From the NCBI GenBank assembly GCA_014799955.1, contig JAAVHB010000117.1, forward strand, positions 1-61,880: DNA of 61,880 nt, given 5' to 3'. A program made the position numbers and the translations under genes. Of this stretch, positions 1 to 61,880 are shown piece after piece; position 1 is the first letter of the stretch, and each line of letters starts with the position of its first letter. Under the pieces are notes generated by a model that worked only from the letters and a program-made list of their open reading frames with translations, was not told the DNA's origin and made no database searches. Source of the stretch: Butyrivibrio sp. Lineage in GTDB: Bacteria > Bacillota > Clostridia > Lachnospirales > Lachnospiraceae.

Positions 1-903
1 AAAAGACATAGATATATAGGTGTTTTGTTCGTGATTGCCGTATCTCTTTGTGTATCGGGATGCGCAATGAAAAAATCTTCTCCTGTTGAAGAAACCGAAT
101 CCGACTCACAGATTTATGATGGAAGCGATGAAATGCAGGGCATTGCGAAATATAAGAGCCTTATTGATAAATATGTAGGGGCAGCGGGAATGCCGTATAG
201 AGCATATGACGAGATATTAAAATGGGATGATAATCATGATACAATAGCCTGTATGTGTCCGGCAGAGGAATGGCTTGATTCTGAGGGAAAACTTAGCCCT
301 CCGTTTGACTGTGATGTTATTATTCAGGACGGTACCACTTCGTATGCGTATTTCTATATCCCTGATGAATTGGCAGTCAAGGCTTCAACCGATGAATTGG
401 TAGATATATGTTTGCGATATGCCTCCACATGTTCCTTATTCTCATTCAACGATATTGAATATGCAGGTTTTGAGTTTATGATGAAGCGCAGCAACGCATT
501 GGAAGAATCATTGAGAAGAGATGATTTTGCCGATATATATCTGGATAGATATATGACGTATGTGTCGGATTCTCATGCTGTTCCGAAATACTATGGGGAC
601 ACGAATAACAAATATTTTGCAATTGAGAAAAGAAATATGCTTGATTTTATAGGAGTTATTCTGGCTCAGCCGGAGTCATACGAGCAGCTTACAGAGGAAC
701 AGCGTGAGATGCTCGTAAAGGAAGAAATTAAAAGAGCACCGTATGAATCGTTCTTTTTTGCTTGTATTACCGGTGAATACTATATGTCGGATAAAATCGG
801 AGAATGCATATGGGGAAAGAATCCGTGGCTTGAAGTCATAAAAACGATGGATTTGACGGAAGACGAGCAGAAGATAATGGATAAATATTTCGGTGCTGAT
901 TAA
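1..903 (+). CDS. Putative lipoprotein, 5' end outside the window
   Basis: The reading frame is open from base 1, so the true start probably lies just upstream. The first visible residues are basic, followed by a hydrophobic stretch and a lipobox ending in VSGC at about bases 49-60, which is a type II signal peptide. The mature part (about 280 residues) is acidic and has no motif I recognise; it ends in a helical segment rich in Asp, Glu and Lys. It should be anchored to the outer face of the membrane. A TTG at 25 could serve as a start but would leave almost no basic region before the hydrophobic core, so I prefer an upstream start. Function unknown. Confidence 0.7.
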   Translation, partial: KRHRYIGVLFVIAVSLCVSGCAMKKSSPVEETESDSQIYDGSDEMQGIAKYKSLIDKYVGAAGMPYRAYDEILKWDDNHDTIACMCPAEEWLDSEGKLSPPFDCDVIIQDGTTSYAYFYIPDELAVKASTDELVDICLRYASTCSLFSFNDIEYAGFEFMMKRSNALEESLRRDDFADIYLDRYMTYVSDSHAVPKYYGDTNNKYFAIEKRNMLDFIGVILAQPESYEQLTEEQREMLVKEEIKRAPYESFFFACITGEYYMSDKIGECIWGKNPWLEVIKTMDLTEDEQKIMDKYFGAD

Positions 904-958
904 TATGAGTTACACATAATGCAGTCCGATATATGGTGATTATGCCGCTTTTAATAAA

Positions 959-1111
959 ATGAAAACGGAAGACATATTCTGCGTGCAGTATCGTTCAAAC
1001 AAAGGGACCATTCACAGCGGTATTCTTAATCATGCTAAAGCATATTCAATGCACAAATCAGCGCTCCAAAGGGTCCGGCTCACACCGGACCTTTTAACTA
1101 TTGCTGTGTAA
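959..1111 (+). other. Small doubtful ORF in the 904-1200 gap, possible gene remnant
   Basis: A 50-codon frame (ATG 959, TAA 1109-1111) has a protein-like composition, and the frame stays open for a few codons before the ATG. It has no ribosome binding site and contains a terminator hairpin, so it is more likely the decayed end of a gene than a working one. Nothing else is visible in the gap apart from the terminator and the promoter listed separately. Confidence 0.15.
1072..1095 (+). terminator. Rho-independent terminator
   Basis: Arms GGTCCGG (1072-1078) and CCGGACC (1085-1091) form a 7-bp stem with a 6-base loop, followed directly by TTTT. It would end transcription arriving from the lipoprotein gene and separate it from the regulator at 1201. 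Confidence 0.7.
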
Positions 1112-1131
1112 AAATTTGCTTTTTTCTACAT

Positions 1132-1159
1132 TTGTACTTTTTTTTTTCACAATTATGAT
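1132..1159 (+). promoter_or_regulatory. SigA-type promoter for the PucR-like regulator
   Basis: TTGTAC (1132-1137) and TATGAT (1154-1159) are separated by 16 bases. The sequence between is T-rich. A strong ribosome binding site (AAGGAGAGG) stands just before the ATG at 1201. Confidence 0.5.
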
Positions 1160-1200
1160 TTAGAATAGAATAAAAGCGGTTATAGACAAGGAGAGGGCAT

Positions 1201-2289
1201 ATGATTTCCAATCAGATACTTCAAAATACAATCGACGGATTGAAGGCTATTACAAGAATTGATTTGTGCATAGTCGATACGGACGGAAAGGTTCTGGCGA
1301 CGAGCTTTCCGGAGGCAGACGGCTATGAGGAGGCGGTTCTTTCCTTTGTTGTATCTCCCGCGGACAGTCAGGTTATTTCGGGCTGTCAGTTTTTCAAAGT
1401 GCTTGACGACGGACAGCTTGAGTATGTGCTTCTTGTGAAGGGGGGCAGCGAGGACGGCTATATGATAGGCAAAATCGCGGTTTTCCAGATACAGAATCTC
1501 CTGGTCGCGTACAAGGAGCGCTTTGACAAGGATAATTTTATAAAAAATCTCCTGCTTGACAATCTTTTGCTTGTTGACATATATAACCGCGCAAAGAAGC
1601 TTCATATAGATACCGAGGCAAAGCGGATTGTTTTTATAATAGAGACAAAGCATGAGAAGGACAGCAACGCGCTCGAAACGGTGAGGACGCTTTTTGCGAC
1701 GAGAACCAAGGACTTTATCACGGCGGTGGACGAGAAGAATATTATTATCGTCAGGGAGGTCAGACCCGGGGAAAATTACAAGGAGCTTGAACAGACCGCG
1801 TATGTTGTGCTGGACACTTTGAATACCGAGGCTATGAGCAAGGTTCATGTTTCCTACGGCACGATTGTTAATTCGCTCAAGGAGGTTTCGCGTTCTTATA
1901 AGGAAGCAAAAATGGCGCTTGACGTGGGCAGGATTTTTTACAGTGACAGAAATGTGGTTGCGTACAGCAATCTCGGTATCGGAAGACTTATTTACCAGCT
2001 TCCGATTCCGTTGTGCAAAATGTTTATTAAGGAAATTTTTGGAAATAAATCACCCGATGATTTTGATGAGGAAACCGTATCGACAATCAACAAATTTTTT
2101 GAGAACAGCCTGAATGTGTCGGAAACGGCAAGACAGCTCTTTATACACAGGAATACGCTTGTGTACAGGCTTGATAAGATTGAGAAAAGCACAGGTTTGG
2201 ATTTGAGGGTATTTGAAGATGCAATTACATTTAAAATCGCATTAATGGTTGTAAAATATATGAAATATATGGAAACAGTTGATTATTGA
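1201..2289 (+). CDS. PucR/CdaR-family helix-turn-helix regulator
   Basis: A 362-residue cytoplasmic regulator. The C-terminal 60 residues form the HTH_30 DNA-binding domain of the PucR / sugar-diacid-regulator family, recognisable from NVSETARQLFIHRNTL followed by the YRLDKIE segment. The N-terminal part looks like a small sensor domain and the middle like the GGDEF-related linker usual in this family. The ATG at 1201 follows AAGGAGAGG by five bases. It stands directly upstream of ftsE with its own promoter, an arrangement I associate with Lachnospiraceae. Its target and ligand cannot be told from sequence; control of the following FtsEX operon is a reasonable inference. It is unrelated to the YbbR-type CdaR at 11600. 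Confidence 0.85.
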   Translation: MISNQILQNTIDGLKAITRIDLCIVDTDGKVLATSFPEADGYEEAVLSFVVSPADSQVISGCQFFKVLDDGQLEYVLLVKGGSEDGYMIGKIAVFQIQNLLVAYKERFDKDNFIKNLLLDNLLLVDIYNRAKKLHIDTEAKRIVFIIETKHEKDSNALETVRTLFATRTKDFITAVDEKNIIIVREVRPGENYKELEQTAYVVLDTLNTEAMSKVHVSYGTIVNSLKEVSRSYKEAKMALDVGRIFYSDRNVVAYSNLGIGRLIYQLPIPLCKMFIKEIFGNKSPDDFDEETVSTINKFFENSLNVSETARQLFIHRNTLVYRLDKIEKSTGLDLRVFEDAITFKIALMVVKYMKYMETVDY

Positions 2290-2308
2290 ATTACACCTTG
2301 TATATAAT
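2279..2308 (+). promoter_or_regulatory. Promoter for the ftsEX operon
   Basis: TTGATT (2279-2284) and TATAAT (2303-2308) with an 18-base spacer. The -35 lies in the last codons of the upstream regulator. The leader carries a short hairpin, CCGGC (2331-2335) with GCCGG (2341-2345), before the ftsE ribosome binding site AAAGGAAA. Confidence 0.5.
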
Positions 2309-2367
2309 GTTCCTGTAACAAGATAAATTTCCGGCGGATTGCCGGGGACAGACAAAGGAAAATATAT

Positions 2368-3054
2368 ATGATTTATTTAGAGAACGTATGTAAGACGTAT
2401 TCAAGCGGAGTGCCCGCGCTTAACGACGTGAGCCTGCATATAGAACGCGGCGAGTTTGTTTTTATCGTGGGTGAGAGCGGTTCGGGCAAGTCCACTCTGA
2501 TAAAGCTCTTGCTGAAGGAGCTTAATCCGACCTCAGGTAAAATTACAATTAACGGCAAGAATCTTGCCAGGATAAGAAAGTCGAAGCTGCCATATCTTAG
2601 GAGGGATATAGGGGTTGTTTTTCAGGACTTCAGACTTTTTGACGACAGGAATGTATATGAAAATATTGCCTTTGCCCAGAAAGCAATAGAGGCCCCCAAC
2701 AAAAGAATACGCGCTAAGGTGTTAGCTATGCTCTCAATGGTAGGGTTGCTTGACAAGTACAAAACCAATCCCAAGCAGCTTTCCGGAGGGGAGCAGCAGA
2801 GAGTCGCCATTGCGAGGGCTTTGATTAACAAGCCGGAAATTCTGCTTGCCGACGAGCCCACAGGAAATCTCGACGAGAATAATTCGTGGGAGATTATGAA
2901 GCTCCTTGAAAACGCCAACGAGCAGGGAACGACGGTTGTTGTGGTTACGCACAATCTGGATATTGTCCGCGCGATGCGAAAGAGAACAATCGCTATTTCG
3001 GATGGTTCGATTTTATACGACGTTGAGGAAGGCGGTAATATACATGAAATTTAA
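2368..3054 (+). CDS. ftsE: Cell division ATP-binding protein FtsE
   Basis: A 228-residue ABC ATPase of normal FtsE length. Walker A is GESGSGKST (residues 35-43), the signature is [15 protein letters not shown], Walker B is ILLADEP and the H-loop is in VVTHN. FtsE pairs with FtsX, encoded next with an 11-base overlap, to form a membrane complex that activates cell-wall hydrolases rather than moving a substrate. The peptidase two genes downstream has the coiled-coil plus LytM form expected of an FtsX partner. Confidence 0.95.
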   Translation: MIYLENVCKTYSSGVPALNDVSLHIERGEFVFIVGESGSGKSTLIKLLLKELNPTSGKITINGKNLARIRKSKLPYLRRDIGVVFQDFRLFDDRNVYENIAFAQKAIEAPNKRIRAKVLAMLSMVGLLDKYKTNPKQLSGGEQQRVAIARALINKPEILLADEPTGNLDENNSWEIMKLLENANEQGTTVVVVTHNLDIVRAMRKRTIAISDGSILYDVEEGGNIHEI

Positions 3055-3955
3055 ATCATTGGGCTACTGTATTTCACAGGGCTTTAAAAATATTGCGCGC
3101 AACCGGGTTTTCTCGCTTGCGTCGGTTGCGACGATGTCGCTCTGCATTTTTTTGCTGGGATTGTTTTATTCGGTGACATCGAATGTGTCGTATATGGTTG
3201 ATCAGATGTCGAATACCCTGTGCGTTAAGGTTTTTTTCGACGCAGGAATATCAGACGCAAGAATTCAGTCAATCGGCAATTCCATAAAGGAATACAACGG
3301 CGTTACCGTAGTGCATTTCACGTCGGCCGAGGAGGCGTGGGCAGAATATAAGCTGGACTATTTCGGCGAGGATTATCTTGATCTGGCGGAGGGCTTTGAA
3401 AAGGATAATCCCTTGGCTAACTCGGCTTCGTACGAGGTGTATTTCAAAGAAGCCGATATGCAGGCTAATCTGGTCAAATATATAGAGTCGATACAGGGAG
3501 TCCGCAGCGTCAACAGCTCGCAGATTACCGCTGACAGCCTTATGGAGATAAGCAGCCTTATCGGCGTTGTGTCCGCGGTGATACTCGGAATACTCATCGC
3601 GGTGGCTCTTTTCCTTATAAATAATACAATTTCCATAGGAATTACGGTACGCGATGAGGAGATAAATATTATGAAGCTCCTCGGCGCGAGAAACGCGTTT
3701 GTGCGCGCGCCCTTTGTTGTGGAGGGTATTTCAATCGGAATTATCGGAGCGGCGTTGCCTCTTCTGCTGGTATATGTGCTTTATGACAGCGCTGTAGAAT
3801 ACATTTTGAATAAATTTTCTTTTATATCAACCGTGCTGACGTTTCAGCCTATCGGAGAGGTGTTCAGAAGTTTTGTGCCCATTGCGCTCGCACTCGGAAT
3901 CGGGCTGGGACTTTTGGGCAGTATAATTTCGCTCAGCAGGCATCTTAAAGTATAG
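3044..3955 (+). CDS. ftsX: Cell division protein FtsX (permease-like)
   Basis: The start chosen is ATG 3044, inside the end of ftsE, because it gives the usual FtsX N-terminus (short basic segment, then the first membrane helix) and a 303-residue product. Four membrane segments are visible: one near residues 22-45 and three between about 170 and 300. A large extracytoplasmic loop of about 120 residues lies between the first and second. This topology is diagnostic of FtsX. Longer in-frame starts at 2906 would run through ftsE and are not credible. Confidence 0.95.
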   Translation: MKFKSLGYCISQGFKNIARNRVFSLASVATMSLCIFLLGLFYSVTSNVSYMVDQMSNTLCVKVFFDAGISDARIQSIGNSIKEYNGVTVVHFTSAEEAWAEYKLDYFGEDYLDLAEGFEKDNPLANSASYEVYFKEADMQANLVKYIESIQGVRSVNSSQITADSLMEISSLIGVVSAVILGILIAVALFLINNTISIGITVRDEEINIMKLLGARNAFVRAPFVVEGISIGIIGAALPLLLVYVLYDSAVEYILNKFSFISTVLTFQPIGEVFRSFVPIALALGIGLGLLGSIISLSRHLKV

Positions 3956-3973
3956 AAGGGAAAGGGGAATTTT

Positions 3974-5326
3974 ATGAAAAAGAAATTTAAAACAGCCGTT
4001 GCCGTTGCCGCTATTGTTTTTATATCCGCGGCGGGTTCGGGTGCGCCGGATAACATTCTGGCTACCGACCAGAGCGACATTAATAAGGCGGAAAACGAAA
4101 TTGAGGATGCAAAGCACAGGATAGAGGAGCTTAACAATCAAAGGGACCAGTTAAAGGGGGATATACAGTCCGTTCAGGCTTATGTGAATGAGCTTGACGC
4201 AGCGCTTGTGTCAATAACGGGCAGCCTTATAGATTATCAGAATAAAATATCGGAAAAACAGACGGAGATAGACAACAAAATTATCGAGATTGCAGACAAG
4301 GAAACGGAGATTGCCAATGCGGAGACGGATCTGGCAAACGCTCAGAAGACCGAACGCGAGCAGTATGAAGCGATGAAGCTTCGCATACAATATATGTATG
4401 AATGCGGAGAAAGCTCGTTTCTTGACACGATTTTTTCGGCATCGGATTTGTCGGATTTGCTCGGCAAGACAGAATATGTGACAAGCATAATGGAGTATGA
4501 CCGCAACAAGCTTAATGAGCTTGCCGACATAAGGGCTGGCATTTCCGATATGATTGTTAAGCTTAATGACGATAAGGCCGGACTTGAGGCGGAAAAAAAG
4601 CAGCTTGAACAGGAAAAGGCGGATTTGCTTGTGCTTCAGAACGATTTGCAGATTCAGCAGAACCTTGTAAATCAGGCGATTGATTCAAAGCAGGCGGCGA
4701 TTGCCCAGCTTGAGAGCGATCAGGCGTATGCGGAGCAGAGGATAAAAGAGGAACAGGCGAAGCTTAAGGCAGCCGAGGAGGAAGCTGCAAGGCTTAAGGC
4801 GCTTTGGGAGGAAGAACAAAGAAAGCTTGCTGCAGCGGGAAGCAACGCGGACGAAGCCAACAGGAAAAAGCTTGAGGAAATTGGACTTGCCGGAGGCTTT
4901 ACATGGCCGCTTCCCGGATATAATACAATAACCTCGAATTTCGGACCGAGACCGTCGCCTATTCCGGGCATGAATCTGACAAGCCACAGCGGGACGGATA
5001 TTTCCGGAGCCGGAGTTTACGGAAAACCGATAGTGGCGGCATACGACGGAGTTGTTACGGTTGTTGATGTTTACACCTCGTCGGATACGAGATATACAAA
5101 GCCTTACGGAAACAGAATACAGATTGACCACGGAGCCGGGGTCGTTACGCTGTACGCGCATCTTTCCTCGATGGCGGTAAGTGTGGGACAGCAGGTTAAG
5201 GCGGGAGACGTTATAGGATATGTGGGAAGCACCGGAGCATCCTCGGGAGCGCATCTTCACCTCACGCTTTATCTTAAGGGCATTTTGGTAAACCCGTTGG
5301 ATTATTTTACGATTCCTACATATTAA
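3974..5326 (+). CDS. EnvC-like murein hydrolase (activator) with LytM/M23 domain
   Basis: A 450-residue secreted protein. A signal peptide covers about residues 1-28, a long coiled coil rich in Glu, Lys and Gln runs from about 35 to 290, and a LytM (peptidase M23) domain from about 310 to 445. All visible zinc ligands are present: His338 and Asp342 in HSGTD, and the HxH pair His427/His429 in GAHLHLT. It is therefore probably an active D,L-endopeptidase, unlike E. coli EnvC, whose LytM domain is degenerate. Encoded 18 bases after ftsX, it is the likely hydrolase controlled by FtsEX. Ribosome binding site GAAGGGAAAGGGG. Confidence 0.9.
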   Translation: MKKKFKTAVAVAAIVFISAAGSGAPDNILATDQSDINKAENEIEDAKHRIEELNNQRDQLKGDIQSVQAYVNELDAALVSITGSLIDYQNKISEKQTEIDNKIIEIADKETEIANAETDLANAQKTEREQYEAMKLRIQYMYECGESSFLDTIFSASDLSDLLGKTEYVTSIMEYDRNKLNELADIRAGISDMIVKLNDDKAGLEAEKKQLEQEKADLLVLQNDLQIQQNLVNQAIDSKQAAIAQLESDQAYAEQRIKEEQAKLKAAEEEAARLKALWEEEQRKLAAAGSNADEANRKKLEEIGLAGGFTWPLPGYNTITSNFGPRPSPIPGMNLTSHSGTDISGAGVYGKPIVAAYDGVVTVVDVYTSSDTRYTKPYGNRIQIDHGAGVVTLYAHLSSMAVSVGQQVKAGDVIGYVGSTGASSGAHLHLTLYLKGILVNPLDYFTIPTY

Positions 5327-5338
5327 AAGGAGATTTAA

Positions 5339-6598
5339 ATGGATTCAGAGCAGCAGAAAGAAACATATAATAAGGGAGTAAAGATTGGTATAGCGATAGG
5401 AGGCTTGTCGGTTCTTTTGGTGTGCATGATTGCCGCCGGAATAGTTGTCAGCCTTTGGTTTCAGAAAAAGGTAGTGACAGAGCGGCAGAACCCCACGCTC
5501 AAGCTTGACAGCGAAGTGACCGACAAGATGAATATGCTTCTGGACTATATGAACGGAACCTTCCTTTACGATTACGACGAGGATGCTCTGAGCGAAAAGA
5601 TATATGCCGCTATGATGGATTCGCTTAACGACCCGTACAGCTGTTATTATACGGCTGAGGAATACCGTCAGATGATGGAATCCACGAACGGAACATTTTA
5701 CGGAATGGGAGCGGTTGTTACCACGAATCCCGAAACCGGCGATATATATATTGTTGAGCCGTATGAGGGCTCTCCCGCCGAAGAAGCAGGAGTTTTACCC
5801 GGCGATATAATCCGTGCCGTGGACGGAACGGATATTGCAGGGATGAACAGCGACGAGGTTGTCAATCTGATACACGGCGAGGAGGGAACTACCGTAGTTG
5901 TGACTTTCCAGAGAGGCGACGAACGCTATGACGCGACAATGGTGCGGCGTGCCGTGGATGTGAAAACGGTAGATTCCTTCATGCTTGATGACAGTATAGG
6001 TTATATCATGATTTCACATTTTAGCGCAGTGACCTACAAGCAGTTTACCGAAGCTTATGAGAAGCTCGAAGAGGAAGGAATGAAAGCGGTTATCTTTGAT
6101 GTCAGGGCAAATCCGGGCGGAAGGCTGGACACGGTGAACGATATGCTGGATTATCTTCTGCCGGAAGGCTTGCTGGTATATACGGTTGACAAAAAGGGCG
6201 GACGCGACGAGTTTAATTCCGATGCGGCCTCAAAGCTTGACATTCCTTGCGCGGTTATTGCCAACGGCGACAGCGCCAGCGCGTCGGAGGTATTCTGCGG
6301 GGCGCTTCAGGATTATGACGCGGCTGAAATAGTGGGAACGCAGACCTTCGGAAAGGGAATTGTGCAGTCTATAATTTCGCTCTATGACGGTTCGGCAATC
6401 AAGATTACAGTCGAGGATTATTACACTCCGAACGGTAATAATATCCACGGCATAGGAATCACTCCCGACATCAAGGCGGAGCTTGACGAGGATGCCGCAC
6501 TGTATGCCAGAATTCACGGATTTGCGGAGCTTGTAATGGAGGGCGGCGACGCGCAGCTTGATGCGGCGGCGGAATACCTTAAATCCAAACTTAACTAA
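5339..6598 (+). CDS. C-terminal processing peptidase, S41 family (CtpA/CtpB-like)
   Basis: A 419-residue membrane-anchored protease. One membrane helix lies at about residues 15-40, then a helical domain, a PDZ domain (about 115-195) and the S41 catalytic domain. Catalytic Ser314 is in GDSASASE, Lys339 in TFGKG, with Gln343 four residues on, matching the Ser-Lys-Gln arrangement of CtpB and Prc. It acts outside the membrane and typically trims C-termini of envelope proteins. It follows the LytM gene by 12 bases behind an AAAAGGAG ribosome binding site, so it belongs to the same operon and may process that hydrolase or another envelope target. Confidence 0.95.
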   Translation: MDSEQQKETYNKGVKIGIAIGGLSVLLVCMIAAGIVVSLWFQKKVVTERQNPTLKLDSEVTDKMNMLLDYMNGTFLYDYDEDALSEKIYAAMMDSLNDPYSCYYTAEEYRQMMESTNGTFYGMGAVVTTNPETGDIYIVEPYEGSPAEEAGVLPGDIIRAVDGTDIAGMNSDEVVNLIHGEEGTTVVVTFQRGDERYDATMVRRAVDVKTVDSFMLDDSIGYIMISHFSAVTYKQFTEAYEKLEEEGMKAVIFDVRANPGGRLDTVNDMLDYLLPEGLLVYTVDKKGGRDEFNSDAASKLDIPCAVIANGDSASASEVFCGALQDYDAAEIVGTQTFGKGIVQSIISLYDGSAIKITVEDYYTPNGNNIHGIGITPDIKAELDEDAALYARIHGFAELVMEGGDAQLDAAAEYLKSKLN

Positions 6599-6633
6599 AT
6601 GTCGCACTGACGGTGCGGGCATGAATATATAAT

Positions 6634-6676
6634 TTCCCTTGTTTATGACCTTGCGGACATATTACAAGGGAATTTT
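6634..6676 (+). terminator. Terminator after the S41 peptidase gene
   Basis: Arms TTCCCTTGT (6634-6642) and ACAAGGGAA (6664-6672) form a 9-bp stem with a 21-base loop, followed by TTTTATTA. It closes the ftsEX operon. A second small hairpin (CGCAC 6603-6607 with GTGCG 6613-6617) lies upstream without a T-run. Confidence 0.65.
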
Positions 6677-6725
6677 ATTAGGCTTTATTTTTGCCGGTAA
6701 ATAAATTTTTAAGGGGAATAAAGAG

Positions 6726-7502
6726 ATGAAAGACTGCAGACTGCTTTTATTTGATTTGGACGGAACGCTTCTCAGAAGCGATAAAACGATTTCTCAAAAT
6801 ACGCTTAATATTTTGCAAAAATGCAGGGAAAGAGGAATATTAATCGGTGTTTCGACTTCCAGAAGCGAGTTGAATGCCGGTCTTTTTATAAAGGAGTTAC
6901 AGCCCGAGGTGTTGATTGCAAGCGGCGGGGCGTTAGTGAAATGCAATAACGGATACATATACAAGGCGGAGTTTTCAAATGACGAAACAAGGAACGTTAT
7001 CGCGTTGGCGAGGGAGGTATGCGGAGCCGATTGCGAAATAACGGTTGACACCGTTGAAGCCCACTACTGGAATTATAAAATTGACCCCAAAAAGCAGGAC
7101 AAGAGCTGGGGAGACAGTATTTATACGGATTTCACAGATTTTAATGAGAGCGCCCTTAAAATATGTGCGGAAATATTTGAGGACAGTCAGGCAGAAAGAC
7201 TGCGCGGATTGCTGAATGACTGTGACTGCGTGCGTTTTTCGGACGGATACTGGTATAAATTCAGCAAAAAGACGGCAACAAAAGAAAACGCGATTACGGA
7301 AGTATGCGCCGCGTACGGGTTCGCTGCCGAGGAAATCACGGCGTTCGGGGACGATTATGCGGATATTGGAATGCTGGAGCTGTGCGGAAGAGGAATCGCT
7401 ATGGGGAACGCGATAGATAAAGTAAAGGAAAAGGCGGATTTGGTAATCGGCGGAAACGACGACGAGGGTATTGCGAAATACCTGGAGACATATTTATTAT
7501 AA
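6726..7502 (+). CDS. Cof-type HAD-IIB family phosphatase
   Basis: A 258-residue cytoplasmic hydrolase. Motif I is FDLDGTLLRSD near the N-terminus, with the nucleophile Asp and the acid/base Asp two residues later. Motif IV is GDDYADIGML followed by GIAMGNA, typical of the Cof/YkrA group. The fold uses a C2 cap between them. Substrates of this group are small phosphorylated sugars or cofactor intermediates; which one cannot be told here. Ribosome binding site AAGGGGAAT before ATG 6726. Confidence 0.9.
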   Translation: MKDCRLLLFDLDGTLLRSDKTISQNTLNILQKCRERGILIGVSTSRSELNAGLFIKELQPEVLIASGGALVKCNNGYIYKAEFSNDETRNVIALAREVCGADCEITVDTVEAHYWNYKIDPKKQDKSWGDSIYTDFTDFNESALKICAEIFEDSQAERLRGLLNDCDCVRFSDGYWYKFSKKTATKENAITEVCAAYGFAAEEITAFGDDYADIGMLELCGRGIAMGNAIDKVKEKADLVIGGNDDEGIAKYLETYLL

Positions 7503-7522
7503 CGGCGCAAAGAAACGGATTT

Positions 7523-7565
7523 CACGAAAATTCGTGTGGCATATTATTGCGATATGTGTTATACT
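7523..7565 (+). promoter_or_regulatory. Extended -10 promoter with an upstream palindrome
   Basis: TGTTATACT (7557-7565) is an extended -10 element. Upstream lies the inverted repeat CACGAA-AA-TTCGTG (7523-7536), which covers the place where a -35 box or operator would sit. No good -35 is present, in keeping with an extended -10 promoter. An operator role for the palindrome is only a guess. Confidence 0.4.
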
Positions 7566-7614
7566 AAGTAATAATTATGGTTATATGCAGCACATTAAGA
7601 AAGGCGGCGGTACT

Positions 7615-8118
7615 ATGACAATAGGCGGATTGGGCGCTTACAGTCCGTATCAGTACTCACAGATTGGATTTTTTGAAGGAAGTAAGGCGGCGGACGGCGC
7701 AGAAAAGGCAGGTAAAATAATTGATGACGACTCCGTAAAAAAAGCGGGGCGAAAATCCTCGCCCGAGGAGTGCCAGACCTGCAAGGAACGCAAATATCAG
7801 GACGGTTCTGACGAAAACGTATCGTTTAAATCGGCGGCTCATATTTCACCGGAAGCGGCGGGAGCCAGAGTGCGCGCTCATGAGCAGGAGCATGTCAGCA
7901 ACGCATATTCCGAGGCTGCCGAGAACGACGGCAAGGTGGTAAGAGCCAGCGTTTCCATTCACACGGCGGTATGTCCCGAATGCGGGCGCACCTATGTGTC
8001 GGGAGGAACGACCAATACAATGATAAAGTATCCCAATGAGGAAAATCCGTACCAGAAGAACAGAAAGCTTCAGGATTCAATCGGACTTAAGGGACGTAAT
8101 ATTGATTATGTCGCGTGA
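7615..8118 (+). CDS. SprA-related putative metalloprotease
   Basis: A 167-residue protein with no signal peptide. It holds a zinc-protease-like HEQEH motif at residues 89-93, inside VRAHEQEHVSNA, the hallmark of the SprA-related / CJM1_0395 family. Two CxxC pairs (Cys53/Cys56 and Cys120/Cys123) could bind another metal or form a redox site. The start at 7615 follows AAAGGCGGCGG; the frame is open upstream to 7471, but that would overlap the HAD gene and cross the promoter. No substrate is known to me for this family. It is followed 40 bases later by the BIG2 protein gene. Confidence 0.75.
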   Translation: MTIGGLGAYSPYQYSQIGFFEGSKAADGAEKAGKIIDDDSVKKAGRKSSPEECQTCKERKYQDGSDENVSFKSAAHISPEAAGARVRAHEQEHVSNAYSEAAENDGKVVRASVSIHTAVCPECGRTYVSGGTTNTMIKYPNEENPYQKNRKLQDSIGLKGRNIDYVA

Positions 8119-8158
8119 CCGCAAAATGACGGCGCGGGCATATGCGAGGCGGAGTTAA

Positions 8159-9229
8159 ATGGCATCAGACAGTAAGCATAAGAAAAAATACCGTGTACGC
8201 AAGGGACGTGTCGCGGCGGCTGCCGGAATACTGGCGGCTGCGGTTGCGGGGATTGTGACCTTGTGCGTATTTTTCGGAAATAAAGGCAATAATGATAAAA
8301 AGGACAACCCCGTTGCCGAAAACACTGTAAATCCGGATGACATATCCAGAAGCGGGGAATATATCAGGATAGACTTGGAGGACTGCAATCTCTATGTCGG
8401 CAATATTCTCAGGCTCAGGTGCGTATCACAGCCGGAGGAATACGCGGGAAGCGTAATCTGGAGCAGCTCCGATGAAAATATTGTCTCCGTAAACGGAAAG
8501 GGCGATATCATAGTCAAAGCGGAGGGCGCCGCGGCAATTACCGCAACCTGCGGGCTTTTGTCGGATTCGGTTATAATAAAAGCCGTGAGCAGGGAGTCGC
8601 AGAATTACGATAATGAACTTCCCGTATATGACGTGAATCCGGGCGGTGAAATAGTAGTGGTGCAAACCGCCGCGTCCGGAAATAATAACGGGCAGGAGCA
8701 TAATACACAGCATGGCAATGTCCCCGGACCGGAGCCCGTGACCGTACCGCAGGGAGGCAGTCCGGAAACGTCGGGCGGTCAGGTACAGCCCCCTCCCGCA
8801 ACGACTGAGGCGCAGGGCTCCGTTACGCCGTCAGTGCCGGATAACCAGGGCGGAAACGGTGATCCCGCTGTGAAGCCGACTGAGGCGGCAACGGAAGCCG
8901 GGCTGACAGACAGGATTGTCGCGGATATAACGGACGCAGGTTTTTCGCGGTATCTTGAGGATACATATATTTATACTGAGAACGGGTATTATCTCGGGGA
9001 GATAATAGTGGACGACTCCTTAGTGCATATATATGTTATGACAAGAACAACCGCGTTTGACACTGCTCTGAAAAGAGTGATAATGTCGATTTTGCCAACG
9101 GAGTATGAAAATGTTTTTGCGCAGCTTATAAGCGCCGAGAAGGACAGAACCTTCAGCGCTGACGGCTACAGGGTAAGAATCGTTGCTCCGACCGGAGGTG
9201 GGCATGCCCAGCTTATAATATATTACTGA
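8159..9229 (+). CDS. Membrane-anchored BIG2-domain protein
   Basis: A 356-residue protein with a basic N-terminus, one membrane helix (about residues 20-42), a bacterial Ig-like (BIG2) domain at about 60-140 recognised from VIWSSSDENIVSV and the EGAAAITATC strand, then a linker rich in Pro, Thr, Gly and Gln (about 165-245), and a C-terminal globular domain of about 105 residues that I do not recognise. It should be displayed outside the membrane with the terminal domain held off the surface by the linker. Function unknown. Confidence 0.75.
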   Translation: MASDSKHKKKYRVRKGRVAAAAGILAAAVAGIVTLCVFFGNKGNNDKKDNPVAENTVNPDDISRSGEYIRIDLEDCNLYVGNILRLRCVSQPEEYAGSVIWSSSDENIVSVNGKGDIIVKAEGAAAITATCGLLSDSVIIKAVSRESQNYDNELPVYDVNPGGEIVVVQTAASGNNNGQEHNTQHGNVPGPEPVTVPQGGSPETSGGQVQPPPATTEAQGSVTPSVPDNQGGNGDPAVKPTEAATEAGLTDRIVADITDAGFSRYLEDTYIYTENGYYLGEIIVDDSLVHIYVMTRTTAFDTALKRVIMSILPTEYENVFAQLISAEKDRTFSADGYRVRIVAPTGGGHAQLIIYY

Positions 9230-9256
9230 TGTTTACGGCTGTTTTTGGAGGCAGGC

Positions 9257-9673
9257 ATGATTAATAAAAGAAAAGTGCGGCTCATGACCAGAACCGCAAT
9301 GTACGAGAAGCACGAATGTGCCGAGGACGTACCCAAGTCGAAGTATTACAAAAGCGATTACGTCGGTCTGCATATGTGGACAACCGCCGTTGCCGTGACT
9401 ATTGCTTATGTAATAATTCTTCTTTTAATAATAGCATGCAATTTCGAGTATTTTGTAAACAATCTTACAAAGCTCAATTACACGCTGCTTGTGGTTATTA
9501 TGGCGACCGCTTATGCGGCGATGATGATATTTTTTCTTCTTGTGGCGTATTTTGTGTACTCCTACAAATACGTTGAGGCCGAAAACGGGATTAAAATATA
9601 CCAGAAAAGGCTTCACAAAATTTTTCTGATGAATAAGGAAGACAGAAAGCGTAAGGGAGGCTTGCCAAAATGA
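9257..9673 (+). CDS. Small two-helix membrane protein, unknown function
   Basis: A 138-residue protein with a basic, charged N-terminus, two membrane helices (about 43-65 and 76-100) and a basic C-terminal tail. ATG 9257 is chosen because GGAGG stands five bases upstream; a TTG at 9245 would include the ribosome binding site itself. Its stop overlaps the next start by four bases (ATGA), so the two membrane proteins are probably made together. Confidence 0.6.
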   Translation: MINKRKVRLMTRTAMYEKHECAEDVPKSKYYKSDYVGLHMWTTAVAVTIAYVIILLLIIACNFEYFVNNLTKLNYTLLVVIMATAYAAMMIFFLLVAYFVYSYKYVEAENGIKIYQKRLHKIFLMNKEDRKRKGGLPK

Positions 9674-10671
9674 TTACAGGACTGCTTATCTTCCGGGACA
9701 AAATAAAGGCCTTTTATGCCAAGGGCGGAGTTTATATAAGGCATATACTCCGTTTTGCTCTGGCTTTTCTTGCAACCTACGTAGTGGGCAGGGTTATCGG
9801 TAACGGAAGCATGATTTCCAGCCCGCTTATATGTGCGGCTATCGCGCTTATATGCGCGTTTGTTCCGCTGAATATCACGGTTGTCGTATCCACTGTATAC
9901 ATTATTATACATTTATTCGGAATATCGCTAGAGCTGGCGATTATCGGAGCGGGAGTGATACTCGTGGTGTATCTGCTCTATTTCCGCTTTACGCCGAAAA
10001 CGGGCTTTCTTCTGATACTTACGCCGCTGCTTTTCTGCCTGCGCGTACCTTATCTTGTGCCGGTTATTGCCGCGCTTACGGTCGGAATGTCGGGAATAGT
10101 GCCGTCCGTGTGCGGCGTGTTTATATATTATCTGGTTGATTTCGCCGCCAAAAACGCCAACGCGATAATTACTTTGGATGCGGACAACGCTTTGCAGAAC
10201 ATAACTTTTATTTTTAATAATATACTTACAAATAGGGAGCTTATTGTCATAGTTGTATCATTTGCGGTGGTAATAACGATGATTTATCTCATCAAAAGGC
10301 TTTCCGTGAATTATTCGTGGATAATCGCGATTATAGCGGGCTGCGTTACCGACGCGCTTATACAGATAATCGCGTTTTCGGTGCTTGAGGTCGAATACAA
10401 TGTGTTGATGATGTTGGGCGGGCATGTTCTTGCCATCCTCATCGGCCTTGCTCTGAATCTGTTTATTTTTACCGTGGATTATTCGTCCACCGAGTATGTC
10501 CAGTTTGAGGACGACGATTATTATTATTATGTCAAAGCGATTCCGAAGGCTTCCGTAGCCAAAAGGGACGTGACGGTAAAGCGGATTAACGGAGCCAATA
10601 AAAACAAAGGATTTGTCCATACCGAAAGCTACGATGACGAGAGCGGCGGCGAGGACGACGAGGAAATATAG
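9670..10671 (+). CDS. Polytopic membrane protein, unknown function
   Basis: A 333-residue integral membrane protein with about nine hydrophobic segments between residues 20 and 275, then a cytoplasmic-looking tail. The tail has a run of Asp and Tyr (about 277-285), a basic stretch and an acidic end. No transporter motif is recognisable. Translationally coupled to the preceding small membrane protein and placed just before cdaA, it may belong to an envelope function, but this is inference from position only. Confidence 0.65.
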   Translation: MITGLLIFRDKIKAFYAKGGVYIRHILRFALAFLATYVVGRVIGNGSMISSPLICAAIALICAFVPLNITVVVSTVYIIIHLFGISLELAIIGAGVILVVYLLYFRFTPKTGFLLILTPLLFCLRVPYLVPVIAALTVGMSGIVPSVCGVFIYYLVDFAAKNANAIITLDADNALQNITFIFNNILTNRELIVIVVSFAVVITMIYLIKRLSVNYSWIIAIIAGCVTDALIQIIAFSVLEVEYNVLMMLGGHVLAILIGLALNLFIFTVDYSSTEYVQFEDDDYYYYVKAIPKASVAKRDVTVKRINGANKNKGFVHTESYDDESGGEDDEEI

Positions 10672-10690
10672 CCCTGCCGCGGTTAAATAC

Positions 10691-10712
10691 GGTCCGCCAG
10701 AGGACGCGGACC
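10691..10712 (+). other. Hairpin in the leader of cdaA
   Basis: GGTCCGC (10691-10697) and GCGGACC (10706-10712) form a 7-bp GC-rich stem with an 8-base loop. No T-run follows, so it is not a classic terminator; it could be an mRNA processing or stability element. It ends about ten bases before the cdaA start. Confidence 0.4.
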
Positions 10713-10722
10713 GAATGAGAGA

Positions 10723-11598
10723 ATGGTGTTGAAGATGCAGTCGATAATCAGTTTTTTTGAAGAATATTTATCAAATTTCTACATACCGAAATCCTGGCAT
10801 GTCTCAAACATTTTTGAGATAATCATTCTTGCTGTTCTCATTTACGAAATAATCGCATGGGTAAAAACGACAAGGGCGTTTGCACTGTTAAAGGGAATAA
10901 CGGTTCTTCTGATATTCTGGATACTGGCTTATCTTTTTAATTTCACGACGATTTTGTGGATAGGCGGAAAAATAATCAATATCGCGATTATCGCTCTGGT
11001 AGTTATTTTTCAGCCGGAGCTTCGCAAGGTGCTGGAACAGCTCGGACAGCGCAAGCTGTTTTCAAGGCTTCTTCCCTTTAACGAGAAAAAAGACCGCGGC
11101 GAGCGCTGTACCGATAAAACCGTCGAGGAGCTTGTCAAGGCGAGCTTTGAGCTCGGCAAAACAAAGACGGGCGCGCTTATTGTAATAGAGCAGGAAATAC
11201 TTTTGACCGAATACGAGAAAACGGGAATTCCGATAGACGCGATTGTCACGAGCCAGCTTTTGATAAATATATTCGAGCATAACACTCCGCTTCACGACGG
11301 AGCCGTTATTGTGCGCGGGGACAGAGTGACTTCGGCAACCTGCTATCTGCCGCTGTCCGACAATATGCGCATAAGCAAGGAGCTTGGAACGCGGCACAGG
11401 GCGGCGCTCGGAATATCCGAGGTTACGGATACGCTTACCATAATCGTGTCCGAGGAAACAGGAAAGGTGTCGATTGCCATTGCGGGCGAGCTTTTCAGGG
11501 ACATCGACAGCGATTATCTCAAAAGCAAGCTTACTTTCCTTCAGAAAAAAACCATAGACGTTCAGAGATATAAGCTTTGGAAGAAGGGAGGCAAATAA
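10723..11598 (+). CDS. cdaA: Diadenylate cyclase CdaA (c-di-AMP synthase)
   Basis: A 291-residue membrane enzyme that joins two ATP into cyclic di-AMP. Three hydrophobic segments occupy about residues 30-105, followed by the DAC domain. Both hallmark motifs are present: DGA (residues 192-194, in LHDGAVIVRGD) and RHR (224-226, in GTRHRAALG). The gene order cdaA-cdaR-glmM is conserved across Firmicutes and links the second messenger with cell-wall precursor synthesis. The start is ambiguous between ATG 10723 and ATG 10735; neither has a perfectly spaced ribosome binding site (GAGAGA lies at about 10716-10721). Confidence 0.95.
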   Translation: MVLKMQSIISFFEEYLSNFYIPKSWHVSNIFEIIILAVLIYEIIAWVKTTRAFALLKGITVLLIFWILAYLFNFTTILWIGGKIINIAIIALVVIFQPELRKVLEQLGQRKLFSRLLPFNEKKDRGERCTDKTVEELVKASFELGKTKTGALIVIEQEILLTEYEKTGIPIDAIVTSQLLINIFEHNTPLHDGAVIVRGDRVTSATCYLPLSDNMRISKELGTRHRAALGISEVTDTLTIIVSEETGKVSIAIAGELFRDIDSDYLKSKLTFLQKKTIDVQRYKLWKKGGK

Positions 11599-11599
11599 C

Positions 11600-12982
11600 A
11601 TGAAATTCTTTAAGGACATAAAAATCAAGGATTTGATTTTTAAGAATTTTGCACTCAAAATACTTGCGGTAATAATTGCCGTCGTACTGTGGATTGTTAT
11701 TGTCAATGTGGATAATCCCTCCCAGCGCAAAACCATTTCCGGGATTACCGTAAACCTTCTCAACGGAGACGTTCTTACCGACATGGACTATATTTACCAG
11801 GTCAACTCAGGCTCTGTAATATCCATAGTCGTAAAGGCTCCGCAGACCATTGTGGAGGAGCTTAAGGCGTCCGATTTTACGGCGTATGCCGATTTGACTG
11901 AGCGCGCCGCCGACTCCGATAAGGTTCCCATCCATGTGTCCTGTACCAAGGAGGATATAGAAAATCAGGTGGACATCATAAGTCTCAGGACGGAGTATGT
12001 CCAGCTTTCCATAGATAATAAGGTTGACCGTGATTTTGATGTGACCGTTGATATTTCGGGAAGCCCCGCCGACGATTACATTGTGGGCGGAAATTCGATT
12101 TCCCCCACGACAATCAAGGTTTCTGGAGCGGAGGCAATCGTGAGCCGTATTGAGTCGGCAGTTCTGCGCTACAATGTGGACGGAATGACCGACAACATAG
12201 ACGATGCCGTAGTCCCCGTATTTCTTGACGCCAACGGCAAAGAAGTGAGCACGGATAAGCTTAACGTGAGCCGTAAAACAATAAGGCTCAAGATAGATAT
12301 ATTCCCGACGAAATGGGTGCCTGTGAATTTTGCCGTTTCGGGAGAGCCGGAGGAAGGATATGAAATGACGGGCTACGAGCCCAACCTTGAATCGGTAAAG
12401 ATTGCGGCACCGAAAGAGCAGCTGGCGGCGTATACGTCAATCGACATACCGGCAGGGACGATAGACATAACGGGAATGAATCAGAACACGACGCTGACGG
12501 CGGCGCTGTCGGCATATCTGCCCGGCGGATACAGCATCGTTTCTTCTGAGCAGACACTTGAGGTCGCCGTAAGGTTTGAAAAAATCGTTACTGCGGGCAT
12601 AGACGTTCCCGTGAGAGATATTAATTTGACCGGAATGAACAACGCCGATTACGAATATGAGATTACCTCCGGCGGACAAAATACGGTTACCGTTGAAATT
12701 ACGGGACGCGAAAGCATAGTAAATCAGATAAACGCAGGGAATCTGGCGCTTTCCGCCGACTTGTCCGGAAGGGGAGCGGGACGCTACAAGATACCGATAG
12801 TCATTGCTGGCGACGACAGATATACGGTTGCTTCCGAGTATTATATCGACGTACTGGTTAAAAGAATTGTTGAAGAAACTACGCCGGAGCCTACGACTCC
12901 GGAGGATGAAACGGTGAATGCGCAGCCGCAGACAACCGAGGCGGAAACGCAGTCTGAGGATGAACCCGAAAAAACGGAATAA
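11600..12982 (+). CDS. cdaR: CdaA regulatory protein CdaR (YbbR-domain protein)
   Basis: A 460-residue protein with one N-terminal membrane helix (about residues 18-36) and a large extracytoplasmic part made of repeated YbbR domains; about four repeats can be picked out by recurring segments such as DFDVTVDISG and FAVSGEPEEGYE. A Thr/Glu/Pro-rich tail ends the protein. In the family it binds CdaA and tunes c-di-AMP production. It starts two bases after the cdaA stop, behind GGGAGGC. This CdaR is unrelated to the PucR-type regulator at 1201. Confidence 0.9.
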   Translation: MKFFKDIKIKDLIFKNFALKILAVIIAVVLWIVIVNVDNPSQRKTISGITVNLLNGDVLTDMDYIYQVNSGSVISIVVKAPQTIVEELKASDFTAYADLTERAADSDKVPIHVSCTKEDIENQVDIISLRTEYVQLSIDNKVDRDFDVTVDISGSPADDYIVGGNSISPTTIKVSGAEAIVSRIESAVLRYNVDGMTDNIDDAVVPVFLDANGKEVSTDKLNVSRKTIRLKIDIFPTKWVPVNFAVSGEPEEGYEMTGYEPNLESVKIAAPKEQLAAYTSIDIPAGTIDITGMNQNTTLTAALSAYLPGGYSIVSSEQTLEVAVRFEKIVTAGIDVPVRDINLTGMNNADYEYEITSGGQNTVTVEITGRESIVNQINAGNLALSADLSGRGAGRYKIPIVIAGDDRYTVASEYYIDVLVKRIVEETTPEPTTPEDETVNAQPQTTEAETQSEDEPEKTE

Positions 12983-13016
12983 TATTTAATATATTTTTGC
13001 AGGATTGGAGAACAAA

Positions 13017-14387
13017 ATGGCTAGAATATTCGGAACTGACGGAGTAAGAGGAGTGGCAAACAAGGAGCTGACCGTTGAGCTTGCGATGAATCTCGGAAAG
13101 GCGGGAGCCTATGTGCTTACAAAGGAAAACGCCCATAAGCCGACCATACTTGTCGGATGCGACACCAGAATTTCGGGAGAGATGCTCGCAAACGCGCTTA
13201 TGGCGGGAATCTGCTCCGTGGGAGCCGACGCGGTTTACGCAGGAGTAATACCGACGCCCGCGGTCGCCTACCTTACGAAGCATTACGGATACGATGCCGG
13301 CGTCGTTATATCGGCGTCCCATAATCCGGCGGAATACAACGGGATTAAATTTTTCAGCAAGACCGGATACAAGCTGCCGGATTTGCTTGAGGACGAGATT
13401 GAAGAGGCGATGAGAATGAACTCCGCGGAGCTGCCCATGCCGTTAGGCGGAGAGGTCGGACGCGTTACATATAATTATACGGCGAAGGACGATTATGTTG
13501 ATTTTGCCAAATCTCTTCTGGATATCAATCTGTCGGGGCTTAAAATAGTTGTCGATACCGCCGACGGAGCAGCCTTTTATACCGCCGAGGCCGCGCTTAA
13601 GGCGTTGGGTGCCGAGCCGGTCATGATTCATAACAAGCCGGACGGAATAAACATAAACAAAGGCTGCGGCTCAACGCATCTTGAGGAGCTTATGAAGCGC
13701 GTCGTCGAGGAAAAGGCGGATTTGGGTATTGCCTTTGACGGAGACGCGGACAGAATGCTTGCGGTTGACGAGAAGGGACGGCTCGTTGACGGCGACCAGA
13801 TAATGGCAATTTGCGGTTTATACATGAAAAAACAGGGCAGACTTAAAAAGGATACTATAGTCGCCACAGTAATGAGCAATCTCGGATTTTTCCAGATGGG
13901 AAAAAGGGAGGGGCTTGATATCGTGCAGACCAAGGTCGGCGACAGGTATGTTCTTGAATATATGCTTGCCAATGACTGCAACCTCGGAGGCGAGCAGTCG
14001 GGACACATTATTTTTCTCGACGAAAATACGACGGGCGACGGACTTCTGAGCGCGCTGCATCTTCTGGAGGTAATAACATCCACGGGCAGCCGCCTGTCCG
14101 AGCTGGCGGGAGTTATGACCGTGCTTCCGCAGGTGCTTGTAAATGCTTCGGTATCGAATATAAAAAAAGAATATTATATGGAAAACAAGGAGATTGCCGA
14201 CGCGATTGCCGATTTGGAGGCGCGCTTTGACGGAGCCGGACGCGTACTTATCAGACCGTCGGGAACCGAGCCGCTTGTCCGCGTAATGATTGAGGGCAGC
14301 GACAGGGATTTTATAGAAAAGGAAGCAAAGGCTCTTGCCATGCTTATTGAGCGCAATATCGGAAGTTCCTCACAGACGGAAAAGTGA
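13017..14387 (+). CDS. glmM: Phosphoglucosamine mutase GlmM
   Basis: A 456-residue enzyme converting glucosamine-6-phosphate to glucosamine-1-phosphate for UDP-GlcNAc synthesis. It begins MARIFGTDGVRG, as bacterial GlmM proteins do. The phosphoserine is Ser101 in ISASHNP, the metal loop is DGDADR and the phosphate-binding loop is RPSGTEPLVRV. ATG 13017 has GGAG six bases upstream; a TTG at 13005 also opens the frame but is less likely. Third gene of the cdaA-cdaR-glmM block; GlmM is known to restrain CdaA in other Firmicutes. Confidence 0.97.
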   Translation: MARIFGTDGVRGVANKELTVELAMNLGKAGAYVLTKENAHKPTILVGCDTRISGEMLANALMAGICSVGADAVYAGVIPTPAVAYLTKHYGYDAGVVISASHNPAEYNGIKFFSKTGYKLPDLLEDEIEEAMRMNSAELPMPLGGEVGRVTYNYTAKDDYVDFAKSLLDINLSGLKIVVDTADGAAFYTAEAALKALGAEPVMIHNKPDGININKGCGSTHLEELMKRVVEEKADLGIAFDGDADRMLAVDEKGRLVDGDQIMAICGLYMKKQGRLKKDTIVATVMSNLGFFQMGKREGLDIVQTKVGDRYVLEYMLANDCNLGGEQSGHIIFLDENTTGDGLLSALHLLEVITSTGSRLSELAGVMTVLPQVLVNASVSNIKKEYYMENKEIADAIADLEARFDGAGRVLIRPSGTEPLVRVMIEGSDRDFIEKEAKALAMLIERNIGSSSQTEK

Positions 14388-14422
14388 AAAGCCTGACTTC
14401 GGCGAAAGTTTAAGGAGAACAG

Positions 14423-15355
14423 ATGGACATTACCCAGAAATATCCGGAGATAGATGTGGTTATTCCGGTATATAAGCCGGGAGAGGATTTGCTCGGCTTG
14501 CTGCAAAAACTTCAGAAACAGACCAATCCGGTTAACAGAATCATTATTATTAACACGGAAAAGGTCTTTTTTGATGAGCGTAAATATATGTCGGCTCCCA
14601 ATATCGAGGTATATCATATAGGCAGGGAGGAATTTGACCACGCTGCGACAAGGAACGCGGGACTTAATAAATCCTCGGCGGAATATGTGCTTTTCATGAC
14701 AATGGATGCAGTTCCGAAGGATGAGTATCTCGTGGAGAGGCTTCTGGAGGGGTTTAAAGGCAGAAATACCGCCGTCGCCTACGCAAGACAGCTCCCAAAA
14801 AAGGACTGCCGCCTTATGGAACGCTATTCAAGAAAATATAATTATCCGAATACGGATATGTACAAGACCTCGGCGGATGTGGACAGGCTCGGAATAAAGA
14901 CCTTTTTCTGCTCGGACGTATGCGCAATGTACGACAGAAGAATTTATCTGGAGCTAGGAGGATTCTGCGAAAGAGCCATTTTCAACGAGGATATGGTGTA
15001 CGCCGCAAAGGCTGTGGACGCGGGCTACGGAATAATGTACTGCGCAAACGCCGCGGTTTACCACTCGCATAATTACGGCTGTAAAGAGCAGTTTAAAAGA
15101 AATTTTGATTTGGGAGTGTCGCAGGCAGAGCATCCGGAGGTTTTTGAGCGGGTAAGCTCCGAATCCGAGGGCATCAGGCTCGTCAAAAAAACAGCCGCCT
15201 ACCTTTGCAAAAAGGGGCACTGGTATGAGCTGCCGTATCTGGTTCTCAACAGCGCGTACAAATACATGGGATACCGTAAGGGCAAAAAATTCAGACAGCT
15301 TTCCCCGGATAAAATCCTCAGATATACCAATAACAGGTATTACTGGAAAATGTAA
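14423..15355 (+). CDS. Glycosyltransferase family 2 (rhamnosyltransferase-like)
   Basis: A 310-residue GT-A enzyme. The N-terminal nucleotide-sugar fold begins with VVIPVYKPGEDL, and the metal-binding region is around FMTMDAVP. Its central part (RNAGLNKSSAEYVLFM) resembles rhamnosyltransferases of the RfbF/RgpA group. No membrane helix is visible. It lies 35 bases after glmM and opens the polysaccharide locus, so a role in adding rhamnose to a lipid-linked chain is likely but not proven. Ribosome binding site TTAAGGAGAA. Confidence 0.8.
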   Translation: MDITQKYPEIDVVIPVYKPGEDLLGLLQKLQKQTNPVNRIIIINTEKVFFDERKYMSAPNIEVYHIGREEFDHAATRNAGLNKSSAEYVLFMTMDAVPKDEYLVERLLEGFKGRNTAVAYARQLPKKDCRLMERYSRKYNYPNTDMYKTSADVDRLGIKTFFCSDVCAMYDRRIYLELGGFCERAIFNEDMVYAAKAVDAGYGIMYCANAAVYHSHNYGCKEQFKRNFDLGVSQAEHPEVFERVSSESEGIRLVKKTAAYLCKKGHWYELPYLVLNSAYKYMGYRKGKKFRQLSPDKILRYTNNRYYWKM

Positions 15356-15387
15356 TAAAAACTTAACACAAATTAACAGAAAAAATG

Positions 15388-15416
15388 TTGCCCTTTATTT
15401 ATGCTTGATGTATTAT
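15388..15416 (+). promoter_or_regulatory. Promoter of the polysaccharide operon
   Basis: TTGCCC (15388-15393) and TATTAT (15411-15416) with a 17-base spacer, in the 91-base gap before the sugar-phosphate transferase gene. Confidence 0.5.
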
Positions 15417-15446
15417 TGAGCTATCGGATGGGGAAGTGGGGATATT

Positions 15447-16850
15447 TTGATAAGAAGAAATCAGAAATATTTGAACAAGCTTCACGTTCTTATGGACGCA
15501 ATCATAATTGTGGTTGCGTACATTTCCGCGTGGGCGCTCAAATTTGAAACGATACTTTTCAAAGAAGATATAGGACGTCTGGATATCAAGTATTATCTTT
15601 ACGCGCTTGGGATTATTGTACCCGGATATCTGATTCTGTACGCCATAAGCAGTCTTTATACGCCTAAGCGGATGCACGGGCAGAGGTATGAGATTTTTAA
15701 TATTGTCAGGGCGAATGCCTTCGGTCTGCTGATAATTATTTTCGTGCTTTACCAGCTGAAGCTGATGGATTTTTCGCGTGTAATGATGTTTCTGTTCTGC
15801 GGACTGAATATCATTTACGAGATAATAGCGAGGGTGTTTCTCCGTATGCTCTTACGCAGCATCAGGAGGAAGGGCTTTAACCAGAAGCATATAGTTCTTG
15901 TGGGCTACAGCCGCGCGGCGGAAGGTTATATTGACAGAGTGAAGATGTTTCCGCAATGGGGCTACGGAGTTGTCGGAATTCTTGATGACAGTGTTGAAAT
16001 CGGGACGGCTTACCGCGGCGAAAAAGTAATCGGAAGGGTGAGCGATATAGAATCGGTGCTCAATGCCAACGACATCGACGAAATCGCCATAACCCTGGGA
16101 CTTGCAGAGTACGCGAAGCTTGAAAAAATCGTGGCGGTATGTGAAAAATCCGGCGTACACACCAAGTTCATACCGGATTACAACAATATCATACCCACCA
16201 GACCGTATATTGAGGACGTCCAGGGACTTCCGGTAATAAATATACGCCATGTTCCTCTCAACAGTATTTATAACAGGGCAGTCAAGCGCTTTACCGACAT
16301 TGTAATCGGAATACTTGCAATCATTGTTTTTTCTCCGGTCATGCTGCTGACGGCGATTATCGTCAAATGCTCCTCGCGCGGACCGGTTATATACAGGCAG
16401 GAGCGTGTGGGACGGCATAACAAGGAATTTGAGATGTATAAATTCCGTTCCATGAGAGTGGAAAGCGACGGAAGCGACAAGCGCAAGTGGACTACGCAGA
16501 ATGACCCGAGAGTTACTCGCTTCGGAAAATTTATCCGCAAGACAAGCATAGACGAGCTGCCGCAGCTTTTTAATGTGATAAAGGGAGATATGAGCCTTGT
16601 GGGACCGCGGCCCGAGAGGATTTTCTATGTCGAGCAGTTTAAGGAGGAGATTCCCCGGTATATGATAAAGCATCAGGTCCGACCCGGAATGACGGGATGG
16701 GCGCAGGTCAACGGTCTGCGCGGGGACACCTCGATAGAGAAGCGGATTGAATGCGATTTGTATTATATCGAGAACTGGAGTCTGCTTTTTGATTTTAAAA
16801 TACTTGTGCGGACTGTTTTCAAGGGGTTTGTCAACAAGAACGCATATTAG
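15447..16850 (+). CDS. Undecaprenyl-phosphate sugar phosphotransferase
   Basis: A 467-residue polyprenyl glycosylphosphotransferase that starts polysaccharide assembly by moving a sugar-1-phosphate to undecaprenyl phosphate. Four or five N-terminal membrane helices (about 10-135) are followed by a Rossmann-like CoA-binding domain (about 140-245), a further helix near 280, and the catalytic WbaP/PglC-type domain with KFRSM, DELPQLFNV, SLVGPRPE and RPGMTGWAQVNG. Full family length. The start is TTG 15447, behind GGGGAAGTGGGG; no ATG nearby would keep the first helix. The sugar (glucose, galactose or another) cannot be read from sequence. Confidence 0.93.
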   Translation: MIRRNQKYLNKLHVLMDAIIIVVAYISAWALKFETILFKEDIGRLDIKYYLYALGIIVPGYLILYAISSLYTPKRMHGQRYEIFNIVRANAFGLLIIIFVLYQLKLMDFSRVMMFLFCGLNIIYEIIARVFLRMLLRSIRRKGFNQKHIVLVGYSRAAEGYIDRVKMFPQWGYGVVGILDDSVEIGTAYRGEKVIGRVSDIESVLNANDIDEIAITLGLAEYAKLEKIVAVCEKSGVHTKFIPDYNNIIPTRPYIEDVQGLPVINIRHVPLNSIYNRAVKRFTDIVIGILAIIVFSPVMLLTAIIVKCSSRGPVIYRQERVGRHNKEFEMYKFRSMRVESDGSDKRKWTTQNDPRVTRFGKFIRKTSIDELPQLFNVIKGDMSLVGPRPERIFYVEQFKEEIPRYMIKHQVRPGMTGWAQVNGLRGDTSIEKRIECDLYYIENWSLLFDFKILVRTVFKGFVNKNAY

Positions 16851-16876
16851 AATGAATATCGAAAGGGATTGTATAA

Positions 16877-18133
16877 ATGGCTAAGTATAAGGATTTTGAC
16901 GACGATTACGATTACGACGACGAGGACATATACGAGGCCCCGAGGCGGGGTAGAAGAAGCCGTATAAGCGAGGAGGCTTATACCGATGAGGAAGAATATG
17001 TTGAAACAAGGCGGGCACCTAAGAAACGTAAGGGGATAAAGCGGTGGGTGCTTGCGCTTATTTTTGCGGTTGAAATTATTTTGCTTCTTGTGCTGCTTCT
17101 TTTGTGGTATGTAATCGGCAAGATTAATATGATAGAGTATACACCTATCAATAAAGACGCGATTGTGATAAATCCCGATTTGGATAAGAATTACACGGAG
17201 GAGGTTCTTGAGGGGTATACGAATATCCTTCTTCTCGGAACCGATATAAGGGATAACGGATCAAAGGACGTCCTTTTTAAGGTCGGTGAAAACCATACCG
17301 ACGCCATACTCGTGGCGAGTATCAACAATAAGACCAAGGAGGTTCGCCTTGTTTCGGTATACAGGGATACCATTTTGCAGATGTCGGATGTGAATAACGC
17401 TGGTGAGCCGAAGTTTGACAAGGCGACGGAGGCGATTTTCTGGTACGGAATCGAGTCGGCGATAAGCATGGTAAACATCAATCTCGACCTGGATATACAG
17501 GATTATATCATGGTAAACTGGGAGGCGCTGATACAGATAATCGATGCGGTCGGAGGAATCGATATCGAGATTAACGATACGGAGCTTTATTGGATTAACG
17601 CCTATCTTCACGATACGAGCGAGAATACCGGAAGAGATTTCGAGTATGTCGAGCATTCGGGATATGTGCATCTGGACGGGATTCAGGCGACGTCGTACTG
17701 CCGTATAAGATACGGCGGGGGCAGCGATTACAGGAGAACCGAGCGCCAGAGAACAGTAATCAGCCTGGTTCTGCAAAAGGCAAAAAGTATCGACATAACA
17801 CAGCTTAATTCCGCGATAAACAGCATTTTCGGAAATGTGGCGACAAGCCTTGAGCTTAAGGAAATACTTGATTTGGCAAAGTCGGTCACAAGCTATACGC
17901 TGACGGATACGGCGGGACTGCCGTTTTCTCTTACGGACCAGATACAGTATCCTGCGGGACTGCCGAATATAAGCGACCCGGTATTCCCGACCACGCTTGA
18001 GGACAGCGTCGTACAGCTTCACAAGTTCCTGTTTGACACGGAAGACTATTCGGTATCGGATACCGTTAAGAGCATCAGCGACGAGATTGCCTCGATAGTT
18101 GCCGCCGGAAAGCGCAAGGAAAACGACTTTTAG
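16877..18133 (+). CDS. LCP-family (LytR-CpsA-Psr) glycopolymer ligase
   Basis: A 418-residue protein with an unusually acidic, Asp/Tyr-rich cytoplasmic head (about residues 1-45), a basic stretch, one membrane helix (about 54-78) and an external LCP domain. LCP landmarks are LLLGTDIRD, SVYRDT and the Arg-rich RIRYGGGSDYRRTERQR, which binds the lipid pyrophosphate. LCP proteins transfer finished glycopolymers from undecaprenyl pyrophosphate to peptidoglycan, so this is the likely last step for the polysaccharide made here. The phosphorylatable-looking acidic head could be regulatory (inference). Confidence 0.92.
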   Translation: MAKYKDFDDDYDYDDEDIYEAPRRGRRSRISEEAYTDEEEYVETRRAPKKRKGIKRWVLALIFAVEIILLLVLLLLWYVIGKINMIEYTPINKDAIVINPDLDKNYTEEVLEGYTNILLLGTDIRDNGSKDVLFKVGENHTDAILVASINNKTKEVRLVSVYRDTILQMSDVNNAGEPKFDKATEAIFWYGIESAISMVNINLDLDIQDYIMVNWEALIQIIDAVGGIDIEINDTELYWINAYLHDTSENTGRDFEYVEHSGYVHLDGIQATSYCRIRYGGGSDYRRTERQRTVISLVLQKAKSIDITQLNSAINSIFGNVATSLELKEILDLAKSVTSYTLTDTAGLPFSLTDQIQYPAGLPNISDPVFPTTLEDSVVQLHKFLFDTEDYSVSDTVKSISDEIASIVAAGKRKENDF

Positions 18134-18153
18134 ACTGACATAAATCGGAGGGT

Positions 18154-19023
18154 ATGATGGAACGTAAAAAAATAATAATAACGGGCTGTAACGGACAGCT
18201 CGGCAGGGCATTAAACAGGGAGTATGACGGAAATACGGATTATGAGCTGATAAATACAGATGTTGATGAGCTGGACATAACCTCCGCGGAGGCTGTGCTT
18301 AAGCTCGTGGAAGAGGTAAGACCGTATGCGGTAATAAACTGCGCCGCGCATACCAATGTCGATAAATGCGAAACGGACGCCGACAACGCATACAGAATCA
18401 ATGCGATAGGACCGCGCAATCTTGCCGTTGCGTCACGAAGGTACGGGGCAAAACTCATGCATATATCGACGGATTACGTTTTTGCGGGCGACGGCAAAAG
18501 ACCGTATACGGAGTTTGACGCTCCCGCTCCCGCGAGTATGTACGGAGCGTCAAAGCTTGCAGGTGAAAATTTTGTCAGGGAGTTTGCGAAGGAATATTTC
18601 ATTGTCAGAACGGCGTGGCTTTACGGAGAGGGTAAGAATTTTGTCAGAACTCTGCTTGCTCTTTCGGAGAAAAACGGCGAGGTGAGCGTTGTCTGCGACC
18701 AGATAGGCTCTCCGACGAGCGCGACAGAGCTGGCGAGGGCGGTAGTGCGTCTTTTGCCGACCGATAATTACGGAACATTTCACGGAACCTGCGGGGGTGT
18801 CTGCTCATGGGCGGACTTCGCGTCGGAGATATTCAGGCTTACGGGCAAAAGCACCAAGGTAAATTATATAACAAGTGAAGAATATGCGGCGAAATTTCCG
18901 GCTTCAGCCAAAAGACCGGCGTATTCCGTTCTTGACAATTATATGCTCCGCTTGACCGGAGGCTATGAATTTGCCGATTGGAAGGACGCGATTGCGGCAT
19001 ATGTGAGAGATTTTGTTGAATAA
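18154..19023 (+). CDS. rfbD: dTDP-4-dehydrorhamnose reductase
   Basis: A 289-residue short-chain dehydrogenase of normal RmlD length. The NAD(P)-binding loop is GCNGQLGRAL, and the active-site Tyr and Lys are in YGASKLAGE. It reduces dTDP-4-keto-L-rhamnose to dTDP-L-rhamnose. Two adjacent ATGs are possible (18154 and 18157); the GGAGG five bases before 18157 favours the second. The other three rhamnose genes follow downstream. Confidence 0.95.
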   Translation: MMERKKIIITGCNGQLGRALNREYDGNTDYELINTDVDELDITSAEAVLKLVEEVRPYAVINCAAHTNVDKCETDADNAYRINAIGPRNLAVASRRYGAKLMHISTDYVFAGDGKRPYTEFDAPAPASMYGASKLAGENFVREFAKEYFIVRTAWLYGEGKNFVRTLLALSEKNGEVSVVCDQIGSPTSATELARAVVRLLPTDNYGTFHGTCGGVCSWADFASEIFRLTGKSTKVNYITSEEYAAKFPASAKRPAYSVLDNYMLRLTGGYEFADWKDAIAAYVRDFVE

Positions 19024-19044
19024 ATGCGGAATTTATGTTAAAAT
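19016..19044 (+). promoter_or_regulatory. Internal promoter before rfbB
   Basis: TTGAAT (19016-19021) and TAAAAT (19039-19044) are 17 bases apart, and TGT immediately before the -10 makes it an extended element. The -35 overlaps the last codons of rfbD, so this would be a secondary promoter within the operon. Confidence 0.5.
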
Positions 19045-19074
19045 ATTACATCAACAAATATTTTTTTGGAGGAA

Positions 19075-20160
19075 ATGGCTGTGAGAACCTATCTTGTGAC
19101 GGGAGGAGCCGGATTTATCGGTTCAAATTATATACATTATATGTTCCGCAAGTATGACGGCGCGATAAGAATAATCAATGTGGATTGCCTTACCTACGCG
19201 GGAAACCTTGAGAATCTTAAGGATATAGAGAACAGGGATAATTATACCTTTGTAAAAGCGGACATATGCGACAGTGAGGCAATAGACAGGATTTTTGCCG
19301 AAAACGACATCGACAGGGTGGTTCATTTTGCCGCGGAAAGCCATGTTGACAGAAGCATACGCAATCCCGAGGTTTTTGTGCAGACCAATGTGCTCGGAAC
19401 CGCAGTTATGCTCAATGCCGCCAAAAAAGCATGGGAACTTCCCGACGGAAGCTACAGGGAGGATAAGAAATTCCTGCATGTTTCGACGGATGAGGTTTAC
19501 GGCTCTCTGCCCGACGATGACAGTGCCTTTTTCTATGAAACCAGCCCGATAGACCCCCACAGTCCGTATTCGGCGAGCAAAGCGTCGTCGGATATGCTTG
19601 TAAAGGCGTATATAGACACCTATCATTTTCCCGCGAATATTACGAATTGCAGTAATAATTACGGACCCTACCAGTTCCCCGAGAAGCTTATACCGCTCAT
19701 TATCAACAACGCTTTGAACGGAAAGAAGCTGCCCGTATACGGCGACGGCAAAAACGTGCGCGACTGGCTTTATGTGGACGACCACGCCAAGGCAATTGAC
19801 ATGGTTCAGGAAAACGGCGTACTCGGCGAGCGGTACAATATCGGAGGTCACAACGAAAAACAGAATATCGAAATTATAAAAATAATACTTGAAACCTTAA
19901 ACGAAATGCTTCCTGACGGCGACGCGAGAAAGGCGGCAATAAACGAAGGTCTTATCAGCTATGTCGAGGACCGCAAGGGACACGACAGAAGATACGCGAT
20001 TGCGCCGGACAAGATTAAGAAGGATATCGGCTGGTATCCCGAAACAATGTTTAAGGACGGAATAAAGCTGACAATTAAGTGGTATTTCGAGCACGAGGAC
20101 TGGATGAAGAACGTCACGAGCGGAGATTATCAGAAATATTACAGCGAGATGTACAAGTAA
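19075..20160 (+). CDS. rfbB: dTDP-glucose 4,6-dehydratase
   Basis: About 361 residues; removes water from dTDP-glucose in the second step of dTDP-rhamnose synthesis. The NAD loop is GGAGFIGSNYIHY, the catalytic region is VSTDEVYGSL and YSASKAS. The start is ATG 19075 or GTG 19081: GGAGG (19068-19072) is eight bases from the GTG but only two from the ATG, so the GTG may be the real one. The protein is otherwise of full family length. Confidence 0.95.
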   Translation: MAVRTYLVTGGAGFIGSNYIHYMFRKYDGAIRIINVDCLTYAGNLENLKDIENRDNYTFVKADICDSEAIDRIFAENDIDRVVHFAAESHVDRSIRNPEVFVQTNVLGTAVMLNAAKKAWELPDGSYREDKKFLHVSTDEVYGSLPDDDSAFFYETSPIDPHSPYSASKASSDMLVKAYIDTYHFPANITNCSNNYGPYQFPEKLIPLIINNALNGKKLPVYGDGKNVRDWLYVDDHAKAIDMVQENGVLGERYNIGGHNEKQNIEIIKIILETLNEMLPDGDARKAAINEGLISYVEDRKGHDRRYAIAPDKIKKDIGWYPETMFKDGIKLTIKWYFEHEDWMKNVTSGDYQKYYSEMYK

Positions 20161-20180
20161 ATTCGAACCGGAGTAACAAT

Positions 20181-22388
20181 ATGAAATCGGTAAAAATATC
20201 CAAATTACGGATAATAGGGATTGTGTTATTTTCCATAATGCTGGCGTGCGTATTCAGACTGTATATGCTCGGCGGCATTGACGTGTTGCTTTTTAACGGC
20301 GGCGAGTCCGGCGGATTTAACATGGCGTTTATCCGCAGGGCTGTTAAGGGGATTTTTTTATCGTGGGATACATATGTTTTCGCTCTGCTTGCGGGATTTG
20401 CAGGCTGGTTTATTTCGGTAAAGCCGAAGGTGCCGGAATTCATATATAAGTACAGATATTTTATCGCGCTTGCGGTTTTTGCCGTATGCGTGTTTTTCGG
20501 TTTGTCAGGCTCGTCAATAGGTATGTGGTGCGAAAGCTTCGGAGTCGGGGATTCCGGATTGTTGCTCGGAACTTCAAGGGCGATACGCTCGGATGAGTGG
20601 GCAGTGAGCACGCCGATGATGCTTGCGCAGGCTTATAACGGAGGAAATGCCTATTCTTATTTCAGCGACACCATTCGCGGCAGCCTGACGGATTACTATA
20701 TGGGATTCAGACAGCCGGTTTACGATATTGCGATGATTTTCAGACCGTTTCAGCTTGGGTATCTGTTCCTGCCTGTTGCAAACGCTCTTTCGTTTTACTG
20801 GTTCGGAAGGCTTATAGTGCTCGCGCTCGTGAGCTTTGAGTTCGGAATGCTGTTTACAAAGGGGCGAAAAGGGCTTTCGGTTGTTTTTATGCTACTTATA
20901 AGCTTTGCTCCGGCAGTGCAGTGGTGGTATTCGACCGCGATTGTGGAGCTTCTGATATATTCGATGCTGTCCGTCGTTCTTTTCGACAGATACGCAAAAG
21001 AAAACTCATGGGCGAAGAGAATTCCCTATACCCTGGGAATACTGATGTGCGCGGGCTGCTTTATCATGGTGCTGTATCCCGCATGGCAGGTGCCGCTCGT
21101 ATATGTTTTGCTCGGACTGATATTATATGTTATACTTGAGAACAGAAAGAATTTTCGCTTTGGAATAAAGGACGCGGCAGTGATTGTCGCGGGTTGTGCC
21201 GGAGTAGCGGCGCTTATCCTTTATATCATGAATAAATCCTCGGAGGCGGTCAGGATAATATCGCAGACCGTATATCCGGGAGAGCGTTTTGAAACGGGCG
21301 GCGGATGCTTTGCCCATATCAACGAATATACCAATAATATCTGGATGACGGTTACGGACTATGTTCCCGGCTCCGGCGCGAACCAGTGCGAGAACGCGCG
21401 TTTTATCGACCTTTTCCCTCTGTGCTATATTCCCGCACTTGTCGTGCTTATAAGGGACAGGGTCAGGGACAGGTTTCTGATAATAATGGCGGCGTTAAGC
21501 GCGTTTCTGGGCTTATGGTGCGTTACGGGATTTCCGTCCTTCCTTGCAAAAATTACGTTTATGTACAACTCTCCTTCAAACAGGACTATCATAATTTTCG
21601 GTTTCTGTAATATAATGCTTTTGATAAGAGGAATCACGCTCATGAGCAGACCGTTGGCACGCAGGACGGCGGCGGTATCGTCAGCGGCGTGCGTTCTTGT
21701 GCCGACAGTATCTAACTTCCTTTTTAACAGGGATTTTTTCGTCAATCAGGCGCTGCCGAAGCTTGCTTTGTGCGCGGCATCGGTGATTGTATTTGCGCTT
21801 GTTTTCTATCTGCTGCTCCGCAAGGGAGCAAAGAGGGTGCGCCCTCTTCTCGCCGCCCTGATTCTGCTTGTTGTTTTTACGGGCGGAGTCACGGTGAATC
21901 CCCTCAGAAAGGGTGTTGACGCCATGGACAATGTGGAGTGGCTCAGGGAGATAAACGAGATTGGCAGGAGCGCCGAAAATACGGGCGACGGTTCCTATGA
22001 CGGCAGACTGTGGCTTGTGGACAACGAGCTTCTCCCTGTTAATAACCTGCCTCTTCTTTGCGGGCGTACCACCTTTAACGCGACAGCGGTTTATCCCGAT
22101 TTGGAAAAGCTCGCGATACTTGATCCGACGGGTAAGTACAATGATATTTACAACCGCTACGCTCACATTACATCGGTAATCGTGAAGGATGGCGAGCCGT
22201 ATTTTGAGTCCGGCGGAGCAGAGGATATGTTCATAGTGTACTTCACATTGGATGACGCCAGAAGACTTGGAGTTGACTACATAACCTCCAAACGCGACCT
22301 TACCGGAATGGAAACAGAAAGCACCGGCCTTGTCCGTTTAAATGACGGCGGGGAATATTTTATTTATAAGCTAAAGGAGATTTTATGA
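20181..22388 (+). CDS. Large polytopic membrane protein, GT-C-like
   Basis: A 735-residue integral membrane protein with about 12-14 hydrophobic helices and a C-terminal soluble part of about 130 residues. An acidic RSDEW motif stands in the first large external loop (about residues 135-140), the place where GT-C glycosyltransferases keep catalytic acidic residues. Located between rfbB and rfbA and overlapping rfbA by four bases, it is clearly part of polysaccharide assembly. I infer a lipid-linked-sugar-dependent transferase that adds a side sugar outside the membrane; it has no Wzy signature I can name. ATG 20181 follows GGAG by seven bases. Confidence 0.6.
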
Positions 22389-23254
22389 AAGGAATTATTC
22401 TCGCCGGAGGCTCCGGCACAAGACTTTATCCGTTGACAAAGGCTATATCAAAGCAGATTATGCCGGTATATGATAAGCCGATGATTTATTATCCGCTTTC
22501 AACACTTATGCTTGCTGGAATAAGAGAAATACTGATTATATCTACACCGAGGGATTTGCCCGTGTTTCAGGAGCTTTTGGGCGACGGCTCCCAGCTCGGA
22601 ATGAGCTTTTCATATGAGGTGCAGGAGGTGCCCAGAGGACTTGCAGATGCGTTCCTTGTGGGAGAACGCTTTATCGGAAACGACAGGGTTGCACTCGTGC
22701 TTGGCGATAACATTTTTTACGGGCAGAGCTTTTCAAAGGTGCTGCAGGCAGCGGCGGCAAGGGAGAGCGGTGCCACTATTTTCGGATACTATGTAAAAGA
22801 CCCCACCGAGTACGGGGTTGTCGAATTTGATGCGAACGGCAAGGCGATTTCGATTGAGGAGAAGCCTGCCATACCCAAATCCAATTATGCCGTACCGGGA
22901 CTTTATTTCTACGATAACAGCGTTGTGGAGATAGCAAAGAACGTAAAGCCATCCAAGCGCGGTGAAATAGAGATTACGAGCGTAAACAACGAGTATCTGC
23001 GCAACGGAACCCTTTACGTTGAAACCTTGGGAAGAGGCTTTGCTTGGCTTGATACAGGTAATCATGACGCGCTCTTAGACGCGGCGGATTTTGTGGCGGC
23101 GTTTCAGAAAAGGCAAGGGCTGTATATTTCCTGCATAGAGGAAATTGCGTTCAAGAGGGGCTTCATAAGCAGAGAACAGCTTGTGAACCTTGCGCAGCCT
23201 CTTCTTAAAACCGATTACGGAAAATATCTGATTGACGTTGCGAACGGATTATGA
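22385..23254 (+). CDS. rfbA: Glucose-1-phosphate thymidylyltransferase
   Basis: A 289-residue nucleotidyltransferase that makes dTDP-glucose, the first step of the dTDP-rhamnose route. The nucleotide-binding loop is [17 protein letters not shown], followed by [22 protein letters not shown] holds the metal-binding Asp. It overlaps the preceding membrane-protein gene by ATGA, so the two are translationally coupled. Confidence 0.96.
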
Positions 23255-23282
23255 TGAATATAAATCGAAAGGTGTGGACAGA

Positions 23283-23843
23283 ATGGGACAGATAAGTGTT
23301 ACTTCATGCGGGATAGAGGGACTTAAGGTCATCGAACCGAAGGTTTTCGGTGACGAGAGGGGATATTTTTATGAATCCTATAATTACAATGATTATGCGG
23401 CTGCGGGAATTACGGAGCGGTTTGTGCAGGATAACCAGTCAATGTCCTCCAGAGGTGTCTTAAGAGGTCTTCATTTTCAGAAGAATTATCCGCAGGCAAA
23501 GCTCGTGAGGGTTCTGAAGGGCGAGGTTTTTGACGTGGCTGTGGATTTGCGCGAGGGCTCCGCAACCTACGGAAAATGGTTCGGTGTGATTCTTTCGGAT
23601 GAAAACAAAAAACAGCTTTTTGTGCCGAAGGATTTTGCCCACGGATTTGTCGTGCTTTCCGATTATGCCGAGTTTGCGTATAAATGCACCGAATTTTACC
23701 ATCCGGGAGACGAGGGCGGAATTGTCTGGAACGACCCCTACATAGGAATAGACTGGCCTATTCCCAAGGATATGGAGCTTAATATTATCGAGAGGGACAG
23801 AAACTGGCCCGGAATAAAGGATTACAAAAAGGTCGTTAGGTAA
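23283..23843 (+). CDS. rfbC: dTDP-4-dehydrorhamnose 3,5-epimerase
   Basis: A 186-residue cupin epimerase of usual length. RGLHFQ contains the catalytic His, DVAVDLREGS follows with the partner Asp, and the FAHGFVVLSD segment is typical. The start is ATG 23283 with AAAGG ten bases upstream; a GTG at 23274 is too close to the binding site. It completes the rhamnose set (rfbD, rfbB, rfbA, rfbC), and its stop shares one base with the next start. Confidence 0.96.
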   Translation: MGQISVTSCGIEGLKVIEPKVFGDERGYFYESYNYNDYAAAGITERFVQDNQSMSSRGVLRGLHFQKNYPQAKLVRVLKGEVFDVAVDLREGSATYGKWFGVILSDENKKQLFVPKDFAHGFVVLSDYAEFAYKCTEFYHPGDEGGIVWNDPYIGIDWPIPKDMELNIIERDRNWPGIKDYKKVVR

Positions 23844-24619
23844 TGAAAAAAAAGCTTGCCAATTTTAATAAGTACAGGCCGCTTTTGAATGAGCTTGTTA
23901 TAAGAGACGTAAAAACAAAATACAGAAGGTCTGTACTCGGGGTTCTGTGGACACTGCTGAATCCGCTGCTTATGATGGCGGTGCTGTCGGTTGTATTCTC
24001 CAGAATTTTCAGATTTGGCGTTGACAATTATCCGCTGTATCTTCTCAGCGGACAGGTTGTCTTTACTTTTTTTTCTACATCCACTACTATGGCAATGAGC
24101 GCGATTCTTGACAACGCTCCCCTTATCAAAAAGGTGTATGTGCCTAAATATATGTTTGTGCTTTCAAGAACCGTATCAAGCGCGATAAATCTTATGGCGT
24201 CGCTTTCGGCTCTTATCATAGTCATGTTCTGTACGCGCGCGGAACTTCACTATACGGTTCTGCTTTCCGTGCTGCCCGTATTCGCGCTTGTTATGTTTAC
24301 CTTCGGGGTGGGAATGATTCTTGCGACGATTGCGGTCAAGTTCAGGGATATCGTGCATCTATATTCGGTTCTTACCACGGCGCTTATGTACCTTACTCCG
24401 GTTATTTATCCTTTGGCGGAGCTGCCGGACTGGGTAAGACGCATTGTCCTGATTAATCCACTTACAAGTATTCTGGAGATGTTCAGAGGCTTTATAATAT
24501 ACGGCACGATGCCGGATTTGTTCACGACGCTTATGGCCTTTGTGCCGAGTGTTCTGGTAATACTGCTTGGCTGCCGGATTTTTTACAAAAATCAGGATAA
24601 TTTCATTCTTTATGTGTAG
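23843..24619 (+). CDS. ABC-2 polysaccharide exporter, permease
   Basis: A 258-residue membrane protein with six helices. The N-terminal segment ELVIRDVKTKYRRSVLGVLW is the signature of Wzm/TagG/RgpC-type permeases, which move lipid-linked polysaccharide across the membrane. It is followed 11 bases later by its ATPase. The presence of this pair says that the polysaccharide is built in the cytoplasm and exported whole, rather than polymerised outside by Wzy. Confidence 0.93.
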   Translation: MKKKLANFNKYRPLLNELVIRDVKTKYRRSVLGVLWTLLNPLLMMAVLSVVFSRIFRFGVDNYPLYLLSGQVVFTFFSTSTTMAMSAILDNAPLIKKVYVPKYMFVLSRTVSSAINLMASLSALIIVMFCTRAELHYTVLLSVLPVFALVMFTFGVGMILATIAVKFRDIVHLYSVLTTALMYLTPVIYPLAELPDWVRRIVLINPLTSILEMFRGFIIYGTMPDLFTTLMAFVPSVLVILLGCRIFYKNQDNFILYV

Positions 24620-24630
24620 GAGAGCGAACG

Positions 24631-25371
24631 ATGGAGATAAATGATACAATCATATCGGTTAAAGACGTTTCCATGCGGTTCAATCTCGCGCGGGAAAAGG
24701 TTGACAGCCTCAAGGAATATATAATACGCTCAATCAAGGGCAAGCTGCAGTACGACGAGTTCTGGGCGTTAAACGATGTGAGCTTTGATGTTAAAAAAGG
24801 AGATTCCGTCGGACTTATCGGGCTCAACGGCAGCGGCAAAAGCACGATGCTCAAGGTAATTGCGGGAGTTCTTAAGCCGACGAAGGGAAAAGCCACGGTT
24901 TCGGGCGATGTGGCGCCGCTTATCGAGCTTGGCGCGGGCTTTGACTTTGATTTGACGGGCCGTGAAAATATATATCTTAACGGGGCGCTTCTCGGACATT
25001 CAAGACAGGTTATGGAGGGGCTTTTTGAGGATATTGTGGAATTCTCGGAGCTTCGGGAATTCATGGACGTTCCGGTTAAGAACTATTCGTCGGGCATGCT
25101 CTCAAGGCTTGCCTTTTCGATTGCGACGGCGGGAGAGGCGGACATCCTTATCGTTGACGAGGTGCTTTCCGTCGGAGATTTTAAATTCCAGCAGAAATGT
25201 CAGAACAGGATACACAGTATGATGGAAAAAAACACCACCGTACTTTTTGTGTCCCACAGCATCGAGCAGGTCGAGGACATATGCAATAAGGTGGTCTGGC
25301 TTGAGGCGGGCCGCGTGAAAATGCAGGGCGACGCCAAAGAAATATGCGGTGTTTATAAGCAGTCCCGTTAA
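24631..25371 (+). CDS. ABC polysaccharide exporter, ATP-binding subunit
   Basis: A 246-residue ATPase of the Wzt/TagH/RgpD group. Walker A is GLNGSGKST, the divergent signature is YSSGMLSRLAFS and Walker B is ILIVDEVLSVGD, all typical of this subfamily. It lacks the C-terminal carbohydrate-binding domain of O-antigen Wzt proteins that need a capped chain end, so export here should not depend on recognition of a terminal modification. Confidence 0.93.
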   Translation: MEINDTIISVKDVSMRFNLAREKVDSLKEYIIRSIKGKLQYDEFWALNDVSFDVKKGDSVGLIGLNGSGKSTMLKVIAGVLKPTKGKATVSGDVAPLIELGAGFDFDLTGRENIYLNGALLGHSRQVMEGLFEDIVEFSELREFMDVPVKNYSSGMLSRLAFSIATAGEADILIVDEVLSVGDFKFQQKCQNRIHSMMEKNTTVLFVSHSIEQVEDICNKVVWLEAGRVKMQGDAKEICGVYKQSR

Positions 25372-25388
25372 ATACAGAAAGGTCAGAT

Positions 25389-25958
25389 ATGAACAAAAAA
25401 ACCGTAATACGACTTATAATTGCATTAATGCTGATTGCCGTCGGCTCGTATTTCTACGCCTATGTAAAAAGGGATACCGCCCTCTACGATACGGAGTACA
25501 CTAGGAGCCAGATGGTTCCGTCAATAGGCATATATTCGGGACACGATTTCATATATGAATTTGACAGTGACAGTGACAATATTACGGGGATGAAGCTTAT
25601 GCTTTCCTATTCCGGCCAAAAAACGGGAAGCATCGAATATTCGCTTACGGATTGTTCTACGGGCAGCGAGGTATCGTCCGGAAGCCTTAAGCTTTCCAGA
25701 TTCAAGAGCGGCAAGTTTTCTTTTCTTGACACGAAAACGGTAAAGGACAGCGCGGGAAAGCGCTACAGACTCACGGTATCCTGCGGTAATTCAGAGGAGA
25801 ACGCCGCGGTGGCGGCGGTCCTGCCGGACGGAAGCGGTATTGCGGCGGTGTGCTGCACATACAGGGTGTGGGATTTGCAGACCATGCTGATATCGGCGTT
25901 TCTGGCATTGTACCTTGTGGTATTTATCGCGGTGCTTGTGAAGATTTTCAGGAGGTAG
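25389..25958 (+). CDS. Membrane protein in the polysaccharide locus, unknown function
   Basis: A 189-residue protein with one helix at each end (about 5-25 and 160-185) and between them a Ser/Thr/Gly-rich, probably beta-stranded external domain. I recognise no family. It lies between the exporter ATPase and the first dual glycosyltransferase, ten bases before the latter, so it is part of the operon; a structural or scaffolding role at the membrane is possible. Confidence 0.6.
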   Translation: MNKKTVIRLIIALMLIAVGSYFYAYVKRDTALYDTEYTRSQMVPSIGIYSGHDFIYEFDSDSDNITGMKLMLSYSGQKTGSIEYSLTDCSTGSEVSSGSLKLSRFKSGKFSFLDTKTVKDSAGKRYRLTVSCGNSEENAAVAAVLPDGSGIAAVCCTYRVWDLQTMLISAFLALYLVVFIAVLVKIFRR

Positions 25959-25967
25959 GAGGCTTTT

Positions 25968-28427
25968 ATGTTAAAGGCAAAGGAGCTGATATATTTTGCC
26001 GGCTATAGGTCGAAGCTCGGCGATGAAAATACATTGATTGTTCATACTGGAACAAACAGGCTGTATATGGACGGCGCGAAAATAAGCGCGCGGATTGACG
26101 GACAGACGGCCGAAATCGAAGCAGTTGCCGTAAACAACAAGCGTTCGATGATTTGCTACAGCGAAAAAAACGTGTATTTTAACTGTGAATATCTTCTTAT
26201 GATGAAAGTTACGCCGGGCTTTAAAAAGGCGTGTATAGAAATTAAATTCGACAGTCTATACGGCGGAGCAAAAGCCGGCTATACGGTGGACGGGAATAAT
26301 TTCAGAAAGCGGCAGACGAATATAAGCGGCAGTGTTGACGAAGTAAAATACATTGGAGATACCGTCAGCATAACGGGTTGGTGCGCGGATTTGCTTCCGG
26401 TTGACATAAAGCTTGAAGGAGCACAGAACTATAATGTCCGCAGGGTGTTCAGAAGCGACGTTGCGGATTATTATCAGGAGGACGGGCTTAAGGAGCCCGC
26501 CGGATTTGTTATAGAGCTTCCCAAAGATAGCTGTCCGAAAAAAGCGGATGTGCTCATGCAGACAAGCGAGCGAAAAACGGTAAAAACCGTCTGGCTTGAT
26601 AAAGAGGTCCGTCATAAGCAGTACGGAATATGGCGTAAAATAGCGATGGGCTTTGAATATTGCAGACAGCGGGGTGTCGCCGAGGCGTTTTCAAGGGTAA
26701 AGGACAGGCTCACCGGCAATAACGGCGCGGAAAAGTACAGAACGATTGATTACTCTCTTTGGATAAAAAAACGTGACGCGTCAAAAAGTGAGCTTGACAG
26801 GCAGAGAAAAACCCGTTTTGACAAGGAACCGGTATTTTCGATAGTCGTTCCGGTATACAGACCGGATAAAAGATTTTTTACGGAAATGCTTGAATCCGTG
26901 AAAAATCAGACGTATCCTCACTGGGAGCTTTGTCTTGCCGACGGAGGCGGGGAGGGCTTTCTTACGGAGGACTGCGTCCGCAAGGTTTTCGGCAGCGACA
27001 AAAGGGTTAAATATCAGGTGCTCTCAGAGAATACGGGAATTTCCGGCAACACGAATCAGGCGCTTGCGCTTGCCGAGGGCGATTATATCGCGCTTCTTGA
27101 CCATGACGACCTCTTAAGGCCGGACGCGCTTTACGAATGCGCGAAGGTCATCAACGAATCGGAGGATGTTGACATAATATACACCGACGAGGACAAGCTG
27201 GATTCGGAAACAGGCAAAAGATTTGAGCCGCATTTCAAGCCGGATTTTAATTTATATCTGTTAAGGAGCTGCAATTATATAACGCATCTTTTTGTTTTTT
27301 CAAAAGAGCTTAGCTGGCGGGTCGGGGACTTCAACAGCGAATGCGACGGCGCGCAGGATTACGACATGATACTGCGCTGTACGGAGAAAGCACGCAATAT
27401 AAAGCATATCCCCAAAATTCTCTACACATGGAGATGCCATGAAAATTCCACCGCCAATAATACCGAAGCCAAAAGCTATGCTTATACGGCGGGCGTAAGG
27501 GCGATTGAGGGACATTATAAAAGGTTAGGCATCAAAGCTGGTGTCAGAAGGAACAAAATTACGGGCTATTATGATACGAGCTATGAAATAGAGGGAAAGC
27601 CTCTGATTTCCGTAATAATTCCTAATAAGGATCATACGGATGACCTCGATAAATGCATCGGTTCGATAATCGGAAAGCAGAGCTATGACAATTATGAGAT
27701 TATAATTGTTGAGAACAACAGCACGGACGAAGCGACCTTTGAGTATTACAAAAATATCGAGAGCAAATACGGCTGTGTGAGGATTCTTTATTATGAGGGA
27801 GATTTCAATTTCTCCCGCATCAACAATTTTGCGGTTGAGCACGCGAAGGGAGATTACCTGCTGTTTCTCAACAATGACACGGAGATGCTCGGGACGGACT
27901 GCATAAAAGAGCTTATCAGTGTCGGAACCAGGCCGGAGGTCGGAGCGGTAGGCGCAAGGCTTTTGTACAGCGACGGCGTTGTACAGCACGCGGGAGTAAT
28001 AATCGGACTTTCAGGGGTTGCGGGACATGCCTTTGTAGGAGAGGCGGGAGAAAATCCCGGATATTTTGCCCGTGCGGTTATTGCGCAGAATTACAGCGCG
28101 GTCACGGCGGCGTGTATGCTTGTCCGCAAAAGCGTTTTTGACGAGGTAGGAGGATTTGAGGAATCTCTCAGGGTAAATTTCAACGATGTGGACTTCTGCC
28201 TGAAAATAAGGGAAAAAGGCTACCTTATCGTGTACACGCCCGCGGCGGAGCTTTATCATTACGAATCAAAAAGCCGCGGAATGGAGGATACGCCGGAAAA
28301 GCTTGAGCGTTTCAACCAGGAAATAGACTTTATGATGAAGAAATGGAAAAAATTATACGACGGGGGCGACCCCTATTATAACCCCAACCTTACCTTGAAA
28401 ATTGCCGATTTTTCATTGAGGGAGTGA
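25968..28427 (+). CDS. Dual-domain GT2 glycosyltransferase
   Basis: An 819-residue protein with an N-terminal beta-rich region (about 1-215), then two GT-A family 2 domains. The first starts near residue 289 (FSIVVPVYRPDKRF) and has LLDHDDLLRPDAL; the second starts near 544 (LISVIIPNKDHTDDL) and has LFLNNDTEML. Both carry acidic metal-binding residues and look active. The C-terminal HYESKSRG segment is shared with the protein at 30122, which is clearly a paralogue. Two-domain enzymes of this kind often make alternating linkages in rhamnans; that use here is inference. Ribosome binding site GGAGGC. Confidence 0.88.
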   Translation: MLKAKELIYFAGYRSKLGDENTLIVHTGTNRLYMDGAKISARIDGQTAEIEAVAVNNKRSMICYSEKNVYFNCEYLLMMKVTPGFKKACIEIKFDSLYGGAKAGYTVDGNNFRKRQTNISGSVDEVKYIGDTVSITGWCADLLPVDIKLEGAQNYNVRRVFRSDVADYYQEDGLKEPAGFVIELPKDSCPKKADVLMQTSERKTVKTVWLDKEVRHKQYGIWRKIAMGFEYCRQRGVAEAFSRVKDRLTGNNGAEKYRTIDYSLWIKKRDASKSELDRQRKTRFDKEPVFSIVVPVYRPDKRFFTEMLESVKNQTYPHWELCLADGGGEGFLTEDCVRKVFGSDKRVKYQVLSENTGISGNTNQALALAEGDYIALLDHDDLLRPDALYECAKVINESEDVDIIYTDEDKLDSETGKRFEPHFKPDFNLYLLRSCNYITHLFVFSKELSWRVGDFNSECDGAQDYDMILRCTEKARNIKHIPKILYTWRCHENSTANNTEAKSYAYTAGVRAIEGHYKRLGIKAGVRRNKITGYYDTSYEIEGKPLISVIIPNKDHTDDLDKCIGSIIGKQSYDNYEIIIVENNSTDEATFEYYKNIESKYGCVRILYYEGDFNFSRINNFAVEHAKGDYLLFLNNDTEMLGTDCIKELISVGTRPEVGAVGARLLYSDGVVQHAGVIIGLSGVAGHAFVGEAGENPGYFARAVIAQNYSAVTAACMLVRKSVFDEVGGFEESLRVNFNDVDFCLKIREKGYLIVYTPAAELYHYESKSRGMEDTPEKLERFNQEIDFMMKKWKKLYDGGDPYYNPNLTLKIADFSLRE

Positions 28428-28429
28428 GC

Positions 28430-30100
28430 ATGAGCCGAATAGAAAAAGCTTTGACGATTGTCAGAAATAAAGGAGTATCAGGCGCGGCGAAAATGCTTCG
28501 CCGCAGATATACAGCCGCCCCGAAGGTTCAGAGCCGCAGGGCGGCGGCTCTTGTGCGCAAGTCGATGGACAGAGCCGTGCTTGACGCGCAGAGAGAACAT
28601 AAATTCAAAAACAACCCGCTTATAAGCATATTGATGCCGGTGTACAACACCGACATTGATATGCTCTGCTGCGTTATAGAGTCCGTTATGGCACAGACCT
28701 ACCCCGTATGGGAGCTTTGTATCTGCGATGCGAGCGACGGCGCGCACGCCTCGGTCGGGGACAAGTGCAGGGAGTATGAGGCGGCGGACAGCGGATGCCG
28801 CATAAAATACCGCAGGCTTGCCGAAAACAAAGGAATCGCCGCAAATACCAACGAATGCGCGGATATGGCGTCGGGAGAATATCTTGCGCTCCTTGACCAC
28901 GACGATATACTTCACCCGTCCGCGCTTTACAAGGTTGTCGCGGAAATCGAAAAGTCGGGCGCGGATTTTTTGTATACGGACGAGCTGACGTTTTCGGGCA
29001 GAATAGGCAATGTGCTGCTTACTAATCTTAAACCCGATTATTCGCCCGACACTCTCAGAGGCAACAATTATATCTGCCATTTCACGGTTTTTTCGGCGGA
29101 GCTTTTTGAATATGCGGGAAAATTCCGAAGCGAATACGACGGCTCTCAGGACCACGATATTTTTCTCAGAATGACAAAAAAAGCGAAAAAGGTAAGCCAC
29201 ATACCCGAAATTCTGTATTTCTGGAGGGCGCATAAGGGCTCCGTTGTTGAGGACGTGGCGGTAAAGGGATACGCGGTTGACGCGGGAATACGGGCGGTAC
29301 GCGACAATCTTGCGGAATGGGGACAAAACGCGGATGTAGCTCAGTCCGACGTTTACCCCACCATATACAGGGTGCGCTATACTCTGCCCGAAGAACCCTT
29401 GGTTTCGGTTATAATATCGGATGAAGCGTGCGAATCGCCGCAGCAATGCGCCAATTCTCTCAAAATCACGGAGTACGGCAATTACGAGATAATCCTTGTA
29501 AATGGCGGAGGCGCGGCAATCAACGAATGCGTGAGGCAGAGAGCGAAGGGAAGCTTTATTCTGCTGCTTGACGGTTCGGCGGAGGCAACCGAACCGGACT
29601 GGATGAGGGAGCTTTTGCAGTACGCGGTGAGGGATGATGCCGGAGCCGTGGGAACGGGGCTTTTTAACCTTGACGGAACGGTAAATTCATATTTTATGAT
29701 AACGGGAGTCGGCAGTGACAAAACGGCGGTGCCCGCCGGACGCGCTCTTAACGCGGGAGATAACGGCTATCTCGGAAGAATGGGCTTTACCCAGAATGTG
29801 AACGCGCTTAACAGCGCCTGTCTTATGGTGAGCCGCGCCAAATATCTGGAGGCGGGCGGTCTTGACGAAAAACTTTCGGTGACATACAATAGAATTGATT
29901 TATGCCTCAGACTTAGAGAACTTGGCTATAATAACATATATACTCCGTTCGCCGCGTTTCGTCTGATATGTGCGGAGGATGATAAAGAGAAGCGTAAAGA
30001 CCGTGAGGAAACGGAATATTTTCTTGCGGAGTGGCGGGGGAGCCTGCGGGACCCGTATTATAATGTCAATTTCAGAAGGGACGGAACATATCTGCTTTAG
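28430..30100 (+). CDS. Dual-domain GT2 protein with a degenerate second domain
   Basis: A 556-residue paralogue of its two neighbours, without the long N-terminal region. The first GT2 domain (from about residue 63, LISILMPVYNTD) keeps LLDHDDILHPSAL. The second (from about 323, LVSVIISDEACESP) has lost the usual motifs: where the sister proteins have LNNDTE or LNNDIE this one has LLDGSAE, and the HYESKSRG segment is replaced. It is shorter too. I infer one active transferase plus a structural second domain. ATG 28430 is preceded by GAGGGAG; a GTG at 28424 overlaps the upstream stop. Confidence 0.82.
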   Translation: MSRIEKALTIVRNKGVSGAAKMLRRRYTAAPKVQSRRAAALVRKSMDRAVLDAQREHKFKNNPLISILMPVYNTDIDMLCCVIESVMAQTYPVWELCICDASDGAHASVGDKCREYEAADSGCRIKYRRLAENKGIAANTNECADMASGEYLALLDHDDILHPSALYKVVAEIEKSGADFLYTDELTFSGRIGNVLLTNLKPDYSPDTLRGNNYICHFTVFSAELFEYAGKFRSEYDGSQDHDIFLRMTKKAKKVSHIPEILYFWRAHKGSVVEDVAVKGYAVDAGIRAVRDNLAEWGQNADVAQSDVYPTIYRVRYTLPEEPLVSVIISDEACESPQQCANSLKITEYGNYEIILVNGGGAAINECVRQRAKGSFILLLDGSAEATEPDWMRELLQYAVRDDAGAVGTGLFNLDGTVNSYFMITGVGSDKTAVPAGRALNAGDNGYLGRMGFTQNVNALNSACLMVSRAKYLEAGGLDEKLSVTYNRIDLCLRLRELGYNNIYTPFAAFRLICAEDDKEKRKDREETEYFLAEWRGSLRDPYYNVNFRRDGTYLL

Positions 30101-30121
30101 TGCGGGTTGGGGAATATAGGA

Positions 30122-31996
30122 ATGAAGGTTTTGTTTTACAGGATAAAAAAGGGTTTCAGGTATCTGAAGCATTACGGTCCTCGCAAGTTCATGGTGCGTC
30201 TTAGGGAGCGCCTTAGGTCGGACAAGGTTGCGTACGGGCCGTGGCTCAGAAAGCACACAGTTGACGATGAGGCTTGGAAAAGGCAGCGGGAGGACTGCGC
30301 TTCATGGAAGAACAGACCTCTTTTTTCCGTATGCGTTCCGCTTTATCGCACGCCGAAGGACGTTCTTGCGCATATGCTTGAATCGGTTCGCGCACAAAGC
30401 TATGACAACTGGGAGCTTTGTCTGGCTGACGGCACCGGTGATTCCTCCGTGGAGGATGCGGTAAGGGAGCTTGCCGGGGACGATAAGCGCATCAGATATA
30501 TTCGTATTGAAGAAAATAAAGGGATTGCCGGAAACACCAACGCCGCGATAAAAATGTCGTCGGGCGAGTGGCTGGGCTTTCTTGACCATGACGATATTCT
30601 GGCGAGGGACTGTCTTTACGAGGTGCTTGCGGCGGCTGGACTGAATCCTGTGAAAGCGTCCGGCGTAATACCGAAAGACGGACAGTGGCGTGAGGCGGAT
30701 GCGGTTTATACGGACGAGGACAAAATAAGCTACGACGGCAAAAAATATTTTCAGCCTCATTTCAAGCCTGATTATTCGATTGATTTACTTCGCTCCAACA
30801 ATTATATAACTCATTTTTTTGCCGTGAAAAAAAGCCTTGCCGACAAGGTCGGCGGTTTCAGGGGAGAATTTGACGGGGCGCAGGATTATGATTTCATATT
30901 CCGCTGCACGCGCATGGCGAAAAGCGTGGCGCATATGCCGCGCATTCTCTATCACTGGAGGGCTTCCGCCAATTCCACCGCTGACAATCCCGAGAGCAAG
31001 AAATATGCCTTTGAGGCGGGCAGGCGCGCAATAGAGGCGGACCTTGAGGCGCGCGGTTTGCGCGCAAGCGTCGAGGAGTCAGTGGATTACGGCTTTTACC
31101 GTGTAAAATACGAGGTCAGCGGCGAGCCTCTGGTATCAATAATAATACCGAACAAGGACGAGGCGGACACTCTCTGCAAATGCATAGATTCAATCCAGAA
31201 AAGCACCTACACCAATTATGAAATCATTATTGTCGAAAACAACAGCGTAACGCCGGAAATCACCGAGTATTATGAGAAGCTTACGGGACAGAAATACGAT
31301 GCGGATAAGCAGCTTTCGGGAAAGCTGCCCTGCGGCGCTTCTGTCAGAATCGTCACCTGGAAGGGTGCGTTCAATTATTCCGCAATCAATAATTTCGGCA
31401 GCCGTTACGCGAAGGGTGAATATCTGGTTCTTTTAAACAATGACATTGAGCTGATTAACCGTGAATGGCTCGAGGAATTCCTCGGCTGCTGCCAGAGGGA
31501 GGAAACCGCAATCGTCGGAGCGAAGCTTATTTATCCCGACGAAACCATTCAGCACGCAGGAATTGTCGTGGGAATAGGCGGAATAGCGGGGAATATGTTT
31601 GTAAACCTTCCGTCGGATTTTGAAGGCTATATGCACAAGGCGTCGGTACAGCTTAATTGCAGCGCCGTAACCGCGGCGTGTCTTATGATAAAGTCTGAGG
31701 TTTTCCGTGAGGTCGGCGGGCTTACCGAGGAGCTCGAGGTGGCGTTTAACGATGTGGATTTGTGCCTTAAGGCGCGTGAAAAGGGATTTCTTGTGGTTTA
31801 CAATCCCAAGGTTCTGGCGTACCATTACGAGTCCAAATCAAGAGGCCATGAGGATTCGCCCGAAAAGCTTGCGCGCTTTGACCGCGAAATCGCGTATATC
31901 AGAAACAGGTGGCAGGAATATTTTACTGACGGCGACCCCTTTTACAACCGTAATCTTTCGCTAAAAAAACAGGATTATTCGATAAAAGAAATCTGA
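30122..31996 (+). CDS. Dual-domain GT2 glycosyltransferase
   Basis: A 624-residue enzyme with two GT-A domains: the first from about residue 66 (FSVCVPLYRTPKDVL; FLDHDDILARDCL), the second from about 336 (LVSIIIPNKDEADTL; LLNNDIELI). Both acidic motifs are intact. The C-terminal HYESKSRG and following segment match the 819-residue protein upstream, showing duplication within the operon. ATG 30122 is preferred; TTG 30107 also opens the frame. Likely a polysaccharide chain-building enzyme at the inner membrane face. Confidence 0.85.
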   Translation: MKVLFYRIKKGFRYLKHYGPRKFMVRLRERLRSDKVAYGPWLRKHTVDDEAWKRQREDCASWKNRPLFSVCVPLYRTPKDVLAHMLESVRAQSYDNWELCLADGTGDSSVEDAVRELAGDDKRIRYIRIEENKGIAGNTNAAIKMSSGEWLGFLDHDDILARDCLYEVLAAAGLNPVKASGVIPKDGQWREADAVYTDEDKISYDGKKYFQPHFKPDYSIDLLRSNNYITHFFAVKKSLADKVGGFRGEFDGAQDYDFIFRCTRMAKSVAHMPRILYHWRASANSTADNPESKKYAFEAGRRAIEADLEARGLRASVEESVDYGFYRVKYEVSGEPLVSIIIPNKDEADTLCKCIDSIQKSTYTNYEIIIVENNSVTPEITEYYEKLTGQKYDADKQLSGKLPCGASVRIVTWKGAFNYSAINNFGSRYAKGEYLVLLNNDIELINREWLEEFLGCCQREETAIVGAKLIYPDETIQHAGIVVGIGGIAGNMFVNLPSDFEGYMHKASVQLNCSAVTAACLMIKSEVFREVGGLTEELEVAFNDVDLCLKAREKGFLVVYNPKVLAYHYESKSRGHEDSPEKLARFDREIAYIRNRWQEYFTDGDPFYNRNLSLKKQDYSIKEI

Positions 31997-32035
31997 GACG
32001 GCGTTATTGCCGTCCGTGTAAAAAGAAAGGCTGAA

Positions 32036-33004
32036 ATGAGAAAAGTAAGTATAGTCATACCCAATTACAACGGAGCAAAATTCATACCCGAATGCTTTGA
32101 AGCCTTAAAAAGGCAGAGCTTCAAGGATTTTGACGTGATTTTTGCCGATAACGCGTCGGAGGACGAAAGCCTTAAGCTCGCAAAGGAGTGCGCGGGAGAG
32201 CTTTCGCTCCGGTTAATCGAACTGGATATAAACTACGGCTTTGCCAAGGCGGTAAACGAGGGAATAAAGGCGAGCGACGCCGAATATGTGATTCTGCTCA
32301 ACAACGATACCAAAGCGGGCGCGCATTTTGCCCGGGAGCTGCTTGCCGCAATCGAGGGAGGCGATGATATTTTCTCGGCGCAGGCGCATATGCTGCAGTA
32401 TAACGACAGCAGGCTGACGGACAGCGCGGGGGACTATTTCAGCCTGCCCGGGTGGGCTTTTTCAAGAGGAAAGGACAAGCCGGCAAGGCTTTATCGCGAG
32501 GACTGCGAAATATTCTCGTCATGCGCCGGAGCGGCAATATACAGGAGAGACATATTTGAGAAAATAGGATACTTTGACGAAAAATTTTTTGCCTATCTTG
32601 AGGATGTGGATATCGGATACAGGGCGCGGCTTAACGGCTACCGCAATATTTTCGCGCATAAGGCGAAGGTTCTGCATGTTGGTAGCGGCGCGAGCGGCTC
32701 AAGACACAATTCCTTCAAGGTCAGCCTTGCGGCGCGCAACTCCGTTTTTGTAATGTATAAAAATTTTGCGCCGTGGCAGAAGGCGGTCAATTTCATTCCG
32801 GTGTTCATCGGCATTATAATAAAAGCGCTGTATTTTACCTCAAAGGGACTCGGAAAGGACTATATCAAGGGAATATTAAGCGCGATTGGCGGACTTTCCG
32901 ACATTAAAAAGCCGGAGTTTTCAGAAATATGCGCTTACAACAGCAGGCTTGTCCAGAAGGAGCTTTGCAGTAACACGTTGAAATTACTGCGTTCATTCAT
33001 TTAA
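32036..33004 (+). CDS. Single-domain GT2 glycosyltransferase
   Basis: A 322-residue enzyme starting KVSIVIPNYNGAKFI, with LLNNDTKAG as the metal-binding motif and an FFAYLEDVDIGYRA acceptor-side motif typical of rhamnosyltransferases of the WbbL type. A hydrophobic segment near residues 250-275 suggests membrane contact. Last gene of the polysaccharide operon on this strand. A weak hairpin (CCCG and CGGG around 33020-33034) follows but does not make a convincing terminator. Confidence 0.88.
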   Translation: MRKVSIVIPNYNGAKFIPECFEALKRQSFKDFDVIFADNASEDESLKLAKECAGELSLRLIELDINYGFAKAVNEGIKASDAEYVILLNNDTKAGAHFARELLAAIEGGDDIFSAQAHMLQYNDSRLTDSAGDYFSLPGWAFSRGKDKPARLYREDCEIFSSCAGAAIYRRDIFEKIGYFDEKFFAYLEDVDIGYRARLNGYRNIFAHKAKVLHVGSGASGSRHNSFKVSLAARNSVFVMYKNFAPWQKAVNFIPVFIGIIIKALYFTSKGLGKDYIKGILSAIGGLSDIKKPEFSEICAYNSRLVQKELCSNTLKLLRSFI

Positions 33005-33045
33005 TACTCCTTTAAGTTTCCCGTAAGATTTCGGGCAAATTTGTA

Positions 33046-33074
33046 GTGACAATTTTAAAAGCATATGGTAGAAT
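33046..33074 (+). promoter_or_regulatory. Promoter for the phosphohexomutase gene
   Basis: GTGACA (33046-33051, five of six bases of the consensus) and TAGAAT (33069-33074) with a 17-base spacer; TGG directly before the -10 makes it extended. Confidence 0.6.
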
Positions 33075-33127
33075 CATACTGTATTTAATTCATTCAAAAA
33101 TAATATTTTTTGGGAAGGGACGGTTTT

Positions 33128-34849
33128 ATGTCATATCAGGATACATACAACGAATGGTGCAATAATCCTTATTTTTCAGAGGAAACAAGAGCGGAGCTCA
33201 AGTCAATTGCGGGCAATGACAAGGAAATCGAGGACAGGTTTTTCAAGGATTTGGAATTCGGAACCGGAGGACTTCGCGGAGTTATAGGCAACGGAACCAA
33301 CAGAATGAATGTTTACACTGTCAGGAAGGCTACTCAGGGACTTGCCAATTTTATTATAAAAGAGGGCGCCCAGGACAAGGGCGTTGCGATAGCGTACGAT
33401 TCAAGAAGAATGTCTCCCGAATTTGCGGATGAGGCGGCGCTCTGTCTTAACGCGAACGGAATCAAGGCTTATGTTTTCCCGTCGCTCAGACCTACGCCCG
33501 AGTTATCGTTTGCCGTAAGGGACAGGGGCTGTGTTGCGGGTATTGTTGTTACGGCAAGCCACAATCCTCCCGAATATAACGGATATAAGGTATACTGGGA
33601 GGACGGCGCGCAGATTACGGCGCCCAAGGACAAACAGATTATTACCGAGGTCAACGCGATTACCGATTACAACGTCGTTAAGACAATGGACAAGGACGAA
33701 GCCGTTGCAAAGGGGCTTTATATCGTTATCGGCGAGGACCTTGATGACAGATATATTGCGGCTCTCAAGTCGCAGGTAATCAATCCCGATGTGATTAAGG
33801 AAATGGGCGACAGCCTTGTGGCTGTTTACACTCCGCTTCACGGAACCGGAAATCTTCCGGCAAGACGTGTTCTTAAGGAAGTAGGTTTCAACAATATAAT
33901 TGTGGTGCCCGAGCAGGAAAAACCGGACGGCAACTTCCCGACGGTTGGATATCCCAATCCCGAGGACCCCAAGGCATTCGCGCTTGCGCTTGCGCTCGGA
34001 AAGGAGAAGAACGCAGATCTTGTGCTTGCCACCGACCCCGACGCGGACAGACTCGGTGTGTATGCTAAGGATTCAAAGACGGGCGAATATATGTCATTTA
34101 CCGGAAATATGTCCGGAATGCTTATTGCAGAGTACATTCTTTCGCAGAAAAAGGAAAAGGGACTTATCCCCGCTAACGGTGCGCTGGTTAAAACAATCGT
34201 TTCCACCAATCTTGCGGATGTCGTTGCGAAGGAGTACAATCTTAAGCTTATAGAGGTGCTCACTGGCTTTAAGTACATCGGAGAGCAGATTAAATGGTTC
34301 GAAGAGCAGAATACCTATGAGTATATGTTCGGCTTTGAGGAAAGCTACGGCTGCCTTGTAGGAACACATGCGAGGGACAAGGACGCGATTGTTGCGGTGC
34401 TTATGCTTTGTGAGGCTGCCGCATACTATAAGAAGCAGGGATTGACGCTTTGGGACCAGATGCTCAATATATACGAGAAATACGGCTATTTCAAGGAAAC
34501 TCTTGTTTCAATAGAAAAGAAGGGCGTTTCCGGCATTGCCGAAATCAAAGCAATGCTTGAGAAGCTCAGAAGCAACCCTCTCAAGACCATCGGAGGCTAC
34601 AAGGTTCTTGCGGTAAGGGATTACGACAGCAATGTGATTACCTATGCTGACGGAACTACATCCGAAACCGGGCTGCCTAAGTCCAACGTGCTTTACTATG
34701 AGCTTGAGGACAATGCGTGGTGCTGCGCAAGACCTTCGGGAACCGAGCCCAAGGTTAAGTTCTATATGGGCGTTAAGGGCAGCAGCTTTGAGGACGCGCA
34801 GAATAAGCTTGAGTTCTTAAAGGACGATATGATGCAGCTTATCGGGTAA
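33128..34849 (+). CDS. Phosphoglucomutase / phosphomannomutase family enzyme (PgcA-like)
   Basis: A 573-residue alpha-D-phosphohexomutase of the long type. The phosphoserine is Ser144 in VVTASHNPPEYNGYK, the metal loop is ATDPDADRLG and the phosphate-binding loop is RPSGTEPKVK. It interconverts glucose-6-phosphate and glucose-1-phosphate, the substrate of RfbA in the preceding operon, which makes sense of its position. ATG 33128 has GGGAAGGGA upstream; the frame opens at 33110, but that start would include the binding site. Confidence 0.93.
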   Translation: MSYQDTYNEWCNNPYFSEETRAELKSIAGNDKEIEDRFFKDLEFGTGGLRGVIGNGTNRMNVYTVRKATQGLANFIIKEGAQDKGVAIAYDSRRMSPEFADEAALCLNANGIKAYVFPSLRPTPELSFAVRDRGCVAGIVVTASHNPPEYNGYKVYWEDGAQITAPKDKQIITEVNAITDYNVVKTMDKDEAVAKGLYIVIGEDLDDRYIAALKSQVINPDVIKEMGDSLVAVYTPLHGTGNLPARRVLKEVGFNNIIVVPEQEKPDGNFPTVGYPNPEDPKAFALALALGKEKNADLVLATDPDADRLGVYAKDSKTGEYMSFTGNMSGMLIAEYILSQKKEKGLIPANGALVKTIVSTNLADVVAKEYNLKLIEVLTGFKYIGEQIKWFEEQNTYEYMFGFEESYGCLVGTHARDKDAIVAVLMLCEAAAYYKKQGLTLWDQMLNIYEKYGYFKETLVSIEKKGVSGIAEIKAMLEKLRSNPLKTIGGYKVLAVRDYDSNVITYADGTTSETGLPKSNVLYYELEDNAWCCARPSGTEPKVKFYMGVKGSSFEDAQNKLEFLKDDMMQLIG

Positions 34850-34873
34850 AGGATTATCCGTAACAACATTTTA

Positions 34874-34910
34874 AAAAAAGAGCTGCCGCTTGATTGCGGC
34901 AGCTCTTTTT
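34874..34910 (+). terminator. Strong rho-independent terminator
   Basis: GAGCTGCCGC (34880-34889) and GCGGCAGCTC (34896-34905), a 10-bp stem with a 6-base loop, flanked by an A-run upstream and TTTTT downstream. It ends the phosphohexomutase transcript and could also work on the other strand. Confidence 0.9.
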
Positions 34911-34924
34911 ATGCACAGAGCCGT

Positions 34925-34996
34925 GCAGAGGTATATGCCACTGAAGTGGCGCACGGGTCGCGCGGCGAGTAGGAGAAGATAAAGCTTCCCTACTCG
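34925..34996. repeat. Structured intergenic element with two hairpins
   Basis: Inside the 34911-35127 gap lie a compact palindrome GCCACT-GA-AGTGGC (about 34938-34951) and a larger hairpin, CGAGTAGG (34966-34973) plus GAAG paired with CTTC plus CCTACTCG (34989-34996), with one bulged base and a 6-base loop. No T-run follows. The dense structure, GC-rich in an otherwise plain gap, resembles a dispersed extragenic element, but no second copy is visible in this window. The rest of the gap holds only a weak -10 (TAGAAT 35086-35091) for the next gene. Confidence 0.35.
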
Positions 34997-35127
34997 ATTT
35001 GAAAAAATGTGCGGATAAACGGCAAATTCTCACTTTGCGGGACTGATTTTCGGTATACGGGCTGTTATTTTTTATGACGTATTTGTAGAATGAGGCTGAA
35101 AAATTCAAATGTTAAGGAGGATTTGTT

Positions 35128-36315
35128 ATGCCAAAGAATTCAATAGGGCAATTTATTGCCGCGTTAAGAAAAGCAAACGGAATGACACAGCAGGAGGTTG
35201 CGGAGCGTCTGAATGTTTCCAACAAAGCGGTCAGCCGTTGGGAGCGTGACGAGTGCGCTCCGGATTTATCGCTGATTCCGGCTATCGCCGAGATGTTCGG
35301 CGTTACCTGTGACGAGCTTTTGAAGGGTGAGCGGATTTTGGATGTATCACCGCAGGAAAAGAAGGAACCGAAGGTCGAAAAGCAGATAAGAAACCTTATT
35401 AACAGAACACTGTCCGATTTCAAAACGCTTATATGGATTTCCGTTACGGTGTCCGTCGGAGGCTTGGTTTGTATGTTCGGTATTTCATACGGATTTTACC
35501 GTCCCGTAATAGGCTTTGCGGTAATGCTTTTATTTGAAGCCTGCGCATTCGCGCTTGCCGTATTGGCGGTGAACAAAGCGAAAGCTGTGAAGACGGATAA
35601 CGAGCTGTTTGAAGAGGCCGACGAGGCATTGACTGCCGGATTCGACAACACCCTGGGCTCGTTCTCGTTTATTGCTTTTTTCGCGATAGTATCGGTGATA
35701 CTTCTTTCTCTTCCGCCGGTAATAATCACTTCCGATTATGTGCAAAGAGCAGTTCCGATTATAAGCTATTTTACGGTTTTCTTTGTCGGAATTGCCATGA
35801 TACTGGCGATTGTTTTTCTTAAATGTAAAAAACCTTACATGGAATGGATTTCAGGTAGGCGGCAGTTCCGGAAAGCGCGTGCTCTTTTTGCACGCAAGGT
35901 ACGGATAATGAGCGCCGCTCAGATAGCTTTAACTGCTCTTGCGGGCTTGAATTTGGCAGTTGCGCCGTGTTTTGAGAAAAATACCGCGGACGGATTCACG
36001 GCAACCGATGTCGGCGCTGTCACGGCATTTGGATGCATTATCGCAAGTATTATATGCTTTGTCTTGTTTTTGCTGAAAAATAAGGAAGGACGGAAAGAAT
36101 TTATATTGCCCGGTATACGGAATCTATTTTTTATACCGTCCGCCCTGATTATTGACAAACTGCATTATGTGGGTTTTTATGCGGATGGAGATGAAGCGCC
36201 GAAAAGATACGATATCTGGGAGGCGAAATGTATTTTGTATGCCGTCGCTCTGGCGTTGTTCGTGTTCGTGCTGTTTTCTCTGATTGACGCGCTGATAAAA
36301 AGAAAATCCAGATAA
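35128..36315 (+). CDS. XRE-family regulator with membrane domain
   Basis: A 395-residue protein. Residues 5-65 form an XRE helix-turn-helix (MTQQEVAERLNVSNKAVSRW, then DELLKGE), after which come about seven to eight membrane helices (about 95-385). Such one-component, membrane-attached XRE regulators are common in Clostridia; what they sense is generally unknown. It is preceded by TAAGGAGGA and stands alone between terminators. The next genes run on the opposite strand. Confidence 0.85.
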   Translation: MPKNSIGQFIAALRKANGMTQQEVAERLNVSNKAVSRWERDECAPDLSLIPAIAEMFGVTCDELLKGERILDVSPQEKKEPKVEKQIRNLINRTLSDFKTLIWISVTVSVGGLVCMFGISYGFYRPVIGFAVMLLFEACAFALAVLAVNKAKAVKTDNELFEEADEALTAGFDNTLGSFSFIAFFAIVSVILLSLPPVIITSDYVQRAVPIISYFTVFFVGIAMILAIVFLKCKKPYMEWISGRRQFRKARALFARKVRIMSAAQIALTALAGLNLAVAPCFEKNTADGFTATDVGAVTAFGCIIASIICFVLFLLKNKEGRKEFILPGIRNLFFIPSALIIDKLHYVGFYADGDEAPKRYDIWEAKCILYAVALALFVFVLFSLIDALIKRKSR

Positions 36316-36351
36316 AACAAGAGGCTGCCGCTCAGAAAGGAGCGCAGCCTC
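36311..36351 (-). terminator. Terminator for the minus-strand carboxypeptidase gene
   Basis: GAGGCTGC (36321-36328) pairs with GCAGCCTC (36344-36351), with an inner GCTC/GAGC extension. Read on the minus strand it is followed by TTGTTTTATC. It lies nine bases past the minus-strand stop and also just behind the XRE gene, so it may serve both strands, though the plus side has no T-run. Confidence 0.65.
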
Positions 36352-36359
36352 GGTACTTA

Positions 36360-37859
36360 TCAGAGGTTATAAAGTCTGGAGTATTTTTCCTTGAAAAATT
36401 TAATAATCGGCTCTGCACTTACCTCGCGTCCGCATACATTCCTGATTACTTCGGCGGGTGTGCGGGTGCTGCCGTAGCGGTGGATTTTTTCGTTGAGCCA
36501 TTTGGTGATGTCCTTGATTTTTCCGTCGGCAAGAAGCCTGTCAACGGGACCGAGCTCCTTTTCCACTGCCTCGAGATACATTCCGTCGTAAATCGTTCCG
36601 AGCAGATACGAGGGAAAATAGCCGAAGGAGCCGTCCGCCCAGTGGGTATCCTGAAGGATTCCGTCGGTGTCGCTGTCGGGAGTGATTCCGAGGTATTCCT
36701 CCATCTTTGAATTCCACAGCTTCGGAAGCTCGGATACGGGTACGTTGTCCCGGAAAATAGCTTTTTCAATCTCATAGCGTATGATGATGTGGAAGCAGTA
36801 GGTCAGCTCGTCGGCGGAGCATCTTATAAAGCTGCTGCGGACATTGTTAATCTGTCTTTCAAAGTCGTCAAGGCTTATCTGTTTGAACTGCGGCAAAAGC
36901 TCTCCGAGCTTGCCGTATATCGGCACCCAGAAATTGCGGTTGCGTCCGAGAATGTTCTCGTAGAAGCGTGACTGGCTTTCGTGAACTCCCATATAGCGGC
37001 AGCTTCCCGCAACGGTTCCGTCGTATTCGGGATTTACGTTCTGCTCGAAAATAGCGTGACCGCCCTCGTGGATAGCCGTAAACATAGCGTCAATTGCGTC
37101 GTCCTCTTTATAGTGGTTGGTTACGCGCACGTCCTTTGACGAGAAATTTAGAGTGAACGGATGCTCGCTTTCGGCGACGTTTCCGCGGGCGAAATCAAAG
37201 CCGATATATTCAAGAAGCATTTTCTGAACCTTGCGCTGCGCGTCGGGGTCGTAATAGGATTTAAACGCCGAATCGTCGGGCTTTTCCGCCTCGGAAATTT
37301 TTTTGACCAAAGGAATAAGCTCCTCCTTCATACGGTCAAAAAGCTTGTCGATAGTGGCGGAGTCCATTCCTTTTTCGTATTCGTCAAGAAGAGCCTCGTA
37401 GACCTCCTTGTCGGGGTCGGTGTAGGAGGTCATTTTACGCGTTGCCGTGATGACCTTTTCAAGATGCGGAGCGAAGGAGGCGAAATCGTTGTTCTGCTTG
37501 GCGTCAACCCAAGCATTTTCAGACGCCGTCACGGTTCTTACATATTCCTCATAGAAATCGGCGGGAATTCTTTTGTCCCTGTCGTAGTCCTCCTTCATCT
37601 TTGTGACGATGAATTTCATCGTATCGTCAAGCTGTTCAAATTCCTCGGGCTGGCTTAAGCCCGAAAGCATCTGTCCAAGCTCGTCCGAGGTCGAGAGTGC
37701 AAAGCTTTCTGTTGAAAAATAAGCCGTCACGTCCTCAAGCGCCTCAAGTCCGCGCTTTGGCGCTCCCGTTTTCATGTCCCAGTAAATAAGTGTGTTAGCG
37801 TGCTCGTAATACTGCATTTTTTTGAGATATTCGTTGAATTTTTCCGATAAAGCGCTCAT
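36360..37859 (-). CDS. Carboxypeptidase, M32 (Taq) family
   Basis: A 499-residue zinc carboxypeptidase of usual M32 length. The zinc motif HEGGH is at about residue 262 (FTAIHEGGHAIFEQ), with family segments ESQSRFYENI and FRDNVPVSELP downstream. It is cytoplasmic, without signal peptide, and removes C-terminal residues from peptides. The start is ATG at 37857-37859, behind GAAAGGAA on the minus strand; the longer open frame to 37955 overlaps the CYTH gene end. It lies 23 bases after the CYTH gene, so the two are probably cotranscribed. Confidence 0.93.
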   Translation of the reverse strand: MSALSEKFNEYLKKMQYYEHANTLIYWDMKTGAPKRGLEALEDVTAYFSTESFALSTSDELGQMLSGLSQPEEFEQLDDTMKFIVTKMKEDYDRDKRIPADFYEEYVRTVTASENAWVDAKQNNDFASFAPHLEKVITATRKMTSYTDPDKEVYEALLDEYEKGMDSATIDKLFDRMKEELIPLVKKISEAEKPDDSAFKSYYDPDAQRKVQKMLLEYIGFDFARGNVAESEHPFTLNFSSKDVRVTNHYKEDDAIDAMFTAIHEGGHAIFEQNVNPEYDGTVAGSCRYMGVHESQSRFYENILGRNRNFWVPIYGKLGELLPQFKQISLDDFERQINNVRSSFIRCSADELTYCFHIIIRYEIEKAIFRDNVPVSELPKLWNSKMEEYLGITPDSDTDGILQDTHWADGSFGYFPSYLLGTIYDGMYLEAVEKELGPVDRLLADGKIKDITKWLNEKIHRYGSTRTPAEVIRNVCGREVSAEPIIKFFKEKYSRLYNL

Positions 37860-37882
37860 ATTATTTCCTTTCATTGTTACTT

Positions 37883-38335
37883 CTATTTTGATATTCCGCA
37901 GCTTAATGTACTGTTGTGGTATTCGGGCGAGCTGCTTACATCTTCCCCGAACCATTCCGGCGGAGTGTAGGCAATAGCCTGTTCCTCGGAGCTAAATTCC
38001 ACCTCGGCGAGAATAAGTCCGTCATACTCTCCCTCAAATACGTCAAGCTCAATCGTCAGTCCGTCCCTTTCGGGGATTTCGTAGCGTTTTTTTGTGATGA
38101 TTATGCCGTCGTGCTTTGCCAGAAGATGGGAATAAGCCTCCTCGGTGAGAGGAAGATTGTACTCCTCGCGCACCATAAGCCCTTTTGATTTATAGGTAAG
38201 ATAAAAATCGTCGTTGTCGCGTCGCACTCTTACCACGGGTTCGGTGCAAAGATAAGCCTGTTCAATTTTGCGGCAAACATAGTCATCAAGCTCAAAGGGA
38301 ATTTTGGTGATTAAAAATTTTCTCTCGATTTCCAT
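37883..38335 (-). CDS. CYTH domain protein (triphosphate tunnel enzyme)
   Basis: A 150-residue protein filling one CYTH domain. It opens with the ExExK signature (Glu2, Glu4, Lys6 in MEIERKF) and has alternating charged residues on beta-strands (VVRVRRDNDDFYLTYKSKG; LTIELDVFEGE) expected of the triphosphate tunnel. Members hydrolyse thiamine triphosphate or inorganic triphosphate, or act as class IV adenylyl cyclases; the activity here cannot be assigned. ATG at 38333-38335 has AGGAG nine bases upstream. Confidence 0.88.
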   Translation of the reverse strand: MEIERKFLITKIPFELDDYVCRKIEQAYLCTEPVVRVRRDNDDFYLTYKSKGLMVREEYNLPLTEEAYSHLLAKHDGIIITKKRYEIPERDGLTIELDVFEGEYDGLILAEVEFSSEEQAIAYTPPEWFGEDVSSSPEYHNSTLSCGISK

Positions 38336-38353
38336 TGAACAATCACTCCTTAA

Positions 38354-38383
38354 AGTATACACTATTTTGTCCTTTTTTACATA
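38354..38383 (-). promoter_or_regulatory. Probable promoter for the CYTH-carboxypeptidase pair
   Basis: On the minus strand a good -10 (TATACT, plus-strand 38354-38359) is seen; a candidate -35 (TATGTA, about 18 bases upstream) is poor. The T-rich surroundings fit a promoter. Confidence 0.35.
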
Positions 38384-38504
38384 AAGAAATGCAAAACAGG
38401 ATAAAGATGATGCAGGCTACTGTATATTTATTTCTTTATTATACTATTATGGTATTTTTTGTGCAAGCTGATATTTTACATGCAGTAATTTGTTTGCATT
38501 TATA

Positions 38505-38533
38505 GAGACAAATACGATATTTTGTGATATACT
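38505..38533 (+). promoter_or_regulatory. Promoter for the SF1 helicase-nuclease gene
   Basis: GAGACA (38505-38510) and TATACT (38528-38533), 17 bases apart, with TGA before the -10 (extended). An inverted repeat ATTTGT (38488-38493) and ACAAAT (38508-38513) straddles the -35 and might be an operator. A leader of about 100 bases follows; no strong ribosome binding site precedes ATG 38641 beyond GAGAG. Confidence 0.5.
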
Positions 38534-38640
38534 AAAAAACGTCAGAAGATTGATACTAACCGTGAAAAGCAATATGGATGGACAGTTGCTTACGGAGATA
38601 ATGGATAATTAACGCGCGCATAGGAAGCAGAGAGTAAAAT

Positions 38641-41370
38641 ATGAATACCAGAAATAATATGATTATTATTAAAGGCGAAATAAAAACGCCAGAAATAATT
38701 TCGTGTAAGTATAATCCAAATACAAAAAAGACCGATGTCAAATACAATAACGGAAGAACTTATTCTTATGCATATTTTAATGTAGAATGGTTAAAGGAGC
38801 CAAAAGTTTTAAATCCCAATCTGTATCGTATTAGCAGGGAAGGTCGGGAGCTATTTGATATCGTATATATTTGTGTATTTAAAGGCACATATGATGTATA
38901 TTGGCATATTGGCTTTGGTAATGGCAGTGAAAGAGATTATCGCCAAAGTGATTTAAATATTGTGGAGTCATGCCTTAATCAAAGGCAATCTGCAAATGTT
39001 TTTGAATATATAAAACAGATTGCAGGCTTGAGTAATATTAAGAATGAAGAAACTGGCGAAAAGCTGTTGGCAAAGAGGTATGAGAAGATATCTTTCGTGA
39101 GTGAAGAAGTAGCTTTAGCAAAGTATCTTGACCCTTCTTCATTTAAAACCAGCCAAATGAAGAGTGAATATGTTCCCATTTTTCCGTTTGGGTGTAATAC
39201 TAGTCAATATAAGGCTGTCAAAAATGCTATGGAAAACCAAATTAGTGTGATTCAGGGACCACCGGGGACAGGTAAGACGCAGACTATATTAAATATAATT
39301 GCCAATATATTAATACAGGGAAAGACAGTTCAAATAGTATCTAACAATAACTCCGCAACAGAAAATGTGTTTGAGAAATTATCTTCTCCGAAATACAATT
39401 TAGGATTCGTTGCTGCCACATTGGGAAGTTTTGAAAATAAAAAAATATTTGTTGAGAATCAGGATATAAATTATCCTGATTTATCGTCGTGGAAAATAGA
39501 AGAAGATCCAAAGGATTTCCAGAGAAGAATATTAGAACAGTCTGCTCAGTTAAAAACCGTTTTTGATAAGCAGGAGAAACTTGCCTGTTTAAGACAGGAA
39601 CTTTCACAATTAGATACAGAATTAAAATATTTTAATCAATATGTTGAGGAATCTGATGTTAATACAAATATGATAGAGTTCAGGAGAAAACTACCCTCAA
39701 GGCATTGGATGATATTGTGGTGTGAGTGCCAAGCAATTTCGGAAGAAAAGAAGAAGATAGGATTTTTATTTAAGATAAAAGCTGCTTTTAAATATGGAAT
39801 AAAGAGTCGAAACTTTTACAAGCAGGATATTGCAAAGATAATTACAACATTTCAAGCGATGTATTATTATTCAAAGAAAGCAGAATTGTCTGCGGAAATT
39901 GCGGATATTGAAAAGTATTTGAATGGTGTTAATAAAAATTTATTAGAGGATTTGTGTAATAAGTCCATGACGGCATTAAAAGACAAGCTGGCAAGAAAGT
40001 ATGAAGGTAACAATGGACGAAAAATATTTAACGAAGATAACTTGTGGAAAGAACCATATGAAGTTTTGAAAGAATATCCTGTTATATTAAGTACAACATT
40101 TTCTTCAAGAAATAGTTTAAATTCAGATGTTGTGTACGATTACCTTATCATGGACGAAGCCTCGCAGGTAGATATTGCAACTGGTGCGTTGGCACTTTCG
40201 TGTGCGAAGAATGTTGTTATTGTTGGAGATACTAAGCAACTTCCAAATGTTGTTAAAGATTATATAAAGAACGAAGCTAAGGCTATATTCGATAGTTTTA
40301 ATGTGAATGAAGGCTATCAGTACACAAAAAGTTTTCTTCAATCTATTTTGGAGGTTATGCCAAATGTAACACAAACATTATTACGAGAACATTATAGATG
40401 TCACCCTAAAATAATTAATTTTTGCAACCAGAAATTTTATCGTGGAGAACTGATTATAATGACAACTGATAATGGGGAGAATGATGTTTTATCTGTAGTT
40501 AAAACGGTGACGGGCAATCACGAGCGTAATCATTACAGTCAGCGCCAGATAGATGTAATTAAAAAAGAAATAATACCTAAATATGGTTTGGATCCGAAAG
40601 ATACCGGAATTATATCGCCATACAAAAATCAAGTAGAAGCATTAAGCAAGGAAGTTACTGAATTCGATTCTGCAACTGTACATAAGTTTCAGGGTAAAGA
40701 AAAAGACAACATCATTATATCTACGGTAGACGATGAAATATCCGATTTTGCAGATGATCCGTATTTAATCAATGTTGCTGTATCAAGAGCTAAAAAGAAA
40801 CTGATGCTGGTTGTGACTGGGAATGAACAGACTAGAGAACATAATATAACGGATTTGGTGGATTACATTCAATATAATAATTTTGAGGTTACTGACAGTA
40901 GGGTTTATTCTATTTTTGATTATTTTTATAAGCAGTATACGGAAAAAAGAAAGACATATTTACAGAAGCATAAGAAGGTATCCGAATATGATTCGGAAAA
41001 CTTAATGTATTCATTGATAGACGAAATTATCGCCCAAAATAAGTTTTCATGCTTGGATGTTGTTTGTCATTTTCCGTTGAATATGTTGATTAAAAATCCG
41101 GAATTATTAAATGAAGAAGAATGTAAATATGCAATGAATCCGGGTACTCATTTGGATTTTCTGATATATAACAGAATAGGCAAAAAACCGGTGTTAGCAA
41201 TTGAAGTTGATGGATATGAATATCATAAAGGAGATACCGTACAGTCTTCACGAGATTTGCTGAAAAATCATATAATGGAGTTGTATGAAATTCCATTATT
41301 GAGATTTAAGACAAATGGTAGTGGTGAAAGGGAAAAGATTATGGAGATGTTGGAAAAGCTGGTTGGATAA
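38641..41370 (+). CDS. SF1 helicase fused to a PD-(D/E)XK nuclease-like domain
   Basis: A 909-residue protein. The N-terminal 180 residues are unassigned. The SF1 helicase core has Walker A GPPGTGKT (about 206-213), a long helical insertion with coiled coil (about 290-460), motif II MDEASQ (about 504), LREHYRCHP (about 583), KFQGKEKDN and VAVSRAKKKLMLVV (about 713). Residues about 800-909 look like a PD-(D/E)XK nuclease of the Vsr/DUF2726 kind: THLDFLIYNR, then AIEVDGYEYH, then LLRFKT. Base composition is far more AT-rich than neighbouring genes (14 G/C in 39601-39660 against 35 in 13261-13320). It stands alone with its own promoter between ordinary genes. Helicase-nuclease fusions of this form are frequent in antiphage loci; a defence role is inference. 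Confidence 0.8.
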   Translation: MNTRNNMIIIKGEIKTPEIISCKYNPNTKKTDVKYNNGRTYSYAYFNVEWLKEPKVLNPNLYRISREGRELFDIVYICVFKGTYDVYWHIGFGNGSERDYRQSDLNIVESCLNQRQSANVFEYIKQIAGLSNIKNEETGEKLLAKRYEKISFVSEEVALAKYLDPSSFKTSQMKSEYVPIFPFGCNTSQYKAVKNAMENQISVIQGPPGTGKTQTILNIIANILIQGKTVQIVSNNNSATENVFEKLSSPKYNLGFVAATLGSFENKKIFVENQDINYPDLSSWKIEEDPKDFQRRILEQSAQLKTVFDKQEKLACLRQELSQLDTELKYFNQYVEESDVNTNMIEFRRKLPSRHWMILWCECQAISEEKKKIGFLFKIKAAFKYGIKSRNFYKQDIAKIITTFQAMYYYSKKAELSAEIADIEKYLNGVNKNLLEDLCNKSMTALKDKLARKYEGNNGRKIFNEDNLWKEPYEVLKEYPVILSTTFSSRNSLNSDVVYDYLIMDEASQVDIATGALALSCAKNVVIVGDTKQLPNVVKDYIKNEAKAIFDSFNVNEGYQYTKSFLQSILEVMPNVTQTLLREHYRCHPKIINFCNQKFYRGELIIMTTDNGENDVLSVVKTVTGNHERNHYSQRQIDVIKKEIIPKYGLDPKDTGIISPYKNQVEALSKEVTEFDSATVHKFQGKEKDNIIISTVDDEISDFADDPYLINVAVSRAKKKLMLVVTGNEQTREHNITDLVDYIQYNNFEVTDSRVYSIFDYFYKQYTEKRKTYLQKHKKVSEYDSENLMYSLIDEIIAQNKFSCLDVVCHFPLNMLIKNPELLNEEECKYAMNPGTHLDFLIYNRIGKKPVLAIEVDGYEYHKGDTVQSSRDLLKNHIMELYEIPLLRFKTNGSGEREKIMEMLEKLVG

Positions 41371-41384
41371 AAAGATGCAATATT

Positions 41385-41780
41385 ATGAGCGGAAATGATG
41401 TAATAACCGACCCGCAAAAGCTGGTTCGTATGGAAATGAAAAATGAGGTTTATGGCCTTGATAAGATATATTCATCTGCTTAACTGATGGATAAAGTTGA
41501 AGCGTTACTCAAAGAAAATAATATTGATTACTGCAGAAATTTTCATTGGACTACTGATGCCGGTTACGGATAAACCTACGGTCAGATACTGAACTATCGC
41601 CCAAAAGTCGCGCTTTGCGTCAAAATGGAGGGAGTGGGCTTATTTACACAGCAAATTAAAGAAAATGTCTATATCATATCTGATATACTTGCCGACGATT
41701 GGACATTGGGGTGGGATATCAAAGATATAGATATGGCGGTAAATAAAGCTGTTAATATTATTTTAAAGAGAGAAACGTAA
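41385..41780 (+). pseudogene. Decayed ORF with in-frame stops
   Basis: One reading frame runs from ATG 41385 to TAA 41778-41780 but is broken by TAA at 41481-41483 and TAA at 41571-41573. The part from ATG 41487 onward is protein-like (ALCVKMEGVGLFTQQIKENV) and would give a product of about 97 residues if the second stop were a sense codon. No family recognised. It lies between the AT-rich helicase and the DJ-1 gene and fills most of the 41371-41903 gap. Confidence 0.35.
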
Positions 41781-41831
41781 TATTTTGTTATGAACCCTAA
41801 AACGGGGAAGCACAATTATAACATAGACTTA

Positions 41832-41860
41832 TTGGTATTGCTGTGTTAATATTGTATAAA
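41832..41860 (+). promoter_or_regulatory. Promoter for the DJ-1 family gene
   Basis: TTGGTA (41832-41837) and TATAAA (41855-41860) with a 17-base spacer, 44 bases before ATG 41904. A GAAAGGA ribosome binding site follows. Confidence 0.55.
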
Positions 41861-41903
41861 ACAGTTCATAATAAAAAAATAACCATAGAAAGGACGAAAT
41901 TTT

Positions 41904-42446
41904 ATGAAATTATATGCTTTTTTGGCGGACGGATTTGAAACGGTGGAAGCTTTAGGTGTTGTCGATATTATGAGAAGAGGCGGCGTCGAGGTTTGTACCG
42001 TGTCGGTATCGGACAGACTTGAGGTTGTCACCTCGCACAATATTATGGTGCTTGCTGACAAGCTTTTCGACGACTGCGATTTTTCGGACGCGGACGTTGT
42101 TTTTCTTCCGGGAGGACTGCCCGGAACCAAAAATCTTGAGGCGCATGAGGGACTTTGTGCTCTTATTGACAAAGCCTTTGCCGACGGAAAATACATAGCA
42201 GCAATCTGCGCGGCGCCGAGTATACTCGGACACAGGGGAATTCTTAAGGGGAAAACGGCGACCTGCTTTCCCGGCTATGAGGACGAACTGGACGGAGCGA
42301 TGCCGACGGGAGAAGGCTTTTGCGTGGACGGTAAAATAATCACCGGAAAGGGCATGGGCAAGACAATAGATTTCGCGCTTGCAATCCTTGAGGCTTTGAC
42401 CGGAAAGGATAATGCCGAAGAAATAAAATCAAAAATACAGTATTAG
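41904..42446 (+). CDS. DJ-1/PfpI family protein
   Basis: A 180-residue class I glutamine-amidotransferase-like protein. The reactive Cys102 is in AICAAPS, and Glu15 in the VEALGVVDIMRR segment matches DJ-1 Glu18. Family members act as glyoxalases, deglycases or redox-sensing chaperones; which applies here cannot be said. It starts at ATG 41904, is of full family length, and appears monocistronic. Confidence 0.9.
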   Translation: MKLYAFLADGFETVEALGVVDIMRRGGVEVCTVSVSDRLEVVTSHNIMVLADKLFDDCDFSDADVVFLPGGLPGTKNLEAHEGLCALIDKAFADGKYIAAICAAPSILGHRGILKGKTATCFPGYEDELDGAMPTGEGFCVDGKIITGKGMGKTIDFALAILEALTGKDNAEEIKSKIQY

Positions 42447-42463
42447 AAATGCCGAAAATTGCC

Positions 42464-42493
42464 ATTATATTTTACTGACATGTGCAGATACTA
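42464..42493 (+). promoter_or_regulatory. Possible sporulation (SigG-type) promoter
   Basis: ATTATA (42464-42469) and GATACTA (42487-42493), 17 bases apart, approximate the SigG consensus (TGHATA and CATNNTA). This is expected for an alpha/beta SASP gene, which is normally forespore-expressed, but the match is imperfect. Confidence 0.35.
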
Positions 42494-42500
42494 GGGTTAC

Positions 42501-42553
42501 AACAGTAAAATACTGTTGAATATAAAGGAGCAATCCGAAAACGGGATGGCTCC
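42501..42553 (+). other. Two hairpins in the SASP leader
   Basis: AACAGTA-AAA-TACTGTT (42501-42517) is a 7-bp hairpin. GGAGC/ATCC (42527-42536) pairs with GGAT/GCTCC (42544-42553) around a 7-base loop with one mismatch; it hides an AAAGGAG that could otherwise act as a ribosome binding site. The real site (TGGAGGTGA) is further on, before ATG 42587. Confidence 0.4.
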
Positions 42554-42586
42554 GGCAACCAGAATCACGCATGGAGGTGAACTATC

Positions 42587-42799
42587 ATGGCAAGCAATTC
42601 AAATTCTAGCAACAGAATGACCGTACCCGAAGCAAAGGGCGCAATGGATAAGTTTAAGATGGAAGTTGCATCTGAGCTTGGAGTACCCTTGAAGGAGGGT
42701 TACAACGGTGACCTTACTTCACGTCAGGCCGGAAGCATTGGCGGCGAGATGGTAAGAAAGATGATCAAGAAGCAGGAAGAGCAGATGTCATCTAAATAA
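42587..42799 (+). CDS. Alpha/beta-type small acid-soluble spore protein
   Basis: A 70-residue protein with the SASP signature: KMEVASELGVPL followed by GYNGDLTSRQAGSIGGEMVRKMI. The first holds the germination-protease cleavage region, the second the DNA-contact region. SASPs coat and protect DNA in the dormant spore and supply amino acids on germination. Its presence is the best single sign that the organism forms, or recently formed, endospores. Strong ribosome binding site TGGAGGTGA. Confidence 0.95.
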   Translation: MASNSNSSNRMTVPEAKGAMDKFKMEVASELGVPLKEGYNGDLTSRQAGSIGGEMVRKMIKKQEEQMSSK

Positions 42800-42826
42800 T
42801 CGTTGACCGATTATTTCTAAATTTAG

Positions 42827-42873
42827 AAAACCCGCTGTAAGCAGGGGCTTAAACCTTGCTTGCAGTGGGTTTT
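42827..42873 (+). terminator. Bidirectional terminator between the SASP gene and the minus-strand ABC genes
   Basis: AAAACCC to AAGCA (42827-42843) pairs with TGCTT to GGGTTTT (42857-42873) over about 17 positions including two G-U pairs. T-runs follow on both strands. It serves the plus-strand SASP gene and the minus-strand permease ending at 42879. Confidence 0.85.
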
Positions 42874-42878
42874 CACTT

Positions 42879-43931
42879 TTACGAGAAAAAGTTGAGATAA
42901 TAATACGGAACAAAAATCTTTTCGACAAACTTTGCCGCCGGAACATAGCTTGAAGCGTTTATAAAAATATTGCAGAAAATAAGGCAGCCAAGCAGGATAA
43001 CCGGTATGCAGGCGGAAAAGCTCCGGCTTTTGCGGGTAACCGCCGTCATTATGAATGAGAAAAGCCAGGACAGCAGTACCAGCGCAAGCATTGCCGTAAG
43101 CTCGACGGGCGACACATAAAGACCGAGTATAGCGAGCGCGAAAATCGATACAATTCCGAAAAAAAATGTCGGAATCAGGATATAAAGAGTTCTGCACAGA
43201 CTTCCGTATGAGCCCGTCAGTGTTGCGAAGATTCCCTTTTCCCTGTCGCGCATCCATGTCACGCCGCCGAAAAGAGCGGCGAGAAATACCATAACGGACA
43301 GGATTCCTCGGACGGGAAAGGAAACCGCGCTTTCGGTAATATCTTTTTCGGTCAGACCGCCCGCGCCGTATGTATGGTAGGCAAGCTTAAAGGTCGCGTT
43401 GCCGTTAAGATATCTTTCATACAGACGCAGCAGCTCGCCTATGTATTCCGTGTCGCTCTCCGCGAAAAGTCCGAGCGATTTGACATGTTTGGTTATTATA
43501 CTGCGTCCCTGTATGCGCAGAAGCTCTGCGTATACAACCTCGTTGATTGACGCCTGAATCGTGTTTGACGGGTGGTGGAGCACAAGAATGCTGCCGGACG
43601 CGTTCTCCGTCCGCTTTGACAAATCGTTCGGAAAAACATATCCGCAGTTTAGCTTGGTGTTTTTTACGTCGCGGTACAATGCGTCGAGGTCGTCATACTT
43701 AACAAAATCAAAGGAGCCCTCGTATTTAACGAGATTTTCGGAAAGCTCCGCGGCAGCGGGGTCGCCGCCGTCGGCATAAACTCCGGCGATTATCGAACTG
43801 CCCTCGCTCAGGGCGGGAATCGAACCGGCAATGGCGGCAGCCGCCGGAATCAGAACCAGTATCGCGATAAAAAGAGGACTTTTAAGCTGGCGTTTGGTCA
43901 GCATGGCAAGCCATGTAAAGAATTTCCTCAT
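42879..43931 (-). CDS. ABC-2 type permease
   Basis: A 350-residue membrane protein: one helix at about 20-40, a soluble external part of about 170 residues, then five helices in the C-terminal half. This is the ABC-2 / YhgE-related layout. Its start directly abuts the stop of the second permease gene. Together with the ATPase at 45136 it forms a three-gene exporter; the substrate is unknown. Confidence 0.85.
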   Translation of the reverse strand: MRKFFTWLAMLTKRQLKSPLFIAILVLIPAAAAIAGSIPALSEGSSIIAGVYADGGDPAAAELSENLVKYEGSFDFVKYDDLDALYRDVKNTKLNCGYVFPNDLSKRTENASGSILVLHHPSNTIQASINEVVYAELLRIQGRSIITKHVKSLGLFAESDTEYIGELLRLYERYLNGNATFKLAYHTYGAGGLTEKDITESAVSFPVRGILSVMVFLAALFGGVTWMRDREKGIFATLTGSYGSLCRTLYILIPTFFFGIVSIFALAILGLYVSPVELTAMLALVLLSWLFSFIMTAVTRKSRSFSACIPVILLGCLIFCNIFINASSYVPAAKFVEKIFVPYYYLNFFS

Positions 43932-45143
43932 CTATCTGTCCCTCCCTTTTATAACAGTAACGATAATGCTTACGACGGTGAAAGCAAGCCCGTAGCCGAC
44001 TGTCATGGTAAGCGCCTGTGTGTTGATTTCTCCGGAGGTTATCGATTCCGTGAGTCTGCACCATCCGTATGCCGGAAGAAATTTTCCGATGCGCTCTATG
44101 GCGGGCGGCAGATATGACGACGGTACAATTCTGCCGCTTGCGTACATCATAAGCGCGGTGGAGAGAAACATCAGAAGCACGCTGACAAGCCCTCCGTCCG
44201 CAACACAGCATAAAAGCATGATAAAGCTTGAGACCGAGGCGGTCAGCACAAGAAAAATCAATATTCCGCCAGCCGTCAGCCCGATGTATTCCGACGCAAA
44301 GCTGCCGCCCGCCGCCAGCAGGAGCGCCGTAAAAAGTACAAAAAACATGAGTGTTACGCCGACAAGCTCGCTCAATCTCATGTACGCCTTTGAAATGCGG
44401 CTTGCACGCAGCGATTCCATAACCGCCGCGGGTCTGTTGGAGAATCGGTCCGCGACGGTCATGCCGCAAAGAAGCAGCATAAGCACGATTCCCGAGCAGA
44501 TATAATATCCGGCGGCAGATATGTTCCCGGTCGCGGATATCGGTTCGGCTTTAAAGAAATTCCCGCGGTTAAGCGTATAAGCTATGTAATAATCGTACAG
44601 CGAATCCTGTGCCGACGAAACCGATGAGGAAAAGCCGTGGAGCTTAAGCAAATCTCCCACGGCGTAAATTCCCGACTCCGAATACGACAGAAACTGAGCG
44701 CCTGCCCCGATCAGCGAGCAAAACAGCATGGATTCCATTCCGGCGTTTTCGGGAATGATTACGTTTCCCGGAGTATTGCTGCCGTACATAAGGCTGTCAA
44801 TAAAGCCGTCGGGAATCTGAATGATTGCGGAAAGCTCACCCTTGTCAAGCTTTGCGAGAGCGGTATCGATATCAAGGGTTTCAAATTCGCACACGGATTT
44901 AAGACTGTCCATATTGGCAATCAGATTAAAGGCAAGGGCAATGTCGGAATCTCCGTCGGGGATTACCGCGGCGACTTTTACGCTTACGCTATTTTCCATG
45001 CTCCGCCCGAGAATCGCGTTGCCGCATACTCCGAGCGCGATTACGGCAGCTGCGAAAATCACCGTACATATTATAAGTCTCGGCATGGAGCGGAAGGTTG
45101 ATTTTATCTGAAAAAAAAGAAGAAGCAGGTGTTTTTTAAGCAT
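43932..45143 (-). CDS. ABC-2 type permease
   Basis: A 403-residue membrane protein with the same layout as its downstream neighbour: an N-terminal helix (about 18-38), an external domain of about 170 residues and five to six C-terminal helices. The pair probably forms a heterodimeric permease. It overlaps the ATPase gene by eight bases, so translation is coupled. Confidence 0.87.
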   Translation of the reverse strand: MLKKHLLLLFFQIKSTFRSMPRLIICTVIFAAAVIALGVCGNAILGRSMENSVSVKVAAVIPDGDSDIALAFNLIANMDSLKSVCEFETLDIDTALAKLDKGELSAIIQIPDGFIDSLMYGSNTPGNVIIPENAGMESMLFCSLIGAGAQFLSYSESGIYAVGDLLKLHGFSSSVSSAQDSLYDYYIAYTLNRGNFFKAEPISATGNISAAGYYICSGIVLMLLLCGMTVADRFSNRPAAVMESLRASRISKAYMRLSELVGVTLMFFVLFTALLLAAGGSFASEYIGLTAGGILIFLVLTASVSSFIMLLCCVADGGLVSVLLMFLSTALMMYASGRIVPSSYLPPAIERIGKFLPAYGWCRLTESITSGEINTQALTMTVGYGLAFTVVSIIVTVIKGRDR

Positions 45144-45828
45144 TGATGCCGCCCATCCTTCCTATAAGGTCGGAAAGCCTTGTATCGGAGGGCAGTGCGC
45201 CGAGCACGCCGCCGTTCATAAGGTACATTTTAGTGCATACGGAAAGCTCGCCCTCCTCGTGGCTGGCGATGATTATCGTTCCGCCTCCGGCAAGGTATCT
45301 GCGCATATATTTTTTTATGTCCTCCTTGCATACTATGTCAAGCGAGGCTCCGGGCTCGTCCAGAATCAGCACGATTGGGTCCTTTGCGATGGCGCAGGCT
45401 ATGCTCAGGCGTTTTTTCATTCCGCCGGACAGGTTGCGAACCGTTGTTTTAAGGTATCTGTCTATTCCGAAATCGGCAATAACGCCGTTTTTGATATCGT
45501 CCTTAAGGCTGTGGCGGCTGTCGCAGTACCATAGCTTCAGGTTATCAAGCGCCGTCAGATTGTCAAAAAGCGGGTTTTCCTGCGGCACATAGCCTATGTA
45601 TCTTCCGAAAAACGCCTTGTGTGCAAGCGGATTTTCGCCTTTGTAGCGTAAGGTGCCGCCGCTCGGACGCAGCGCGCCCGAAAGAATCTTAAGCAGGGTT
45701 GATTTGCCGCAGCCGTTTGCGCCCACGATTCCTACACAGTCGCCGCTTGCGGCGTCAAACGAGATATTTCTCAGAATCTCCCTGCACCCGTATTTTTTTG
45801 CTATATTTCTGACCTCTATTATTGACAT
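45136..45828 (-). CDS. ABC transporter ATP-binding protein
   Basis: A 230-residue ATPase. Walker A is GANGCGKSTLL, the signature is LSGGMKKRLSIACA, Walker B is VLILDEPGASLD and the H-loop is in IIASHEE. The form is that of ABC-2 drug or lipid exporters. First gene of the minus-strand operon, with GAGGAA before the ATG at 45826-45828. Confidence 0.92.
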   Translation of the reverse strand: MSIIEVRNIAKKYGCREILRNISFDAASGDCVGIVGANGCGKSTLLKILSGALRPSGGTLRYKGENPLAHKAFFGRYIGYVPQENPLFDNLTALDNLKLWYCDSRHSLKDDIKNGVIADFGIDRYLKTTVRNLSGGMKKRLSIACAIAKDPIVLILDEPGASLDIVCKEDIKKYMRRYLAGGGTIIIASHEEGELSVCTKMYLMNGGVLGALPSDTRLSDLIGRMGGINA

Positions 45829-45870
45829 GACGATTCCTCACAGTCCGTAAATTATCCTGACCTGCGGATT

Positions 45871-45899
45871 ATTTTATCACAGGGAGAAATTAATGTAAA
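45871..45899 (-). promoter_or_regulatory. Promoter for the minus-strand ABC operon
   Basis: Read on the minus strand: TTTACA (plus 45894-45899), 17 bases, TAAAAT (plus 45871-45876), with TGA before the -10 (extended). It points away from the defence island and marks the last clearly host-like sequence on the left. Confidence 0.6.
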
Positions 45900-45961
45900 G
45901 GAAGTTATAAGCTGTCAGTGTGGGTCATGGATAATGCCCAGAAAGAAAGGAGCAGGATAAA

Positions 45962-46155
45962 ATGATGAGCAAGGATAGTTTCACCGCAATTAGCAAATTT
46001 TTATCTCGCACGATAGCACTGCCTACTTGAAGCAATGGACTACAATAAAGATAGCTGCATGGGAAAACGCTGCATTCAAGAGTATGAGCCAGGGCAACAA
46101 AATAGATGAAATCCAGCGCCTTTTCCCCAATAGGTTGTTTATGAACTTCTATTGA
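45962..46155 (+). pseudogene. Frameshifted gene remnant at the left edge of the island
   Basis: AAGGAGCAGGAT precedes ATG 45962, and the first frame closes after 22 codons (TGA). The +2 frame carries a protein-like continuation (FISHDSTAYLKQWTT, then KIAAWENAAFKSMSQG) that ends at TGA 46153-46155. A good ribosome binding site followed by a broken frame suggests a recently damaged gene. FISHDS resembles the opening strand of TIR-like domains, but the fragment is too short to assign. Confidence 0.4.
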
Positions 46156-46173
46156 ACTTTAGGGAAATGGGAA

Positions 46174-46202
46174 TTGTTTTTCTGATATGGTTGGTGTATA
46201 AT
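46174..46202 (+). promoter_or_regulatory. Strong promoter for the defence island
   Basis: TTGTTT (46174-46179) and a perfect TATAAT (46197-46202) at 17 bases. About 115 bases of leader follow, and no other promoter is evident before the six closely packed island genes, so they are probably one transcript. Confidence 0.65.
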
Positions 46203-46318
46203 TTAATTTGTATAAGTGTGTATTTCTGGGTATGACCATCGAAGTACGGACTATACCAAAACTATGAACTGCATCTGAAAGCGGACAAGGGATAACGATT
46301 GGAAAGGGGAGGCTTGTG

Positions 46319-49300
46319 ATGAAAATATTTGACAATATCACAGATATCGTCCGGGATGACTTGAAAACGACCATACAGCGCGGCAGCAAAGTTTCTATAG
46401 CGGCCGCCTGCTTTTCCATGTATGCATACAAAGAACTGAAAAGCCAACTGGAACAGGTTGAAGAATTCCGTTTTATCTTTACCTCCCCCACCTTCGTTCA
46501 AGAGCGAGCCGAAAAGCAAAGACGGGAATTCTACATCCCAAGGCTCAGTAGGGAGACAAGTCTGTACGGAACAGAATTTGAAATCAAGCTGCGCAATGAA
46601 ATGACTCAACGGGCTGTGGCCAGAGAATGTGCTGAGTGGATCAGGCGCAAGGCTACTTTCAAATCCAATGTTACCGGGGAAAATATGATTGGCTTTATGA
46701 CCGTCAATACTTCGACAGAGCAGACTGCCTATATGCCCCTGAACGGATTTACCACGGTGGATATCGGCTGTGAACGCGGCAATAACATCTACAATATGGT
46801 CAACCGAATGGAAGCACCGTTTTCCACCCAATATATGCAGCTGTTTGAAACACTCTGGAATGACCGTGAAAAAATGCAAGATGTAACGGAAATGATCATC
46901 TCCAATATCAGCACAGCCTATAATGAGAATTCGCCGGAGTTTATCTACTTTATGACGCTGTACCATGTTTTCAGTGAATTCTTAAATGATATTTCCGAGG
47001 ATGTACTGCCCAATGAAGCAACTGGCTTTAGGCAGAGCAAAATCTGGAGTATGCTTTATGATTTTCAGCGGGACGCTGTTCTCGCCATTATCAATAAGTT
47101 GGAGCAATACAACGGCTGTATCCTGGCTGACAGCGTGGGGTTGGGCAAAACCTTTACCGCCCTTGCCGTTATCAAATACTATGAGAACAGGAACAAGTCC
47201 GTACTTGTTCTTTGCCCCAAAAAGCTGGCGGAGAACTGGAATACCTATAAGGACAACTATGTCAATAATCCTATCGCTGCCGACCGCTTGAATTATGATG
47301 TACTGTTTCACACCGACCTGTCCCGCTCTGGCGGCACCTCCAACGGACTTGACCTTGACCGGCTGAACTGGGGGAACTATGACCTTGTTGTCATTGACGA
47401 ATCCCACAATTTCCGTAATGGAGCTGGAACTCATGCCAACACGCAGGAGAACCGTTACATAAGGCTGATGGACAGAGTGATTCGTGCGGGCGTTCGGACA
47501 AAGGTACTGATGCTGTCCGCAACACCGGTCAATAACCGCTTTACCGACCTTAAAAACCAGCTTGCCATTGCCTATGAGGGTAACCCGGAATTCATCAATG
47601 AAACGCTGGATACAAAAAAGCCCATTGACGAGATCTTCCGGCAGGCTCAGAAATCGTTCAACGCTTGGAGTAAACTCGACCCAGATGCACGCACCACCGA
47701 TGCTCTGCTCCGTACATTGGACTTTGATTTCTTTGAACTGCTTGACAGTGTGACCATTGCCCGCTCAAGGCGGCACATTGAAAAATATTATGATACGGCG
47801 GCGATCGGACAATTTCCAGAGCGGCTGAAACCAATTTCTCTGCGGCCCAGTATGACCGACCTGTCCAGCGCCATCAATTACAACCAGATATTTGAACTGC
47901 TGACTCAACTGAGCCTTTGCATTTATACGCCCTCAGACTATATTTTTCCGAGCCGGATTGCAAAGTACATCGACTTAACCCACAACAAGGGGAATAACCT
48001 CACCCAGCATGGGCGTGAACAGGGTATCCGACGGCTGATGAGCATCAATCTCTTAAAGCGTTTGGAAAGTTCTGTGTACTCTTTCCAACTGACGCTCACT
48101 CGAATCCTTGACCTGATCACCGGTACTATCAAAGCCATCAATGACTTTGAAAAATATGGCAGAGCCGACATAGATATGGTCGAAGCATCCGAGGATGACT
48201 TTGATATGGAAGACAGCAGTACCGATTATTTCACCGTGGGCAAAAAGGTGAAGATTGATCTGGCCGATATGGACTACAAAACCTGGCGCAGCGAACTGCA
48301 AAAGGATGCGGAGAATCTGGAACTGCTTACTTTGATGATTGCCGATATCACGCCGGAACATGATTTGAAGCTCCGGAATCTTTTAAAATTGTTGGATGAA
48401 AAAATGCAAAGCCCTATCAATGCGGGCAATAAAAAGGTACTGATTTTCTCGGCATTCTCCGACACAGCGGAGTATCTGTATAACCAGGTGGCAGGCTATG
48501 TCAAGGAAAAGTACGGTCTGGATACCGCCGTGATTACCGGGACCATTGACGGAAAAACGACCATCAAAGGATTGAAAGCCACTCTGAACAATGTGCTGAC
48601 CTGTTTCTCTCCCGTCTCCAAAGGACGGGATGTACTGATGCCGGGCAGCACAAAAGAGATCGACATTCTGATTGCCACTGACTGTATTTCTGAGGGACAG
48701 AACTTACAGGACTGCGACTATCTGGTTAACTACGATATCCATTGGAACCCAGTGCGTATTATCCAGCGTTTTGGGCGTATCGACCGTATTGGCAGCAAAA
48801 ACAAGGTGATCCAGTTGGTGAATTTCTGGCCGGATATGACGCTGGACGAGTACATCAATTTGAAATCTCGCGTGGAAACCCGGATGAAGATTTCTGTGAT
48901 GACCTCCACTGGCGACGATGACTTGATCAATCCCGAAGAAAAAGGGGACCTGGAATACCGTAAACAACAGTTGAAGCGGCTCCAGGAGGAAGTGGTGGAT
49001 ATGGAGGATATGTCCACCGGCATCTCCATCATGGACCTGGGACTGAACGAGTTCCGGCTTGATTTGCTGGACTACATCAAAACGCATGGTGACTTGGCGA
49101 AAAAGCCGAAAGGCCTCCATGCGGTCGTTCCCGCAACCGATGAAAACCCGGAGGGCGTGATTTTCGTTCTGCGGAATATCAACAACAGCGTCAATATTGA
49201 CAACCAAAACCGCATTCACCCATTTTATATGGTCTATATCAGTGTGGACGGCGAGGTAGTCTGCGACTACTTGAACCCCAAAAAGCTACTGGATATCATC

Positions 49301-49549
49301 CGGTTATTGTGCCGGGGCAAGTCGGGACCGATCATGACGCTGTGTACAAAATTCAACGAAGAAACGGATGACGGGAAGGACATGAAAGAGGTGTCGCAGC
49401 TTCTTTCTGACGCGATCAACTCTATCATTGATGTGAAAGAAGAAAGCGATATTGACAGTCTGTTTTCTGCTGGCGGGACTTCCGCCTTGATGAATGAGGT
49501 ATCTGGGCTGGATGATTTTGAACTGATATGTTTCCTGGTGGTCAAATAG
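46319..49549 (+). CDS. SNF2-like helicase with PLD-like N-terminal domain
   Basis: A 1076-residue protein. Residues 1-170 resemble the phospholipase D-like N-terminus found on some SNF2 helicases (SIAAACFSMYAYKEL; YMPLNGFTTVDIG), but no HxK(x4)D nuclease motif is visible, so it may only bind DNA. The SF2 helicase has motif I DSVGLGKT (about 272-279), motif II DESH (about 361), motif III LSATPVNN, and motifs V-VI ISEGQNLQ and QRFGRIDRIG (about 815-824). GC-rich codon use differs from the AT-rich helicase at 38641. ATG 46319 has GGGGAGG six bases upstream; GTG 46316 is possible. First gene of the island; such motors commonly translocate on DNA in restriction and DISARM-like systems. Confidence 0.85.
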   Translation: MKIFDNITDIVRDDLKTTIQRGSKVSIAAACFSMYAYKELKSQLEQVEEFRFIFTSPTFVQERAEKQRREFYIPRLSRETSLYGTEFEIKLRNEMTQRAVARECAEWIRRKATFKSNVTGENMIGFMTVNTSTEQTAYMPLNGFTTVDIGCERGNNIYNMVNRMEAPFSTQYMQLFETLWNDREKMQDVTEMIISNISTAYNENSPEFIYFMTLYHVFSEFLNDISEDVLPNEATGFRQSKIWSMLYDFQRDAVLAIINKLEQYNGCILADSVGLGKTFTALAVIKYYENRNKSVLVLCPKKLAENWNTYKDNYVNNPIAADRLNYDVLFHTDLSRSGGTSNGLDLDRLNWGNYDLVVIDESHNFRNGAGTHANTQENRYIRLMDRVIRAGVRTKVLMLSATPVNNRFTDLKNQLAIAYEGNPEFINETLDTKKPIDEIFRQAQKSFNAWSKLDPDARTTDALLRTLDFDFFELLDSVTIARSRRHIEKYYDTAAIGQFPERLKPISLRPSMTDLSSAINYNQIFELLTQLSLCIYTPSDYIFPSRIAKYIDLTHNKGNNLTQHGREQGIRRLMSINLLKRLESSVYSFQLTLTRILDLITGTIKAINDFEKYGRADIDMVEASEDDFDMEDSSTDYFTVGKKVKIDLADMDYKTWRSELQKDAENLELLTLMIADITPEHDLKLRNLLKLLDEKMQSPINAGNKKVLIFSAFSDTAEYLYNQVAGYVKEKYGLDTAVITGTIDGKTTIKGLKATLNNVLTCFSPVSKGRDVLMPGSTKEIDILIATDCISEGQNLQDCDYLVNYDIHWNPVRIIQRFGRIDRIGSKNKVIQLVNFWPDMTLDEYINLKSRVETRMKISVMTSTGDDDLINPEEKGDLEYRKQQLKRLQEEVVDMEDMSTGISIMDLGLNEFRLDLLDYIKTHGDLAKKPKGLHAVVPATDENPEGVIFVLRNINNSVNIDNQNRIHPFYMVYISVDGEVVCDYLNPKKLLDIIRLLCRGKSGPIMTLCTKFNEETDDGKDMKEVSQLLSDAINSIIDVKEESDIDSLFSAGGTSALMNEVSGLDDFELICFLVVK

Positions 49550-49562
49550 GGAGGTGTAGCCT

Positions 49563-50210
49563 ATGCTCGGTCTGCCCAAAAGCACCGAATTTAACCGGCG
49601 CATTCCAAAGCAGAAGTTTTATGAAAACCTTACCATTTCCTCAACATTGAAGCGTGTTTTTGTTGAGCAGATCAAGGTGATCTGGTGGAGAAACAAGATC
49701 GCTCATTCTACGATGAACCTTGCCGCTGGGGAGACTGTAACAGAAATCGAGGTCTTTGAGCTTTGTCTGTCCGCACCGCAGCTGGAGGAGGGCATCCTGC
49801 GGCAGATCGACAAGGAGATACCCTATCACATCCTGTTTTTGCTGGAATATGAGGGCAAATATCAGGCGTGGACAGCCTACAAAGAAACGGTGGGAATCGG
49901 GACGAATGCATTCAAGGTGGGCAGCTACTACTATACCGATTGGATGGAGGAAGCTACCCTACCGCTAAAGCTGGACGGGCTGAATACCGACCAGGTTTAC
50001 GAAAACTTTGTGCGGCAGATTGCGGGGGAGGTTTTTTCCAGAACAGGGGCATCGCTAAAAGAGTCGGTGGAGCGGGACGAACGCAGGAAAGAGTTACAAA
50101 AACAGATTGCGGCTCTGCAAGTAAAGGTGCGCCGGGAACGACAACTAAACAAGCAGGTTCAGTTGAATGCGGAATTGAAAAGATTGAAAAAAGAACTGGA
50201 GGAATTGTAG
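49563..50210 (+). CDS. DUF4391 domain protein
   Basis: A 215-residue protein matching my recollection of DUF4391: PKSTEFNRRIPKQKFYENL at the start, an IKVIWWRNKIAHSTMNL segment, and IPYHILFLLEY. The C-terminal 50 residues are a basic/acidic coiled coil. Function unknown; the family is usually found beside helicases and type III methyltransferases. It lies 13 bases after the helicase gene behind GGGAGG. Confidence 0.75.
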   Translation: MLGLPKSTEFNRRIPKQKFYENLTISSTLKRVFVEQIKVIWWRNKIAHSTMNLAAGETVTEIEVFELCLSAPQLEEGILRQIDKEIPYHILFLLEYEGKYQAWTAYKETVGIGTNAFKVGSYYYTDWMEEATLPLKLDGLNTDQVYENFVRQIAGEVFSRTGASLKESVERDERRKELQKQIAALQVKVRRERQLNKQVQLNAELKRLKKELEEL

Positions 50211-50215
50211 TAACT

Positions 50216-50548
50216 ATGTTAACAGATAATCAAAAGCATATACTTATTGAGTCCATAAAACAATTAACAAATCCGTCGGAATTAGAAAAAGATATTCTTG
50301 ATACCCTGGAGGAAATATCCAAGCAGTCCATTAATATGAAGCACGCACAAGCAAGAATTACTTTAACCTATGAAAAGCATCTTGACTTATATGCAAAAGT
50401 GAGTGCTTTACCTACAACTGTTCAGAAAACTTCCGACCAAATTAGCGAAATGGATTTGCGGTATATCTTACAGATGCAGCTAAATTTTTTGCTTGAAAAG
50501 GAGCAGGAGGAAAAATATCATGGACAAAATGCGCATGGAAACTCTTGA
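50216..50548 (+). CDS. Small AT-rich protein of unknown function between DUF4391 and mod
   Basis: A 110-residue helical, charged protein (LTNPSELEKDILDTLEEI; QMQLNFLLEKEQEEK) that I do not recognise. Its DNA is AT-rich (18 G/C in 50221-50280) against 35 in 49741-49800 of the preceding gene. ATG 50216 is only weakly served by GGAGG 13 bases upstream; the frame continues upstream to 49868, but that part lies inside the DUF4391 gene in another frame. Its end overlaps mod by 29 bases and carries the mod ribosome binding site AGGAGG, so translation is probably coupled. Confidence 0.6.
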   Translation: MLTDNQKHILIESIKQLTNPSELEKDILDTLEEISKQSINMKHAQARITLTYEKHLDLYAKVSALPTTVQKTSDQISEMDLRYILQMQLNFLLEKEQEEKYHGQNAHGNS

Positions 50549-52454
50549 CTTAACTCAGGCTAACATTGAAAAACTTGCCACTCTGTTCCCCGCCTGCGTG
50601 ACCGAGGCGCAGGGTGAAGACGGCCAGCTGAAAAAGGCGGTCAACTTTGAACTGTTACGGCAGATGCTGTCCGATGTGGTTCTGGAGGGTGACGAAGCCT
50701 ATGAATTCACCTGGGTGGGCAAAAAGGCCGCTATCGTGGAGGCTAACCGCCCTATCCGCAAGACTCTGCGCCCCTGCCCAGAGGAAAGCGTGAACTGGGA
50801 CACCACCGAAAACCTCTACATTGAGGGCGACAACCTGGAAGTGCTGAAACTGTTGCAGGAAAGCTATCTGGGCAAGGTGAAGATGATCTACATTGACCCG
50901 CCCTACAACACCGGAAAAGATGTATTTGTATATTTCGATCAGTTTGATATGGAACAAGCTGATTTTGACACAGGTATGTCACGCTATGATGAAGATGGAA
51001 ATCTTAACTTTGCACAGAATCCAGAAAATAGCGCACGTTTTCATTCTGCATGGTGTTCAATGATATATCCATGCCTTCTTCTGGCCCGAAATTTGCTTTG
51101 TCAAAACGGTGTAATATTTATAAGCATTGATAACCATGAAGTTGATAATATGCTGAAAATTTGTGATGAGATATTTGGAATCGCTAATCGGATTGCGTGT
51201 ATTGTCAATGTAAATAATCCCAAAGGACGCTCTGATGAAAAGAACATTGCTACTGCACATGAATATATTGCTGTCTACCAAAAACAGGAGGCTGTGCTTT
51301 CTGGATTTGCCCCAGAAGAAAATGTCCTTCGTCGATACAATAAAATTGATGAAAATGGAAACCGCTACCGCCATATTGACCTTCGTAAAACAGGCGATAG
51401 CGACAGACGTGAGGATCGCCCTAATATGTTTTATTATTTCTACTATAATGAGCAAACAGGTCAATTCTATCCTTCTCACGATGAAGATGGCCCAGAAGGT
51501 TGGATAAAAATCCCCCCCATGAAAGATGATGGGACTGAGGGTAGGTGGCGTGTGGGTATTGAAACGGCTGTTGAACGGCAAGCAATTTTGGAGCCAGTAT
51601 ATATGAGTGTAAAAAAACGTTGGACTGTTATGGAGCGTGATTATTTATCTGATGAACTGAGAGTAAAAGCCACAACCGCATGGACTTATAAAGATTTGAA
51701 TAGTGAAAGAGGAACCGAACAATTTGTTGCTCTTGGATTTGACAAGGAAGTTTTTCCGCGTCCAAAACCATTAGGAACAATTATGAGACCGCTTGAATTA
51801 GCTACTCAAGAAGATGATATTATACTTGACTTCTTCTCCGGTTCTGCCACCACCGCCCATGCTGTGATGCAGCTGAACGCCGAAGATGGTGGTCATCGCA
51901 AATTTATTATGGTGCAATTGCCTGAACCATGCGATGAAAAGAGCGAGGCATACAAGGCAGGCTATCCGAATATCTGCGAAATCGGCAAAGAGCGTATCCG
52001 CCGCGCTGCGAAAAAAATCGCCGAAGAAAATCCGGACAAGTCTTTTGACGGCGGTTTCCGTGTGTTCAAGCTGGACGACACCAATATGACCGATGTCTAC
52101 TACTCCGCCGGAGAATACAGTCAGGATATGCTTTCCCTGCTGGAAAGCAACATCAAGCCCGACCGCACCGACCTTGACTTGCTGTTCGGCTGCCTGCTGG
52201 AGTGGGGTCTGCCCCTTTCCATGCCCTACACCTCCGAACAGATTGAAGGCTGTACCGTCCACACCTACAACGACGGCGACCTGATTGCCTGCTTTGACGA
52301 GAATATTCCTGATACGGTCATCAAAGAGATTGCCAGGCGTCAGCCCCTCCGCGCCGTGTTCCGGGACAGCAGCTTTGCCAACAGCCCCGCCAAAATCAAT
52401 GTGGGTGAGATTTTCAAAATGCTGGCCCCGGACACCAAAGTAAAGGTTTTGTAA
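50520..52454 (+). CDS. mod: Type III DNA methyltransferase (Mod), mosaic
   Basis: A 644-residue beta-class N6-adenine methyltransferase. Catalytic motif IV is DPPYNTG (residues 126-132) and the SAM-binding motif I, FFSGSATTAHA (about 438-448), comes after it, the order of the beta class. The stretch between them (about 300 residues) should be the target-recognition domain. DNA for that middle is AT-rich while both ends are GC-rich (G/C per 60 bases: 35 at 50761, 24 at 51241, 20 at 51601, 36 at 52141), so the recognition part was probably exchanged. ATG 50520 follows AGGAGG by nine bases. Partner of Res at 53519; together they recognise, methylate and cut DNA. Confidence 0.92.
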   Translation: MDKMRMETLDLTQANIEKLATLFPACVTEAQGEDGQLKKAVNFELLRQMLSDVVLEGDEAYEFTWVGKKAAIVEANRPIRKTLRPCPEESVNWDTTENLYIEGDNLEVLKLLQESYLGKVKMIYIDPPYNTGKDVFVYFDQFDMEQADFDTGMSRYDEDGNLNFAQNPENSARFHSAWCSMIYPCLLLARNLLCQNGVIFISIDNHEVDNMLKICDEIFGIANRIACIVNVNNPKGRSDEKNIATAHEYIAVYQKQEAVLSGFAPEENVLRRYNKIDENGNRYRHIDLRKTGDSDRREDRPNMFYYFYYNEQTGQFYPSHDEDGPEGWIKIPPMKDDGTEGRWRVGIETAVERQAILEPVYMSVKKRWTVMERDYLSDELRVKATTAWTYKDLNSERGTEQFVALGFDKEVFPRPKPLGTIMRPLELATQEDDIILDFFSGSATTAHAVMQLNAEDGGHRKFIMVQLPEPCDEKSEAYKAGYPNICEIGKERIRRAAKKIAEENPDKSFDGGFRVFKLDDTNMTDVYYSAGEYSQDMLSLLESNIKPDRTDLDLLFGCLLEWGLPLSMPYTSEQIEGCTVHTYNDGDLIACFDENIPDTVIKEIARRQPLRAVFRDSSFANSPAKINVGEIFKMLAPDTKVKVL

Positions 52455-52466
52455 GGAGGGGGCGAC

Positions 52467-53522
52467 ATGAACGACGAATTTTTGGAAAGCATAGCAAGTG
52501 TTTTAGAAAATGCCAGAAAGAACGCTAAAACAGCGGTGAACCTCACAATGGTCTATGCCTATTTTGAAATTGGCCGGATCATTGTAGAGGAAGAACAGAA
52601 TGGGAAAAACCGTGCCGCCTATGGCAAACAAATTTTGCAGGAACTCTCCGAATATTTGACCGCTCAATTTGGCAAAGGTTTTTCGGTAGGAAATCTGAAA
52701 AATATCCGGCAGTTTTATCGTGTTTACGCTCATGACCGGATTGGAGAAACAGTGTTTAGCCAATTTGAGAATCTGCCTGCCACAGAAACAGGCAGGCGGT
52801 TTTATCTCAGCTGGTCCCATTACCTGAAACTCATGCGTATTGATAATGCGGACGAGCGGCATTTTTACGAAATTGAAGCAATCAAAAATGACTGGAGTCT
52901 ATCGGAACTGAAACGTCAATTCGATAGTGCGCTGTACGAACGGTTGGCCCTGAGCAGAGATAAAGACAAAGTATATGCCCTTGCGCTTGAGGGGCAAACC
53001 CTTGAAACACCGGCGGATGTGGTAAAAGACCCCTATGTTCTCGAATTTTTGGGACTTCAGGAATTGCCAGAATACTCGGAAAACGAAATGGAGAGCCGGA
53101 TTATTGACCACTTGCAGCAGTTTTTGTTGGAGTTGGGCAAAGGCTATGCTTTTGTTGGGCGGCAGGTGCGATTCACCTTTGATGAAGAGCATTTCCGGGT
53201 CGATTTGATTTTTTATAATCGGCTGCTGCGTTGCTTTGTTTTGTTCGATTTGAAAATCGGTGAATTAAAGCACCAGGACATTGGGCAGATGCAGATGTAT
53301 GTCAATTACTATGACCGCAAGGTAAAGCTGGAGGATGAAAACCCAACGATTGGCATCATCTTATGCAAGGACAAAAACAATGCTATTGTTGAAATGACTT
53401 TGCCGGAGGATAACAGCCAGATTTTTGCCAGCAAATACGAAACGGTTCTGCCCAGTAAGGAAGAGCTGCAAAAGCTGTTGATAGAACATCTTGGCGACGG
53501 GGACGGAGGTGAAGAGTCATGA
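52467..53522 (+). CDS. DUF1016 / YhcG-type PD-(D/E)XK nuclease family protein
   Basis: A 351-residue protein. The N-terminal half (about 1-160) is the DUF1016 helical domain (VYAYFEIGRIIVEEEQ; FSVGNLKNIRQFY). The C-terminal half is PD-(D/E)XK-like: RVDLIFYNRLL followed by VLFDLKIGEL, giving Asp and D-x-K at the expected distance, then GQMQMYVNYYD. All catalytic-looking residues are present. Stand-alone members often sit in restriction loci. It follows mod by 12 bases and overlaps res by ATGA, so it is a full member of the operon. Confidence 0.88.
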   Translation: MNDEFLESIASVLENARKNAKTAVNLTMVYAYFEIGRIIVEEEQNGKNRAAYGKQILQELSEYLTAQFGKGFSVGNLKNIRQFYRVYAHDRIGETVFSQFENLPATETGRRFYLSWSHYLKLMRIDNADERHFYEIEAIKNDWSLSELKRQFDSALYERLALSRDKDKVYALALEGQTLETPADVVKDPYVLEFLGLQELPEYSENEMESRIIDHLQQFLLELGKGYAFVGRQVRFTFDEEHFRVDLIFYNRLLRCFVLFDLKIGELKHQDIGQMQMYVNYYDRKVKLEDENPTIGIILCKDKNNAIVEMTLPEDNSQIFASKYETVLPSKEELQKLLIEHLGDGDGGEES

Positions 53523-56500
53523 AAATACAGTACCGGCACCAGAAATTTCAGGCAGACGCCGCCAAGGCAGTAGTCGATGTCTTTGCCGGTCAGCCTTATC
53601 TGACTCCCACCTATATGATGGACAGAGGCAGCGGTAACTACCAAATTGGTGTTAATGAAGAACAGGATTTTACCGGCTTTGGCAATCAGAAAATTGTGCC
53701 GGAGCTTTCTGACCGGCAGATACTGGAGCAGCTGAACAAAATTCAGCGCACAAACCAGATCAAGCCATCGGAAAAACTGGAAGGGCGGGAAAACGGCTAC
53801 AACCTTACCGTTGAGATGGAAACCGGCGTTGGCAAGACCTATACCTATATCAAGACAATGTTTGAGTTGAACAAGCGCTATGGCTGGAGCAAGTTCATTG
53901 TGGTTGTTCCCAGTGTGGCAATCCGAGAGGGCGTGTATAAGTCCTTTGAGATGACACAGGAACATTTTGCCGAGGAGTATGGGAAGAAGATACGGTTTTT
54001 TATCTACAACTCCGCTCAGCTGACGGAGATCGACCGCTTTGCGTCGGATAACTCCATCAATGTAATGATTATCAATTCCCAGGCGTTCAACGCCAAAGGC
54101 AAGGATGCCCGCAGAATTTATATGAAATTGGACGAGTTCCGCTCCCGTCGGCCCATCGACATTATTGCCAGGACAAACCCAATCCTTATTATTGACGAGC
54201 CGCAATCGGTAGAGGGCAAGCAAACCAAGGAACGGCTGAAAGAATTCCACCCACTTCTGACCCTGCGTTACTCCGCCACCCATAAGAGCGACAGCATCTA
54301 CAACATGGTGTTCCGGCTGGATGCTATGGAGGCCTACAATCGGCGGCTGGTCAAAAAGATTGCCGTAAAAGGAATCACCGAGTCGGGAACTACGGCCACT
54401 GATAGCTTTATCTATCTGGAGAGCATCAACCTTTCCAAAAGCGATCCCACCGCCACCTTGCAGTTCGAGGTGAAGATGGCCAGCGGCTCACCCAAGAGAA
54501 AGAGTCGTATCGTCAAAATCGGAGACAATCTTTACGACTACTCCGGCGGTCTGGAGGAATACAGAAACGGTTTTGTAGTCAAGCAGATCGACGGGCGCGA
54601 TGACTCTGTGGAGTTTCTGAACGGCATTAAAATCTTCGCGGGAGATGTGATTGGTGCAGTAGATGAGGATCAGCTTCGGCGCATCCAGATACGGGAAACA
54701 ATCCTTTCTCATCTCCAGAGGGAGCGTCAGCTGTTTTACAAAGGCATCAAAGTCCTCTCCCTGTTCTTCATTGATGAAGTGGCAAATTACCGGGAATACG
54801 ATGCGGCAAATCAACCTGTCAATGGCAAATACGCCTCTATGTTCGAGGAGGAATATGCGGATGTCATAAGCACTATGCAGCTCGCTATTGGCGAGGATGA
54901 GTATATCAAGTATTTGCAGTCCATCCCTGCAGCAAAAACTCACGCCGGATATTTCTCTGTGGACGGCAAAGGCAAAATGGTGAACTCCAAGGTAGGGAAC
55001 AAGGAAACGACCTCCGACGATGTAAGCGCCTATGAACTTATTATGAAGAACAAGGAGTTACTGTTGGATCGTGATCCGGCACGTTCTCCTGTACGGTTTA
55101 TTTTTTCCCATTCTGCCCTCCGTGAGGGATGGGATAACCCGAATGTGTTCCAGATCTGCACTTTGAAGCAAAGCGGCAGCGATGTCCGCAAGCGTCAGGA
55201 AGTTGGACGGGGTTTGCGCCTTTGCGTCAATCAAAGTGGCGAGCGGATGGATACCAATGTCCTCGGTAACGATGTGCATAATATCAATATCCTTACCGTC
55301 ATTGCCAGTGAGAGCTATGATTCTTTTGCTAAGGGTCTGCAAACAGAAATGGCCGAAGCGATTGCTGACCGTCCCCATGCTGTCACGATTGAACTTTTTG
55401 TTGGCAAGGTTATCAAAGACGAACAAGGCAATGAACAGGTCATCGACCAGGATACAGCTTCTGCCATCCACTATGATATGATTGTCAACGACTATATCGA
55501 CCGCAAGGGTGTACTGACCGACAAATATTACGAAGACAAAGCGAACGGTGAAATCAAAGTAGCGGAAGAAGTTGCGGACTCGGCCGCTTCTGTGCTTGAG
55601 ATTATAGATTCTGTCTATGATGCCCGAAGTATGTATCCGGAAAATGCCCGCAGCAACAACGTGGAACTGCAAGTGGACGAGGAGAAGCTGTCCATGCCGG
55701 AATTCAAGGCTCTTTGGTCAAGGATCAATGCCAAATCTGTCTATATTGTGGATTTCGATACCGAGGAGCTGATTCAAAAATCAATTGTTGCTCTTAACAG
55801 TAAACTGCGTGTTTCCAAGATACACTTTCAGGTGGAAACCGGAGCAATGGATGTAATAAAATCAAAAGAGGAACTGCTGTCCGGCGTATCTTTTGTGAAA
55901 GAAGAATCCGCCAGTTTTGGTGTGACTATGGCGGCAAATTCCAATGTGAAGTATGACTTGATTGGAAAGCTGGTCGATGAAACGGGACTGACCCGCAAAG
56001 CCATTGTCGCCATTCTAAAAGGCATTCGGTCATCTGTTTTCGGTCAGTTTAGTGATAACCCGGAGGAGTTTATCGTCAAAGCCGCCGCCTTGATCAACGA
56101 TGAAAAGGCAACAGCGGTTATTGAACATATTACCTATGATGTCCTGGACGATTGCTACGGGACAGATGTCTTTACTGACCCGACTATCAAAGGCAGGCTT
56201 GGCGTAAATGCAATGAAGGCGAAAAAGCACTTGTATGACCATATCGTTTATGATTCGACCGGGGAGCGGGATTTTGCCGCCGAACTTGACATAAATACCA
56301 ATGTGGCAGTCTATGTGAAACTGCCGGACGGTTTTTATATTGCAACGCCAGTCGGTCATTATAACCCGGACTGGGCTATTGCTTTTTATGAGGGAACTGT
56401 CAAGCACATCTATTTTGTAGCGGAAACAAAAGGCTCCATGCGTTCTATGCAGCTACGGTTGATTGAGGAATCCAAAATCCACTGCGCAAGAGAACATTTC

Positions 56501-56578
56501 AAAGCCATCTCAGGCGACAATGTGGTGTACGATGTGGTGGACAGCTATAAATCGTTACTGGAGAAGATCATGCGCTAA
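53519..56578 (+). CDS. res: Type III restriction endonuclease subunit Res
   Basis: A 1019-residue SF2 helicase-nuclease. Walker A is ETGVGKT (about 101-108), motif II IIDEPQ (about 225), motif III LRYSATH, later motifs ALREGWDNPN and RQEVGRGLRL. The C-terminal nuclease has Pro950-Asp951, Glu969 and Lys971 (PDWAI ... AETKG), the classical PD-ExK of type III Res proteins, so it should be active. It needs Mod for DNA recognition and uses ATP hydrolysis to communicate along DNA. Start coupled to the DUF1016 gene by a four-base overlap. No terminator is evident behind it. Confidence 0.95.
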   Translation: MKIQYRHQKFQADAAKAVVDVFAGQPYLTPTYMMDRGSGNYQIGVNEEQDFTGFGNQKIVPELSDRQILEQLNKIQRTNQIKPSEKLEGRENGYNLTVEMETGVGKTYTYIKTMFELNKRYGWSKFIVVVPSVAIREGVYKSFEMTQEHFAEEYGKKIRFFIYNSAQLTEIDRFASDNSINVMIINSQAFNAKGKDARRIYMKLDEFRSRRPIDIIARTNPILIIDEPQSVEGKQTKERLKEFHPLLTLRYSATHKSDSIYNMVFRLDAMEAYNRRLVKKIAVKGITESGTTATDSFIYLESINLSKSDPTATLQFEVKMASGSPKRKSRIVKIGDNLYDYSGGLEEYRNGFVVKQIDGRDDSVEFLNGIKIFAGDVIGAVDEDQLRRIQIRETILSHLQRERQLFYKGIKVLSLFFIDEVANYREYDAANQPVNGKYASMFEEEYADVISTMQLAIGEDEYIKYLQSIPAAKTHAGYFSVDGKGKMVNSKVGNKETTSDDVSAYELIMKNKELLLDRDPARSPVRFIFSHSALREGWDNPNVFQICTLKQSGSDVRKRQEVGRGLRLCVNQSGERMDTNVLGNDVHNINILTVIASESYDSFAKGLQTEMAEAIADRPHAVTIELFVGKVIKDEQGNEQVIDQDTASAIHYDMIVNDYIDRKGVLTDKYYEDKANGEIKVAEEVADSAASVLEIIDSVYDARSMYPENARSNNVELQVDEEKLSMPEFKALWSRINAKSVYIVDFDTEELIQKSIVALNSKLRVSKIHFQVETGAMDVIKSKEELLSGVSFVKEESASFGVTMAANSNVKYDLIGKLVDETGLTRKAIVAILKGIRSSVFGQFSDNPEEFIVKAAALINDEKATAVIEHITYDVLDDCYGTDVFTDPTIKGRLGVNAMKAKKHLYDHIVYDSTGERDFAAELDINTNVAVYVKLPDGFYIATPVGHYNPDWAIAFYEGTVKHIYFVAETKGSMRSMQLRLIEESKIHCAREHFKAISGDNVVYDVVDSYKSLLEKIMR

Positions 56579-56689
56579 CAGTTTCGCGACTTTGCAGAGC
56601 GTGGCGTGACCGCGCCCATTTGCGGAGTTGAAAAGCAGAATCCTTAGATATTTCGGGAAAAAAGCGGGGTCGGCATGCACTCCTGACCG

Positions 56690-56848
56690 CTATCGAATAG
56701 CGGCAAGTTGGGCAAGGGACTGCCTGGACAATTCCCATATCTCGTCCAGACGATTTTGCAAAGCCTTAATATCTGCCGCATAGATACTGCCGGATTCGTT
56801 GACCCGTTTGAGAGCCTTAGAGAACACCACATACACCGTCAAGGACAT
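56690..56848 (-). pseudogene. Minus-strand gene fragment at the right edge of the island
   Basis: On the minus strand a frame closes at plus-strand 56690-56692 (TAG) and carries a convincing protein end: KRVNESGSIYAADI then KALQNRLDEIWELSRQ. An ATG at 56846-56848 would give 52 residues, but it has no ribosome binding site, and the frame meets a stop near 56888. It reads as the C-terminal piece of a larger helical protein cut off when the island inserted or was rearranged. Origin unknown. Confidence 0.4.
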
Positions 56849-56875
56849 TTCAGCAAGGACATCGACAAGACTTTT

Positions 56876-57439
56876 ATGGACAGGGTGTTTTTTTTAGATA
56901 CCATAGACTCAGTGCAGGATGAAATCAAGGACTTTCCGGATACGGGTCTGTACAGGGTAAATATGCTTAAATACAATGTGTCGCCGGATATGGGTGGTGT
57001 AACATATGACGGTGTCTGCAAATGGAAAGCCTTTTTGAGTGTGGATTTGGACCGGGACGGAATAAAAGAAGTTATAGTACAAAGGGATTCCGGCTCTATG
57101 ATGTCGCTTCATTATGCCGGAGGAGAGGTATATATGACGAAGGTTCCGAATTCATTGGGGTATGAAATATACGAAAACGGAGTATGGACTGCAACTAACG
57201 GAGCTTTTGGAATTTGTTATTGGCGGATATATCCTGCCAAGGGAGCAATGTATATACAAAAACTGGCAGAAGAGAATCGCAGAGGTTACGGCAGTCCGTT
57301 GGAAACATATATGATTATGGATAAGAGCGTTACGATGGAGGAGCACGACGCCTATGTCGAGCGGCTTGTCGGCGGCTTAACCCCTCTTGAGTGGTACGAT
57401 TTTACCGAAGAGAATATCGACAGATACGTTATCGATTAA
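56876..57439 (+). CDS. Probably 5'-truncated gene, unknown function
   Basis: About 187 residues from the ATG at 56876. The frame is open back to 56708, but that part lies antisense to the minus-strand fragment and is not protein-like. The rest is well formed, with SVDLDRDGIKEVIV, a calcium-binding-type Asp loop as in FG-GAP/EF-like repeats, and an acidic C-terminus. There is no signal peptide or ribosome binding site, so the real N-terminus seems to be missing. I treat it as a host gene cut by the island's right boundary (near 56850-56890, beside an eight-T run). Confidence 0.45.
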   Translation: MDRVFFLDTIDSVQDEIKDFPDTGLYRVNMLKYNVSPDMGGVTYDGVCKWKAFLSVDLDRDGIKEVIVQRDSGSMMSLHYAGGEVYMTKVPNSLGYEIYENGVWTATNGAFGICYWRIYPAKGAMYIQKLAEENRRGYGSPLETYMIMDKSVTMEEHDAYVERLVGGLTPLEWYDFTEENIDRYVID

Positions 57440-57458
57440 TAAAATATTGTTTTTATGG

Positions 57459-57494
57459 CGGCGGTCAGCTATTTGGGTGACCGCCGTTTTTATT
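57459..57494 (+). terminator. Rho-independent terminator
   Basis: CGGCGGTCA (57459-57467) and TGACCGCCG (57478-57486), a 9-bp stem with a 10-base loop, followed by TTTTTATT. It isolates the truncated gene and the island from the TetR operon downstream. Confidence 0.88.
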
Positions 57495-57520
57495 GACATC
57501 GGGCAAAGTTATGATATAAT
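57493..57520 (+). promoter_or_regulatory. Near-perfect promoter for the TetR-ABC operon
   Basis: TTGACA (57493-57498) and TATAAT (57515-57520), both perfect, 16 bases apart, with TGA before the -10. It begins directly behind the terminator T-run. Such a strong promoter is likely to be held down by a repressor, probably the TetR protein it drives. Confidence 0.75.
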
Positions 57521-57571
57521 AAAACATGCGTTGTAAAACAGATGATTTAAATAAACTCGGAGGATTATTTT

Positions 57572-58150
57572 ATGCCGCCAAAAGCAAAATTTACAAGAGA
57601 GGAAATAGTGAGCGCAGGGCTGGAAATCGTGAAAGCCGACGGCATCGAAGCGCTGACAGCGAGAGCGCTGGGCGCGCGGCTCGGAAGCTCGCCGAGACCG
57701 ATTTTTACGGTGTTTGAAAATATGGAGGAGGTTTTGGGCGAGGTCAGGATGTCCGCCAAAAGACTGTACGCTTCGTATGTTGACCGGGGACTGTCGGAGG
57801 AAATTGCCTTCAAGGGCGTGGGAACTCAGTACATTCTTTTTGCGATAAGGGAGCCGAAGCTTTTCGGGCTTCTTTTTATGGAGGAGCAGGAGAATGTGCC
57901 GTCCATATCGGGAGTGCTGCCTTTAATTGAGGAAAATTATGACAGGATTGTGCGCTCGGTGCAGGACAGCTACGGGCTGGACATAGAGGCGGCGCGAAAG
58001 CTGTACCGGCATTTATGGATTTACACCCACGGGATTGCGACTCTGTGCGCTACAAGGATGTGCAGCTTTACCGCCGAAGAAATCGGCAGCATGATGAGCG
58101 AGGTATTTAAGGGACTTTTAAACGGAATAGAGGAGGAAAAAAATGATTGA
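57572..58150 (+). CDS. TetR/AcrR-family regulator
   Basis: A 192-residue repressor-type protein. The N-terminal helix-turn-helix runs from about residue 8 to 55 (FTREEIVSAGLEIV; LTARALGARLGSS), with a helical ligand-binding domain behind. It is followed by an ABC transporter whose ATPase start overlaps its stop by eight bases. By analogy with similar pairs it probably represses its own operon and responds to a compound moved or sensed by the transporter. Confidence 0.88.
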   Translation: MPPKAKFTREEIVSAGLEIVKADGIEALTARALGARLGSSPRPIFTVFENMEEVLGEVRMSAKRLYASYVDRGLSEEIAFKGVGTQYILFAIREPKLFGLLFMEEQENVPSISGVLPLIEENYDRIVRSVQDSYGLDIEAARKLYRHLWIYTHGIATLCATRMCSFTAEEIGSMMSEVFKGLLNGIEEEKND

Positions 58151-58835
58151 CGTAAGGGAAATAACCAAAACCTACGGGAGCGGCGAAAGCGCTCTTTCGG
58201 TATTAAAGGGCATAAGCCTGAAAATAAACGACGGCGGATTTTTTGTTATTCTGGGCGCTTCGGGCTCGGGAAAATCAACGCTGCTTAATGTGATTTCGGG
58301 ACTTGAGAGACCGGACGTCGGCAATGTATTTTATGACGGAGAGGATATAACCGAGCTGTCGGACGGCGCTCTGACCGATTTCAGAAAAGAGAATGTCGGG
58401 TTTATTTTTCAGCAGTACTATCTGCTGCCTGATATGAACGTGGAAAAAAACGTGAGAATGGGCGCGGATTTGGCAGGGAACAAGGATTATAGGGAGATTA
58501 TCGAGGCGATCGGACTGGGAGAGAAGCTGCGCAAATATCCGGGCGAGCTTTCGGGCGGCGAGCAGCAGCGGGTTTCGATTGCGAGAGCGCTTGCCAAAAA
58601 GCCGAAGGTGCTTTTCCTTGACGAGCCCACGGGGGCGCTCGACGAGCAGACCGGAAGGCAGGTGCTTGATTATATCTGCAAACTGCAGCGCGAGTACGGT
58701 TTTACAATCGTGATGGTAACGCACAATCAGAATATCGCTGACATGGCGGGAAGCGTCATAATGATGAACAGCGGTAAAATATCGGGCGTTTACACGAACG
58801 AAGCCCCGAAAAACGCTTATGAGATTGGATGGTGA
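58143..58835 (+). CDS. ABC transporter ATP-binding protein (MacB/LolD type)
   Basis: A 230-residue ATPase. Walker A is GASGSGKST, the signature is [15 protein letters not shown], Walker B is [12 protein letters not shown] and the H-loop is in MVTHN. The form is that of MacB/BceA ATPases working with FtsX-like permeases, one of which follows. A role in peptide or envelope-stress resistance is possible. Confidence 0.93.
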
Positions 58836-58839
58836 CAGT

Positions 58840-59994
58840 ATGGGTGGTGTTGTCGGAATAAAGGATGCCGCGAAGTTGATTGGAGTATCCATCATCACTT
58901 GCTGTGCGGTGCTTGTATGTACAATGTTTTTGAATTTCTATCTGGATGTTGTTTCGGTTAAAGCGGAGATAACATCGGAAGCGTCCATGTTTTTTTATAA
59001 CGCTCAGGTATCCACCGCGAAGGTTGTTTGCTTTGTGTCGGGGGGATGTCTGTTAATTACCTCTGTGATTATGCTGATATTTTATATCAAGCATTACATA
59101 GATACCCGAAAAAAGGAGCTTGGCATATTGAAGGCTCTCGGCTATTCAAATTTTAAAATTGCCAAAAACTTCTGGATATTCGGGATAAGCGCTTTTATCG
59201 GAACCGCCGTTGGCTTTGGCGCAGCGTTTCTTTTGATGCCGCAGTTTTATGAGCTTCAGAACGAGGATAAAATGCTGCCGGAGATTTCCGTCCGTTTTCA
59301 TCCGTCTGTTTTAGTATATTTTGTGATATTGCCCACAGTGTTTTTTTCATTGCTCGCAATCGGATACGCATGGTATAAGCAGAGAACGCCCGTGTTAATG
59401 CTTTTAAAGGACAGCCTGCGAACCTCAGGCAAAACAAAAAAGCATAGGGAAGATAAAAATATTGAACGTCCGTTTATTGACGGACTGAAAAGGAACACCG
59501 TAAAAAGCAAAAAAACACTCGTATTTTTTATTATCTTCGCGTCGTTTTGTTTTTCGGCTATGACGCAGATGTCCTTCAGCATGAAAGACTTATCGAGCGA
59601 AATGATGGGAGCGATGATGCTGCTCATCGGCGTTGTGTTGGCGTTTACCACCCTGTTCCTTGCCGTAACGACGGTAATTAAGAACAATACAAAGACAATC
59701 GCGATGATGAGAGTGTTCGGCTATTCGCAGAAGGATTGCTGCAGGGCTATTCTGGGCGTGTACAGACCGCTGTCATATATCGGTTTTGCCGTCGGAACAG
59801 TCTATCAATATGTACTGCTCCGCGTTATGGTTGATATTGTGTTTAAGGATATCGAGAACATTCCCGTTTATAAATTTGATTTTCCTATGATGTTAATCTC
59901 CCTTGCGCTGTTTGTTGCGGTATACGAAATTGTGATGTATTATTATTCCGGAAAGATAAAAAAGATTTCCGTCAAGGAAATAATGCTTGAGTGA
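58840..59994 (+). CDS. FtsX-like ABC permease (MacB/BceB type)
   Basis: A 384-residue membrane protein with two FtsX-like modules of about four helices each. The first contains KKELGILKALGYSNFKIAKNF, the second KTIAMMRVFGYSQKDC, the paired coupling segments that contact the ATPase. It is shorter than BceB (about 650 residues), as the large external domain is missing. ATG 58840 lies four bases after the ATPase stop; ATG 58819, inside the ATPase gene, is the alternative. Neither has a strong ribosome binding site. Confidence 0.85.
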   Translation: MGGVVGIKDAAKLIGVSIITCCAVLVCTMFLNFYLDVVSVKAEITSEASMFFYNAQVSTAKVVCFVSGGCLLITSVIMLIFYIKHYIDTRKKELGILKALGYSNFKIAKNFWIFGISAFIGTAVGFGAAFLLMPQFYELQNEDKMLPEISVRFHPSVLVYFVILPTVFFSLLAIGYAWYKQRTPVLMLLKDSLRTSGKTKKHREDKNIERPFIDGLKRNTVKSKKTLVFFIIFASFCFSAMTQMSFSMKDLSSEMMGAMMLLIGVVLAFTTLFLAVTTVIKNNTKTIAMMRVFGYSQKDCCRAILGVYRPLSYIGFAVGTVYQYVLLRVMVDIVFKDIENIPVYKFDFPMMLISLALFVAVYEIVMYYYSGKIKKISVKEIMLE

Positions 59995-60009
59995 TTTTAG
60001 GGAGAAAAA

Positions 60010-60774
60010 ATGCAGTATCAGAAGCTTCTTGATGATTTTACAGCCATGTGCGAGGAAATATTCGGCGGCACTCTTACCGGAGTTTATCTGCACGGCTCTA
60101 TGGCGATGGGATGTTTTAATCCGAAAAAAAGCGATATTGACCTTATTGTTGTCGTTGAGGAAAATATAAGCTTCACTCAGAAGCTTGCGTTTATGCAAGG
60201 TCTTGTGAGGCTTAACGAAACCGCGCCCGAAAAAGGTATCGAGGTCAGCGTTGTCAGGCGGGAGTATTGTATGCCGTTTGTTTATCCCACGCCCTTTGAG
60301 CTTCATTTTTCCAATGCTCATCTTGCGCGCTTTAAGGACAGTCCTGACGAATATATACGGAACATGAGGGGCGAGGACAGGGATTTGGCGGCGCACTTCA
60401 CCGTGATAAACAGATATGGCGTTGTCCTTTGCGGGAAAAAAATTTCCGATGTTTTCGGAGAGGTGCCAAAGGAGGCATACGCTGACAGCATATGTCTTGA
60501 TGTGGAAAACGCCGCGGAGGATATTGCGGATGAGCCTGTTTATATAATTCTCAATCTGTGCAGGGTTCTCGCCTTTTTAAGAGACGGGCTGTGCCTGTCA
60601 AAGGCACGGGGCGGCGAATGGGGAATCCTTGCTCTGCCGGAAGAATACCGTGGTGTTGCGCGCCAGGCGCTTGACTGCTATCTGTCCGATACGGAAATTG
60701 ATTTGGAGAATGACGCCGCGCGGAAATTTGCGGAATATATGCGGAGCGAAATAGAATATTTTAGGGCAGTATAA
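60010..60774 (+). CDS. Aminoglycoside adenylyltransferase-like nucleotidyltransferase
   Basis: A 254-residue protein resembling ANT(3'')/ANT(9) enzymes: a nucleotidyltransferase fold with HGSMAMGCF and SDIDLIVVVEE (the GS and DxD motifs), then a DUF4111-like C-terminal helical domain (HFTVINRYGVVLCG; ILNLCRVLAFLRDG). Members adenylylate spectinomycin or streptomycin; chromosomal versions in Clostridia can be of uncertain activity. It lies 15 bases after the permease gene behind TTAGGGAGA, so it may share the TetR-controlled transcript. Confidence 0.85.
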   Translation: MQYQKLLDDFTAMCEEIFGGTLTGVYLHGSMAMGCFNPKKSDIDLIVVVEENISFTQKLAFMQGLVRLNETAPEKGIEVSVVRREYCMPFVYPTPFELHFSNAHLARFKDSPDEYIRNMRGEDRDLAAHFTVINRYGVVLCGKKISDVFGEVPKEAYADSICLDVENAAEDIADEPVYIILNLCRVLAFLRDGLCLSKARGGEWGILALPEEYRGVARQALDCYLSDTEIDLENDAARKFAEYMRSEIEYFRAV

Positions 60775-60826
60775 AATTAACGTTCTTTACGGAAAAGCGT
60801 TCCCGCGGAAATTATGGAGGAAAAGT

Positions 60827-61150
60827 GTGAAAATAGAAATAAAGCCCAATGGAATTTGGTATCATGGTTCAGATGTACTTTTTTCAGAGTTAAGAACCAA
60901 CAGTACAATTACACAGTGGAAAGAACTCGCAGAGGCATTTTCACACCGTCCGAGTATTCTGGAGTATAATGATAACGGTGAAATCAGCCATAACGGAGCG
61001 GAAAAAGGTTATTTGTATATAATTGACGAACCTGTTGACATTCAGAATGATATTTACCGGCATCCGAGAACCGCAATGGATGAAAATGCCGAATTTTTAA
61101 CAAAGCGTCCGTTAAAAGTAAAAATAATAAACAAGGAAGGCAATAAATGA
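60827..61150 (+). CDS. Small protein with a YHGS motif, unknown function
   Basis: A 107-residue protein beginning with GTG 60827, six bases after GGAGG. GIWYHGSDVLF near the N-terminus and KGYLYIID in the middle recall ADP-ribosyltransferase-like folds, where a YHG strand binds NAD, but the protein is short and the catalytic Glu cannot be placed with certainty. It overlaps the YjbR-like gene by four bases (ATGA). Confidence 0.55.
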   Translation: MKIEIKPNGIWYHGSDVLFSELRTNSTITQWKELAEAFSHRPSILEYNDNGEISHNGAEKGYLYIIDEPVDIQNDIYRHPRTAMDENAEFLTKRPLKVKIINKEGNK

Positions 61151-61539
61151 ACCGTGATGCAAAATCCCTGAGGGAGGATATTATTAATGAGGCGAAAAAA
61201 CGCTACAATTCCTTTGACGAGCATTTATGGGCGAAAGCCCCGAACGATTTTATTCTGCGCCGAGGTGACAATAAAAAGTGGTTTGCCGTGGTTATGAATA
61301 TTGACCGTGACAAGCTGGGGCTTGCGGGCGGCGGAAAGGTTGATATACTTGACGTTAAAGCCGACTCCGAAATGATAGCGCTGCTTGCGGGAACGTCCGG
61401 GTATTTTCCGGGTTATCATATGAATAAAAACTGCTGGCTCACCGTTTTGCTGGACGGCACGGTTGACAGGCAGAATATTTTCTCGCTGTTGGATACGAGC
61501 TATGAGCTCACTGCGGGCAAAAGGGCGGAGAAGCGGTAA
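61147..61539 (+). CDS. MmcQ/YjbR-family protein
   Basis: A 130-residue protein of the MmcQ/YjbR family, seen from WFAVVMNIDR, KVDILDVKAD and GYFPGYHMNKNCWLTVLLDG. The family has a CyaY-like, possibly DNA-binding fold; its function is unsettled. It is coupled to the preceding small gene. The convergent TrkH gene ends ten bases later. Confidence 0.85.
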   Translation: MNRDAKSLREDIINEAKKRYNSFDEHLWAKAPNDFILRRGDNKKWFAVVMNIDRDKLGLAGGGKVDILDVKADSEMIALLAGTSGYFPGYHMNKNCWLTVLLDGTVDRQNIFSLLDTSYELTAGKRAEKR

Positions 61540-61560
61540 ACAAGACCTTCTATCTCCGCC
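61524..61560. other. Inverted repeat across the convergent gene ends
   Basis: GGCGGAGA (61524-61531) pairs with TCTCCGCC (61553-61560), with a 21-base loop. It spans the end of the YjbR-like gene and the end of the TrkH gene. No T-run follows on either strand, so termination is uncertain. Confidence 0.3.
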
Positions 61561-61880
61561 TCCATGTGCTCGGAGTGAATAAAAGCATCATCGGAAGGAT
61601 TTCCAGTCTTCCTGCGAGCATATCGAATATAAACACCAGCTTCGAGAATTCGCTGTAGCCCGAAAAATTGCTCACGGGTCCTACGGCTTCAAAACCGGGT
61701 CCTATGTTATTGAAGGTAGCGAGCACGGCGGTCATATTTGTCGTCAGCGAAAATCCGTCAAGAGATACGAGCAGGAAGCTTACGACAATAATTACGACGT
61801 AGGCGATAAGATAGGAGGTTGTTGAGGAAAGCACCTTCTCGTCTATCGGCATCTTGTTTATTCTTACAACGTCCACCTTG
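61550..61880 (-). CDS. TrkH-type potassium transporter, C-terminal part
   Basis: The visible 110 residues are the C-terminal end of a TrkH/KtrB-type channel subunit; the frame is open to the window edge, so the start is outside. Landmarks are the fourth pore loop (NNIGPGFEAVGP) and the last helix (KLVFIFDMLAGRLEILPMM). The protein moves potassium across the membrane with a TrkA/KtrA-type regulatory subunit not seen here. c-di-AMP is known to control such transporters. Confidence 0.92.
   Translation of the reverse strand, partial: KVDVVRINKMPIDEKVLSSTTSYLIAYVVIIVVSFLLVSLDGFSLTTNMTAVLATFNNIGPGFEAVGPVSNFSGYSEFSKLVFIFDMLAGRLEILPMMLLFTPSTWRRR

What the first reader, a model, noticed from the sequence alone, without database searches (positions are those of the whole stretch)
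46174..56578. Expanded type III restriction-modification island with PLD-SNF2 helicase, DUF4391 and DUF1016 nuclease
Six tightly packed genes under one promoter combine complete Mod and Res with a PLD-SNF2 helicase, a DUF4391 protein, a small unknown protein and a separate PD-(D/E)XK nuclease. Ordinary type III systems need only Mod and Res. A second motor and a second nuclease, with overlapping or nearly overlapping genes, suggest one larger machine. I know related pieces (SNF2 helicase plus methylase in class 1 DISARM, PLD proteins in DISARM) but no named system with exactly this content.
Basis: partly seen in the sequence, partly recalled or inferred. Interest (0 to 1): 0.82.

Follow-up and report, generated by a model that had tools for sequence, protein, structure and literature searches.

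The report
Four-gene type III restriction system
A bacterial anti-virus gene island that looks like a known DNA-cutting system carries two extra, nearly always present partner genes (a DNA motor and a protein of unknown function) plus interchangeable add-on genes, so an unexplained protein family can now be placed in a testable machine.

Summary
The window holds six tandem genes: pseudo-PLD/SNF2 motor (HEL), DUF4391, a 110-aa orphan, Mod, DUF1016 (YhcG), Res. HEL-DUF4391-Mod-Res is a conserved set in fixed order: detected in 38 of 38 HEL-anchored loci with at least 9 kb downstream (one shorter locus, L112, lacks Mod). Anchored on DUF4391, HEL or a remnant lies upstream in 41 of 43 places, Mod and Res downstream in 37 of 39. 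DUF1016 and the orphan are not core: they sit in two gaps whose content differs even between nearly identical islands. HEL's PLD domain has lost its HKD residues (H and K/R kept in 2 of 114), its ATPase motifs are kept: two motors, one core nuclease. Mod-Res occurs without HEL-DUF4391; HEL without Mod-Res was seen once. Best reading: an extended type III restriction-modification system whose second motor and DUF4391 act on Mod/Res-engaged DNA, with exchangeable effectors. Our searches of an open library found no description. The mechanism is inferred, not shown.

The parts
46319..49549 (+). HEL: SNF2-family motor with an N-terminal degenerate PLD (HKD) domain; core
   Evidence: core
49563..50210 (+). 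DUF4391 protein, C-terminal stretch looks like a coiled coil (inferred); core, normally directly after HEL
   Evidence: PF14335 1.1e-58
50216..50548 (+). 110-aa orphan protein in cargo slot 1 (DUF4391-Mod gap); candidate effector by position only
   Evidence: ends; no Pfam or PADLOC family; no relative found
50520..52454 (+). Mod: type III DNA methyltransferase (DPPY at residues 126-129) with a variable central target-recognition region; core
52467..53522 (+). DUF1016/YhcG PD-(D/E)XK nuclease in cargo slot 2 (Mod-Res gap); optional
53519..56578 (+). Res: type III restriction subunit, SF2 motor plus C-terminal PD-ExK nuclease; core

Best explanation
This is an extended type III restriction-modification system. 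Mod methylates one strand of an asymmetric site and, through its exchangeable target-recognition region, sets specificity; Res is the motor nuclease that cuts DNA whose sites are unmodified (both from established type III biology). HEL and DUF4391 form a near-constant two-gene module that depends on Mod-Res. I propose that DUF4391 is the adaptor that docks HEL on Mod or Mod-Res, and that HEL, an ATP-driven duplex translocase with a catalytically dead PLD domain used for binding, provides a second motor acting in cis or trans on engaged complexes: moving, activating or removing them, and so loosening the usual need for two inverted unmethylated sites or clearing obstacles. In addition the operon has two gaps (DUF4391-Mod and Mod-Res) that hold interchangeable genes, many of defence families, here the 110-aa orphan and DUF1016, most likely back-up or guard effectors of the PrrC kind. 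Shown by sequence: gene content, fixed order, asymmetry of dependence, loss of HKD residues, conserved catalytic motifs of Mod, Res and the HEL ATPase, exchange of TRD and cargo. Inferred: a physical complex, the second motor's task, the guard role of cargo, the target site.
For: Linkage: 38 of 38 HEL-anchored loci with at least 9 kb downstream; DUF4391-anchored 41 of 43 and 37 of 39, misses being the decayed L024 and two hits under Pfam's cut-off, L091 and L092 (the 41 count HEL pieces too, as in L025, L081, L086, L089). Spread: HEL in 13 phyla, complete sets in 8; plasmids; 5 of 5 viral contigs with HEL before DUF4391. Pairwise distances of the four proteins rank-correlate (rho 0.67-0.85, maxima of 200 permutations 0.17-0.23; 71 loci, two contigs twice); without an unlinked control gene this shows shared descent only. 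HKD lost, ATPase motifs kept. Mod DPPY and Res GxGKT, DEPQ, PD and ExK residues in 71 of 71 loci, which were picked for near-full-length genes. Mod is most variable at about residues 225-395. Exchange: L016/L107 and L072/L075 are 92-96% identical in DNA up to the end of DUF4391 and again from the Mod C-terminus, with no match in cargo and TRD between.
Against: Mod-Res occurs without HEL: L182 beside flagellar genes; in L024, L086 and L089 HEL and DUF4391 are remnants or missing while Mod and Res are open. Ten Res loci had upstream room and no HEL by my threshold. L112 has HEL with a short DUF4391 and no Mod in the 5.5 kb after it. In several of the 38 loci a core gene is split over two or more frames (for example L102, L113, L130, L150, L155, L162, L171), so detected does not mean intact.
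Confidence: 0.5

Rival explanations
1. HEL-DUF4391 is a separate second restriction module (DISARM- or BREX-related in logic) that reads Mod's methylation as the self mark and blocks unmodified DNA without Res, giving two effectors on one mark.
For: HEL has weaker matches to DrmD, BrxH and DpdE helicases; type-2 BREX-related systems pair an HKD-SNF2 helicase with a small DUF and a methylase (PMC12839542, passages and one section).
Against: HKD residues are gone in 112 of 114, DUF4391 matched no other Pfam, PADLOC or NCBIfam family, and HEL goes with Res as well as Mod (38 of 38).
Confidence: 0.22
2. HEL-DUF4391 is a safety or housekeeping module: it strips or restrains Mod-Res complexes on the cell's own half-modified DNA, for example on entry into a new host.
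For: The set is found on plasmids, and L072/L075 share about 94% DNA identity with flanks although their genomes are of different families, so it moves between hosts (inference); SNF2/RapA-type motors strip DNA-bound proteins (recalled).
Against: HEL and DUF4391 decay while Mod and Res stay open (L024, L086, L089; L182 without them), which a needed safety device should not allow.
Confidence: 0.17
3. One six-part machine in which DUF1016 and the small protein are required subunits.
For: Tight packing, overlaps of 4 and 29 bp.
Against: DUF1016 in 8 of 32 slot-2 ORFs and in 4 of 38 complete HEL-anchored loci; orphan not found elsewhere; slot 1 unrelated (7) or empty on one side (3) in 10 of 10 pairs with HEL distance under 0.08 (pairs share loci).
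Confidence: 0.04
4. Chance cluster of a plain type III system and neighbours.
For: Ten Res loci with upstream room have no HEL by my threshold.
Confidence: 0.02

Closest known systems
Type III restriction-modification (EcoP15I)
   Same: Mod and Res of the type III kind; both match EcoP15I chains in the PDB (4zcf; Res 1.5e-64, Mod 1.3e-58; Mod's best hit is another Mod, 6k0w, 5.5e-60)
   Different: EcoP15I is described as Mod2Res1 or Mod2Res2 from two genes (passages of PMC4490356, and PMC12707154); here two further near-constant genes and two cargo slots
DISARM class 1 (DrmD SNF2 helicase)
   Same: SNF2 helicase beside a DNA methylase
   Different: HEL is below the DrmD cut-offs (152 of 610 and 98 of 950 bits); methylase is type III Mod; no island gene has DrmA, DrmB or DrmC as best match
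Type-2 BREX-related systems
   Same: HKD domain N-terminal to a SNF2 helicase, with a small DUF and an N6-methylase (PMC12839542, passages and section 30)
   Different: No DUF499 or DUF3780 match among the seven window ORFs scanned; HKD residues lost; Res present
HKD-helicase fusions of other systems (PbeA; MORC-linked type III-like operons)
   Same: HKD domain fused to an SF2 helicase (passages of PMC10853773, and PMC2292703)
   Different: Partners there are an ABC ATPase and DndE, or a MORC ATPase; no DUF4391 is named in the passages seen
PrrC-EcoPrrI and RM operons with embedded HEPN, RhuM or DOC genes
   Same: Effectors nested inside an RM operon (passages of PMC3710099, and PMC12707154)
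   Different: The passages seen do not describe this four-gene type III core

Membership tests
Type III restriction-modification | Mod: N6 methylase of the type III family with an internal TRD | tested here: met
   PADLOC MTase_III 693 bits; DPPYNT in 71 of 71 picked loci; variable region at about residues 225-395
Type III restriction-modification | Res: SF2 motor plus C-terminal PD-(D/E)XK nuclease | tested here: met
   PADLOC REase_III 955 bits, RE_endonuc 2e-34; PD and ExK residues in 71 of 71 picked loci
Type III restriction-modification | One-strand methylation, cleavage needing two inverted sites | not testable with these tools
   biochemistry needed
DISARM class 1 | SNF2 helicase scoring as DrmD | tested here: not met
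   152 bits against 610
DISARM class 1 | DrmA, DrmB, DrmC in the locus | tested here: not met
   six ORFs scanned with PADLOC; none has DrmA/B/C as best match, HEL has a weak DrmA match of 80 bits; the orphan gave none; other window genes not scanned
Type-2 BREX-related system | DUF499 ATPase and DUF3780 | tested here: not met
   no match among seven window ORFs scanned
Active PLD (HKD) nuclease | HxK and GSSNFT-type motif at the aligned place | tested here: not met
   window reads GFM and PLNGFT there; H with K or R in 2 of 114 (L059 HGK, L055 HQR), only L059 with GSSNFT-type motif intact as seen; 20 of 114 have an HxK/R somewhere in the first 230 residues
DUF1016/YhcG nuclease | DUF1016_N plus YhcG_C | tested here: met
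   9.8e-43 and 1.7e-59

The most novel reading that the evidence does not exclude
HEL-DUF4391 gives a type III enzyme a new restriction mode: a Mod-loaded pseudo-PLD SNF2 translocase supplies the second, trans-acting motor, so DNA with single or same-orientation sites, which classical type III enzymes spare, is also cut. The operon is at the same time a swap platform in which TRD and nested effectors are exchanged together, so specificity and guard change in one recombination.
Probability: 0.25. Interest if true: 0.85.

Novelty: new variant of a known kind. Interest (0 to 1): 0.62.

Why it matters
It places an uncharacterised Pfam family (DUF4391) in one system: among the sampled DUF4391 places over the cut-off with enough upstream sequence, only the decayed L024 lacked HEL or a piece of it. 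It suggests that a good share of type III systems are four-gene systems with a second motor (in 398 genomes of the phylum Res relatives occur in 63 and HEL in 32), so a two-gene test may miss how they behave. Slot 1 is a positional screen for new effectors. Natural copies occur in E. coli, mostly on plasmids (10 of 5426 genomes hold a match to the copy searched, 9 covering at least 80%), which makes tests in laboratory strains straightforward.

Tried and rejected
Considered and rejected: DISARM, type-2 BREX-related, active PLD nuclease in HEL, DUF1016 as a core part, chance cluster. Tried without result: PDB searches with DUF4391 and the HEL N-terminus (the best DUF4391 profile hits were coiled-coil designs at E 0.11 and 0.3, not significant); PHROGs for the orphan (0.057, not significant) and for DUF4391 (one unknown family, 2.7e-4); tblastn of the orphan in plasmids. 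Literature; DUF4391 appears in one paper of the library (PMC7784981, one table entry). The library lacks most subscription papers and supplements were not searched, so 'not in print' means not found there.

Limits of the counts. Gene calls are stop-to-stop ORFs scored by HMMs trained partly on the same loci. Two contigs occur twice (L066/L140, L070/L148: distance 0 in all four proteins). Of the 80, 38 had at least 9 kb downstream, 30 had 1-9 kb (13 with all three genes, 12 to Mod, 4 to DUF4391, 1 with none: L114, where another ORF follows HEL) and 12 under 1 kb (7 with none, 5 with DUF4391). The DUF4391 count used 49 places; the window itself and two second fragments at places already counted were left out, and HEL counted from 30 bits up, so pieces are included. 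In the local run L067, L076 and L080 show no DUF4391, although Pfam finds it there over the cut-off. Searches scored at most two candidates a genome, so their counts are lower bounds. The genome tallies include the window's own genome. Slot ORFs under 90 aa, overlapping ORFs and those of the broken loci L025 and L081 were left out before the family scans; three of the 32 slot-2 ORFs (L183, L190, L191) come from loci with no HEL in view, and the family tables show only the first 25 of 51 (Pfam) and 310 (PADLOC) families, so the number of ORFs without any match is not known. Of the relatives of DUF1016 I read 12 places of my choice.
Full report
What is there. The island at 46319-56578 has six tandem genes on the + strand: HEL (SNF2 motor with an N-terminal PLD-like domain), DUF4391, a 110-aa orphan, type III Mod, DUF1016/YhcG and type III Res. 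Neighbours are 5-13 bp apart or overlap by 4 and 29 bp. The consensus scan does not point to a promoter before HEL. Mod and Res match the EcoP15I subunits in the PDB.

Core against cargo. Pfam DUF4391 was found in 12 of 195 relatives, own genome included, 10 of them over the cut-off, and in 34 of 398 genomes of the phylum, own included. In the neighbourhoods fetched (49 places), HEL or a piece of it lies upstream in 41 of 43 places with at least 4 kb upstream, and Mod and Res downstream in 37 of 39 with at least 8 kb; the misses are a decayed locus (L024) and two hits under Pfam's cut-off (L091, L092). From the other side, 80 HEL relatives in named genomes give DUF4391, Mod and Res in this order in 38 of 38 loci with at least 9 kb downstream; in some of these a gene is split over several frames. 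One locus with 6.0 kb downstream, L112, has a short DUF4391 and no Mod. The 80 loci lie in 13 phyla by the tool's taxonomy (one has none), and 37 of the 38 complete ones that I looked up in 8; contamination of metagenome bins could add false phyla. Plasmids of Methylotuvimicrobium, Enterobacter, Escherichia and Acinetobacter carry the same set with DUF4391 annotated; one Enterococcus and one Listeria plasmid read here carry it with a divergent DUF4391 annotated as hypothetical, and the Listeria Mod is in two frames.

Asymmetry. Over the same 398 phylum genomes Res relatives occur in 63 and HEL in 32. Of 108 distinct Res proteins in the loci held, 80 had HEL and DUF4391 upstream; 3 had HEL, with a DUF4391 that my local profile missed but Pfam finds over its cut-off; 5 had DUF4391 only (one of them, L056, starts at a contig end); 10 had neither by my threshold despite at least 6.5 kb of room; 10 could not be judged. 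In the main Res clade of 87, 74 carry both and 4 lack both with room; three of those four (L184-L186) have a Res of 792-814 aa with no match to the C-terminal nuclease. The fourth, L182, is a two-gene Mod-Res beside flagellar genes. In L024, L086 and L089 HEL and DUF4391 are remnants or missing while Mod and Res are open. So HEL-DUF4391 depends on Mod-Res rather than the reverse; L112 is the one case seen against it.

The PLD domain looks dead. Relative L059 has a PLDc_2 match and an HxK...GSSNFT motif. In the alignment of 114 HEL proteins only L059 has H-x-K at that place and L055 has H-x-R; the window reads GFM and PLNGFT there. Twenty of the 114 have an HxK or HxR somewhere in the first 230 residues, but not at the aligned place except for these two. 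The SNF2 motifs are kept in all 114, apart from single substitutions such as T for S in SATP (2) and V for I in GRIDR (12). So the core has two motors and one likely nuclease, that of Res.

Cargo slots. HEL and DUF4391 usually touch (median gap -1 in 116 pairs, over 400 bp in 11). The DUF4391-Mod gap exceeds 400 bp in 52 of 108 and the Mod-Res gap in 27 of 113, all loci held being counted, broken and duplicate ones too. In slot 1, 70 ORFs scanned (the orphan included) matched most often AAA_21 (7), SMC_N (6), AAA_13 (4), YobI-ATPase, AAA_15, PDDEXK_3, Schlafen, TIR_2 and OLD-TOPRIM (3 each), Fic and SIR2_2 (2 each), SMODS and AbiH (1 each); one protein can match several. PADLOC matches include AriA, GajA, PrrC, Old and AbiLi. 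In slot 2, 32 ORFs gave RhuM 10, DUF1016/YhcG 8, Fic 2, GmrSD 1. Among 10 pairs with HEL distance under 0.08, slot 1 held unrelated cargo in 7 and was empty on one side in 3; slot 2 was empty in both in 6, in one in 3, and unrelated in 1. Under 0.2, slot 1 was unrelated in 67 pairs, empty on one side in 67, empty in both in 15, homologous in 1; the pairs share loci and are not independent. L016/L107 and L072/L075 show why: DNA is 92-96% identical up to the end of DUF4391 and again from the Mod C-terminus on, while cargo and TRD between do not match and the Mod N-terminus is only 66-79% identical. In window/L093 the Mod N-terminus matches at 88% but TRD and cargo do not. Specificity and cargo are thus both exchanged, in the first two pairs together.

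How it may work. EcoP15I diffuses on DNA and cuts when it meets a second, site-bound enzyme, with two sites in inverted orientation (passages of PMC4490356); a phage whose sites are all head-to-tail is contrasted with T3, which is restricted (passage of PMC12707154; that the first phage is T7 is recalled). I infer that HEL is a second duplex motor recruited by DUF4391, which acts on Mod-Res complexes. The embedded effectors fit a proposal made for HEPN and PrrC-like genes in RM operons, that the RM subunits hold the effector in check and let it loose when a phage blocks them, with RhuM and DOC as further toxins of the same loci (passages of PMC3710099). None of this was tested here.

Known or new. 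It meets the sequence criteria for a type III system and fails those tested for DISARM and type-2 BREX-related systems. Searches for DUF4391, for PF14335 and model names and several combinations gave no paper whose listing or passages describe the four-gene unit. PADLOC already has a model that covers HEL ('HKD+Snf2'). I file it as a new variant of a known kind.

Noticed in passing
window 56708-57439: 243-aa ORF directly after the island with no match in Pfam, PADLOC, NCBIfam or PHROGs; unknown.
   Followed up: partly
window 45940-46160: Short interrupted reading frames before HEL look, by eye, like a gene remnant; not analysed further.
   Followed up: no
L214 (own genome, contig C106): A second DUF1016 gene (55% identical) lies beside a ResIII-type protein, an Eco57I-like methylase and a STAND-type NTPase: a second restriction-type island.
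   Followed up: partly
L184, L185, L186: Mod-Res pairs without HEL in which Res is 792-814 aa and has no match to the C-terminal nuclease region: decay or a nuclease-less form.
   Followed up: partly
L189, L190, L192: Helicase ORFs with weak HEL matches (38, 93 and 96 bits) lie upstream of Mod on its strand; possibly another SNF2 partner in place of HEL. Counted as lacking HEL, or not judged (L192).
   Followed up: no
L146:3-701: A Mod-like fragment begins with a run of near-identical short peptide repeats, possibly a repeat tract of phase-variation type.
   Followed up: no
L200-L204: Five contigs of the viral collection carry HEL next to DUF4391, four of them with Mod; prophage, satellite or misfiled contigs not told apart.
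   Followed up: no
L175: Enterobacter plasmid copy has a WYL-domain gene before HEL and an ATP-dependent endonuclease plus DUF2130 in slot 1.
   Followed up: no
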